From: Nymphaea colorata
Lineage: Eukaryota > Streptophyta > Magnoliopsida > Nymphaeales > Nymphaeaceae
DNA length: 64,000 bases
Assembly (NCBI RefSeq): GCF_008831285.2
Contig: NC_045143.1
Coordinates: 4,039,503-4,103,502, forward strand
Direction of reading: 5' to 3'
Part shown: positions 1 through 64,000 of the stretch, one piece after another
Numbering within the stretch: the first letter of the stretch is position 1
Layout of the letters: each line of letters opens with the position of its first letter
Notes under the pieces: model-generated
Seen by the model: the letters and a program-made list of their open reading frames with translations, nothing else
What the model was told of the DNA's origin: nothing
Database searches by the model: none
Position numbers and translations under genes: made by a program

Positions 1-2
1 TT

Positions 3-974
3 CTATCATTATATGTTGATGACATATTACTAACTGGAAATGATAACGATATGATTGTCAAAACGAAGACTTGGCTGAACAAAAACTTCGAAATGAAGGA
101 CTTGGGTGAAGCTTCATACATATTAGGAATAAAGATCACTCGAGATAGAGACTCAAGAATTCTGAGTTTGAGCCAAGAACGATATATTGATTATATCCTA
201 AAGAAATTTCGAATGCAAGATTGCAAACCAATTGGAACTCCCATAGCTAAAGGAGCAAATCTAAGCAGGAACGATTGTCTTGGAGAAGAACATCAGAAAT
301 TACATGTTCCTTATGCACAGGCTGTTGGTAGTCTAATGTATCTAATGTTGTGTACCAGACCTGACATAAGTTTTCCTATCGGTCTGGTAAGTCGTTATCA
401 AAGTAATCCTGGATGGCCACATTGGCAAGCAGTAAAAAGGATTTTTCGGTATATTAAAGGAACAAAAGGACTGAAATTGTCCTACTAAGCTAATGAGCTG
501 ACCTTAGTTGGCTATTCAGATGCAGATTTTGCAGGATGCAAAAACGATAGTAAGTCTACATCTGGTTATGTATTCCTTTTTGGAGGTGGAGCGATAGCCT
601 GGTCCTACAAGAAGCAGGGATGTGTTGCTCAACACACACAAGAAGCAGAATATGTAGCATGTAATGTTGCCACCACATTTGCTGTCTGGATAAATCGGTT
701 CTTGAAAGACTTGAAATTAGATCTTGATCATGAACCAGTTCAACTATATTGTGATAATCAGGCAGCGATATCACTTATGAAAAATGGAGCTGTGAGCTCA
801 AAGAGTAAACATATAATGGTGAAATACCATTATGTTCATGAAATGATTGAGAAAAATGAAATCTCAGTCGAATACATGCCTACCAATGACATGGTAGCAG
901 ATCCCCTTACCAAGGGAATATCAGAAGACTTGTTTACCAAGCATGTAGCCCATATGAGGCTGAGATATATTTGA
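3..974 (+). pseudogene. copia reverse transcriptase / RNase H fragment with in-frame stop
   Basis: One reading frame (frame 3) runs from the window edge to TGA at 972-974. It opens with the reverse transcriptase active-site motif YVDD (codons at 12-23), then the copia-typical stretches MKDLGEASYILGI and VGSLMYLMLCTRPDI. RNase H follows, with YSDADFAGC, KSTSGYVF and YCDNQAAI. A TAA at 486-488 interrupts the frame exactly between RT and RNase H, and the frame stays open on both sides of it. The usual STAEAEY of RNase H reads HTQEAEY here. The lone stop with otherwise good conservation suggests fairly recent inactivation. The enzyme would copy element RNA into DNA in cytoplasmic particles. Confidence 0.88.
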
Positions 975-1137
975 ATGGTTGCGATGGAAAAAACCTTGAA
1001 TGAAAAACCTCGCTAAGAACCTTGAACCAAAATTCAAGTTACGATGGACAAACCAATGATGGAAAACCTCGTAACTTAGAAACAGTAAACCCACATAAAG
1101 TGGAAGCAAACTGTCGGTCTCATGGCCAAGTGGGAGA

Positions 1138-1510
1138 TGTTGGGTAATGGCCTTGAGCCCGATCCATTTCCCTCTATAACTGCAAAGGAGATCCTGCAGT
1201 TATGGAATTAAAGCAGGAAATAAATCAAATATTAAAGTTTCCGTTTTAATTCTTACCATAAATCTTCATGCCATAACCGTAGCTGGGATTTGGGGAAACC
1301 CTGAGAGGCGGTCTATATAGCCCAGCCTCTATTCATCTAAAGGTGACGTTGAGAAATCAACTGCGCGTCTCTCAGAAGCAAACCCCCAAAATCAATTTTA
1401 CTCTTGCTTCTTCCCTTTTCTCTTCTATTTTGTCGCAGGTGCTGCTGTTGAATCGTGGCTAAAGAATCACCAAAACCTTCCGCTGCTATACTTCTTCAGA
1501 GTTTCCATCA
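1138..1510 (+). repeat. 3' LTR of the copia element (right end uncertain)
   Basis: It begins TGTTGGGTAATGG directly after the polypurine tract at 1128-1137. A TATA-like CTATATAG at 1313-1320 lies where an LTR promoter is expected, and a pyrimidine-rich stretch follows near 1400-1435. The 3' boundary is inferred only from a CA end and could be off by tens of bases. Confidence 0.55.
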
Positions 1511-4500
1511 CTTTCCGTTCTCAATTGAGGCTGGAGCAGAGTTGAACACTTCTGACTAATGTCTTTGGGAAAATTTGGTTAACCTGAACTCTCCTCACAC
1601 CCAGCTAAACCTGATTACTTGTACACCATCTAACGCCATATACCATTCTGGGTTCCTTTGATCACACTGAACAGCTAGCAACTTAATGAAGCAAAGGCCG
1701 TTCAGCTCATCATGGATCCACTTAGTCGGGCAACACCAGATTTTGCAAGATAGTCATATGAAGACATTTCATCTAACATTTCATCAACAAATCTCGCTTA
1801 AGCATCAATATTAGCCCCGTTAACCATAGTTGCGCCATCATGATTAGACTTGTAGAAGTGCCATGACAGAACAAGTTTTTAAACTTCAAAAGAACAAGAA
1901 AATACTAATCGATCTTATTCTATTGGTACATCTAAAATCTCGTCGTCTATAAGTAGTTATTTGGTACTCCTCTAATACTTTTCACCGCCCTTAATCAAAC
2001 CATCATCCACATGGTGCATCTTTTGTTACTCGATCGAAGTTGCCATGTTTGCAAATTAGATGTGCACAATGTCCTTTTCAATGATCTTCTTGGTGAACAG
2101 TATATATCTTAATTTTATCACTATATATAGCCAGGTTAGCCAGTTCATCCTCATTATGTGTACCCGACTTTTCCAACCCTTGAACACACAGCTAGACACC
2201 AGGCAATTGTTTAAGTGCATGCTAATACCATTTTCTTGTGGATATTGGACATCTTACATTTTGGTTGTTTCTTCTTCTACTTCTTAAATTACTGATCTAT
2301 ATTCTGGTATACGACAATAATAGTATCTTTATGACGTACTTTCGAATCATTTATATGCTCGCGTTTTTCAACAATAAACACCCGTTACCTAATTACTTTG
2401 CTCAACATTTTTTGCTATATATGTTAAGATCAGGGAAGTAGCTTGGTGCAATTAAACTTAGAGAAAGGTAGGGCACCTTGTCCTTTGGTGAATGAGCAGA
2501 AGAGTTAAGAAGAAGTTAAAGCATGGCCGTGGGAGGATATGAAAATCATGAAGAATGGAGTGAGATAGAAGCTACTCAATCTAGGAGACCATATATGAAG
2601 AGTTTATTTTTAGGTACAAGAAAGTGAGTACCATACCCTTTTATAAATAGTTACTGAAACCAAGAAAATTAAACCACAATAAGAATGTTTCATAACCAGA
2701 ACATATTTTAATCTTCAATATAAAGTTAACAGCCAACAACATGAAGTCCTAAATAATTTGGAGACTTTTGGTGTAGCTCTCGAAAACGAAATTCGTTTCG
2801 CATGACCAAAGGAAAGCCGCTTGGTGAGTAGCACAAGACATGCATGAACCATAGATAAGTAAATAGTTGCAGAGGTTTTGAGCTTGAAAAACACAGCTGG
2901 ATGCTTCTCTCTCGAATTATTTCACAAATTACTTGTAAAAGGCTAATCGCTTATGCACTCAATTCCATGGTCGATTTGCTTTTAATTTGAGATATGGAAA
3001 GATATTTTTAACTCTGTAAACAAATTTTTTTACAACGCATGAATTTTTATTTGATCAGTATGAAGGTTTTGTAGTGCTATAAATTAACCTTATTTTACAT
3101 ATGAAAAAATTTAACGACGTCGAAATTCTCAGCTATGTGTACATTACAAGCGCACGCTTTTTTATTTAAAAAAATATATATCCAACAGATGAGTTCAGAC
3201 GCATTTACATGGTATGAATTTTCTCATTTATTTGTTAGGTTTCATGATTTCATCTCAGGTCAGTGTCTCCTGCAAATCCTCATTTTGGTGAATGTTTCAT
3301 TGAGATGGCGCACGTTCAGGAACATAAAGATTTACGCTATCAACTTCATGTCTTCGGTTTCGGAAACCGGATATATCTAAAACGGCAATTGAGATTTGGC
3401 TTTGGCAATAAATTTTCGTTATCCCGTTGTCTAGTTTCTTCATGGAAGTACTGCTGCTATCGCCAATCAAACTTAGTAATCCATGTCCGCCAGTCTCCTG
3501 TTTTTATGAGGAAGCTGCATGTTCCAACCTGACTTGGGCAGATTTAATGCAGTTTGATCTTCCGCATCCCATTTTCTGAAAAGAAAATACTGAACATATT
3601 GGTAATGTCAGAAGCAATGAAGTATGCTGCCAACATGAGGGACAACTTAAATGCATCCCAGACCATGCATCCCTATGGAGGATGGGCGAAACACGTCTAC
3701 CTTTCGGAAGTAGATGAAGGATCGATGACCAAATAGCCTCTGAATCTTAGAAATGAAGATCCAAGAAGCATAGTGGATTATGTGTTTATAGTACGACCAT
3801 TTCTAATTCCGCGTATCTTTTGATCTTTCTTTTCATTGCATCCGCAAGAGCAAGCAATACTTACTTGAAGTTTTTGAGCATTACAAGAACTATAATCCTT
3901 GGTTCTTGGTAAATTAATCTGAACTTAGTTAGCCAAAGCAAAATCAGGAGCTTGTCCACCTTAAGCCACACTGCATAATTCGGGCCGGCGATCGCTTTTG
4001 TCATCTACCAATGATTGCGGCATTTGGGGATTCAGCAGACATCAATATCAATGGTCAACAATTCATGGGTCTAGAGGATAGGTGAAAATTTACTCTTCCA
4101 TAATAAATAGCCATTTCAGTCAAGTTGCAGTGGCACCTGCAGATTGCGAAATATTAAATACTGCAGACGGCTAATTGGAGAAGGACCCAATGCTGGCTAG
4201 AGATCTACAAAAAGGACGGCCAAAGAGCACCAAAAATCAAAGTTTTGACGTGATTCCGCTTGCCAATAATATGTAAAAGATTTTCTTCGAGCACAACTAA
4301 AGTGAATGAAGTTTTATTCAGGACAGACATGAGAGAAAGTATCTCCTAACAAAAAAAATTGCCTTGCAGAAAGTTTGATTGGACTAAATGCATGAGAAAA
4401 ACATTCGGTGCGGGATGAGAAAAATGGAATGGAAGCAAAATTTAAGAGCCAAGTAAAATTTAAATAACGGATATGGAGGCTTCCTTCTGGAACATTTTTG

Positions 4501-6100
4501 CTACATGTTTGATTGGTTTAGTAAGAAGAGGTTTTTGTTGTTCAGCCTCATCCTTTTTTATCCTCTTTCTACTTCCAAACCTGTCTTGGACTTCACATGT
4601 TGAGTCGTCTTTATCAATTTTCAATTCTTCTTTTTAATAAATACAAATAATTTCAAGTTTCCATAACCTAATTGTTCACTTCCAGACCTACCCTTTATGA
4701 TTGAGTTCGTCCTTTCTGTGAAAGAAATCATCTTTACCAACTCTCTCTTTTTAGTAGTACAAATATTTCATGTTCCCCATTGTCCTTCACAACTTCAAGT
4801 TGAACTATAGAACAATTTGTGATCGTCGTCGTTATGAACCTTCTTTCTACAGTGTACAGTACAAAGATTTTCAGGCCTCCGTCACCTTTTCAGGTAACTA
4901 TATTCTTTGAAGAAGCTCCCCACTTACTTCATTTGCATAGTTTTCACTGTCCCGATGCATCTTTCATGGAGTAAAGAACCTTACCAAATTTTCAGATCAG
5001 TGGGGCACTGCAACGTAACTTCACGAAAACTCTGCCATGACATTTTTAAAAAGATAACCAAACTTTTTTAGTGCCACAATTCCAGCTTGGTGAATCGCCA
5101 TTTTCGTCAAGTCATCTCATTAATATTTATAGCAAGAGGGGATCTGCCAAAATATTTATTACCAACCTTATAAAAAACTTCAAATTTGGAACTGAATACA
5201 CGTGAAAACAGGTTGAAGATCGCCTCTGCTCTCCTCTGCACAAGTGCACGCCAACGAGGTGGTCCAATTGGCCGACTGTAAAGGAATCAAAAGAGCGCCA
5301 CTGGTGATTTTCTTATTTCTTGAAAAAGCCAAGACAGAGTCTTATTTAAACCATTTAAGGATATTATAACGCTTGCTTTTATCACATGAAAGTGGGATTT
5401 GCTGCTCCGTCTACTAGGAAATATGCATATTATCGATGGTCCAACCTCACAGGACCTACAACAGGGAATACATATCACCGGTATTATTCGCTTTTTTCCC
5501 TTGTGGTTGTGCTAGTGGACATCCTTGTCCACATGAATTATATATACACAACAAATATATAGATATAAGGAGAGCGGGAAGGTAATGGGAAGGTGGTTTG
5601 CTACTTAAAATATTGTCTTCCCTTAAAGTATTGAGCTTTTACGTTTCTATTATCGTGGCATCATAGTTTTTTTTTGTCCTCAATACATATTTCAACACAA
5701 ATCTTGTAGATTCTCTAGAAAACGGTATTTGGTAACAATTAGGACACGCGTACGGCTGGAGCAGAATGTCCCATCACAGGAGGAGGATTTGATGGTTTTG
5801 GGGATGGGGAAGCGCCGTAGAGATAAGGGTGGGAAAGAAGGGTTGTTTTTTCTGGTTTTGTGGTCAAACGTTCAGAATCACAAGGACAAGGATCATCGGT
5901 AAGCACAATGGTGGCAAACCCTAGAACATGATTGAAGTGGGATGGATGGCATCAATGCAAGCGAAAAGAGAGGGAGAGAAAGAGGAGAATGGTTATTATT
6001 TAATGGCGGAAAGACAGGCGCATGACCCTCTCCTTCTGCGTCTCTCTCTCTCACCTGCTTTATTCGGCAACCATCGCAGAGATACCACTCAGCTTTCTTA
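1511..6100. other. gene-free spacer
   Basis: All reading frames here are short (under 90 codons) and show no recognisable domain or splice-linked continuation. The sequence is AT-rich with scattered homopolymer runs. I see no RNA gene or intact repeat. The last few hundred bases (about 5760-6100) become more GC-rich and may belong to the promoter of the MIR156 transcript downstream. Confidence 0.5.
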
Positions 6101-6123
6101 TCCCTCCATCCCCTCCTGCACCC

Positions 6124-6240
6124 CTATTTATGGCCCCCGCCTTCGTTTAGCCCTTGTCAGCTCATAGCTCCCGCTTCGTAGCACGGGCTTTAGATTACAA
6201 GGCCCTCTCTCCCTCCCTCTCTCTCAGTCTCAATCCCTGT
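6124..6240 (+). promoter_or_regulatory. possible core promoter of the MIR156 tandem transcript
   Basis: A TATA-like CTATTTATGG lies at 6124-6133. CT-rich pyrimidine patches follow at 6200-6240, a common feature around plant transcription starts. The first MIR156 hairpin begins about 240 bases downstream, a reasonable distance for a pri-miRNA leader. This is inferred from composition and spacing only, and the start site cannot be placed. Confidence 0.3.
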
Positions 6241-6374
6241 CTTCTCGCTTTCTTTTTCTTCCTGGTGTAACACTTTTAGCTTTTCCTTTCCTTGGGACTC
6301 AAAAAACACAGAGATTTTTGACCCCTTGCAATTAGTGCCCCTCTTTCTCTATGTTTTTGGTTGTTGTGCATGCA

Positions 6375-6470
6375 AAGGAGGCGACAGAAGAGAGTGAGCA
6401 CACACGGTGTTTCTTGCATGGGGGGTTCATGCTTGAAGCTGTGCGTGCTCACTCTCTCTCTGTCATCCCT
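6375..6470 (+). ncRNA. MIR156: MIR156 precursor hairpin, copy 1
   Basis: The 5' arm carries CGACAGAAGAGAGTGAGCAC at 6382-6401, which is miR156 with C instead of U at its first base. The 3' arm (about 6447-6465) reads GCTCACTCTCTCTCTGTCA and pairs with it almost fully. The loop holds TTCTTGCATGG and TTCATGCTTGAAGCT, shared with the other two copies here. miR156 guides AGO1 to mRNAs of SPL transcription factors and prolongs the juvenile phase. A 5'-C form is, as I recall, known in Arabidopsis (miR156g). The mature RNA on the 5' arm fixes the + strand. Copy 2 begins about 135 bases downstream, so one transcript could carry both. Confidence 0.9.
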
Positions 6471-6604
6471 GGTTGCTTTGCACAGGAGAGGTAGTGTGTG
6501 TGCGTGCGTGCTTGTGTGTGTGTGATTATGGTGTTTGCAAGTGCGTATTGTGGTGTGTAATATGGCCTTTCTTCATTCACTGCAGAATGCATGGAGAGAT
6601 GGAG

Positions 6605-6710
6605 GGAGGGGGTGACAGAAGAGAGCGAGCACACATGGGGCTTTTCTTGCATGGATTTGTGGTCATGCTTGAGGCTATGCGTGCTCGCTTCTCTCTCTGT
6701 CATCCCCACA
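6605..6710 (+). ncRNA. MIR156: MIR156 precursor hairpin, copy 2 (variant at base 14)
   Basis: The 5' arm is TGACAGAAGAGAGCGAGCAC at 6613-6632, which is miR156 with C instead of U at position 14. The 3' arm at 6683-6702 is GCTCGCTTCTCTCTCTGTCA. Its GCTCGC matches the changed GCGAGC, so the pairing is kept. The loop again contains CTTTTCTTGCATGGA and TCATGCTTGAGGCT. The flanks GGGGGTGACA and TGTCATCCCC extend the stem. The altered base lies outside the seed and the cleavage site, so SPL targeting may be changed only mildly. Short ORFs across both hairpins on either strand are by-products of the repeats. Confidence 0.9.
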
Positions 6711-7752
6711 CTCTCTCTTTGGGGGAGAGGAAGAGAGAGAGAGAGATAGGTGCATGTGCGTGATCTGGCACGCGGGTTTCTTGGCAGTAGTGCCTCATTA
6801 GTTTTCTTGATTGGAAATCTGCGCCTAGGTTCATGTCTTCCTGTTAAACTATTTTCTGAATTACCCGACTTGGAAGATTGCTGCTTTCCCCAGCACCAGA
6901 GATAGAGAGGAAGACTGATCAACATGTGACACATCCTTTATTTTATCTTACCATCACCTTCTGGAAAAAGTTTAACCTGACCAGAGGGGCGTTCTCCCTG
7001 AGTAAGAGAGAGAGACAGACGAAGGGTAAGAAACCTTGGCCTTAGACAGGTAGACTAGCATGGCCTTGTAAGGAAACGTGTGACATGATCCCAGATCCAG
7101 AAGGGTTCGCCGTGGAGAGAGAGATCTAGAGAGCGAGCGGATGTGGCTTGATCAAGAAAGATTTATCTATTTCGTGGAGGGAGGGAGGGAGAAAAACTAT
7201 TCCTAGATCAAGAAAAATTTCTCCCTCTCGGTCGCCCTCAGAGAAAGAGAGAGACAAAGAGGGAGGGAGGGATCTTGTCTCTTGATCCTTCTATTGCCTT
7301 CTATGAAGGCGGACCAGTCCTTATTTTTTTCGGTGAGAATTCATAACTTGTTATTATTACGCCTTGGATTCCTAAGACCAACCTATTTTTGCCATGGAGT
7401 TGTTGTGTAGAGACACGGGAATGGCTTAAACCTATTTCAGCATCCACCATGCTAGCTTTATCCTTGATCTTCTTTTTCTCTTTCATTTTTCTACCCTAAG
7501 TTGGTATTTTGATGACTGGTTGATTACACTGGAATTCGCTTTCTCGTATGTTGCTGATCATGTTATGAGAAATGATTTTCCGGATTGTTATTTCTTTTTC
7601 TCTCTATCTGTACTTGTGAAGGCACCATAGAAATCAACGCATGTACTTGCTGCAGGACAGTGCTGAATGGAATTTCATGGACTGTGAACAATTATATGGT
7701 GCCCTCGATGGATGCACTCAGGTACTTGCCTGATACTGCTGTACGACTTCCA

Positions 7753-7753
7753 C

Positions 7754-7790
<37 letters not shown>

Positions 7791-7792
7791 CC
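7753..7792. repeat. (CT)n microsatellite
   Basis: A run of CT dinucleotides about 40 bases long is interrupted once by TTTC. It is a simple slippage repeat. Confidence 0.9.
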
Positions 7793-10700
7793 CCAAAACA
7801 TATAATGCCAACATTTTGCTTTTCTTGTTTTCCTTGTTACAAATCTATGCTTGTAGGGCGACTAGTTCAGGCTTTCTTTTTGAAGAAAGGCTGAGATTGG
7901 ACATACAAATCTCTTTACTCGCGTCTTCTTTCAAGATCAGCATGATCGAGGCAGACCGTCTAAAAGCATAAGCAGTAGTTTTTATGGTTCTTATGCGGGT
8001 CTTTCTTTCTTAATAGATGGAGTGTTATTCAGATCAATCTGTGTCATATAGTCCAATCAACAATTTCTTCTCTTTCAAGAAGCTTGTTTTTAGTATCAGC
8101 CTATATACCTGCAGGAAGGAAAATTTAGGAGTTAAGAATTAGTTCCTTGGAAGAATATTGTATGAGGAAGCGTATAGCTCCAAAGTTTAGGAGATCATGT
8201 ATGATTAACTGTAATTACTATGTCAGAGTGTTCCTTGTTTGCCACTAACATTTTGATTGTAAACAACACCCTCCTGCTGGTTGTTCAGTAATTAGACAAA
8301 TTCTAATCTTTTTGGAAGTTTTCGTTTGCTATTTCATTTCATTGTCACATGAGTTACGAGGCAAGCTTACACATCTTTGGTGAGCTTTGAGGATTCCTTC
8401 GTTTGGAATCTTTTTGAAATTTTGATAGGAAGCAAAACTAACATCTTGCTAGGTCTATAGTTTTACGTGTTCATTAAAGAACACTGTAACAGGAGCAAGT
8501 ACTTCAAATTTCCCTCCCCACCTCCCCAGAAAAAGAGAATAATAACTTGTTTTTGGCTGAAACACTGTCGGTTTAGGACTAGGTGACATTAATTTGGATC
8601 GATCTGCGTGGACTAGAAGGGAGGAATCAATCATGTATTAGTGGATACTGTCTGTGAAGGTGCAATTAGGTAGATTGATACTCGGTATAGAGAGGCACAT
8701 CAAGAGCTGAAAATGGTTGTTACGAAAATTCTGATCTGTTGAAAGCTGCAGCAGTTTCTAGGAACTGGTTATAAGGTTGCACTTGGAAGAAGAGAGAAGT
8801 AACCGTAGATTAATGCTAGTGTGAACAAGTCATATTTTTTGTTTATTGTTCATCTAGTACGTGTAAGTTTGTGATTATGACCAGGTTGACTAGACGTCAC
8901 GAATTCAGAAAAGCTAAAAAGGTTTTCCTTTTTAAAGAACGAAAGTTTGATTTTCCCTCCATAGACCCTCATCAGTCAACTCTGTCAAAGGAAAATTAAT
9001 TAAAAAGTAATAAAAAATGAGTTTTCTTTTTCCATTGTATGCTTTTTGTATGCATATTTTATGTATCCATGAGATAAACCAACTTTTCAGCTTCTAGTTA
9101 TACCATATCTAAAAATAATGAATCAGAAAAAACTAAGTTGCTAAGGAAAATTGGTTGAGAGATGACTATTTGACTACTTAGTCACGGCGTCAAAAAATAC
9201 AATGAATATACATATGATGGTTCCATGGCAGTAAAATTTTAAAAAAAATATTCAGGGTTAAATTACCCAATAATTTGGGACTAATTGTGTTGTGCTTCTC
9301 AAGATAAGCTTTGAAAACTCTTGACTTGCAGTTCACATGAAATACACAAGGGAACAAATAAATCTAACGCATATTCTTTTCCATAACAGCACATTGGCTG
9401 GCTTCCAATTGAAATTTCTTGCGATCTCTGCTGTCCACAAGGGAGCACACCCTCCTTTGGCTTTGCAGAGGGAACCACCGTTTATGGTTTTTTAATTTGT
9501 GGCGTCCTCAACTTGGTGAATTTCAAAGTCACTCCTATGGGAAGAACAAGGCCATTGTTGGTTAATCAGATCTATCAGATGGTGATTTTTTGATGTATTT
9601 CTTGATCCACAAGGCTAGGAAGCATAGTAACTTCATTTCTTGTACCCTGACCCTTTTCCAATATAGCATTTTATCAGAGATGGCGTTTTTGGATATTGAG
9701 GTTAGCTACAGGTGAGCGGTACAGATTCATAATGCTATTCATGTCAAGCATGCAAACTTTCTCCAAGTTATTTCATTAATGACTTCTTCCCTCAGTGCAT
9801 TGAGGAGATCCTCTAGGTGGCAATAGCAGTAGTATTGTTTTTCCAACTGTTCTTAAGATTCTAATTAATTTATGGTATTTGATGTTTAGTGTTTGTTAAT
9901 TATGGTAATATTTGGGGCACAAACTTAGTAGAAAAATATTGAACAGGAGTGCCAAAATGTGAACAGTTCTGATTCTCAACATTTTTCTTTATCTTCGACC
10001 GCTTTCCTTGTGTTAAATTAATTTGAAGCGACGCTGGTTGCATGCTACTCTCTCTGAGTACCAAGCTTTCAGCATATTGGACATATATGCGCTGATCTAC
10101 CTTGACTTCGTTCTCAATGTCTTTTTCGACTCATCCAAGAATGTCGATCTAGCCTCTCTTGGTGCCTTTTGTCCCGTGTGGAGCAACATAAACTGTGAAC
10201 TGATGACGTTGATGAGCTGCAAGCTTATATGTAATCAAGCTTACAAATCTTGATATGTCGATTGAGAAGAAATTTATCTTCATGTGAATGTGGACTTCTG
10301 AATTGATAAATCTTTTCCTTAAATTCTTTGGCTGCAAATCTCCATGCCTATCCTGAGATGAGGATCTTCATAATGGGCGGATGAGAAAAAGGGTGAAAGC
10401 AGTTTCATCCATTGGATTATTGCCTCGTTGGAATTTCTCTATTTTCACAGCCTTTTCTAAATTTGGCACTACATGTAATTTTCCGGTGCTTTAACTTTAT
10501 CCAGAAGCAAGCAGTCAGGACCAGGGAACCTATATTTCTTATTCATACGTGTGAACTTCTGACTTCACATGAGCTGCTGTTGTGTGTTTGAACTTATGAT
10601 TTTACTGAACACCACTAATTCAGAAAAGCGAATGACATATTAAGTGATTTTTATAATGGAATTCAATATTTTCTACAATGCATTTATGCCGTCATATCAT

Positions 10701-13285
10701 GATTTTTTTTTTCTTGTGTTGGCCCGGTTTGGAGATAGCTTGTTCTTTCATGTTGGAGTCTTCTGTTCTGGTGTTAACGACCAGTACTGCATGCATGACA
10801 TTGCAGTTGTTGAATTTTTTACTGTACTAAAAACTCAATTCTCCTTCCTTTTATCTCTTATATATCTAACTCACAATGATTTTTTTCTCATATTTCATTC
10901 TTTCTTGTATTATGAACATTTTCCCTTTTTCAATGAAAAGTATATCACTGCTTTTACACTCCAATGTACCTGCGTAACCTTGTGCTAAGATTACTGGGAG
11001 CAATTCGGATTAGAGGTCATTGTTTCGTCTAAAGCACTCAAATTGTTGGCTCCATCAAATTGGAAAAATTGGCCCAACCTTGTAATTGTACTTATGTTTT
11101 TAGCATGACACACAGTTAACGATGGTATATATGTATATTCCTGGCATTTTCAGATTTTGGGTATACGATCATAAATGGACATGAAAATCAGGAAGGTTTA
11201 TGAAGTGCCTGGTGAAATGGCTGCATGATATCTAATAGAAGGCAAAGGAAGAAAGGGAGATCAGAGCTCATGCATATCCATTTGGCAAGTAAATGAACCA
11301 TGACTCCAAACCAAACTTGCAAATTAAAGAAAGTAATGACATTTTTTAAATAATGAAGCTACAAGTACATGGCTACATTCTCAAACATTGTCCTGCCAAA
11401 TGTTTGAACTTGTAATCATTTGAAACTGCTAAATTGAAGAGGGAAAACAGAGAGACATGACACAAAGCCGTGTAATTTGCTTTAGTCCATCACTAAAATC
11501 ATTTCCTGCTTCATATTCAATGTGGTAAGCGCTTCAACTGTTTCATTACTCAAATTCAGAGTGATGGTACGATATTGTACACATGGGCATTGTCCTGTCA
11601 GAAACTTGGTATGTTTGTATTAAGAAAATTCTGGTTTAGGAGAAGATGTTGTGCTTATCAGGTAGTGTTTTTTTCAATGATTTCAACTGTACATCTTTTT
11701 ACCTTATTGATCATTTTTGGATATTTACCGGGGCACCATCGAGGGGCTATCTTTGACTCCATGCATCTTAGTTTTTAATTTCCTTCCTGATGATTGCTGT
11801 TCGTTATGCTTAGATGTGGATTTCGGTGTGCTACATAGTAAGCTTATTAGAATCTTTTGTGCTTTTGAAACATGGGTTGGATTATACATTTTGCCAGTGT
11901 TTTGCATTACAATTAAAGTCATTATAAGTAATTGTGGTAGTTGGTAGTTCGATGGTTGTACAAGGCTGGTTAATTTGCTGACTTTGATCTTGCTGGTTGA
12001 ATTCCAGCTATCTCAGTGTTGATTTGGGTTTGCAATAAAGCTCAGTATTCGGACTTTATATGGTATGTAACTAGTACTGTGTGAATACGAACTTAAATGG
12101 TGTATGCTTGTGCTACTTGGTCGGGTTAAGTGGTTGTTATTCTATTTCATCTAGTATATCAAGCTTGATTAGTTTAGTAGATTAGTGTTTGTGCTGTTCA
12201 AGTGTCGCCTTTTGGAAATTTTTGGTTAAATATTGATTCCTTCTGCTTGCAGTTCTGCCTAGTTTAATCACACAGTCTGGTCGCGTTGATCCTAGTTGTG
12301 CAACTGATCAGTTGATTTAGATGACTGGAGGGTTAGTCCACATTCTCATTTGCTTCTGATTCTGGAGGACCGCCTACTGTAGAACGATGGGAACAAGTGC
12401 AGACAGGTAGCAGCAGAGATCACCATCACCAGCACGTCGATCTTTCACCTAAAGCGAGGGATGCATAATATCCAGCATGTCATATTATCCCGCGTGTCCT
12501 AGCACATGTTTCTGGTTTTAAAGCAAACTACCGCGGCGGTACCAGTCAAATAAGATTATATCTTTGCCATTGCAGTTGCACTGTAAAATGTTCTTTATTT
12601 TAAGTTTGTAACCATATACAGGATACTCTCTAAAGCTTTGTTGGGCAATTAAGTTGAAGCAGCATCATACACTATGATGTTTAAGAGTCACTTCAGCAGG
12701 AAAGAAGTTACATATGTAGGAGATTCTACACAATGAGAGGTGATTCATGTAATGAAAGTTGCAAAAATGAGATGGAGAACGAGGTGGTCTTTTAGTTCTT
12801 GCATATATTGATGAGCTGTTCATAGTTATGGTTAGTTTGCTAATTATGGTTGGATTCTCTCAATGGTACTGAACTTGAGTGTCCTATATATGCTTGATGT
12901 AGAGCCTTGCACCACTCAGGTGGATGCGGTTCCTGGACTATCAATCCTAAGGAAAAAGTCTCGAATTATGTCTGGATCCAGAGCTCCTGTTTTTTGGAAT
13001 TCTATGTAGAAAATATTGAAATTCTTGAACCAGATCTTTGCCCATTTTGGAATTCTATGTAAACCCTTTGAATATGTTGTACATCTATTGGTTAATTTCA
13101 ACCAAAGCCTTGTGCGACCTTAATTCATGTGCGAGTTAGTTCGGGCTGGGGCTGTCCGAATTTTACTATCTAAACTAGATATGCATTGGATCAGGTATTA
13201 AACTCCTGTTTTTCTCTATCTTCAGTCATTTACGTTAAGAAAGATTCACCTTTCAAACTAATGGTGGAGTTGGAAAACTGAATTA

Positions 13286-13315
13286 CGGTTTTAAAGGGGC
13301 CGGTTTTAAAGGGGC
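13286..13315. repeat. 15-bp perfect tandem duplication
   Basis: CGGTTTTAAAGGGGC occurs twice head to tail. It is followed by an A/T-rich stretch and then a GC-rich CCGCCACCCCGCCCCCC run (from 13405), which suggests a transposon edge, but no family is recognised. Confidence 0.8.
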
Positions 13316-13658
13316 CGAAATATCAGTTTTCAAAATTTTTTGAAATTTTTAAAATTTATTTGTAATTTAAAAAAAAATTGAGATTTGAGGGTCAGGGCTC
13401 CTGCCGCCACCCCGCCCCCCGGTTCTGCCTCTGGTTCAAACAAACAGCATGGATTTCATGTCCACAGTTTTCAAATGTGTTTTACGAAGATAAACGCCTC
13501 TTACATCTGACCGGGAAAATATCCTTCAGATGACAGGTCGAGAGTTCTCAAATCCATGCAGACTTAAGATCATGACCTCCGATCTAAAAAGGTTTAGGTT
13601 CAACCAGTGCTCGAGACAGAAATTAATTTTGGTTGGAGGGGTATTAATCTGGGCATCA

Positions 13659-13696
<38 letters not shown>

Positions 13697-13697
13697 A
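13659..13697. repeat. (AT)n(GT)n microsatellite
   Basis: About 24 bases of AT dinucleotides run directly into about 14 bases of GT dinucleotides. Confidence 0.9.
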
Positions 13698-14948
13698 GTC
13701 AAATAATTTGAAGGCAAAAATAAAGATATTTTGTATGGCAGATGTAGGCAATTGTCCCTACCAGAGCACGTGTCTCCACCACTGGATTCAACCTCATTAA
13801 CAGGGTAGCCAGCTTTAAATTAAATATGTGGTCAAGGCCATGTGGTAACTATGCAATGAAAGAACACAATTTTGATTCAATCTGCTCGTAACTTTTTTTA
13901 GTTTTTTCCAAACTTAAAGAGACCAAGGAATCGCCACAGATCAATTTGCCAAAAAAGGAAGCATGTCGGAGTACTAGATGCCTGCAGCCATGTGATTGAT
14001 ATTTTCTTGTTCCTTGCTGGTTAAACGATTTAGAGACGGCATGAAATGGCTGACGAGGAGAAATGCCTACTCTACATTTTTATTGGTCTTCATGATCGTC
14101 CACGCAGAAGGTTGCTGCAACTCAAGCATGGGCATTTGAAATGGGCTCGCTCGATCGATGGCGATGACATTAGCAATAACAACAAGTAACGTTGATCTCA
14201 AAGGCGCAGCTTTTGCCAAATCGCCAACAATATTTGTTCCTTGCTTTTGTTCCATCACCTATTTTTTTCTTTCTTTCTTTCTTTTGCTTTGCTCTTGCTC
14301 ACCAATGCATGCCTTGAACAATATATATCTTTTGTGAAAATCCACCAGAGCATACTTTTAATCCATTAATCTAGCTTGCAATGAAATAACATGGAGTACA
14401 GCCGGTTTTTTCACGACATTATTTTTCATGGCAAATGCTGTTGAAGTACCCCACAAGAAAGTTGCTATTATTCTCCATATTCCCACTACAAAAGGTTAGA
14501 AGGCATCATATTATATATATACACATATACTTACGTACACAGAAATAGACATCTCGGCTGTCCGAGCAAACCAAGGGACAGCCTGATGGATGCGTTTTAT
14601 TGCAAGAGATATAGAAAAATATCCGAAGTTATCTCAATTTAATTTTGTCTATGTGTGTGCAAGAGTACCTGAATAGCCTCCTAGCTCGAATCAATTAATA
14701 CAGCCATGTCCCAGAGAGGGCAGTTAATTCCCTTATACCCATGAAACTTGTGATCGTATGCTGCATTATATGTTGCTTTAGAATATAGCCCATAATAATA
14801 GACTTGAATATAAAATTTTAATTATAAAACCAGAATCTATCTTGCACAGTATAAGAGATGGGGTCTTGGTTAAAGTGACAAGAGGAAATTAACCAGGCTA
14901 ATATATATAAATAAGATTATATATAGTAGGCATAAAGGAATCAAACTG

Positions 14949-14952
<4 letters not shown>

Positions 14953-15021
<69 letters not shown>

Positions 15022-15034
15022 TGTGTGTGTGTGT
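14953..15034. repeat. (TA)n(GT)n microsatellite
   Basis: About 66 bases of uninterrupted TA dinucleotides are followed by 16 bases of GT. The arrangement mirrors the repeat at 13.66 kb. The TA run is self-complementary and probably variable in length. Confidence 0.95.
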
Positions 15035-16359
15035 TAATCATGATTTGCCCTTTTAAAGCATGGTGCTTTTTTCTTCTTGGGTGTAGCAGCAAAGCTTGTG
15101 ACAGATCATTATCACATAATTCTTGGAGCATATATGCGCCGAAAAAATCACTGGTATATATTGCCTCTTGGAAAGACAAATTCCGATCTACGGTGTCGTA
15201 TGACATAGTTGAGTATTACATAAGAGAAAATCGTATTTTGGTGACATCAGCATGTTACAACTACATGAAAATATTTACTGTGATCTTGAGATGTCAACAG
15301 ATCAAATTCAAATCAGATGTACCCTTTATCATATCCAATTTATTAGATGTTAATTTGTTCGGATTTGAATTTCGATGAAGAAACGCTTATACCACATTCA
15401 AATATTATTTTTAAAGCTCACAATCTGAATCCTATTTAAATCCGACTTTCTTTTTCACATCTAGATCTGAGTCCGACTTTTAAATGCACAACCAATTCTA
15501 TTACGATTTGTTGAGGACTGGCTTTCAAAATCTATAATGGGTGTTGGATATAAGATATTTATATGAAACTGAATCGCAGACTGAATCTGAATCTGAACAT
15601 ATGTTTATTTGAATTTTAATCTGAATCCAAATGATCGAATGTCATTTATTATATCCGAAACATATCCAATTCTTCATTTGATGTGTTTTTTACATACCAG
15701 ATTTTTTTTTTTTAAGCTGTTCGCCCAAATCCTATCCATTGACATCCCTACTGTGATCCCTATTATCTGAGTCAGAGCTATTGGAATAAGTTCTTCATTT
15801 TCTGCATTTACTAATATTATCACAGCTCATGCATTGCGTCAGTTTGTCATATTTACTTTTCATCAACATCTAATGATCAAAGGCTAAATCGTATCTTCAT
15901 TATTGATAGAATCGAGTCCATTATGGCTGTTCTTTTCCTCAATCATGAAGTGCAGAGGTCACGACCTAGGCTACCTTCCGCACTAAATCACTTTTCCTTC
16001 CATATTGCTATAAAAAATATGAAACCTCCTTGCTTGATTTGCAAAAGGGGATGCATCATTCTCTATTGTTCTCCCCATGTGGATCTCTGACCACGGAAAG
16101 CCCTGGATTACGTGTCCAGTTCTCCCCATGTTGGTGATTCATTCCATATTATACTTGTATGGTACTCATATGATATTTCCTAAAAGGAACGACCAAGCAA
16201 CGGACCACGGCCAAATAACTGAAGCTACTAAAATTCCCCCAATAGCTTGGTCTAGTACTTCAATGTATGTCTGGTAAAGGGTTTGAATTCGTGATCCACC
16301 TGCTCTTAAAATCAAATTGTATCCTATTAACATATGATCTGACATTGAAATTTCAATTT

Positions 16360-16655
16360 GGTGGTCTCAAGAGGCATAACATAACCGGTCACGTAGGTAG
16401 TTGTATGAAAGCCTCGTGGGTGTTACTTGTCTAAATTGTAAAAGGTAGGATGGTAAGACTCTTTGTTGACAGGTATACCATACCTCACTTAGGTCTCATC
16501 GTCCTCAAGAAACAGAACATAATTGGTCAGGTAAGCAATCATATAGAAGGTAGATCGTTCGTTCAATTCTCTTACATGTTATTCCTCTGAACTGTAAAAG
16601 GTGTGATCGCAGATTCTAATTGATGGACGTACTATATGAAACTTCATGTAGGTTT
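16360..16655. repeat. diverged direct repeat of about 150 bp
   Basis: Two adjacent blocks (about 16360-16500 and 16505-16655) share the word order CTCAAGA, AACATAA, TTGGTCA or CGGTCA, ACTGTAAAAGGT or ATTGTAAAAGGT, and then a GGTTTAATCTCAG or GGTCTCATCG ending. Divergence is high, so this is an old tandem duplication or part of an unknown transposon. Confidence 0.45.
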
Positions 16656-17234
16656 AATCTCAGCCTAAGACCCTTGAAGACTCTTTTCTGGACAGTGGGT
16701 TGTTGATATGTTTGAAAATCTGAATAATAAGAATGAGATTTGGATCCAACTTCAATTATAGAACTGTATAGCTAGACAAATTTGAATTTTGATAACCCGG
16801 GCCGGCCGGTTCATTTACCTCCCAGCATTTCAAAGGCCATGAAAGCAAACGGAAGTAGACGTGTCGATGGAAGAAAGAATGTTGTGGGGGAGGAAAGCAT
16901 GGGAATCTGAAGGGGACGGTGGCAACTCATGCTATGGAACGTTGTTGCTTAAATATATACATATAAAATCGAAAAGGCATTTATCAGTGAGGTCACCAGC
17001 TTTATTCTTAAAGGACATGCAGGGATGTTGGACCATGCTGTCACCCCTTCTTTACGTTACGTGCTATATATCTGTAGAGAGCTTCAAGCCTTCAAATCCC
17101 AATTCAATTGGCACAGTACAGAAGCTCCCCACAACACCTGCTACGCCGACGTTGCAGATTGCGAGCGCTGTTGTTGATCGACTATGTGTTCAGAATGCCT
17201 GAGGGAATGTCGCATCATCTGAAGGGAAGATTTT

Positions 17235-17576
17235 AGTTCGGTACTCAAGTTTGGAGGTGACAGAAGAGAGTGAGCACACAGGGCCTTTTCTTGCATGGAG
17301 CTTCATGCTCGAAGCTCTGCGTGCTCACTTCCTCTCTGTCACCTCTCATCTCACTTCACAGGAGTGAGGTAAACTCTGTCGTTATGAACTCCCTCTGCAC
17401 TCCCTTCTTTCACTAAGTTAGTTCGAAATCAAGCTCATTCTGCAGTTTTATTGGACAAATGATAAGTAAATGTGGTCTATGCATGATGCGTCTATCTCTC
17501 TTACTGTCTCTGTCTGCCTCCCTGAGAGGGTGCTACCCTCTGGACGGATTGAATTAAGTTCGGTACTCAAGTTTGG
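17235..17576 (+). repeat. 20-bp direct repeat flanking MIR156 copy 3
   Basis: AGTTCGGTACTCAAGTTTGG occurs at 17235-17254, touching the 5' base of the hairpin, and again at 17557-17576, about 210 bases beyond it. The copies are identical. They may mark the ends of a duplicated block. Confidence 0.85.
17253..17345 (+). ncRNA. MIR156: MIR156 precursor hairpin, copy 3 (canonical)
   Basis: TGACAGAAGAGAGTGAGCAC, the canonical miR156 sequence, lies at 17258-17277 on the 5' arm. The 3' arm at 17323-17342 reads GCTCACTTCCTCTCTGTCAC and pairs closely. The stem continues outward as GGAGGTGACA against TGTCACCTC. The loop shares CCTTTTCTTGCATGGAGC and TTCATGCTCGAAGCT with the copies at 6.4-6.7 kb. The 3' flank CACAGGAGTGAGGTA also resembles CACAGGAGAGGTA after copy 1. 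All three therefore descend from one precursor by local duplication. At 10.5 kb from the pair, it is more likely a separate transcription unit than part of the same one. Confidence 0.93.
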
Positions 17577-18290
17577 CTGAGGGATTGCGTTGAGTCCCTC
17601 CCTTACCCCCCTCATGTCTGCCTCTCTTTCTTCTCATCTCTCTTTAATTTATTAAATTAAACATTGTATCCGATAAAGAGAAAGATAAATAGAAAAATCA
17701 AGACTCGAATTATAAATACCAAAGTAAATTTAGTATCTAGAAGATGAGAAGAAATTAAGAAAAAAGTATATTAAGAAGTATGGGTTGACAAGACTAATGT
17801 TGGTAGTTGTGATTCAATTTGCATACATGTTATATGTAAATATAAATTTTGACTAATTACAACAACTCTAACAATGCTGGCACTTAATATATCTTTTTAT
17901 TTTATCCGCGTGTGTATGCAGGATGGGACTGCCACCCTCTTAATTGGGCCGGCTTTCGGCCAGCCTATTAACCCGATATTAATCGACCCATCTGATCCGA
18001 CTTCACCCGGACCATTAATCTTTTAGCCAGCAGGCTGCTTTTTCCTTTCATTTTTTTGGTGATATTTCAAAAAGGTACCTCTTCTAAAATGGAAACTTTT
18101 ATGCTCTCTTGATCACCTTGTGGTCGATTATGCTTGATAATAGCCTAGTAGCAACAGTACATGATATGCTCCCTTTTCACATACACCATTACTTTATGTC
18201 TGTAAAATAGTCATTATTCTTATTCCAAAAACAATATTTTAAGAAATGAAAGCAACAATATATATATATATAGACAGAGAGAGAAAGACA

Positions 18291-18499
18291 ACTCTAGTTT
18301 ATTCAAAGTTGTCCAATCATCTAATCAGACTATCCATCTCATGTGCATGGATGGTTAACAGAAAAACTTGAAGAAAAAAAGTGAAAAATGATACTAGATA
18401 AAGTAAATGTCATCTTTTTTTTTTCTTTTTTTGAACTGTTCATCATGATAGATCAAAAGGTCATAATTAGATGGTTGAGTGGCTCCAAAAAACTAGAGT
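18291..18499. mobile_element. foldback MITE-like element
   Basis: Terminal inverted repeats begin ACTCTAGTTT at 18291-18300 and end AAACTAGAGT at 18490-18499. Pairing resumes about 25 bases inward (CAATCATCTAAT against ATTAGATGGTTG), giving an imperfect arm of some 35 bp. The 209-bp body has no coding capacity. TATATA runs flank both sides (18260-18272 and 18509-18542), which fits insertion at TA but hides any target duplication. The superfamily is not assigned. Confidence 0.5.
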
Positions 18500-18508
18500 C
18501 ACCATTCA

Positions 18509-18509
18509 A

Positions 18510-18541
<32 letters not shown>

Positions 18542-18542
18542 A
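18509..18542. repeat. (AT)n microsatellite
   Basis: About 25 bases of AT dinucleotides end in ATGTATATA, adjoining the MITE-like element. Confidence 0.9.
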
Positions 18543-19316
18543 AGAGTGCGCAAAAACTCTTAGTTAAAATTACCCCAAAAAAAGAAAGAAAAAAAAGGAA
18601 AAGTTGTTTGTATATATTGACTTTTGTGCTTAGAGACATGAATGCCTTGTAACTAATAGTTTCATTTCTTGTAGGTATATATCACAATGATTGATTTGAT
18701 TTTTATGATCTCTTAGACCTGCTTGATTGCCCCGATAAACCAATTAATGGGTTTGACATAGAGAAGGGGATGAGTATGAATAACAAAAGACAAGGATACA
18801 ACTGGTGTGCAAGTTCACATTAGATTGCTTATGTATTGTACACCTTTGTTATGATTTAACCAATAATAAGTTCTAATGTTTAACTGTTTCAATCCAAATT
18901 AATTAGGCTAATTCTCTTATTAATCTCTAAGAAACCATTCAATTCCCGGAACATTTTTAATATCTCTTTGAAGAAACTCCAAATTTTGGTGCAATATCAG
19001 CAAGATGCTGCCACTTCTAGCTGGATCGTCAAACAAACTACTGAAAGTTTTTCAATTGAAGGCCTGCCAAAGTATGGAAAAAGATGAGGATATTTTTTTG
19101 TCAATTTAAAAATAAATAAATAGCACCAAATGCCAAATAAAAGGAATAAATTGTGAATATCTTATCATATATTTTCTCTCAAGATATTCCTCGTGGATAG
19201 GAATGCCTCACAAGTTCAATGTCTCCATTCTGATCATGTTGATAGGGTGATCCACAATACTACTAAAACTCAAAACTTTCAATCTTATAATTCGGAATGA
19301 GACATCTGCAAGTATT

Positions 19317-19655
19317 TTGGCTGTCATTCATAAATTTGTCCGGGCTTGGTTTCAAATTAAATGTTTGGAAATTTTCATTTTTTCAAATATATCTAAAATT
19401 AATCGATATTTTCTCATCAATGGCTTATTTTTAGCCGTTATTGTCAGTGGATGTGCTTCTTCCGGTTTCGTTCCTTGTCCGGAAGATGGTCTAATGTGGA
19501 TAACAGGAAAAGATCTTAAGGGGCAGGTCTCTATTCGGCGTTTTCAGGAACGTACTGTGCTTAAATTGAAATATTTGAACGGCTCTTTATATGTGCCAAA
19601 TATTTGTGGTGGCTGTGGAAGCTTTGATCCAACGGTCACTCCCAAGCCACACTAA
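19317..19655 (+). CDS. unrecognised ORF with lipoprotein-like signal
   Basis: This is an open frame of 112 codons. Its middle reads like a bacterial lipoprotein precursor: a basic stretch (SKINRYF), a hydrophobic segment (INGLFLAVIV) and a lipobox-like VSGC followed by ASSG. The cysteine-containing tail has VPCPEDG and ICGGCGSF and ends in PKPH. The annotated ATG lies about 28 codons before the signal, which is unusual for a secreted protein. An ATA codon sits just before SKINRYF where a bacterial start might have been. I do not recognise the family. It could be transferred bacterial DNA, assembly contamination, or a chance frame in AT-rich DNA. No plant promoter or splice signals tie it to the gene downstream. 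Confidence 0.25.
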   Translation: MAVIHKFVRAWFQIKCLEIFIFSNISKINRYFLINGLFLAVIVSGCASSGFVPCPEDGLMWITGKDLKGQVSIRRFQERTVLKLKYLNGSLYVPNICGGCGSFDPTVTPKPH

Positions 19656-19789
19656 CGTGGATGAACACAGAGGCACAGGAATAGCCGAATAGACACGCAG
19701 GTCCGGGCAACTCCTCTCGCAGTGCTGAAGCTAGCTCCCCTCCATTGCTTCCTGGATGCCAGGGACCATCTTAGTCACAGGTCAGGAAT

Positions 19790-19823
19790 CTCTCTCTCTC
19801 TCTCTCTCGTTCTCTCTCTCTCT
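19790..19823. repeat. (TC)n microsatellite upstream of the C2 gene
   Basis: About 34 bases of TC repeats are interrupted by one GT. They lie about 75 bases before the start codon of the C2-domain gene, in its presumed 5' UTR or leader. Confidence 0.85.
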
Positions 19824-19895
19824 TCCCCCATTGTGTGGACTTTCTCTCTCTAAAACAGTGCTTCCTTCTCGTTTATGTGACAAGTTCTGGAATTG

Positions 19896-22800
19896 ATGGA
19901 GGTGCAGCTTCCATCTGCATCAACTTGTAAGTCTGAAGGCTAATCCCTACGTTTCCTGCACTTCTTCCGCCTTTAGCCTTTTCACCTCACTATAATCTTG
20001 TTGTCTTTTGCCGATCTTTTCTCCTTGTGTTTGTAGCATCATCACCGGGAGAAGCAAATACGGTGTTGGTGAAGGGTACATATCTGCTAGTTCATTCTTT
20101 CAGTTTCTGTTTCTCTATTGCTTATTTCTCTGTTTTAAATTGGGTGCCTTTGCCTCTTCCTTTCACTTGACGGGCAATGTATTTCTTGGGGGTCTGATGT
20201 GCTCTTGTTGGTGTACAGTTTCTCATGGAAAGAGAGAATACAGAACGGAGCCTCATTATGCAGAAGGAAACAGGCGTGGCATAGTTTGGGAATCATCAGA
20301 TTTCTCGTTGTAAGTAATGCTGGAGAAGAACAGAGAAGAAAAGTGTTGTCTCGCAATCATCTTTTTTTGGTAAAGTTGAAATGCTGTATATTCTTCAATC
20401 CAACATACTGTGTGCTTTTATTTTCAGCCCGGTGTTTAGTCTCCGCGACAATTTGACTATTTCTGTTCTTGATTGCGATGAGAATGAAATTGGTCGAGCT
20501 GGTAATTGTCTTTACTGCTGCGATTGGCATATATATATCTTGAAACGTTGCATAGATTACTGATTTTGGTTTCGGGCCATCTGCTTTTCAGATATTAGAA
20601 GCCATTCTATAATAGAAAAGGGGTTGTGGGACGACATGTTCCCACTCAAGGGTGGTGGCTCAGTGCACCTCAAGCTGCAATTCGTCTTGTCTGATGCGGA
20701 GCAACAGAGAATTCGGGCCATGGAACGTATACTTCACCTGAATTGTGCATTATGTTATTTCTGTGAATAGTTTGTTCAACAATAAGCTGATATGCGTTAT
20801 TTCTTCTTCTCTTGTGCATATATGTGGCAGAGAGCTGCTGCATTGAAGAAGAAAGAAGAGGGAACCCTTAAGGAAAGTCTGCCCGAAGTTTGTGTTGAGA
20901 AGGTTCCAAGTGTTGACCATGAAACTTTCAGTTTAGCACCCGGTGTAATATCAAGTCCTCAGAATTTTGTTTTGGAATCACCTTCTCTACCATCTGACCA
21001 GGTAGTCTTTTGGTTTTGCAGTTACTTAATGCTTGTTAGTCTCTAGGGGATCTGTTCAAATTGAATGAAAGTGATTGAGATCATGTTGGTACAACAGAAC
21101 AGGATGCTCATCAAAAATCCTATCGCCTCTCAAATACTTAAAAAAGTTACGTATCTATGATCTTCAATAGCACTAGGTTTTTCGCCTGATAAATTTAGAG
21201 GAGAATATTATGGTCTGTGTTGCTTTGTCTGTAAGCGTCCGATGACCTTTCCAAGCCAGTCATTTTTAATCGGCTCTCCTCATCCGTGTGGTCTTTCCGT
21301 TCACAGCGAACTTTCTTCAAATTTGGTTTTCCTTTTTCATTTTTGTAAATTAATTACAAATATCCTTGTTGATATATTTGCTCCAATGATGAGTTATACA
21401 CCACCAGATTTCTATACGATTTGCCAGAATAGACTAAGTTTCATAGACAAAGTATGATACTAATATGAGGCAGTGTAGTTGAGATAATTCAGTTCACAAC
21501 ACAATTTCATTGACCTGATACAAGCGACATTTTTGTGCATGGTTGGTGTTCTCAAAAAATTTCTTTAATATTTGTTCTTAAACTGCAGTCGTCAAGCTCA
21601 ACAACTCCGCCGTTGTCCTCCGATGTCAAGAACTGTGAAGATAATGTAGCTGGCTACTTGTCTAAGCATGAAGAACCATATCGTGTTGCCTCCGAGATGG
21701 ATAAGCCTCAGTCGTCTAAGCCAGAGGTTACTCCAAAAGGAAAGCTGAGAAAGGTCAAAGAAATGATACAAGCTTTCGAGAGCACTACATCGACGGTAAG
21801 TAAGTCTTATGTTTTGACTGTTGCTGGTGTTGAACTGGTTCTAAGTTATGCACATGCCAACTGCAGGAAAAAAAACGTGCAAAACTTTCAAGATTGGAGA
21901 CAAAGTTCCACATGGCTGAGGCAGATTCACATGCACAATATTCATGGAAAGTAGAAAGCAGAATAAAGGAGTCAAGCATGATCCAGAAGGATTCAGGAGC
22001 TTTACATAAAGTTGATGTACCAAAGCATTACACTACAGACAAACACAGCAACTTCGGAACTGAAACTGGAAATGAAGAAACAAAGTTCCATATGGCGCAA
22101 GCATTGAGAAATGGTAGAGATACACATTGTTTTCAAGATTTTGTAGAAATGGAAGATGGACGCAAGAAATCAAATCAAGAGCCGAGTGAGAAAGAACATG
22201 CAAAACTAACTAAAACATTTAGTTTCATTGAAGCATCATCAGTTCTGCAAAACCCTCTTAAAAAAGAGAGTTCTTTTACTAGATCAAAATCAGCCAGCGA
22301 GTTCAAATCTAGTAAAGTGGATGTCCATGTTAATGTTACGGGAGGCTATTCACCTGAAAAATTACTTCCCTTTGATGTACTTCTGCAGGAGAAAGTTCCC
22401 TTAAGATCAACTTCAACTCATGATGCTGAAACTGAAGGTTCAAATCAAGAACCTTTGCCAGCTAAAATATTGGAAATTGGGTCTTTAATCTGTGGCAAGC
22501 CACAACTGACCATCAATGAGAGTAGAAGTTACAAGGGTGACACTCTGCTTCAATCAACTAATTTGTGCGATGCTAAATCTGTAGGTGCCAAAGTTGTTTT
22601 ACGGAATGGTGAAGACGTACCTCAGTTCACAGTAGATGATGAAACTGGACAGGTTGCTCATTTGGGACTTTGCAGTCACCAGTGCATAAATAATGGCCAA
22701 ATGGTTGAGAGTGTGGGGAGTTTACCTTTCTATTGGTTTCCAAATAAGTATCAGGAATCACTTGCAATGCATCCTCAAGTGGAGCACCGAGTCTCTGAGA

Positions 22801-23633
22801 GTCTTACAGATTACATCACTTGTGGTGAGATGAGATACCTGTGCCTAACAGCTGGAAATGAACAAGTGAAGAATCTGGCAGAGATCTATAGAACTTCAGA
22901 AAATTGCACATTGCAGAAAAAATCAGATGGAACTCAAGCAGCCAATAAGGTAATGATGTCTGTACGCTAGTTTGCTTATGCATGTCTTGTGGATATCCTT
23001 AGGGTTGTCTTCAGGAAACGCAACTTCTATATATGATTTCCAACTAGGGGTTTCAAATCCACAAGGAAAACAGATATTTTCATATATATGTATATATATT
23101 GCAATACTTGGAGAGATTTATCATTTATGTGCTTGTGCATAAGAATTTAAAGATAGATTATATTGAAGTATAATCTTCCCTCTTTATATTTATTGCACAG
23201 GGTTTCATCGAGAACATTAAAGATTCTTCTTGTCAGAAAAAAACATGTCCTGATAATTTGATGGGCGCACTATATTTGCTGGATGGATTCCTCAAACAGG
23301 TCTGACTAATTGACGTTTGATCTGATTTAAGATGTATGTTTTGGTTAGCCTTCCTTTTTTCAGTCTTAACAAATTTGCACACCATTGTTCTTCAGTTTCA
23401 CTCACTAGATAATTTTGATTTGACAATTAAGGCTGTTTAATTTCTTGCAGTAACACATGTACGACAAGCCACCATCTTTGTTCACCTTCATCAGCACTGT
23501 CCACTTTTAACATAAAAGCAGTGATTAAGAGTTTCAATCACAGTTTTCTTTTGTCCTGTCGCAGACTATAGGAGTTGCAATGGTAGTGGCTTGTGGAACA
23601 CTCTTTTTTAACATTGGAAGAAAGACAAGGTAG
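19896..23633 (+). CDS. C2-type protein with C-terminal membrane anchor
   Basis: Ten exons: 19896-19926, 20037-20075, 20219-20309, 20428-20501, 20592-20722, 20831-21001, 21589-21795, 21867-22949, 23201-23299 and 23565-23633. They give 664 residues with all phases kept. Residues 1-122 resemble an N-terminal C2 domain of the EEIG1/EHBP1 type (VKVSHGKREYRTEP, NLTISVLDCDENEIG, GGGSVHLKLQFVLSDAE), which in known families binds membrane lipid or small-GTPase partners. A basic helix (RAAALKKKEE) follows, then a long polar region of low complexity, mostly in the 361-codon exon 8. Residues 643-659 (TIGVAMVVACGTLFFNI) form a single membrane span followed by GRKTR, so the protein is probably tail-anchored with its C2 end in the cytosol. 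Intron 5 begins GA instead of GT at 20723; a canonical GT four bases on would break the frame. The family is inferred and the exact function is unknown. Confidence 0.72.
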
Positions 23634-24822
23634 CCTGTCAGAAAACCGTTCTCTGTAACAGTGAAGGGATGCCAAAATTTTGTTGTTTACGTTTTTATGC
23701 TCAAGACATAGAGGCTGTGTTCTTGGAGCAGCATGAGTGTGTGCATCTACGTCCATCATTCACCGAAAGTTCAATCAGAATCTTCAGAAAGAGAGTGTTG
23801 TTAATCCACATCTCCGCTGAACTGATAGATCCAACATTCAGTTGCAGATCCAATGTCAATCTACTCAAATATTTGAGACATGAGCTTAAAAGTCAACTTT
23901 ACTTGCACTACTTCAGATCCTACTCTGCGGTACTTCATTTGACTGATTGGTGCAAGTGATCATAGATGCCACCGATCGTGGCATAAGCGCCAGTAGCTTG
24001 TTGCAGAATTTGCTATGATCTTCAAATTGTTGAGTTGAAAAATCAAAATGGAGATCTTACTGTTTCACGAACGTGTAATTATCAATGGCTGTACAGAGAG
24101 CCTATTTGTATAATTGTGTGGTAAACTATTAATGTCGATGTAACTTCTTATTCTGTACCTCGAGTTACATACATATTTATGCAATATTCTCTTTCTTTGT
24201 CCTTTTATTACACCAAAAGAAAACCACCACCATCACCAGGGCTGCACATCGGCTGACTTAGATAACTACCAGGGTGTGCTACTTTCACCTGGAGCGTACT
24301 TCACCTTAAATTCTTGGAAGGAAAGTTCAACTTCAAAGTTTTCTCCTCGAACTTTCTTCTTTCAATTTTAAAAAATGGCCGGGCAAAACAATATTGGTTA
24401 AAAAGGTTGGTGTTCGGTTCAGGACTCGCAGCGAAATGATCCCCCCATGAGAGTTTTTCCTGTTGCAGGATTGAAAGTGACAGTGACACCCTTCGTTCTT
24501 GGATGGATTTGGAGCACCGAAAATATTGCAAAACCCAATGGTCCTGGATCTCAACCGTTCACGTCTTGATCCGGAGGTCTTCATCCTCATTCTTGCTTAA
24601 TGTAAGTGGGTCAAATTAGACTTGGATCCGATACGATGTGCTCTGATTGGCTCCCAGTTTGCAGAAAGTTCCTTATTCGGTTCTAAATCTGCATTTTAAT
24701 CAGATATCAGAGCCTTATACTACGAGTCCGCAACAGTGAACCGGACACGACTAAACAAATCGGGTCGGATAAGATTATACTATCTGAATGCTGCTACCAA
24801 GCGGTCTCTCCCATTCATAGCC
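23634..24822. other. spacer between the C2 gene and the mini-RNase III gene
   Basis: The first few hundred bases are the likely 3' UTR of the C2 gene. From about 24.24 kb the sequence contains words such as TTGGATCCGATACG and CGGGTCGGATAAG that look like decayed repeat DNA. Frames on the minus strand at 24.30-24.59 kb lack any recognisable domain. No gene is called. Confidence 0.45.
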
Positions 24823-24876
24823 ATGGCGACGGGGGGGAGTGGCGAACTGCTTCTGCTGCAAATTGAGAGAGCGTGA
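24823..24876 (+). other. upstream ORF of the mini-RNase III gene
   Basis: ATG at 24823 in good context (AGCCATGGCG) opens a 17-codon frame (MATGGSGELLLLQIERA) ending in TGA at 24874-24876. This lies 15 bases before the main ATG at 24892, in a different frame. If it is in the transcript, scanning ribosomes would meet it first, so it may damp translation of the main frame. The transcription start is unknown, so its presence in the mRNA is unproven. Confidence 0.4.
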
Positions 24877-24891
24877 GGGAGGGAGAGAGAG

Positions 24892-27800
24892 ATGGTGTGT
24901 GCGTTCGGTGGTCTGCTGGGACTGCAGCCGTCGCTTCATGTCGGTCGGCCTTTGGCCTCTTGGAGACTGGGCGACGATGAGCTCCTCCTCGCCACCACCA
25001 GGTCGTCGAAGGGGACGAAGGCCGCGACCACCTCAACTCTCAACTCCCCAACCACTGTTTCTCCTTCTCCTCTTCCACCATCCAAAACCAGTGCGCTACC
25101 AACCAAGAACCTGCCTCCCCAGAAGGCGGTCGCTAACAAGGTCAAAATGGACTATGCCTTGCAGATGTTTCTGCTGACGCCTAATGGCACCTCTTCTTCC
25201 CACGCTGCTGTTGCTGCTGCTGCTGTCAGCCAACAAGGTCTTTCTATTTCTATTTTTTCTGAATTATCTCTCTATTAAGCATGTCTGTGGAGTTTTAGTC
25301 CTGAATTATCTCTCTATTAAGCCTGTGAAATTTTTGTCATGAGTTGTCTCTCTATTAAGTCTGTCTGTGCTGTCTAAGAAATTTTTTCCTGACTTACCTC
25401 TCTATTAAGACTGTCTGTGTTCTCCGAGGCGATAAATCGCCTAGAAGATATTACATGTTTCTTTGCTAAATTTTTTAAGGGAATAATCCCTCTAAATAAG
25501 GTGAAACTTTCAGCTTAGAGTGAAATTTTAATCCTGAGTTATCTCTTCATTAACTATGTGTGTTGTCTGAGGGGATAACTCACCTAAAGATATCATGGTA
25601 GTCAATCCTTTTGGAGGCCTTTATGTTGTGGGGAGTATGAATATCGTGTCACAAAAGGGGCGCCACTTCGTCAGAAGCTTCACTATCCCTGGCATATAAG
25701 TTGCTGATACATTTTTTTCCGGAGCAAATTCTGCCGTCAACCATTAGTTATCGAAACATATCAAAGATTCATTTTGTTAACTGAAATGTCGGGTAAAATA
25801 AAATATATGACTTGCGAATGCTACAATTTGGCTTCTTAGAGCATTTTGTGCACTGTCCATGTTGATATTCCATTTTTAAGGATGTCTCTGTGGCCCGTTT
25901 CTTCTAAGGAATTGTCTAAGTTATGTTTCATGTCATATGAGAGCATACACTTAGAAAAAGGAAAACAGCTGTTCTGGACGTTAGCATCAATGACTAATTT
26001 ATTACATACTGTTTTTGGCACAACATGCGCACATCTGCATAAACAAAATGTTGTTCAGGACTTCGTGGTGAACATTTGCTTGTGCTTTTCTTTGGAATTA
26101 GTTCCCTTCATACTTTTGTAATTTTTTTTTTTCTTTTTTCACTTAGGCCGCTACTTCTTTCTTGTTAGCAGAGCAGTCGGAGAATTTGTACTTAGGATAT
26201 GAGACGTGGTTGCCAGTGGCTCCAAAAGTCAAAAACAAGAAGCCTAGAACCATATACAATGCAGAGTCCCTTGCATATCTTGGCGATTGCATCTATGAGG
26301 TGTGTTCAATTTCAATTTTGTAGATATCTTGTTGAAATACACTTTTGTGTGTTTAATAGAGAAAGCTTATGTCTAATTCTTATGTATACTTCGGACTTTG
26401 CTGCTCTCCTGTAGCTTGGAAACTGTTGGCCTCCTTGTGTTTCTCTTATTGATGTTTTAGTCTTCCAATTGCTATTGCTTTGCTATGTATATAATTTCCT
26501 TTTGTACAAGAAACTGTTCCTTATATTGCTCATGTTTGATTTTCTCAATCATCAGAGGCTAGATCCCTGATTTACTTATGCCTTATTCATTTTGTCCATT
26601 TTTTAATAATTTATTCCATAATCTTTTTTTTTTTTTTTGCATTGGTTATTTTCGAGTTAACAAAGAGGTTCCAGGCTTATTGTTTGGCTGCCTATTTCAT
26701 CACCTGAAACACAAACACTTGCTCATCTGATGATAGTTAATGGAATCCACAATCAAGAAAATCTTAATATAGGTTTGTGGTTCTGGGAAACTGAATCTAC
26801 AAAAATTTGCTATAAAAAATGCTATTTCTTCAAATGTATTTGACCTTTCATGTACCAATTTGAAGCTTAGAGCTTTTTTCAGTTTTATATGTAATTATGT
26901 AGTTAGTCTCTCATTCAGTATTGTGAGGAATGGACACATCGACTATATTGTCTTTTTCTTGGAACCAGTGAGATATGTAATTTGAAGGGTCCTGTTATTC
27001 TATGATCATAGTAAATTAATTCTATTGAGTCCCCGATCTTATTATACATGTTTTGCAACTTTAATGAGTGAGTTCTTATTGATAACGTACCTGTTTATAT
27101 TCTTATATCTTTCTGATGAAGGATGCAGTTGTATGCTCGGCGCCACTTCTTGTTCCCACCTTTAGCTCTTGATGAATATAACAGTCGCGTGATGGCAGTG
27201 GTGCGCTGTGAGACACAGGTACATAAACAGGGAATTGCCGTGCCAATAAACGCATTATTTGTTCAAATTTGATAAATTTGTATTGCAAGTGCAGGGAATG
27301 TTTTTGCTTGCAAGTTTCATTTTGACATTTTTTGAAGGCCAAGCTTGAAATTGTTAGTTGTGTAGTTTTACTGGCTTGTTTTGTTAAAGGCTCTTGACTT
27401 GTAACTGTATCTTGGTCTATGTTGTCATTTAAAATTTCATTTTTTTATGCAACTTCTTTTCTGGCAACACTAGATTCTCTAATTGTTGTTCGGACCCTTG
27501 TCTAAATGTGTGCAATGCTTCAAATGGAAGTTTTAGAAATACACGTTTTTTTATTTCTTCTAGTTAAACTGCAATTGAACCGATCAGTGGTGAATGGTGT
27601 CTCAATGCATACTTGCATACATAGGATTGTCACTAACCATGTTCCTAAAAGAAATCATTGTTATCGTATGATGACTCAACATTCATTTAGACATGGTATA
27701 TTGTAGTTAAACCATTTCCCAATTTATGAATCCTTTTGAGATGATTTTAGCAGCCAACTTTAGTTCATTTGAGATAGCCAATTTAGTCAATTTGTTTGCA

Positions 27801-30800
27801 ATTGTCTTTTGTACGGCATGGTCATTTTGATTGACATTTTCTTCTATGAAGAACACTGTTGTTTCTGCCCTGCTTGTATGATTTTATCAAACATACAGCA
27901 ATGTATACAAGAGCATGGTATATCATATTAGGTCTTTTGTATCGATATCTAGCTTCTTAGAGGATTTTGGTTTTAACTTACATGAATTAATAGCTTTAAT
28001 AGCTGCCCTATGTAGATGAGGGAAGTCTTTCTGAGTGCTTATTTTCATATCCTTTAATTATCTGCTGATCACCTGATACTGAGTATATTTTTCCTTGAAT
28101 TCTAATCATTATTGTATCATTTATTCAGGACATGTTATTGAAGAAACTCCTGAAGGATGGCTTCTTAACTGATGATGAACGGTAATATTGTGTGCGAGAT
28201 AACTGGTTGTATTTCAGGATGGTACTGAATGGTTGCTAGTTTTAGCATGGTGATTTATCTTGATTAAGAGGATAAAGAGAATATTGAGGAATTTTCTTGT
28301 CAATCAACTATCTTTGCATTTCCGTTTGATATTTCATTCCTTATCATGACAAAGGAAAATATAGGGGTCCAGGACCAAGCGCTCGCTGGGTAAAGATTGC
28401 CTAGTTCAATTTCTTTTCTGGATTGGCCTGGTGAAAAGTGAAAACACTATTGATTTTTTTGTAGCTAGAAGTAATCTGAACTGTGGCACTGTCTATACTT
28501 GCACCATAAATGTTCTCATGTTAGTGAAATATCAAAAAGCTGTATAAGTTGTGTACTCCAGGATATGGTTTTCTGCTATTGAAAAAGAAAACTGATTGCA
28601 GTCAATGCTAGTCTTTGTTGGAAACCAGTTTGTTTTTTATCAGACAATCCTGCTTTTGCAATTTGTTTGTTCCATCATTTTGTTATTTTAGCCTTTGTCA
28701 CAATAAGTTTCTGTCTTTGGCATTTTTTATATGATATACTCTTTCAGATAACAGTAAATATATTTTCTCTTGGGTGCTAGATGTGGCTAGTCTTTGTTGG
28801 AAACCAGTTTGTTTTTTATCAGACAATCCTGCTTTTGCAATTTGTTTGTTCCATCATTTTGTTATTTTAGCCTTTGTCACAATAAGTTTCTGTCTTTGGC
28901 ATTTTTTATATGATATACTCTTTAGATAACAGTAAATATATTTTCTCTTTGGTGCTAGATGTGTCTTAAAATATGATGCTCATTTTGTACTTGGGTACAG
29001 GGATGTTGTTCGATGGGGGAAAAATGTACAGTCTGGAAAAACAAAGGCTATAAAACGTGTTGGTGTATCAACCTACAAGAGGGCGTCATCACTTGAAACC
29101 CTTGTTAGTTCCTTTACCATCTTGTCTGTATTATATATATTGTGTATTCTTATCTTGGAACCATGATTTTCTTTTGTTGAAGGACAGTTAATGTTGTTTA
29201 TGCATCTTTTGTGCAATATTATAGCGGTATGTGAAATTAAATGCATCATTATTTTGTCATCATGAAAAACTTGAGTGTTGCTTTTTATGTTTTGAGGGCC
29301 TTCCCTCGAGACCTAGGTGTGAAGCTGATCTTGCAAATGTGTGTTTTGTTTGTAATATTTTTCGTGGAGAATGTGTGTCTCCAATAACTTTTCTTGGATT
29401 TTTATGCTGGTTGTGGTTAATGTAAGTCATCATCGCGTTACTCACAATTTTTTTGTCAGGGTTTATATGTTACAGGTGATACTTCATAAGGTTGGCACTG
29501 GTAATCTGAATGCTCTGAAATAGTAAGGAAGCATTTATGGCCATCTTATGGCCGGGTATTTAGTTGTAGAACCTGGGTTTGAACTATCTTGTTTCTTCTG
29601 GTCGTATATATGTATGTATGAAGTAGTTCTTGCTTTCCAATCATCAGATCATTATTGTCCTTGTATGCTACTGGGGTTTTGTCATTATATGATATTGTTC
29701 TTGGTAGGGGTAGAAAATAATCATTGCATCTTCTTCTGAAAATCCTCACTGAACAACTTTTATCTTCCAAATTGTATTATTCTTGTGGCTTATTGATGCA
29801 AGATGGAAGCATAATCAAATCATGTAATGGACCTAATTAGATTTTTTAGTACTTGTTAAAATAGATCCAGATCCGAAATCCATCCCTTTCTCTATATAAA
29901 GGGACGTGGGTCATTTTGTAAGTGGTGGTGAAGAAGTTAAAGAAATGAAGTGTTTTCTTAGTTTTCTTCTGTCGTTCTTGTTCTTTGTTTGTTTTGCTTA
30001 GCTTTTAGTTAGTTTAAGCATAGTTTTTAGTTTAGTTGTGAGTGCAGTAAGACTAAGATTCCTTAATCTTAGTTTTTTTCTGCATCAATTGGTATCAGAG
30101 CGAGGATTTTACAACCATGAAAGACCAAACCTTGCTGCTGACAGTAGCAAGGCAGGAATCTGATTTATCTTGTCTAAGACAAGAAGTTGCTGCTTTTACG
30201 ACAAGAGTGGATGCATTGGGAGTCTCTCTCGATAGATTAATGGATGAATTCAGAGAAATGTTCCGTCCAGCTCTGCAAAAGAGGCAAATCGTTCATAGAC
30301 TTGCTATTACATATGTTAGTTGGGCCATGGGCGTTTCTGAAGCTGGAACTAGAACACGCGAGCAGTCATGGGATCCCTTAGAGAGAGACGTTGGGGCTTT
30401 GGGCGGAATCGATAATAAAAAATGTGCAACAACGGGGGGGATTTCTGCTGGAGCTCCATCGCTGGCAGGCATACCAAATCCGGCGTCTGGGCTCCCCACC
30501 GAAGCTCCCCTGATTTCAACCAGAGGAGATGGAAAATCTGTTGTGTCCTCTTCCCATCGTCAGGCAGAAGCCCCGATCTTCCTGGGCCTGCCCATCAGTG
30601 AGCAGATGAAAACTCCATGTCCGGCAAAGGGAGCATCGATGGCATCGGGTCCTTCCTGTGCACTGGAAGAAGTGCGGCAGACATCTCCAGCTGGTGGAGG
30701 TGCAAAGGACGTCGCCAGCAATCCTCCTCAACCAGTGGAGCAAAGTCTAGTGGCGCCATCGTCCGTCTGGCCGCCGCCCATCTCTCTTCTTTCCGCCGAC

Positions 30801-32257
30801 GTCTGGGGTAGGGGGAGTCACCCGCCACCACCGTTCACCCACCATCGCTCAATCGAACAGACGTCCCCTCCAGCAGAAAACCTTGCCATCGGCGTGGGTA
30901 TTCGGCCGATGGCGTGGCAGATGTCGGTGGTTTCTTCTCCCGGTGGGCATGGTGTGGGAACTGCAACCAGCAACGGCGACATCTTCACGTTTCAGCCTCC
31001 TGCCTTTGTGAAGGTCCTGGTTCCCCCGCCTCTCGAATGGGCACCGCCCATGGAATCGCAGCCTGCTGGCGGACTGGAGGTGACAGGTAGCCGTCGTCCG
31101 CCTCTTCTCCCATTCAGACAAGATGGGGCGGTGGCGGTGGGCACCGCTCTTCAGCCCTCTGGTTTGCCCCTTCCGCCCCTGTTTGAGGCGGAAAGGGGTA
31201 ACCATGAGCAGCGCCTCTAGCTGCCGCTCGAGGCGCTCGTGGGCTTGGACCGGTTCCTTTTGGGACCGGTTCAAACCAAACCAGGTTTTGGACCCGGTTC
31301 AGGTCCATATCGCCCAATTCACGGGTACAAGAGTCCAGATTTGGATCCAAACTCGTTTTTTCCATCACTTGAGACTGAATTTGAATCAAGAATGCCTTTA
31401 GATCATATCCAAGCCTGTGTTTCTTCTCCAAGGCCACCACCTTAGTCGCCACCTTGATCATCTTCACGAGAAGTGAACAGATCACCAACTAGGGGAATGG
31501 TTGGTCCTTTTGTTCAACAGATCCAATTTTGGCAAGATGAAAGATTTAAACTCGTCGAGGGCGACTCTTCTCCAACTAGGGGAGTCTGATGCAAGTTGGA
31601 AGCATAATCAAATCATGTAATGGATCTAATTAGATTTTTTAGTACTTGTTAAAATAGACCCAGATCCGAAATCCATCCCTTTTTCTATATAAAGGGACGT
31701 GGGTCATTTTGTAAGTGGTGGTGAAGAAGTTAAAGAAATGAAGTGTTTTCTTAGTTTTCTTCTGCCGTTCTTGTTCTTTGTTTGTTTTGCTTAGCTTTTA
31801 GTTAGTTTAAGCATAGTTTTTAGTTTAGTTGATTCCTTAATCTTAGTTTTTTTCTGCATCAATTGGCATCAATTACTCCTCCTTTGATTCACGTTTCTCA
31901 TCTCCCTGTTCTCCATTTTTCACTGTGATGCTTTTACAGATTGAAGTTAATACTCTATTTATGAAAAATAGAACATTGTGATTTCTCCACTGAAGGCATT
32001 TGCACTCTCTATAATTCATAGTCACAGACTTCCTTATATTGGATAGTTTGTCATTCTAATCTGCTTCGTTCGTCAGAAGCTGCAGTCCACATTATTTCCT
32101 GTTTCAATTGATGCATTTCCTTTAGCACTGAAATTACAATTATTTCATTTTGTAGATTGGATACCTGTATCTGACAAATGCAAAGCGCTTGGAGGAAATC
32201 ATGTCGAACATGGGATTTTCTGCAGGTGCTTCTAGTAATATGATTGCACAGAAATGA
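24892..32257 (+). CDS. mini-ribonuclease III-like protein, probably plastid
   Basis: Six exons: 24892-25237, 26169-26299 (or from 26172), 27129-27218, 28129-28181, 29001-29103 and 32156-32257. They give 274 residues with consistent phases. The first 115 residues are rich in Ser, Thr, Pro and Ala and look like a chloroplast transit region. The catalytic domain begins near residue 141 with RTIYNAESLAYLGDCIYE, holding the RNase III aspartate (D155). It continues through LYARRHFLFPP, LLKDGFLTDDERDVVRWG and RNVQ-type KNVQSGKTK, and ends with SSLETLIGYLYL, holding the second acidic residue (E239). There is no double-stranded-RNA-binding domain, as expected for mini-III. Known plant members (Arabidopsis RNC3/RNC4) process chloroplast rRNA and intron RNA. 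Intron 5 is 3.05 kb long because it contains an LTR element in the sense direction. Confidence 0.88.
25256..25425. repeat. degenerate tandem repeat in intron 1
   Basis: Four units of about 38-52 bases share the core TATCTCTCTATTAAG with variants GTTGTCTCTCTATTAAG and CTTACCTCTCTATTAAG, often followed by NCTGTCTGTG. A fifth, weaker unit (GAGTTATCTCTTCATTAA) lies near 25535. It is a local expansion inside intron 1 of the mini-RNase III gene. Confidence 0.8.
28607..28963. repeat. 179-bp tandem duplication in intron 4
   Basis: The block 28607-28785 (starting GCTAGTCTTTGTTGGAAACC) is repeated at 28786-28963. The copies differ by a one-base deletion (CTTTCAGATAAC against CTTTAGATAAC) and one substitution near the end, so the duplication is recent. 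It lies just before exon 5 of the mini-RNase III gene and does not touch a splice site. Confidence 0.95.
29794..30087 (+). repeat. 5' LTR, 294 bp
   Basis: It starts TGATGCAAGATGG and ends TCTGCATCA. A promoter-like CTATATAAAGGGACG lies at about 29892-29906. Compared with the 3' LTR it has 19 extra bases (TGAGTGCAGTAAGACTAAG) and about five substitutions, which suggests a recent insertion. Confidence 0.9.
30090..30101 (+). other. primer-binding site (tRNA-iMet)
   Basis: TGGTATCAGAGC lies two bases after the 5' LTR and is complementary to the 3' end of plant initiator methionine tRNA, the standard primer of plant LTR elements. Confidence 0.9.
30117..31220 (+). CDS. ORF of the non-autonomous LTR element (gag-like N-terminus)
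   Basis: This intact frame of 367 codons starts 15 bases after the primer-binding site. The first 60 residues (ARQESDLSCLRQEV, TRVDALGVSLDRLMDEFREM) look like the helical, coiled-coil start of plant gypsy-type gag proteins. The rest is rich in Pro, Gly, Ser and Ala with no zinc knuckle and no protease or polymerase motif. It is much more GC-rich than the host intron. Just beyond the stop another frame continues about 70 codons (SFFPSLETEFESRMP), suggesting that a frameshift cut a longer protein. Its role is inferred from position only. Confidence 0.6.
   Translation: MKDQTLLLTVARQESDLSCLRQEVAAFTTRVDALGVSLDRLMDEFREMFRPALQKRQIVHRLAITYVSWAMGVSEAGTRTREQSWDPLERDVGALGGIDNKKCATTGGISAGAPSLAGIPNPASGLPTEAPLISTRGDGKSVVSSSHRQAEAPIFLGLPISEQMKTPCPAKGASMASGPSCALEEVRQTSPAGGGAKDVASNPPQPVEQSLVAPSSVWPPPISLLSADVWGRGSHPPPPFTHHRSIEQTSPPAENLAIGVGIRPMAWQMSVVSSPGGHGVGTATSNGDIFTFQPPAFVKVLVPPPLEWAPPMESQPAGGLEVTGSRRPPLLPFRQDGAVAVGTALQPSGLPLPPLFEAERGNHEQRL
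31587..31861 (+). repeat. 3' LTR, 275 bp
   Basis: It starts TGATGCAAGTTGG after a purine-rich tract and ends TGCATCA. It matches the 5' LTR except for a 19-base deletion near its 3' end and a handful of substitutions. The ten bases after it (ATTGGCATCA) resemble the bases after the 5' LTR (ATTGGTATCA). Confidence 0.9.
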
Positions 32258-32810
32258 GGGATATGTTTTGAGGAATCAACTCCAGTTTGAGGCCATATCA
32301 CTAAAGACCTGCCTGAGATCTTGGATGCTTGTGGTATTGAACCTACTGTTCATTTTGCGATGAATGGAAGTTGGGACCTGCTTCTGGGGTTGCTGAGAGA
32401 TCCTACACAACAGAAGCGTGCATGAGCAATCCAACCACATTTTTACCAATGAAGTTATGTATGAAATTGACATAAGATTTTCCACCAGAGAAATTCTAAA
32501 TCGCTGTATATGTCCCTTTTAGAACATGTTCCTTTGAGGGCATCCGTTCCCTTCTGAGATTCAATCATCTGTGTTCGTGACTTTTTTCATGGTAATTTCA
32601 GAATTCAGATTAACATACATTAAGGCTGTTCGCCCCATCCAGACCTCTTCGTTATGTAGTTAGCACCTTCCGAGATCCTCAAAAGTCCCAAAATCTTCAT
32701 CAGTTTGCCATCTAATGTTTTTGTGCATCCCTTTTCATTAGCATATACTGGGGATATGGCTTCTGTTTGATTAAGCAGGATGAGATCCCAAACTCGATCG
32801 AGGTAAACAG

Positions 32811-32844
<34 letters not shown>
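32811..32844. repeat. poly(A) tract of about 34 bases
   Basis: A nearly pure run of A lies about 550 bases past the mini-RNase III stop codon. It could be the tail of a retroposed sequence on the + strand, but no body of such an element is recognised upstream and no target duplication is seen. Confidence 0.7.
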
Positions 32845-32845
<1 letters not shown>

Positions 32846-34071
32846 CCATGCGGAAAAAATGTTTGGTTCGATTCTTTAAAAACCACGTTTTGCTTTTACT
32901 TGATTTGGTATTTAGTTAAACCCATTATACGCCACCGACTCATATTTTAAGCATATATGTCTCGTCCAAGTTCCAGTAGATGTTCCGAAGCCACTGCTTG
33001 AAATTTTGTGGGTGAAGGATCCTGCAACACTTTTTGCTTTTATCAAAGAAATCCTGAGATGCAAAATGTAAAAAATTATAAGTAGTCCAAAAAAGAGAAG
33101 GCAGTTCTTGACGTCATTATCTTGATAGGGACGTGATATAAATGTCGCAGAGTTTCAGGAATATTATATTTGCCATTTGAGGATCTCTTAATATAATTGC
33201 TATGATCTTTCAAAAGGAAAAGAGATGTAGAGATCTCTCTGTCTTGCTTTTTTGGCGTCCTATTGACAAAGTCTCAAAGAACTTTTCAAACCCAAGATTT
33301 GTATATGGCATATCATGCTCCAGAAGTTTCTGACCACCACCATACTGAATACATAAACTTCAGAGTCAATAAAATTTAAATCATAGCATAGATCCATCTG
33401 AAATCTTGTAACGCTAGTCACGAGCTGAGCATTAATGATCCTGTCAAGCATATTATCGTCCTCTTTATCATATTCCCTCTGATCTCATGGCCGCACGCTT
33501 CGATCAGCGTGGCCCACGAACGTGATATGCACAATCCATTTTCTAGGACTCGAAGTTTCGAAGACTTTGGAACATGACGCACTTGAGGATCTTATGATAA
33601 CCAAACCATCATCAAACGTAGATTTTTAAAAAACAGAGAATCATATTGAAAGAGATGCGATCGAAGGTCGATTTGTTTTCCGATTGCGAACAATAAACCT
33701 TCGATCGTGAGTTTTATGTTTCTGGTTTTTTTTATGCCGAGTAGCAGCGATAAATGGGTGCCCTTCGTCGGCGCTCTAGAGAAGCGCAGGAGATAGCAAC
33801 TCTTGAGTTGAAGTGAAAACTTGCTGGAGGTTACGTCCCCTGCCTTCATTCATGAACAGAACTATATACACAGTGAGCCTAAAAGTACAGATCTTCATAA
33901 GAAGGGCATCAAGAAAAAGGGTCTGACTCAGCCCTTCACAGCTTTACAAGCCACCAAGAAAAGCAACAAAAGCAAAAGACAAATCTATGCTGCCCACCTG
34001 ACATGAAGATTAACAAAAAGTATCTTCAGAAATGCCCTTTGATGAAAAAGCCAAGGTCTATTCCAATCCTG
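32845..34071. other. spacer without a recognised gene
   Basis: The sequence is AT-rich and no frame shows a domain. The part from about 33.8 to 34.07 kb may be the decayed 3' end of the minus-strand LINE relic next to it. Confidence 0.4.
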
Positions 34072-35460
34072 TCAATCGGCCATTGCATCCGGCTGAATCA
34101 CTTTTGCCAATTCCTTCGGCCTTCTTTGTCTAGTTCTTCTAACAAGGTCCTCATTAGAGAGAACCACGTGCACAATGTCACCGTTTTCTTTATGATATTT
34201 CAGGATATCTTCTAGGACCACCAACTCACCCTCAAACAACCACCCACCTGCAGATTGCCATCCCCACAGTTCAAGATCGTGCAGATTTTGCATTGGCAAT
34301 GTTAATGAACAGCCTTCATCTGCTATCCTTCTTCTTGACCTCATATTATAGCTCAGTAGCAAGCCAAATTTTATAACGGTCTTCGGTACCACTTGGCCAT
34401 TTAGTGCTGCCAGCAGGAAAGGGTTATCCTCGTGTAGGACTTTATTTTTATACCACCAAATGCGCCAGCAAGCTATTAGAAAGTCTATCTTCCAATACTT
34501 TAGTTTCCATTTGCCCTGAATCTTGGCTTTCATCCATTTCTTGAGTTCCGAGAGAGTGTCTCCGTATGGAATTTGACGGACCCCATATTTTTTAGTGATC
34601 CATCTCCAAACATCACGCACGTTGCTGCACCTGATGAGGACATGATTGTTACTCTCCTCATCCTTATCATAGAGAACACATCTATTGGCTGTTTGGATGT
34701 TTGATGATACAAACTCGTCCGGCATAAGATAAATATCTGGTTTTCCATCCTGCCATTCTTTTCTCTGATTTTAAGAACAACAGCATGCAAAGATCATGAG
34801 ATGTTGGCGCTTCAAATAGAGGAAAACCAAGATGGTTAGAAGGCAGAAAACCCAAAAGGCCAAGCAATCAGATTACTGAGATCCACAGCTAAGCATCCGA
34901 GTGCTCTATCGATGATAAGTTCAGACTTCTCCTTCTTGACTTTTATGTCTGCTAAACTTTCTACGTCCTCAAAAACATTTTTAATGTTGAGAATGAGCTG
35001 TTAGCAAGATTACAGGGATTCCCTCCATCCTCTTGGAAGTCTTGGCAATCATGAGAACGTCATCCGCGGACATGACAGCCTGCAACTCTTGCTTAACTCT
35101 ACGAATTTTGGGGATCTGATCTTTTTCGTTGCTGATGTTTTGCTTGAAAGGACCTGTCAAAAGCTTCCGTGATCGTTATAAACAAGTGTGGGGACATTGG
35201 GTCCCCTTGCTGAAGACCTCGTTTCCTTATAAATCTCTGTCCTAATTTGCTTGAAAGGACCTGTCAAAAACTTCCATGATCGTTGTAGATAAGTGTGGGG
35301 GCATTAGGTCCGCTTGCTGAAGACCTCGTTTCCATGTAAATGTCTGTCCTAATCGGCCATTAGTCAGATAATTCTTAGTTATCACCTCACGTTTCTTGTC
35401 ATCAAGAAGTGGAACCTGTTTCGCCTTGGAAAAAGACGAAACCTTGATGACAAAATCATC
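34072..35460 (-). mobile_element. LINE (non-LTR retrotransposon) relic
   Basis: Reading the minus strand from 35460, fragments of a LINE reverse transcriptase appear in several frames: RGLQQGDPMSPHLFI (near 35.2 kb), SADDVLMI with the catalytic Asp pair, HLGFPLFEAPTSHD, and WKTRYLSYAGRVCIIKHP (34.7 kb). An open 217-codon frame (34072-34725) follows, with the zinc-binding domain typical after LINE reverse transcriptase (NRCVLYDKDEESNNHVLIRC, RDVWRWI). Frameshifts and a duplicated block make it inactive. The 5' part (endonuclease, ORF1) is absent, a common result of incomplete reverse transcription. Confidence 0.85.
35139..35352. repeat. 107-bp tandem duplication inside the LINE relic
   Basis: Block 35139-35245 (from TTTGCTTGAAAGGACC to CTGTCCTAA) repeats at 35246-35352 with roughly ten differences. 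On the minus strand it holds the reverse transcriptase core. One copy keeps QGDPMSPHLF, while in the other it has decayed to QADLMPPHLS. Confidence 0.9.
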
Positions 35461-36066
35461 TAGTCTATGTCAAAACTTGATTTTATGAAAAATGAGCTTT
35501 TCTAATGAGTTTTGAAAAGATGGTTGATTTGTTTGTATGGAATCTATGGATGACACATCCAAAACCTAATTTCTATAGGAGAGATAGTGTTTTGTTCTTC
35601 TCTGTAGTAGTCAAGAGAGTCTATTTTTCTTTTGATTTGGTTTTTCTTCTCTTCTTTTTATTTTTCATTTATTATTTTTTGTTATATTCAGCTCCCCATA
35701 TTAGCGCCTTTGAATTGACGAAAGTAGAGGTATCAGAATGAGCCTTTAATATCTTATATTTTTGCAAATATGTGACTGTGAGAACAGGATTTGTTCTCTC
35801 GTACAAATTTTTCTTTTACAGATGCGCATTTGAAGACAATCGTGTGGAAATTGTACACCATGAGAGCATCAAATATTTTCTTCTTCGGTATATTCGCTCT
35901 GCTGCAATCTGTGGATGAAAAACCAAGTATGGTTTCTTTCTTATATTCATTAATGGCGACCACACAAATAGAAACGAAAAAAGGAAAAGTAAAATCCCAC
36001 GGAAAGACTCTCTCAGCACGCTAAGAGCTGGTGCAACCAGCCAAAAAAAAAGAAAAATCTCAGAAG
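35461..36066. other. spacer downstream of the DUF506 gene
   Basis: T-rich sequence with no recognised gene. The part near 35.8-36.06 kb is the probable 3' UTR of the minus-strand DUF506 gene. Confidence 0.45.
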
Positions 36067-38286
36067 TCAGGCGAGAGCCCAAGGGCCGACCCTTCCACGG
36101 AAAACTCTAGGAGGAAAAGCCGGGGTGCGCCATGCTCTCTCTTCGTCTTCGTCTTCTTCTTCTTCCTCCTCTTCTTCCCATTCTTCTTCGACATCTTCCT
36201 CTTCTTCCTCGTCATCATCGGCTTCTTCTTCGCCAACTTGGTGGTCGAAAACGAACTCAGCGAGGGGGGACGGGGAGACACGAGGGGGACGGCCGGGGCG
36301 GCCGCGCCGGATGACGGGGCTGAACCATTTGCGGAGCATGTACTCGGGCCTCCTCCAAGGGGCCACGTGCATGCCCTCCCTCCTCAACGACTTCACCGCC
36401 GCATCGGAGACCACGGTGACCAGCCGGCGCAGCCGGTCCTGCCTCCCGACGAACACCTCCGGCAGGTTCCGCAGGATGGCAGCGTAGTGGCGGGTGCAGC
36501 GCGCCACCTCGAACTCGGACCTGAAATCGACGTCGATGATGATTCGGTTCTCCGGCGCTGCTGGCGTGCGCGGATACGCCTCGTCGATGACGACGTCTAT
36601 GTACTCGTGTTGCCCTGTCATCGCCACGCCATAGTCAAAGGCGTCAGTTCTCCTGCTTCAAACTTCAAAGCTACCAGTCTTCATGAAAAAGAAACCAATC
36701 TTCCAAAAAAGTCTTTCTTTTTTCTTATTTTGCTTGATTAATTGGAATAATTATGTGGGGATCTTAGAGGTTTAGTTCTTCAAATAATTTATCCTTGTAA
36801 GAAGGAAAACAATTTTTTTTATTGGGGAGAACAGAAAAAGAAAAATATATTATGAGCAACTTTGACTCATAATTTTCTTCTCAATCTATGGTCGTGGTAA
36901 AGATTTGAAACAGAGTCAAGTAAACATGTGGGTTAGCTTGAGTTGCTTGTTAAGACCTTGTTTGAATGGTAAACGGACGAGTTTGACAAGATAAGTACGA
37001 ATAATAAGTAGTTGCAAACAAGTACCATTGAACTTGAGTCAGTGAGAATTTGAAATCTAAATTTTCAGTACCACTTTGGTGTTGGAACTAAATAATGCAT
37101 TTTAGTTACTAATTAGTTGTTTTAAATTGGTAGTATTGAATTTTCTTATTGTTGGTGGCTTTTGGGTTTCAAAAAACAAACATTTTAGTTTTTCCAGTTT
37201 GATTCAATTATCAAAACTTATTCGATTGGAAAATCAAATCTTCCACAATTTGTTTGTAAACAGCTTGCTTCAACTTGCAGGAAAGTGCTTACCAAACTTA
37301 AAATGAAGAAATGGTTCTTTCCCTTGGACGAAACCACTCAAGTTTACTAACCAATAGCTAACATCTTCCAACTATGTGCACATCACAAAAATTCACGTAA
37401 TACAAACCGTTGAAAATTATTATTTTGAATATTTGTGGTCCAAATGATATTTTAAATGAGTAATTCAAAGTTGAGTAGATAAGCTTAGTTCTCCACCTTG
37501 AAGGCTATCTATGCCATTGAAAAAAACCCTACCTAGCTAAGCTCTTGAGGTTGACTCTACTCATTCTACAAAAACAACCAAACATTAAGTTGGTCTAGGC
37601 CGGGTCCTTTGACCAGAACCGGGCATTCACTGAGCTTATCCGCAGCATAGACGAAGTCAAGGCCACACCAAAAGATTGGTCCATCGACCAGACCCGACTA
37701 CTTGAGCTGCCAAGTCGAGCGGACACAGTCAAGGCTCGAGCAAGGGCCACATGGGAGCAAGTGGGTCCGAATGGACGGAAAGAAAGATAGAGATCGACGA
37801 GGACGAACCAGGTGGGTAGCGGGGCGTCTGGTCCCACTTGGATGTACAGATCGACGCGTTGAACCCCAAGCTCCAAAGCCCATCCCTGACACGAGCCCTC
37901 ACCTCCTGATCGCCATGACCGCCACCCTCCGGCTCGCCTCCGACCAACCTCCTCGTCTCTTCTAGCAGCTTCCTCTCCCGCCCGTCAGTGCAGCGCACGA
38001 GTTCCTGCATGGACAACAGATGATCAGGACATCCGCCTCTTAGCTCATCGACCCACCGATCGTTCGATCGATTCATCCGAATTTTGAGAAATATTGTTCC
38101 AAGTGAATTGGAAGTAGCAAAGCGGGAAAGCTCGGATCGATGTAAATTTTGATGGGTTCGACTCGTTTCGTTTCTGGGTTTTTGTTGCAGTACCTTGAGA
38201 TTTTTCAGGGAGACGCCGGAATCGTTGTCGACGGCCACAGGTCTGGCTTTCCGCCGGTCGGTTCCGTCTATGAAATTGGCGACCAT
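36067..38286 (-). CDS. DUF506 (PDDEXK-like) family protein
   Basis: Three exons on the minus strand: 38286-38194, 38004-37809 and 36614-36067. Both introns are GT-AG and phases match, giving 278 residues from the first in-frame ATG. Family landmarks appear in order: MVANFID, then ELVRCTDGRERKLLEETRRL, LGFNASICTSKWD with TPRYPPG joined across the second intron to QHEYIDVVIDE, then IIIDVDFRSEFEVAR, LPEVFVGRQDRLRRLV and GMHVAPWRRPEYMLRKW. This plant family is annotated as nuclease-fold-like but its biochemical role is poorly known. The C-terminus has a 35-residue Asp/Glu block, longer than I would expect. The start is uncertain: the frame is open upstream to a TAG near 38486 with no ATG, and relatives have coding sequence before MVANF. 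Confidence 0.82.
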
Positions 38287-38846
38287 CCGGGAGAGAGCGA
38301 TGCTGCCCAGTTCCGCGTCGGCATGGTCTCCAAAGGGCAGTCTTCCTTCATGCAGCCGCCTCAATCTCGTCCTTCCGACGGCCGATGATCTGAATGCCGT
38401 CGATGCGCTCCTCGTGGGAGCGGCTGGTATTTGAATCGCTTCCAGAATTGGTATGCAGAAGAAGACAAGAAAAACAAGTAATAGGGAAATCCTTCTTCCC
38501 TAATAATTAACCGATCGAAATAGAGAGTTGGTGGTTCTCAGAACTGATCAATCGGGATAATACGAAACAGAAAAGAAGGAAGAAGATGAGAAAAGGTTGG
38601 ATGGTGGCAGACTATGTACATAACTTCAGTAGTTATGTACACAAGCAACCAAGAAGAAACCCGAGGGTTAAGAGCAGAGGAAGAAAGGAAAAATCTGAGT
38701 GAAGCAATCCATCAGAATGGTCCAAGAAATGGGTAGTTGAAGACGCCACGCCAAACAGAGACGGGGAGAAAGAGAGAAAGAAAGAAAAAGAAAAGAAGAT
38801 GGAAATGAAGGGCCAAAGGAGGATCTGGTGTACGATCAGGCTTCCA

Positions 38847-38856
38847 TTATTTATAG
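38847..38856 (-). promoter_or_regulatory. TATA box of the DUF506 gene
   Basis: The minus strand reads CTATAAATAA here, a near-perfect plant TATA box. It predicts a start near 38.82 kb. The pyrimidine-rich leader on the minus strand (complement of 38761-38797) fits a plant 5' UTR. That leader would be about 530 bases long and contains short upstream ATGs (tops at 38712, 38621 and 38351) before the proposed start. Confidence 0.6.
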
Positions 38857-40137
38857 ATTCTTCTTTAAATCGAAAGGAAGGAAGAGCCCACCAAATTCCT
38901 GCTCATTTGTGGGGCGTTTTTTTTGTCCTCGACAAGGACTCCAAGAGAGCGGTTCCGTGGTGGATATTCCCCATCGTCCGTCCTTTTCCTCTCTTTCCGG
39001 TCGGCTTTTTACGGCCAACGGTAAAGGCTTTCGCTTTATTGCTATTGGCCGAAAATTGTTAGGTCCTAATTAACTGCCCCAGTTTTACAACTAAATATCA
39101 AGTTTGTGCCATCGCATCGCATGGGTTCAATGGCATCACTGAACCTGATTCCGCTTTTTTTTAGACTTAGTTCTCCTTCGTTCATCAAGTGCACCGCATG
39201 GCTGGGCGTAGCAAATCTCTACTCGACTCACTTGTTTGGCATATCCGTGTTATAAATGTTTAACTAAGAAAGTGTACTTGTGTGTATGTTTTTGGAAAGT
39301 TCGCCTTCTGGGCTTACAATTGGCTTCGCCGTCGAGCCATGTTCACAAGAGTTGAGACAACTAGATGCATGGCGACGTCGCAACTGGGTGCTATATTTTG
39401 TCTAAATGCTAGGTTAATTAAGGGTAGAAATTTGGCTGTTATGGTTGTGTGAGACCAACCAGCAGGTCGTTCAAGTCAAGCAAGTTAATAAAGTTGGAGT
39501 TGGCCCAGTCAGTGGGGATCCCCAAAGTCAATGGCAGGCACGGGCGCTCGGGCTATGATGGCAAAGTCGTTAATTTGACGAAAGCAAGGGGCTTTGAGGG
39601 GGGTCGGTTCAACTTTGCCCCTTATCCCCTTTTATTTAGAAAAGTAAGTGCTGACTCGGACGCCACGTGGACGTGGGCCCGTCTAATAAAAAAAATTGTC
39701 ATGGATTACGGATAAGGACAACTGACTTAACGCCCTTCTCTTGCCAGCCACGTGGCAAAGTCTCATACGCTCACAAGGGTTCTGGCTGGTGTTCATCTGT
39801 TGGTTCGGACTGAGTTGGTGGATCCGAATCTGATACGCAGGATCAGATCCAAATCCAGGCAGATGATCCGAACACAAAATACCATTATTATTATTTATCT
39901 AATTAAATCCATTTTTTAAATCTAGAAAACAGATCACGATCGTTACTTGTTTCTTATAATTTTCGCGGAATTGATCTAGAGAGATTACACGTTGTTGTAA
40001 TCTAATTTTTGCATCCATTGATTCGAGCAGAGGACCACGAAAGTTGCATTCTGCTAACCACTGAAATAAATAAACCAGATGGGTTGGCTCAGTGGCGGAG
40101 CCCGCCATGACCGTCGGACAAGAAAATTTCATGTGGG

Positions 40138-40294
40138 CCACTGTCTTTGTAGGAAGGGATATTCCGAGAAACGGAGCGTAAGACAATCTCTTCATCTTTC
40201 TTCTTTTCCAAGTCCCATTTCACCTTACTTTTCCTTCATAAGCAACAAAACAATCTATTTAAATATATTTGGTCTGTTTCTACAAAGACAGTGG
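40138..40294. repeat. inverted repeat, arms about 17 bp
   Basis: CCACTGTCTTTGTAGGAA (40138-40155) is mirrored by TTCTACAAAGACAGTGG (40278-40294), with one extra G in the left arm. The 120-bp interior does not pair. It may be a small transposon with short terminal repeats, but no target duplication is evident. Confidence 0.55.
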
Positions 40295-41042
40295 GATTTT
40301 ACTTAAAATAAAGCATATACATGCTACTCGATCGGAGCAATGTGGGTTTCTTTTTAATATGTAGGAGAATGATAATTGAGCACCATAGGAAACAAATCAA
40401 TTTATCTTAATTCTTAAGGAAGGAAACTCAGAAAAGAACGTTAGCAAATTCTCAAAAACATGTGGGCTTGTGGTGTTTGAGATTGACTCGTACTTGACAC
40501 ACTTGCTAAGTTTTTATGTTGGATGCAGACTGCTTATCATGACCATACGCCCAAAAAAAAAGTTTGTGCTTCTAATTTATGTCATTTTGATCTTCGTTAT
40601 ATGTCTTTGGGCTTCACACAAACCACAAAATTAACGTAAAATTGGTCATTCATATTTTCTGGGAATTTGACCTAACTGGGAAAAAAACCTGAGAATTTCA
40701 TGTGACCACGAGCCATTTTTAAAAAGGTTTTACCAAATAAAACTCTTTTTCTTAAATTTAGGGATACCCAGAACCCCCACCAACTATTGTCATCGTCCAA
40801 TTTGGCCTTAGGATCAAAACTTTTCAAGTTAACGGTGGATGTATGATACATTTCGTTTGCAAGGGGGGTGGCGCAACAATGGAAGCGCATGTTGATAGAT
40901 GACCAGCGCCTGTTTTGAATCATCGGGATATCAATTCTATGTGTTGCAAAAGAGAAGGTCATTGATACATAAGTTGAAGTGTGGTGGAACAGCACCTAAA
41001 AATACCTAACACATACTCTGCAACATAAGGAGATAAGGGATT

Positions 41043-41267
41043 GAGTGGAGATTTAGGCCATGTACTTGAGCAGTAGAATGATATACTCCTCTTACCCATA
41101 AATCAATGGATCCAACACCTTCAAGTCCAATGATAAGCCAGTCTTCTACGAAAATGAGTGGAGATTTCGGCTATGTACTTGAGCAGTAGAATGATATACT
41201 TCTCTTACCCATACATTAATGGATCCAACACCTTCAAGTCCAACGATAAGCCAGTCTTCTACGAAAA
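41043..41267. repeat. 113-bp tandem duplication
   Basis: Block 41043-41155 (starting GAGTGGAGATTTAGGCCATG) repeats at 41156-41267 with about seven differences. Both copies include CTCTTACCCATA and ATGGATCCAACACC. Confidence 0.95.
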
Positions 41268-41684
41268 GGTAAGACGTGTCCCCAAAACGGTGTTCGACCA
41301 GACCACGCTAGGAAGGGGAATTTAGTTCCTGACATTCTTGGGATGGGAATCAAACATTCCTTTTTAGGACTGCACCAAACCCTCTACAAACCAGGAATCT
41401 AAACCTGATCTTAATTTGGTTAATCTACCGAGTCAAGATCAATCAGTCGTTAGTATACCGCAGCTGTTTGAGTCGATTGTGTTTGCCACTACGTTCTCGA
41501 TCTCATTGCTTGCAAATTGGTAAAATTTTCATAAAATTTCATTTTATAAACTGAAACCATTCTTCTGCATCATTAATGCCATAGCGTGCAGAGTATAAGA
41601 TTATAACCTCCATATTCTAGCAGACTTTCATACAAATATTAACAACAAAGCAGAGCAATTTCCACATAAAAGAAGCGTCAGTTA

Positions 41685-44424
41685 CTAAAGAAGCTTTAGT
41701 GACTTGAGATGTTGCTCATGCTCGGGGTCCATCTCCGGTGGTGAATATGACCCATGGAGATCTTCAACGACATATTCCTGCAACAGCAGTACAGGTAGTC
41801 AATTGGAAAGACCGTTAGCCAAACGAAAGAAAAATTCTTAGAAGATTCATGATTCCATCAGTTCTGGAGGACGCTGGTGACGGCAACATCGTTGATGCTA
41901 AGAGACAACGACAGTCATGGAGACACGTTGCTAAGACAAACATAGTATGTGACGAGGAAGAACACATGAACGGTCCTCTATTGAAGATTCTCAACAAAAC
42001 CTTTATATACCTATGAGCCACGCTACCAAGGATCCTAGTTCTTGGTTTTTCGAATACAAAACAGAAGAGGGTACAAAGCAATTAGGATCTGCCAGACCGT
42101 CGCACGTGGGTCAGTTTTGGACCAAATTATTAAAGTTTTAATTAGAAATTAGAACCAAACTCAACACTTGACTTCAGACGCCACATGCACTGATGCATGT
42201 GGCTAAAGGGAAGCAGACTGCAGCATCCCAAGTGTGTGAAAAATAACTTTCTATATCGAAGATTTCAAAAATAAAAAAATCAAAGGTTCATCTACAATGT
42301 AACTTACTATCAGTTGTCGTAATACATTGCATTTTTTGGGTATGAACTGAAAACGACCACAGGAAAAGTCGAGATACACTAGACCATGGCACAGCTCAAT
42401 TTTAAACCGCGCTCACTAAAAACATTGCTTTTAATCACATTTTTACCAATGGCAGTAAAAGCATTAGCAGCTGCATGAATAAGGTAAACAAAACATGCCT
42501 TTGTGAGCTCCCTTTTTGTAAGGATGTGATAGTGCCTTTGCCAGGTTCTTTGGATCGCCAATGTAGCAGCAAGAAGGCCATATGCAATCCCAAGTATAGC
42601 AAACATGATGACCATGACGACAAGAAGAATACCACAAGCTTCTACGGAAGCTGGGAAACAGTCGAGAATACCCCAACCATAGCAGCAGTTGCGACAACCA
42701 GCCACACAAGGATTATGATTGCTGATAGAAGAGCAATGCACAATCAGCCCTACCACACCCACTAACACAAAGAAAAGAAACACCCCTGGACAAGAAAAGC
42801 CACATTAGAGAAGTAAATAGGACATGAAAACAGAAAGTAAGACCCCGTTTACAAGAAAAGCCATGTCACATGGCCCAATGAGATGGCATCGTACATAACA
42901 TATATCTGAATGAATGGAAACTGAAGGAGTTTATTGACAAATGACAATGATATAGCAAGCCAACAGCATAATTCCTCAGCTTCCCCATCTGCAGCCCACT
43001 GAATGCATCACTTCAAAGCATACCCACAAATAAACATTTCGAAGTTTTAAATGGCAAGGTTTTTCTCGGATATGATACGGCGAGCTTGAAAAAAAAGGGA
43101 AAAAAACGAAAAAAAATATGGTAATTTTTTAAAAATTAAAAAAAACTAAAAATGAGGGAAAATAAAATAAGTGAGAAACTAATAACACAAATGTCAAAAA
43201 ATAAGTAGATCTGCAACAATTAAAAAATAGAAAATGAAAAAAAGTTTTTGGCAATAAAAAAACATGAAAAAAATGAAAAAAGCTCATTTTAACATTTTTT
43301 TTCAAAAAATGCATTTTTTTGAAATTTTAAACGGCAATTTAATTTATAGCCTTTTTTCGCTACACTGCTTCAAACAGCATAAGTAACCAACCCTAAACCA
43401 ATAGGCAAGTTATGTTGCACGAAGATGCCCACACACATGCATGCATGAAGGGACATTGCATACACAAGTAAAGCGATATATTGGAGTACTGATTTATGGA
43501 GTATTGATTTACAGTAGTCATCGTTACCTTTCTTCTGTACTTAAAAAAAAATGGTAGATCATTTATCATGCAACCTTCGCTTCTATTGCTCAATATTGGA
43601 GGACCAATCAAGGGGATTTCAATCAATCAAATATGAATACCATTGAAGATACATCCAATGCCATATAAAAGGTATGTAACTGTCCCTATAAAGCCAGCTG
43701 TACGATTGCACTTTCTAAAACTAAGAAAAAGAAAAGTAAAAAAGACACAGAATAGAATCATAATAACACATACCAAATAATTATGACTTGCATAAATCAT
43801 GAAAAAGAAACAATGCATATGTCAAAGATATAAACAAACTTTAAAGGCTTAGGTTAAACTTGTCTAAAATATTTATATAACACAACAACAGTAATAAGTA
43901 TTTTAAGTTTCATAACAATAAAATAGAAAAAACCTGTCCTTTCCACATGAAATTGGCTTGATGGAATGGAGTCAACCATAAGGGTTGCCGTATGCTCCTA
44001 TACAGAAAGAAATTAAGAATAAACTTGGAGTTTTTAAGGTACACCCCCTTTTTGTTTCACCCTCTCTCCCACTCAAATCTAGTATTTTGCTATGAAAATA
44101 GTGATTTTCCCGAGTGGGTGAACAAACATCAAAAGGGCCATTTTTTTGCGAGGTTCACTTCTAAACGCATTTTATTTCTTCTGCATGCCTAACACAGGCT
44201 CTTCAAAAGAGTTGCTGCACCCGAGTCACAATCCAGTGGGGGAGGGTGCAGTAATGGACAATTTGCTTTTTTTTAATTATTAATTGCCAGAGGCGTAGCT
44301 TGTTAATTGTTAATATTAATTTTCTTGTTTGTGAATACATATATATATATATGCATTTTTTCTTTTGTTAAATAATTCCTATAGTCATACTTATTAATTG
44401 TCAGTTAATAATTTTCCTAATGTA

Positions 44425-44497
<73 letters not shown>

Positions 44498-47400
44498 TTG
44501 CTGCATCCACACACATGTTTTTTTTTCCGCACTCACACCTGCACATGGACTTGCATCCCCACTCACAAGCTGCACCCTTCCTACACTCAAGATCACCAAT
44601 CAGAAAAATTCTTCTCTCTCACTATGATACGAACAAGGCCCAAGAAGGTGTCTGATTCTCAATCCGGAAAGGCATGAAAAAAGATTGCACAGTTCTACCA
44701 TGCCGGCACATTCAAAGAACGAGTCAGAACACCTTGACCTCCTCTGCAATGCTGTTTGCATCCAGGCTGGACCATTCCACATGTTCCACAATAAACATGG
44801 AGCACCCTTTTTGCAGTCTATATATTCTGTAGTTCCACATTTGCGTGCAAGCATGGGCCCCCACCTTTCCACAAAACACAATGTTAGAGCATGCTGCGGT
44901 CCACGTATCAAACAACTTCTATGGTACAACTCGTACTGCATCCATACAGTACCATATGATAAACATAAGATACTTAGGTGAATATAGTTTGAGGCGTATA
45001 TCATGTCCCTTTTCTCATCAGCTATATAATTTTATAATACTACCATGAGGTAAAACAAGGTATCACACTATGAACTTGGTACTGCATTTATGTCCATTTC
45101 CTAGAAAGCTAGGACGCTATCATGATTTACCACAATTGCAACAATGGATATAGTGATCAAGGAAAATAGGATATTATCCTAGAAAGTTTCTGTATGACCT
45201 TCCTAGAAAGGAAAATAGGACAGAATACTAAAATGGGCAATCCATGTGACTGGTGTGAAGCACATCCGAAACTCAAAAGGAGTAAGCCAGTTTTTCACAA
45301 CTCTGCCACTGATCTTTCATTTAAAGAGATATGATCGAAGAACAACTATTTTTGAGATGAATTGCTAATAAAGACAAGCTGAAATAAGAATGGAAATTGG
45401 AAAGAATATGTAGGGCAATATAAAATAAGTCCAAATCATACCAAAACAGTAATAAAATGGAATTGGATGTTTAGATAATATTCGATCCCAACCATCACTG
45501 AAAGAGTTTCTGATATCCCCATTTGTATCCATTAGGTATGCAAATCCGCCTAAAATAGCAATAACCTGCAGATTAAGAACACCAAACAATTTGAGCAACT
45601 TCTAAAACTCAATTGTTTCGGAACAGTATAACAAATCCTAACTTTTAACTCAACTATATTCATTTATTACTAGCTTTTGAGTTTAATGAGAATAGCATCA
45701 GAATAACCTACGTGTGTATGTGTTCAAGGGGAGAGATACATATAGGCCAGGGAGCGCAAACCAAAAATTCTTCTTTCTTTGTTGTTTTTTCCTTTTTCAG
45801 TTTATTTCTATTCTAATGCAGGGCAGACCTTATATTTAACTTTGATTTGTTCCTAAAGAAGCTAGCCACCTTTTTCTATTTAATCAACTGGCATATAAGA
45901 GAGAACATTAGGAGTCAATTCAATTGCAAGTGGCACTCTAATGGCCTTTAATTGTCAAAGGGTGATGGAATTGAATGGGCGAAGACAAATGGAATCCATC
46001 ACCGTCTCTGCTTTTTTCTTGAATAAAGCCGCACAGTGTTGACACTCCATTGCTTTTTGCGCGTGGTGAATATTAAGTCTAGTAAGTCAGAACTTGTCAC
46101 ATACATTCCCAATAATGTGAACCTTGCAATGTTTCTTTCACCTCTTTTCTTTTGCTTTTTTGTGAAAGCATACCTATTTACATATTAATGATTTTCTAAA
46201 TAAACTTTAGATGCGCTAAGATCCTGTGTGCTTCCATGAAGCTCCTCGATATCAAAGATTAGATGTTATTGTGTCCAAATTGAATATTACTGGTAGTTAG
46301 GTCTCTGAATCAAGAAGTCCAATTTTGTGGCAGGGCCCTTATCCCATTACATTCTTTTAGATGCCCTGGGGACGTATGGTGCTGACGAAACAAAATAGCG
46401 AAAATCTTTTGATCAACATGTTGTCTGAAAAATTGCACCTTTCTTTTTCTATTCCTTACACTGCAATAATTTCAGGAATACTCTAGCGAGTTGGCTTGAA
46501 AATCTCCAAGTTCAGATTCAGAGAATAATTTTGTTATCAATGTCAAAATAATGAATAGAATTATTTCATAATAAGAAGGTTTTAGCACATTGGCTAGGGG
46601 CACATGGTATATTTTTCCATAAAAGTATAACCATCCTATGTGCCAACAGTGTGTTTCCATGAACATAATTACACAATTTCCCAAGTCATATATATTAGAC
46701 TGATGTTTGGGTCTTTAAGTTCACGAGACATAATAAAGGGGTGGAACTATGACCTTGAATTGGATCTTATTTCTCTTGATAATATTTTCCTGGATGATAT
46801 TTTAAGAATTTAAATTTGAGGTATCAATCATCAATGTAAATATGAAACTATTACGTGTGTCTCTAGATGAATTTGCTGCATGTTGTAATGTTCAAACTTC
46901 AAAGTGTTATTCTATTACAAGAAACTTACTCAACTTTTTGAGATAAGTGTTGAATATTTATGTTATCATTGAGAACATATATAGTCACAAGAAATATTTA
47001 ATCGATTCTCAGAAGCAAATATAAAACTTCCACTTTGTGTGGCATGTTTAAGTCCAAAGGACTCATTTTCTTCATTTGATCAAGTGAAGTTGATTTCTCT
47101 TGCTGAATTTTATACTATGGGCTTCCTACAGTAGATTCAGAGTCAACTGCAAACATATATTGGTATGTGAAATACAAGGCTCAGTTCTCAAATTTAATTG
47201 CTTAATAGAACAAGCTTGAAAGAAATCTGGTAGCAACTAAGAAGAACAAAAAATTTTCCTTCGGCATTTCTGTTAATTAAGTTAGCATCAAAAGTACCAG
47301 TTACTGCAAGAAATGTTGAGACAGCAGTTTCAGCTATGAACAGTATTAAAACTCAATTTCATAATAGAATGGAAGATAAATGGGTCCGTGATGCACTGAT

Positions 47401-50400
47401 TACCTATGTTAAGAATGATGTTTTTGATGCTATCAGTAAGAGGCCATTACTAACCGCTTTGCGAACATGAAAAGAAGACGATGCCAACCATAACAGTACA
47501 TAGTAATTGTATAATAGTTTGATATACATAAACAATGTTTAATTTCTAAGTCTTCTTTTATGTTCCTATAAATTGGTGCCTACCATAACCTAAATTCCTG
47601 GCTCCAACTGTGCGTGTGTGTGTGTGTGAGAGAGACAGAGAGAGAGGGAAGAAATACGCTTACAGTTTGTACTGCTAAAAATACAAGGATCACATCACGA
47701 GCCACAAAAATTCTGAACTTTAATTTCCGCCATGAGTAGTCTTCTAATAATTCCACTCGTAGATGAAATTGTGCCTTGCATGTAGTACAATGTGAAAAAG
47801 CAAATCCTTCCTGAAAGTATAACTCTTCCTCAGATTCAGACAAGGTTTTACCCATCAGAAAAGAAGAAAAACAATATCTTGAGACAACTTGGTTTCCTTG
47901 ACAGAAAATCAGAACTTCCATGAATTTAGATGTATTACATTCGGTATTTGAAACTTTCTGCTTTTATTCAGTGAAGTGCTGAAGGCATAAACAAGTGGTA
48001 CTGTCACATATTCATGTAGACTGGTGTTATTCAGCAATGACACACAAATTGCATTCATTCCCCCTGTTGATTACTTTTATATAGAATGTGTTTGTTATAA
48101 ATCTACCAAATTATTCCCTTTTTCTGTTTGTGTTACAAATAAACCATGTTCCATGATTCCCATCTAGGCACCAACTAAGCCTGTTAGCAGCTGTGGGCAT
48201 AGGCATTAAGTAGCACTACAGACATCTAGTTGAAAGACTAAAGCAAATACTTCTAAAGAAAATCAAACGATAAATGAATAAAGATACCTTCACTGAACGC
48301 CAATGGTCCAAGCATGATCGATGAACAAACTGTTGGGTTCCTTTGCACATGCATGGAGATATTAGCTCATCACCTACAAGAAAGATCATGAAACAAGACT
48401 TAATGCTAAAAAGGATTTCTCAACAATAATCAGTTCCAATTCCCAGTATAGAAACTCTGTTTCTAGATGGCAGGAGTCACTGGTAAAATTGGAAGTGCAC
48501 TGTGCAAAAAGGAGGGTGAACCACAAAATATAATGCAGTAAGTCTTTTGTGTAGCTATTGTAATCATAAAAATAGGAATTGTAATCATATAACTTTGGTC
48601 CATAGTCACATTAGTGTGAGAAATAACAACCAAATCTTCAAAGAAGATTATCAACCATATGCTTCTTACGTTTTTCTCAAACAACCAAATGATGGAACCA
48701 TTCAAATTAGTCTTCTTTCAAATACGTATAAGTCCTCTCTACACCAGGATCCAATTGTACATAGTCAAACAAAACTACCTGGCAAGTCTCAGATTACAGC
48801 ATACTCCACTTGAAGCAGAAATAGATCCGATAAGTAGTACATGAATTTCTTCAAATACTTCATCAAGACCAGACTTGAGCAGTTCAGCAGTCCAACATGA
48901 TCCAAGCACAACCTGAACTTGAAAACACACATGACCTGCACAATAGTGTCACTGGGGCAACTTTTATACGTTATTTTATACTTAAGTACACATGGGTCTC
49001 TTCACTTTAAGGGAGACTACCAGCCTGCTGTCTTGTCCAACTCACGGGACAATAATGGAGAAGCAGATACCTTGAAGGGCATTAGGCACTAAAGCCTCAT
49101 AAATATACACACACTCTCTTCGGCATTCAGACACTTTTAACAAGGGTTTGCCCATCCTTTTATGGCCAGAAGGAACAGTCTTTACACTTAGTGAATCTCC
49201 CAGATCCTTTACAAAATGGACTGCATACTTAGTGCACTCTCCTTTCCCCTGAAGAAGATTTGTCCTCCTAGGCCTGGCTTGACACCTATGCCCATGTCCA
49301 GCAATCACTTAACTTCTTTGGAGAATATGTGCTTGGTCACAACTTCCATATGTTCGCAACCCTTCACCTGTCTTATGCTCACGTGGCAAGGCCACCTTGG
49401 CATATTTGGCTTATAAGGTAACCACCCAGCTACTACTTTTCCCATGTCTCAGCAACAGGTTCCTACCATCAACTGCTTGGCCAACTAGCGAGCCACAACC
49501 TTGGTGATCTGCTCAATTGAATACCTACACTCAGCCAAAAATTTCCTATGCACATACAGTTTTTTCTAGTTCATGCCTATTATGCAAGGTACAACAAGTC
49601 TTCTACTCCTAAATAACGAGCTATGACCAAAGTCAAACATGACTATCTGTCACTTACCATACCAGTCTCAGGTTACAGCATATTGCACTTAAAGAAGAAC
49701 AAGGTCTAACATAAATTTCTTCAATACTTCATTCAGACCAGACTTGAGCAGTACAGAGTTAAATACAGCTTGACCTTGAACACACACATGACCTGAACAG
49801 TACCCACAACCAAAAAGTGCAATTTTTAGCTTTGGCAATGTTCAGATTTGAGCATTAAAATGAAGCAAATGCAAGTTTATTTACTCAATTTTAGACAAAT
49901 TCCAAAAGAATATTAGAAATGAAAAGTAAGATTTTGTCTCCTGTTAAAACTTACATCCCATATCTCACAATAGATTTAATTAAAAAAAAATCACTTTCAC
50001 ACGTTTCTCCATATTTTTTAGTTTTCACCCTAAAAGCATGAGAAAATTTCTCAAAAACTTTGAGTGATGGTGTTGAGTGCCCTACATGTTTGATCACCAT
50101 ATAACAATAAAACGGTGACAATAAAAATGGAAGACAACTTGCAGGAGTCTTACAGCCGGGCAACATCCAAATTATATCCAAGCTCAGCCACCTGGATGCC
50201 TGATAGACATGTTTAACGTTTCAAAACACTCGATCACCATGTAAAGGAAAGATACACTACGAATTTGGCCAATGAATAGCTCAATGACAATGAGTGGTAG
50301 CAGAGAAATCCTCATAGGTCACACAGCATCCACAAAAATATTATGATTCAAATCACCTCCCGGTTTGCTTATCTAGGGCCTGAAAGACTTATTTGAACCG

Positions 50401-51478
50401 TCTTGAGACAAATTCCACACGTACTTGAAACTTTGGACGGCAGAAACGTTTCCCTTCTCGCGATGTTTCCAATACAGGATGCACAGAACATCCTCTGTCG
50501 TACGTATAACATTGGCGGAAGAACACCGGATCTGGCAACTCTCTCAATCTCACGATTCATCAGAATTTGATTCCTTGCATTACTTCATCCGCCACTAAAC
50601 AGAACTGTTCAAGCTACTCCACTTTCTTGAGGCTATGAGTTTAACACTATAAGGTGAGGCCAATAAAAGATTGATTCTGGTGAATTCCTACGCTATTGAA
50701 AGAAAAAGGTCACGTCATCTTTTCCGTGTGTCTTGCTCTTTTTCTCTTCGCAGGAATTCATCATGACTAGCTGTTGATACATGCAACCATAGGACCATGG
50801 TCCCAGTATCCTTGAGTAAAGATCCCCCCAAGGCTCCCTCCGCTTGGTAGGAGCCGCCCGTGTACCAAGAAGGCCAGTAACAAGATATCACGAGTACCGA
50901 ACCCGTGGGAAAAGACGAAGCTGGGGCAAGAAAGCCTAGCATTTTAACTCCGAAATGAATATGTGTTTTCTCTCAATTGTTCCCAAAGTAGGATCCATGA
51001 TTAAAATTAAAGAGAACATCTTGGTGTTTCCGCCAATTGAACAAATTAAGACACCAAAATTCATGCTACAGCACGAACTTTTCAGGAACAAAAAGAACAG
51101 AACAGAAAGATAGAAACGAAAAAGAAAGCGGAGAATCATATGAGGCGCAATCGGGAATATCTCTCCCACCGTCATTCGTGCCAGAAGGAAGAAGAGGTTT
51201 TCAAACTAATCGCTCTAAAACATGGAAACTGAAGACGTACCAGGATCGGAATCCGACTCGAGGCAGATACGGCAGCAAGCAAGCGATGGAGAGTCAGCCT
51301 CATCCTCATCCCTGATCTCGATGCTTGCGCTTGCTTCCGGTGGCAAGGGCCGGTCGTGGCGCCCAAGTGGAAGGAGGGCGACGGACTCGTCCGCTTCCTT
51401 ATCCTCTGTCTCGGATGACGAAGGCGACAACGGCGGTGGCGCTGCCGGTGAGGTTGGTGCATGCAATTCCACTTTCAT
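41685..51478 (-). CDS. RING-CH (MARCH-type) membrane E3 ubiquitin ligase
   Basis: Six exons on the minus strand: 51478-51241, 48373-48288, 47810-47664, 45565-45442, 42785-42499 and 41777-41685. They give 324 residues with all phases consistent. After an acidic, Pro- and Ser-rich head comes a C4HC3 RING-CH finger: CCRIC from residue 68, PCMC, FVHRSCLDHW and HCTTC. This finger recruits a ubiquitin-conjugating enzyme. Three membrane segments follow: FVARDVILVFLAVQTVIAILGGFAYL, CFGVFLFFVLVGVVGLIVHC, and GILLVVMVIMFAILGIAYGL with LAATLAI. A conserved QRTWQRHYHILTKRELTK and the cytosolic tail EYVVEDLHGSYSPPEMDPEH end the protein. It should therefore sit in an endomembrane and ubiquitinate nearby proteins. 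The last intron has a GC donor. Introns reach 2.9 kb and hold simple and old dispersed repeats. Confidence 0.92.
43085..43330. repeat. A-rich low-complexity tract in intron 4 of the RING-CH gene
   Basis: About 245 bases are dominated by runs of 4-9 A broken by single bases (GAAAAAAAC, TTAAAAAAAACT, CATGAAAAAAATG). It has no coding content. It starts after CGGATATGATACGGCGAGC and ends at AAACGGCAATTT, so it could be an old insertion. Confidence 0.6.
44424..44495. repeat. (CATA)n(TA)n microsatellite
   Basis: Seven CATA units pass into about 40 bases of TA dinucleotides. It lies in intron 4 of the RING-CH gene. The overlapping frames on either strand with YIYIYI runs are artefacts of this repeat. 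Confidence 0.95.
48785..49805. repeat. diverged direct repeats about 880 bp apart in intron 1 of the RING-CH gene
   Basis: The left copy (about 48785-48950) and right copy (about 49666-49800) share TACAGCATA, AATTTCTTCAA, ATACTTCAT, AGACCAGACTTGAGCAGT and ACACACATGACCTG in the same order. The spacing and orientation resemble a small, old element with terminal direct repeats, but no primer site or coding region is recognised between them. Confidence 0.6.
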
Positions 51479-52103
51479 GTCTGCTTCCTCTCTCTGCCGT
51501 CGCCGGCACGGAAGAAAGAAATGTACCGGGGCTTGTGATGTTCGCTGTTCTGACAGGTAACCTCCCCGTCGCCTCCTACAAAAAAATCTCTCATACCTTT
51601 TTTAACGCCTCTCTCTTCACAAATGTTCATCTTCTTAACGTCAAATTCCCTTCCTCAAAGGGATTTAGAATTCTGTACCTGATATCTACGGCAGAGTTTC
51701 AGATGAAATTGTTGCTATTCACAATTACAAATCATTAGGAAATGAGTAGCACTGCTGAGAGCATCATATCGGCTAATAAATGATCCAAGGTCGTACAAGT
51801 TTTTTTTCTTTTTATTTTTAAATTCGTAAATCTATTTAAATTAACAATCTATTTTCAAATGTATTATTTTAGGAAATAAATGTTAAAAATAAAGTTTTTC
51901 GAAGTTGCCTTTTTTTCTATGAACAAATTGGATTTTTTTTGTTTGTTTACAAGAAAGTTGTGGTTAAGCATAGACTTAACTTTAGTTGATAGAGGTACCA
52001 GAGTATTTAATAAACTTTTTTTAAATCTAGCTTTGTAAATTCATATTTAGTTATTTTTTATGGGATTAGTGCAACCGTCAGGGCATATGGTGAGCAGGAT
52101 GTT

Positions 52104-52185
52104 TGTTTTCATTTTAAATTATCAGTATGTTGTAAAAGAAGGAGTGTTTTCATTTTAAATTATCAGTATGTTGTAAAAGAAGGAG
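52104..52185. repeat. 41-bp perfect tandem duplication
   Basis: The block 52104-52144 (TGTTTTCATTTTAAATTATC through AAAGAAGGAG) is repeated without change at 52145-52185. Confidence 0.95.
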
Positions 52186-52320
52186 GCATTGACGTGTAAG
52201 TTGAAGTGTGGTGTGGGTGGCACTCCGACACATCAAAACAAGCTTTGTTTCTAAGAGACAATCAGTTGGATGGAGGCTCTGGCCCTCGAATTCGATGAGA
52301 CACTCCTCTTACCCAAAATT
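52186..52320. repeat. dispersed repeat, second copy of the 40.95-41.10 kb block
   Basis: TAAGTTGAAGTGTGGTG and, about 105 bases on, ACTCCTCTTACCCA match 40970-40986 and 41084-41097, where the spacing is about 114 bases. Order and orientation agree, so both belong to one repeat family. The rest has diverged. Confidence 0.6.
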
Positions 52321-53427
52321 CATATATAATATTTGCAATTTAAAACAAATTCATCTCTTCTCATATGACCATAAACATAATTCAGTAATGTGTTCACCAA
52401 AATACAAATGTATTATACAAAGTATATTTATATGCCAATTCATCTACATCAACCTTTGTTTCTTTCCAAGAACATTTATATGTAATTTGCAAGAAACCAG
52501 ATTCTACCATCAATATGTAATCCCAATCACTAATTTAAGATAATTAAGCCAAAGATAGAGCACATTTGACATTGTAATTATAAAAAATAATTAAAGAAAT
52601 TGGTTGCTAGTAATATAAATGAATGCAAAGGGAAAATATTTCACACACACACACAATGGGATACAAATCCAAATTCTCATGTACCAAGCAATTTCAAAGT
52701 AAAATCCAAAAAACAACTAAGAGTTTAAAACAGTGAAGAATTATCTACGTGAACAAAAAAATTATTTCATTTTATTGTTGATTGAGAGCTGAAGCTCTCA
52801 CCTTTTCTTCCTACACACCAGGTTTGCTTTTGATATCTCAAGATGATGTTTATATTATGCTTCAACTTGTACATTAATGTCTCCCTTTTATAACATAGAG
52901 AATTGATGTCGTGAGCTTCAAATAAATAAAGACGGTCTATCTACCGGTTTCTAATTTCTATCCCATCTGGTGTGATATCGAAAAACACTATAGAAATGAA
53001 AAATCTAAATAAATATTAATTTATGTTAGAGCTGCTAAAGAGGGGATCTCGAAATGGCTAGATTTAATCCTCAACTTTACAAGGTGCACGACTCTTTTGA
53101 AAGCATGTTGGTACAAATTTGAATCTTTTCTCTTTATGCCCTTTTGAATTGGTAAATTTTTTTTGTAACATAAACCTTTAACACTTCAATAGAATGATGA
53201 AAGCATATATGAAATTTTAATTCTCTATTTACATGTGCAAATAAGGGGGCATTTGATGTATTAGAATTTTGATTTTAAAACCAAAACAGAATAAAATTTT
53301 CACCTCAGCTTGGAATTGGAATAAAAATACCAATTTGAATTTTCCTTTTGAGTTTGATAATATGGAACCTTAATTCTAAAACTAAATGTAAGCAGTAGAT
53401 GATAAAAACTAAATTGTTTTTATCTTT

Positions 53428-53461
53428 TATATATATATATATATATAATATATATATATAT
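53428..53461. repeat. (TA)n microsatellite
   Basis: TA dinucleotides with one AA interruption, 34 bases. Confidence 0.9.
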
Positions 53462-53934
53462 CTTAAAGAAACAATTAAATCCTAATGCCTAAAATGTTAC
53501 CAACTTTGTCGACTCTTTATGTCTTTCTCGGTGAAGCTACGTTTGAACATTATATGCTAATTAAATATGATAGACTATGCGATATTAAGTATAAATTTAC
53601 TTTTGAATGCTTCCTTGAAAAAATAGTTTTACATGTGAGTGACTTTTCGAAAATAATTTAAAAATTTGAGGATCTATTTATTAACTTTTAAAAATTAAAT
53701 GGACATTTTATTTGGTAAAAAATTTCTTTAATCTTCTTCATAACATTACCACACGTACACCCTACACGGTTACACCCTGAAGCCTGGACTCGCTGGACTC
53801 GGCTTTAGTGCGGATCGGAGAACCAAGGGCTGATCTTCCCAGGAGGTGGGGAAATTTGTGGCTGTTTGATCCCTGCGGGCCCCGACTTGTTCCCCCACAA
53901 CCTCTTCCTGACCACCACGGAAATCCGACGCATT

Positions 53935-53959
53935 GCTCTCTCTCTCTCTCTCTCTCTGT
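53935..53959. repeat. (CT)n tract in the leader of the VOC gene
   Basis: CT repeats of about 24 bases end 24 bases before the VOC-gene ATG. CT-rich leaders are common in plant genes and this one probably lies in the 5' UTR. Confidence 0.8.
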
Positions 53960-53982
53960 GTGTTCAAGGAAGAAAAAGAAGA

Positions 53983-56213
53983 ATGGCGTCTGCAACGGCT
54001 TCTTATTCAGTTGTCCTCTCCCTCCGTCCGCCGTCATCTCCCAAGGTACCCATATCTTCGGTCTTCGTTTTGTTCTCTACCCACTTTTTATCTGAAAAAA
54101 GCCCTTTCATATCAACTTGATGCACAAGAGGAGATAAAGGAGTTTGCTAAGGTATGTCTCTACGAATCCACGGGCACGAGAAAACAGCCACGATCTACAG
54201 TGTGGTATCCTTAGTTTTCATTTCAAGGCTAGGCTTTTCATTTATTTGTGCTTTGACTGGCAATTGAAGAAAATCAATTACTCTGCCTTAGCTGATTTGT
54301 CTGAATGGGACTTCTTATAGGATTATCCCAAACCATTGCATTTAACGATCACCAACTTCTTGTTAGTGTAGTTTTTTACCTTATCCTTCCAAAGGAATCC
54401 TAGCTTCGTCCCAGTGCCTTTGAATTCTTCACAAATTTTATGTTGCCAGTTCGCCAAGGTGCCTTTGATCTTTTGATCCAAAGCTTACACTTCCTCTATG
54501 TTGCCTTTGATCTTTTGATCCAAAGCTTTTTCCTTCATATAACTTGTCATCACTTGTAGATGCTGAAACGTTTATTACTGGTTGTCTTTACTATCTGAGA
54601 ACTTCTTTGACAGGCGAATCTTGCAAATCACTGCTTGCTTTTGAAGAGCAGTATACCATCATGTGGTAGCTCTGTAGTTGCTGAGTGGAAGAAGAAGCAT
54701 AAAGTATCTTATATATGTAGGAATTCCATTCAAGGGGATGTACTTGAGAGAGGATCCACAACAAAAAATGATTCTGATGGTTAGGTGACAAATTATCCAT
54801 TTGCTTTTAGAGACTAAACAAAATTCTGGTGTGTATCATTTATTGAACAGTGTGCTGGAAGTAGGCTGCTTCTTTTTTCCATCCATGCTATGAAGTCTTC
54901 CAAATGAAGTCTTTCCAATGACTGCCTTTTTTTTTTCTTTCATCCCTTCACGAAGAGCCTTCTCTCTTTGCTTACACTTCCTCTATGTTGCAGTCCCTTC
55001 TTAAGAACAGGGTTGTGAATATAGGGATTGCTTTTTTGTTATGTGTTTAATGGCCTTTTCCAAAGCTAAAAATGTAAGTTTCATTGATACTCAATAGCGA
55101 AGGAGAAAGATGAGGCTTGCGCAATAGTTTGACAAATTTCTTGTATCTTTAAATGATACAAGTAAAATTTTCTATCTTCTTGCAGGTGTTGGATTCCTTA
55201 GCATCCATCATGTTGGAATATTATGTGAAAATCTTGAAAGATCACTCGACTTCTATCAAAATCTATTGGGTGCGTTAGTTGTTGTCCATATGGATAATGT
55301 GAGTAGCCATTTTAAATTTTTTTCCAGATGCATGCTGATTTGATCCGTGTACCAGGACTCGAAATAAATGAAGCTAGGCCAGATGATAAACTTCCATACA
55401 GGGGTGCTTGGTTGTGGGTTGGTTCAGAAATGATTCACTTGATGGAACTCCCCAATCCAGATCCTACAACTGGGCGCCCAGAACATGGGGGAAGGGATCG
55501 CCATGCTTGTCTTAGTATCCGTGATGTGTCGAGACTGAAGGAGATTTTCGATAAAGCAGGTAATAGCTGAAGGCTACAGATGATACCCCCTTCCAAATTT
55601 TAAGTCTAAAAGCTTTGTGCAGGAGTACATTTCCGAGAACTGGACCAACTAATTAACGCAATTCACTCTCCCCTCTCCATCATTTCCTAGTACCAGAACA
55701 AATTGATGATATTTGAAAACTCAAAAGTTTACACATGAATAAAAGGTGTAGCAGAGATACTGTCATTTGAAGGCCCAGCATTGCAAAGTAGCTCTCTTTC
55801 ATGAGCCTCTACAACCAAAAAGATAGTTGTTTTTGTTCAAGGTACCCTTGGATCTGTTGGTATTAACCCTTCCCTGCTGGTAAAGAGGGCTACCGGTCCT
55901 CTGAGACTGACAGGAAACCACAATGGGCGATGACAAATATGCAGCTGGTGTATCAACAAGTCTGTCACGTCCAAGAAACTCGGTGGTTTCTTGCTGCTGA
56001 AAAAGAGAGAAAAAAAAAAGACAATGCCATACTTTCTTCCTCTATTCAAGAATTAGACAGGAATTTTACTGGTTGTAGATGAAAACATGCATCTCTGACA
56101 CCATTGCTGATTTTTCTTCAGGTATCCCATACACACTCAGCCGTTCTGGTCGGCCAGCGATATTTGCACGTGATCCAGATGGGAATGCATTGGAATTTGT
56201 ACAAGCAGACTAG
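53983..56213 (+). CDS. glyoxalase / VOC-superfamily protein, probably plastid
   Basis: Five exons: 53983-54045, 54614-54779, 55186-55269, 55356-55559 and 56122-56213. They give 202 residues with phases consistent. Residues 1-75 start MASATASYSVVLSLRPPSSP and look like a chloroplast leader. The rest is a single vicinal-oxygen-chelate domain: FLSIHHVGILCENLERSLDF, then GLEINEARP, LPYRGAWLWVG, MIHLMELPNPDP, RDRHACLSIRDV and LSRSGRPAIFARDPDGNALE. Metal-ligand positions of the fold are filled by His in HHVG, Glu in HLMEL, His in DRHAC and Glu in NALEF. Such proteins bind a divalent metal and act on small metabolites, for example in methylglyoxal detoxification. The true substrate cannot be told from sequence. 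Confidence 0.88.
54460..54528. repeat. 27-bp direct repeat in intron 1 of the VOC gene
   Basis: TGCCTTTGATCTTTTGATCC plus AAAGCTT occurs at 54460-54486 and 54502-54528. The adjacent words CTTACACTTCCTCTATGTTGC (54484-54504) recur in intron 2 near 54970, so this stretch has been shuffled locally. Confidence 0.85.
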
Positions 56214-59200
56214 ATTTGGTTTTATTTTATCTGCTTTATTCCAATGGATGATGCTTACATCCCTTAGGGTAATGGAGATCCTTGTATATCAAACTTAGCG
56301 TTCATATTTTACAGACAGCGCTTGTATATATTCATCCTTTCGGAAATCTGTATTCTACTAATGTCACAAGACATCATGCATTATTCTCCACGTGGCACCG
56401 CAACTCTTATATATATTCTACTTGGACTGTAAGAAAGAAATGCATTAGTGCATACTAGATATATGTAATAATGTTTTCACCTCAAGTGATGAAGCTTTGA
56501 AAATTCTTGGTTTGCTTGAACTCTCGTAACGTTTATTCTTTGCTTCTCCTTTCGACCGCTTCTGTTTATCTTTCGGAAATTGACTTAATAAAGCATTTTT
56601 TTTTTCATTTGTTGTCCATGGCAGAAAGTTCTTGACAAAATATATCATTGTTTTGTTGGAAAAAGGCGGTAACGTTTTTCTGACAACCACAGCGACAGTT
56701 GGGAGCCATATCTTCGGCTTACTGCAACAGAGTGCTGCAAGAATGCAACATTCTGCTTACATGTGGCTCTCAAAGCATTTTGAGTTGCTATTTGTATATG
56801 TAAACCGTCGGTTCCGCGATGATTGTGATCAGCTTCTTGGAACATGATGAACTCGTTGAGTAAGGCAGATTGTTTCTGATTGTTCGGGAGAAAAGTGCTG
56901 CAGATCTTAACCAGAAAGTAATTTCTACTTCTGACCAATGGTTGTAGAGTATTAAAGATGTACTCATTCTCGGAGAATTAGCAACAAAACCTTGAATACC
57001 GGAGGTTTTTTATGCAAATAATCGAGATATAGATCTGGTAGTTTATCGTGAGAGAAAATTGAAAGCTGAACTCACTAAATAAGTGTACCCTTTAAATTGA
57101 AAATAAATGATAAGATTGAGGATCTCAGATATGAGTTCGCTCTTAAACTGACCTCACTGAATAAATGTACTTTTTTAATTGAGAAAAAAAACTCACCATG
57201 CGCATTTTTGCGATACTAACTATGCCCACTTGAGCCCGAAATAAAAAATGGGAATTTCTCTTTTCCATGAACTTGGACAGTCCTCGTATGAGTAATTTTC
57301 TCTATCTCCGACAAATATCAGTTTGAATATTGTACATTTAATGAAAGTCCTAAATCATTTTCGTAATAAGCAGTTTCATTCAATGATCTCCGCTCCAAAA
57401 CAGCCACTTACTAAGATCTAAATTTACTCGCTACTACGATCTAAATACGAGTATGACTATAAGGAATCAATTGTTTGGCAAGTCTAGCCGTATTGTACCC
57501 ACCTTGTTCTAGGAAAGAATTACGCATTCCGGTGATGCAAGCTAACGAACTGGTACAGTGAACAAAATTCTGTTATAGCTGGCTTAGTTGAAGTTACGCC
57601 ACTGCAGCTGTCAAGGCACAAATAGCTCAGTAACCCCTTTGGATGACACCCAACAAGAGAGTGAACCCCTTTCTCCACATCTCAAAGGACCTGACCTGTT
57701 TTTGGTGTGTTCTGGATGTTGCCCTCCCTGCACTTCGACTTGCATTGGTGGCACCCCTTTTGTCAGCAAAGGGGGTTGATGTTCCTGATATTTGAACCAG
57801 ATACTGCCTATATACCAAGCCCTGACCCAAGCCGTTTCGCCAATTCTCAGGGAACCTGTTTAGATGGCATTAGAACCAAGTTTGGAACAACTTTTGGCAT
57901 CAAAATGGGTATTTTGAAGCTAGTTTTAGTGCTAAAACTAGGCTTATGACGAGGTTCTAGCATCATTCAAATGACAAATTTTGCGAGGAAGAGATTCGAG
58001 AAGTGGCCATTGAGTACCCCAGTCCATTTCCGGTGCCATTCATGCGGGGGGATTGTTGGTCAGGCACGAGATTGGAACCGTGAAGGGACAAGCGAGGTAC
58101 ACAAATTCCAACTTTCAAAAGCTATGCCGGTTTCAAGAACTCTGCCCTGCTGGCTGAAGCAATCTTCATTTTGTTCTTGCTATAGCAAATGCCACTTCAC
58201 TTATCGATTCGTTATTTAAAGTTTTACACTGACATTTTACGTCTGTTATTAGTCTTCATGAAACTGTTTTAATAGGCTCTTGAAGAATTCTACAAAATTT
58301 TTCATTTCCTTGCACTTTCTTATTCCAAAAATGGTGATCAGATGTACTAGTGAGTCACATTACAACAATGTTGTGCTTAAGCAGGCAGTCATAATCATAG
58401 GAACCTTATCCTTCATCTGTCTTGTAGTTAATCTGGTTTCTCATATGGCAGATTCTAATAATTTCTATCTCATCATTAATCCTTCCACCAGATTCACTCC
58501 GAGCTCAATTTATGCCATGAACAACTTGAAATATCCAATGAATTTATAGAGTTTAACCAAGTTGTGAACACTTAGACTCTTAGAATAGGTACAGCACCAT
58601 AATAGGCGTGAATCTTACATTGCTTCAACAAACTGCAGTTCGAGACCCGTAAAGCCCCAACAGACGGTCTACTTTCAAATTAGGTCGATGGAAAACTTAA
58701 ACCCCCCATGCTGGACTCTGGGCTAAGAATATGAAAGAGACAGCAAGCCAAACACATTATATTAACATTACATTACAAAGGCTGGAAGCACTCTTCCAAC
58801 CTAATGAATAAATACAAATTACAATATAATGTTTAGGGCCAAAAAATGTGGCTGTTGCTGTTACTACCATTGGACTCACAAGACAATAGAATACAGTGAA
58901 CTACATGAAAGAGCATCTTGACGAACTGGTGAGCTGAACTTGCACAACCAGCAAAAGAAATCTATCCAATGAAATGCTGCATCTGGTGCAATCTTTCAAT
59001 TTGGATTAAGATCCGTTGCATGAGCACACAATATATCTAGGATAGGAACACTTGGGACAAAATACTCCAAGCACCCAAAGAACTGACATTCTAAAAAAAC
59101 CAACTAATTCTGTGGGAAACAAGAAAAAATAGATCAAATCACATCCCATTGGACCTAAGACCCAATGGACTCAGGGAAATGGAAGAAAGGATGGACAAAT

Positions 59201-59297
59201 TGTATTCACAGGTGTTGCTGAATGATGAGGACGATGAGAATCTATGAGATTCTGGGCAGAAACCTAAGAAAGCCATGAATAAAATTCATAACGAGGC
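56214..59297. other. intergenic region between the convergent VOC and myosin genes
   Basis: The first few hundred bases are the VOC 3' UTR. The last few hundred (58.7-59.3 kb) are the probable 3' UTR and flank of the minus-strand myosin. Frames at 57.6-58.2 kb are the most GC-rich part but show no domain. No RNA gene is seen. Confidence 0.45.
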
Positions 59298-62200
59298 TTA
59301 CTCTGTCCGTTGCAATAAGAAGACAAACCCTGAATTCTCACGGATCAGAGGTGGTGGGTCAACATCTGATATATCAATCTGCTGCATTGACTTGGAGATT
59401 TCATCAACTGAAAATGGTATGCTGCATGAATATTATAACATAAGAAAACATCATCCAGATATAGTTTTAGAGACATTTAAATAGGTATTTACCTGGAATC
59501 ATCGTCCAGTAGAAAGGAGCTGCTGACAGGACTATTGGAATCCTCAGTCATCAGTATTCGCATACTAGAAATAACCTAAAACATCAAGGTTCCTTTTATC
59601 AACAATCCGGTGAATGCAAATCAGGACATAAATGAGCTCAGCGACTAAACTTAGAAAGTGCAGCATGACAGGTAAGAGAATGCTTTGATAACTAGTTACT
59701 TCCTAATCAGAAGAATGACCTTACTCTAGGTGCACAAGGACCAGCTAAAATAAAAATTTAACATTTTTATGACCTAGAACAAGATTGGAGCTAAAATAAA
59801 TCAGGATATAAATGACCTCGAGAGTGACAAAATTTAGAAAGTGCAGGATTACATGTAAGGGAATGCTTTAATTACTAGTTACTCGGTCATCCAAAGAATG
59901 ACCTCACTCTAGGTGCAGAAGGACCAAACAAATAAAAATTTAACATTTTTATGAGCTGCAACAAGGTTAGAGATGCTCCAGTAATTGACAGTACAAGTTG
60001 CAAAATAAAGATGATTAAAAAAAAAAGTCAGCATGCAGAACTTGTCTTGCCACCATATTCAACTTTGCAAATCTTCGATAGACAAGAGCAAGCTCTCAGT
60101 AAATCATGGCCTAGAGATGGTCGGAAAGTTATATACATTACTTGTAAAACTTACTTCTGAAGATACACTATGCGTGCCATACTTGTCATCCCAGTACATT
60201 GTACTAATCCTATATAACTGCTGAATGCTCAGTACCTGGCATCCACATGAGAAACCAAAAAAATGATACAGAGGTGAAAAAAGGAGAAAGAAAAAAACAA
60301 GACTCAAGAAAAAGGACACAGCAAAACTACGTACTGGACAAAGATCATTAGTGATTTCTCTCAATGTCTTCTTTGGCTTTTGATGTATAACCTAAAAAAT
60401 TGTTCATAAAAGTTAGTAGGAGACAGACCAGAACAAAGACAGTCTTGGCAACACAACTACAAGAAGAAACTCACAAGGAATCCAACTGCTTGTCTTATGT
60501 GTTTGAGTTCTTCCCAAGCAGTGCCTGCGTACTGCACATGAGTCACTCTTAGAGGTGAATCATAGAAAATGAAAAACAATAAGAAAAATCAAGGAAACAA
60601 GGCCAACCTCTTCCGTAGCATCATGACACCAGTGCTCTAATTCAGAAAGTCCTGCCTTCACATATTCCCCATTGCTAAATGAGCAACATTCACGCCGCAA
60701 AAGAAGGCTATTTCAATGAAATAAAGAATTAAATACAGCAGAACCAAAAGTATTCATGAAAAAATTTGTATTTGTCTTAGTCATACCTATTAAAGAGCTG
60801 AACATTGATAAATGAAAATGTTTGGGTAAAAATCTTCCGGACTAGGAATGGTGGTACCTGTAAGACCCAGGGTGAGATTGATGAAAAGTTGGCAATGTCA
60901 CTATGAGAAATAGTTGATCTTCAGATAGCATGCAAACAATTCTTAAAAAAAAAATGACCTACAGATATAATTTTCTGCATCACACGAAAAGTAACGAACT
61001 ACTCACATAATTAGCCCTCAGTACTTTAAAAAAGTTGTTCAGGCTTTTCACAATGCTTTGCCAGTGAGCAATCAAAGCCTGTTGAGCAACAGCATTAGCT
61101 TGAAAGCGTGAACCTTTCACCAGGCTTGCTCTGGATGTCCTTGGTGCCTGTAATCAAAACATGTAAGCACAGACAGGGAGATCATCCTGCAAAATAGAGA
61201 TACAAAGAAAAGTAACAGATAATGCCAAACCACAAAGCCCTAAAGGCAAAAAAATACCTGTATACACAGACCAAGCAAAGGAGATATTTCTTTCTTTAGA
61301 TTGTCGCGAATCATGCCATAGATTTTCTCCAGATAAGCTGTAAGCTGTTGTTTGAAGAGCAAAGCTGGATACTTGGCATCAACTTGGCGCAATTCATTCA
61401 GGCCACTGATCATTCGACTGCTCAGATATGATAGTGCACCACTCTGGGGAGAGGCACGGATTCCCTGAAACATTTTCATATAATGCAATATTGTAAACAT
61501 GACTTCCATAGTATAGATTATATTCAGTTAAACACATTTACATCTTACCTGAGACATTCTACCAAACAACGATGCTGATGATCTCCTTCTCTGTGGAGTC
61601 ATGTTAGCTGTTCCACTTGCCTTGAGTGTGTGTTGAAGGAGCAACAATAAAGTGGATGAATTGGATAACCAATACGCTAACGTGTCATTGTTGTCCTGTG
61701 CCTTAAGTTGGCAATAGTGTGTGTCAACAAATGAAATAGTAAAATTACAAATAATACTATATGCAACATTACATTGTAATATTGAAATACCTCAATGGCT
61801 GCACCTATCGTCTGAATGATGCGATCAAAAACACTAGTCCTCTCCACCTCAAAGGACCTCCAGTGCAGAAGGCATTTGTATATAACACAAGCAGCAATTG
61901 GTCTGCCACTTGTGAAACCCAAGTCCTGTGAGATGCATTTGATCAACAAATCCTGGTTTTCCTGCAAAATGTCACAGATAATCGAGATAGATGTAAGTGG
62001 TGGGAGAAAAAAAGACAGTACTAGTAAATTATAACTAGTATACTAAGTAGATCCTGCAGAAATAATGACAACTAGTTCACTAACTTGATGCCTTGTTAGA
62101 ATGCTTTTGATATCATTTAGCAAAGGAGCTAACCTGCTGTTTCTCATTGAGAGACTTTTGGGGCTTCTCTTCAACTTCTAGATCCTTTGTGCTAGGCACC

Positions 62201-63559
62201 ACATGATTTGATTCCTGAAAATATTCTTAAGTTTGTTTACAAGATGCCATAGATGTATAATTAGTCAACTCTCTCCCTCTCTCTGTAGGGGCATACCCCA
62301 GACTGCTTAGGTCAAGAAATTAGACTCCTTAAAATAGACTACCAAAGTACATTGTCCAATTCTAACCTTCTAAATGTGATCTTAAGAGTAATTTGATGGA
62401 AGCATATATTAAGTAATCATTTTGGCACTAAATGAGTGTTTTTTATCATAAAAAAGTTAATGGTTCTTATAACATCAAAATTTTTGAAAGAAGAAAAATC
62501 AATATTTTTCATGAGAACAACTCAGATTAAAGCATGTTTTATACTAAAGTAGTATTCATAAACATACCATTATGTTCATATTCTATGTCAAATATTTTTT
62601 CACAAGAATTAAGTGGTCTAGTTTTTGTCCCTAACTTATGTGGTCGGGGATATACTCATTTCCTACATATATATGGCAAAACTAGTCCCATTTTGGAACT
62701 GGTTTTTCAGTTCCCTTTCCTTCCACATGCTCACACACATATATAAGTGCATGTGTGTAAAACTTGGGATCAGTCACTTAAACTCTCACGATTACCTAAA
62801 CAGAAAACAGTATCAACTTACCATAGGTGTCTTTGTTTCACCGTTTGCTGGTGCCCTCTGTCACATGATAGAGACTATACATATTAGTCCCATCAAGGGA
62901 GAACATATTATGCCACACAATGTCACAATTTTCATGTTACACGTTAAATTACCTGAATAATAGTTGTTTTCGATCTTGCCGACAAAGATTTTCCAGTAGG
63001 AGAAATGGCTAATGCCTGCTGACGAAGAACTTGATTCTCTGACTCTAGGTTTGAAAGCTTATCTTCAAGCCTAAATTTGACAAGAAATAAAATATTTAAA
63101 GAATAGCCAATGGCACTAAAAAGCATAATCAATGTAGCATTTCATGATTTAAAAGTAATTGAAGAACAGGATGAGTACCAACGAAGCACAAAATTGGAAA
63201 GACATAAAAAACTCAAAAGGAGTTTCTTTGCACTTCTGCACATGGTGCTTGTTAACATATATCCAGTCAAATTGCTTTCTTTTCAGAATTATTTTTTTAC
63301 AGAACAAAGATGATTACAAATTGTAGCAGAAAGTATATGCTTAGAAAGAAAATCGGATAAAGTATGAGGTGAATGTTTCATGTTCACCATACATATTATT
63401 ATTTATTGAATCATAATACCTTTGTAATGAATCTTGAAGTTGATCAACCTTGCCTTCAGCATCTTCAAGCTTTTTAATCAAGTCCTTATTTTTCTGTTGA
63501 GCTTCAGCACAAGCCTTTTGAGCCTCATTGGCTTTCTGCATCTCTGATTGTAACGCATC
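59298..63559 (-). CDS. class XI myosin, C-terminal part (coiled coil and dilute domain)
   Basis: Fifteen exons on the minus strand: 63559-63420, 63070-62953, 62857-62822, 62214-62134, 61961-61791, 61695-61549, 61464-61258, 61147-61007, 60857-60787, 60707-60608, 60531-60475, 60391-60335, 60235-60155, 59575-59493 and 59421-59298. They give the last 537 residues, every junction in phase. The first exons are coiled coil ([39 protein letters not shown]). A variable linker and the globular dilute tail follow ([70 protein letters not shown]). The end is [16 protein letters not shown]. The motor and IQ motifs lie beyond the right edge. Class XI myosins carry organelles and vesicles along actin, and the dilute tail binds cargo. 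The member of the class is not assigned. Confidence 0.95.
59618..59972. repeat. 180-bp tandem duplication in a myosin intron
   Basis: Block 59618-59797 (from AAATCAGGACATAAATGAGC) is repeated at 59798-59972 with many small differences. Both hold ACTAGTTACT, AGAATGACCT and ATTTAACATTTTTATGA. It lies in the intron between the exons ending 60155 and starting 59575. Confidence 0.92.
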
Positions 63560-64000
63560 CTGTAACACCAACCGTATCAGCCAGGCTAAACAAATGCGAC
63601 AGGCAGCATCCCCCAGCCATCATATATAGAAATAACTTCAACTCGAACTTAAATAAGAGTATGTAAAAATTCAAATCCTGGTATGCTTCTGTTTTTCAGC
63701 CACAATAATCGCAGTTTTAAAATTCGCACTTTCAGCCTTCCAGCAAGTTAGAAGAAACAAAACAGTTGTATATGACCATTCTCATATATTAGCCTCTTAT
63801 CATACTTGATTTAGTAATCACTAAAGAGAGGATCAGAGGACATTGTCTCCATAATCAACACAGATCCTAAAAGTGTTTGGCCTGGAATTCATGGATGGAG
63901 ATTACATTGCTTCATAAAAATATCTTCCAGAAAAGGTCACCATGCTCTGCATGACAATAAACTGATCTTCCAAAACAAGGCCACTTTGAATGATAGTTCA
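63560..64000 (-). other. intron of the myosin gene at the window edge
   Basis: Upstream of the first visible myosin exon (acceptor TTACAG just above 63559) I find no coding stretch matching the coiled coil. The rest of the window is taken as intron, with the next exon outside. Confidence 0.6.

Follow-up and report, generated by a model that had tools for sequence, protein, structure and literature searches.

Do the two miR156-like foldbacks near 6.4 kb of the window (the whole 64-kb stretch of DNA analysed here) form a genuine tandem MIR156 pair, and are they parts of one gene? miR156 controls how long the juvenile phase lasts, and the Corngrass1 phenotype is due to overexpression of a paired miR156 precursor. 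The whole window was searched on both strands with Rfam cmscan at gathering thresholds, the curated cut-off for MIR156 (RF00073) being 62 bits. As a result, three MIR156 matches were found, all on the + strand, and they are the only family matches at cut-off in the 64 kb:

6381..6466, + strand, MIR156 hairpin 1 (RF00073, 85.2 bits, E 5.2e-17)
6612..6703, + strand, MIR156 hairpin 2 (RF00073, 80.6 bits, E 9.1e-16)
17257..17342, + strand, MIR156 hairpin 3 (RF00073, 75.3 bits, E 2.4e-14)

Hairpins 1 and 2 are a genuine tandem MIR156 pair. The sequence-only reading had proposed two complete foldbacks in the same orientation, which the two + strand scores confirm, and its spacing of about 135 bp is close to the 145 nt measured here between the Rfam ends. 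Hairpin 3, absent from that reading, follows on the same strand some 10.5 kb beyond the pair. Each hairpin is more stable than all 200 of its dinucleotide shuffles, with a minimum free energy of -58 kcal/mol for hairpin 1 (6371-6475, z -6.8), whose predicted stem runs a few pairs beyond the Rfam ends, and of -61.6 kcal/mol for hairpin 2 (6602-6712, z -7.1), and with a z of -7.6 for hairpin 3. The reverse complements of hairpins 1, 2 and 3 fold about equally well (z -8.5, -8.5 and -8.2), so the strand call rests on the Rfam scores, which on the minus strand stay below cut-off (47.8, 39.2 and 45.9 bits); these antisense matches arise because the stems are near-palindromic. When the canonical miR156 20-mer was scanned with up to three mismatches, it matched at only three places in the window, all within the hairpins, against a chance expectation of 0.00 (100 shuffles). 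A chance hairpin in GA/CT-rich DNA is ruled out by the zero expected 20-mer matches, the Rfam scores and the compensated pairs described below, and an assignment to MIR535 was rejected, the same places scoring at most 37.4 bits against a cut-off of 64. No partner hairpin was found after hairpin 3: of the six Rfam matches at 17500-17900 with E up to 10, none is MIR156 and none reaches its own cut-off.

The 20-mer occupies the 5' arm of every hairpin, opposite a star arm that pairs with it, and differs from the canonical sequence by zero or one mismatch:

6382..6401, + strand, predicted mature miR156 of hairpin 1 (one mismatch to the canonical 20-mer, 5' C for U)
6447..6467, + strand, predicted miR156 star of hairpin 1 (by the 2-nt 3' overhang rule)
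6613..6632, + strand, predicted mature miR156 of hairpin 2 (C for U at position 14)
6683..6704, + strand, predicted miR156 star of hairpin 2 (22 nt by the overhang rule)
17258-17277, + strand, predicted mature miR156 of hairpin 3 (canonical)
17323-17343, + strand, predicted star of hairpin 3 (by duplex geometry)

Each predicted duplex leaves zero or one of the 20 miRNA bases unpaired, together with four star bases including the overhang; in hairpin 3, the unpaired base is at miRNA position 8. Against a consensus SPL target site, the mature forms of all three hairpins pair with a sole internal mismatch at position 14, and that of hairpin 1 has an extra mismatch at position 1. Since position 14 is already mismatched in canonical miR156, the C14 change in hairpin 2 costs no pairing with the SPL site, and the 5' C of hairpin 1 costs one end pair. 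The 5'-C and C14 mature strings both occur, as strings, in published text.

To compare the three copies, the window's own letters were aligned with gaps placed by hand and the stem pairs counted on that alignment, because MAFFT misaligned the loop of hairpin 1. In this alignment, which was set by eye and is biased towards the fold, two stem pairs are altered on both sides (U-A/C-G/U-A and, higher in the stem, C-G/U-A/G-C in hairpins 1/2/3), suggesting that the fold has been maintained across old duplicates. The star arm of hairpin 2 carries a G compensating the C at miRNA position 14. Uncompensated stem changes also exist: hairpin 1, for example, lacks the pair at miRNA position 1, and hairpin 2 lacks column pair 28-63. 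Identity among the copies peaks in the miR arm (18/20, 19/20 and 19/20 for hairpins 1-2, 1-3 and 2-3, respectively); it is 18/21, 18/21 and 19/21 letter columns in the star arm and 30/44, 30/43 and 34/44 letter columns in the middle region. Over 140-200 nt of upstream flank, the copies are no more alike than shuffled sequences, with 258/500, 479/500 and 163/500 shuffles reaching the scores of the same three comparisons. Because the hairpin arms are conserved and the upstream flanks are not similar, the duplication looks old in this lineage, and the copies look like old duplicates kept by selection on the hairpin rather than products of a recent tandem duplication. The same picture would result if little beyond the hairpin itself had been copied.

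Within the 60 nt downstream, hairpins 2 and 3 show no similarity (187/500 shuffles reach the score), and hairpins 1 and 3 are similar (0/500 shuffles). Hairpins 1 and 2 also match there (0/500 shuffles), but this match links unequal offsets, 20 after hairpin 1 and 38 after hairpin 2, in GA/GT-rich DNA and was not counted as support. The similarity of hairpins 1 and 3 includes a box at equal offset, CACAGGA(GT)GAGGTA, which contains the donor form GAG/GTA (slash, splice point); 4/2000 mononucleotide and 0/500 dinucleotide shuffles reach the score of the box alignment. The box and the predicted introns are as follows:

6481..6493, + strand, box CACAGGAGAGGTA after hairpin 1, matched at equal offset after hairpin 3
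6491..6585, + strand, predicted 95-nt intron between hairpins 1 and 2 (donor GAG/GTAGTG, acceptor TTCATTCACTGCAG/AA)
17369..17445, + strand, predicted 77-nt intron after hairpin 3 (donor GAG/GTAAAC, acceptor ATTCTGCAG)

The acceptors of both predicted introns end in CTGCAG. The predicted donor 24 nt past hairpin 1 ranks 217th and that after hairpin 3 ranks 48th among the 3312 GT sites of the + strand, in a rough home-made matrix of plant splice-site weights. The donor after hairpin 1 is thus of moderate strength, slightly outscored by another GT of that gap (6553). Read by eye, the letters some 26 nt past hairpin 2 are GAGAG/GAAG, without GT. The 95-nt intron between the hairpins is a reasonable prediction from the sequence. 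According to a review, proper biogenesis of the exonic miR163 of Arabidopsis needs an active 5' splice site (PMC9864873). A MIR156 hairpin with a donor 24-26 nt downstream and a short intron may even represent an ancestral, selected unit older than the copies in this window, in which case the pair would have arisen when exon 2 gained another hairpin, the third locus retaining the single-hairpin unit. This proposal is tentative and, on balance, unlikely.

The candidate core promoter of the pair is:

6125..6130, + strand, TATA-like TATTTA (weak alone)

Another TATTTA lies at 5997, and candidate core promoters near hairpin 3 are TATATA at 16954 and 17065 and TATAAA at 16962. None of the scanned TATA-like hexamers occurs in the 145-nt gap, which favours one transcript for the pair; the two hairpins probably form such a transcript. 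It is likely that the locus is a dicistronic MIR156 gene, with both hairpins derived from one primary transcript. Transcription by RNA polymerase II would begin before hairpin 1, perhaps around 6.16 kb, and both foldbacks of the resulting transcript would be cut by DCL1, a step that the short intron between the hairpins may help. Both products would then enter ARGONAUTE and repress SPL (SBP-box) mRNAs, leading to longer juvenile growth. The DCL1 and ARGONAUTE steps belong to the miRNA pathway; the single transcript, its splicing, its processing and the repression of SPL are what we infer for this locus. The third MIR156, about 10.5 kb downstream, would probably be transcribed separately.

Other arrangements are conceivable. 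Tandem duplicates may carry their own promoters, and the pair could be two MIR156 genes lying close by chance; this is very unlikely, given that the gap is so short and lacks the scanned hexamers, that a donor/acceptor pair is predicted inside it and that the two hairpins of the maize pair share one transcript (PMC2773440). A distinctly unlikely arrangement would place all three hairpins (6.4-17.3 kb) in one long, multiply spliced pri-miRNA. Pfam searches of both strands at 7-17 kb detected no domain, which leaves room for one very long transcript without a Pfam-recognised coding domain between the hairpins; the hairpins share a strand, and barley MIR156g is a 9.8-kb gene (9,759 bp with five introns; PMC3558349). 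Against such a transcript, a TATATA lies 192 nt upstream of hairpin 3. Sites of this kind are nevertheless frequent in A+T-rich DNA, with two further TATA-like hexamers near 16.96 kb. Since this long transcript is compatible with a dicistronic pair, the likelihoods given to the explanations do not sum to one.

A third alternative is that at least one of the hairpins is a pseudogene, that is, a decayed or silent copy. The C in place of the usual U at the start of hairpin 1, with its lost pair, and the unpaired position 8 in hairpin 3 could be read as decay. Two stem changes are nevertheless compensated on both sides, the miR arm is more conserved than the loop side, all three hairpins score above the Rfam cut-off, and both variant mature strings are in print, which makes a pseudogene highly improbable. 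The dicistronic gene remains the preferred explanation for the pair.

An exact 20-base direct repeat, AGTTCGGTACTCAAGTTTGG, lies just upstream of hairpin 3 at 17235-17254 and again 322 bases on at 17557-17576, within a looser 38-column match whose score is reached by 0/500 shuffles. Each copy contains GTAC, the SBP binding core, and the Rfam search gave no MIR156 match after the second copy. Farther downstream on the + strand, at 26-29 kb, the joined pieces of three exons match Pfam Ribonuclease_3 (2.9e-09) in a Mini-III RNase-like gene. The minus strand carries a PDDEXK_6/DUF506 gene at 36-38.5 kb (Pfam 8.4e-49; second frame 6e-11) and a RINGv match near 48.3 kb (1.5e-07). A Copia-type retrotransposon remnant occupies 3-971 (RVT_2, 7.8e-18), the next open frame having an RVT_3 match below cut-off, and a zf-RVT match below the Pfam cut-off at 34075-34770 on the minus strand is perhaps a LINE remnant. 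At 29794-31871, direct repeats of about 300 bases (92% identical, with TG...CA ends) flank a 387-codon open frame with no Pfam match, suggesting a possible short non-autonomous LTR retrotransposon. A sequence resembling the initiator-tRNA primer site, TGGTATCAGAGC, overlaps the end of the first repeat, an atypical position, and no clear target-site duplication was found around the element. Two-copy tandem duplications of 107-183 bases with 82-98% matches are present at 28607-28963, 35139-35353, 41042-41267 and 59618-59972. Pfam searches gave no match in three frames of the + strand at 18.5-28.5 kb, nothing reaching cut-off in ten single open frames, and only sub-cut-off matches on the + strand at 28.5-38.5 kb and on the minus strand at 50-60 kb. 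A solved-structure search with one short exon and a tRNA scan gave no matches, nor did a scan for sigma-70-type promoters, a type not meaningful in a plant. miR156-like DNA was found neither in viral contigs nor in bacterial/archaeal genome contigs, both unlikely places.

The layout of two same-orientation MIR156 hairpins within a few hundred nt is that of Corngrass1. In maize miR156b/c, the hairpins lie on the same strand 198 nt apart, compared with 145 nt here, and RACE showed a single transcript that loses a 94-nt intron by splicing, the position of that intron not being stated (PMC2773440); the predicted intron here is 95 nt. For the window pair, the single transcript and its splicing are predictions, and the third MIR156 about 10.5 kb away is a further difference from maize. 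In rice, miR156b/c and miR156h/j are described as tandem pairs inside the same gene (PMC4409300), and a second study recognises b/c alone as a tandem precursor out of 12 rice loci (PMC2607281). The partner of rice b/c in a duplicated block is the single gene miR156l, whereas this window has its single copy some 10.5 kb from the pair, on the same strand. Tandem MIR156 pairs are also reported in sugarcane, sorghum and other Oryza species, and two tandem miR156 homologues, 590 nt apart as against 145 nt here, were described in 2008 in EST CJ743424 from the dicot Ipomoea nil (PMC2358906).

The likeness to rice miR156b/c and maize Corngrass1 drawn in the sequence-only reading is supported by the anatomy and by published pairs of equal layout (PMC2773440, PMC4409300, PMC2358906). 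The surprise that it implied, should the plant not be a grass, is weakened by the Ipomoea nil pair, with which a non-grass tandem pair is no longer new. As for how rare such pairs are, the four families for which a soybean survey gives tandem loci do not include miR156 (PMC3481472), and the example clusters in an Aristolochia contorta excerpt are MIR171, MIR166 and MIR396, without MIR156 (PMC11172604); against rarity, reported plant clusters include the miR156 family (PMC2812943). A literature search made without the species name found no publication linked to this locus.

In summary, the tandem MIR156 arrangement is known inside and outside the grasses, and the pair in this window is a real, ordinary further example. 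Together with the nearby third copy and the donor-like site matched in two copies, it adds a data point on the growth of the MIR156 family and on whether MIR156 genes retain a splice donor close by, without overturning anything. If the proposed ancestral unit proved widespread among the MIR156 loci of flowering plants, its donor would count as a biogenesis element conserved in the family.
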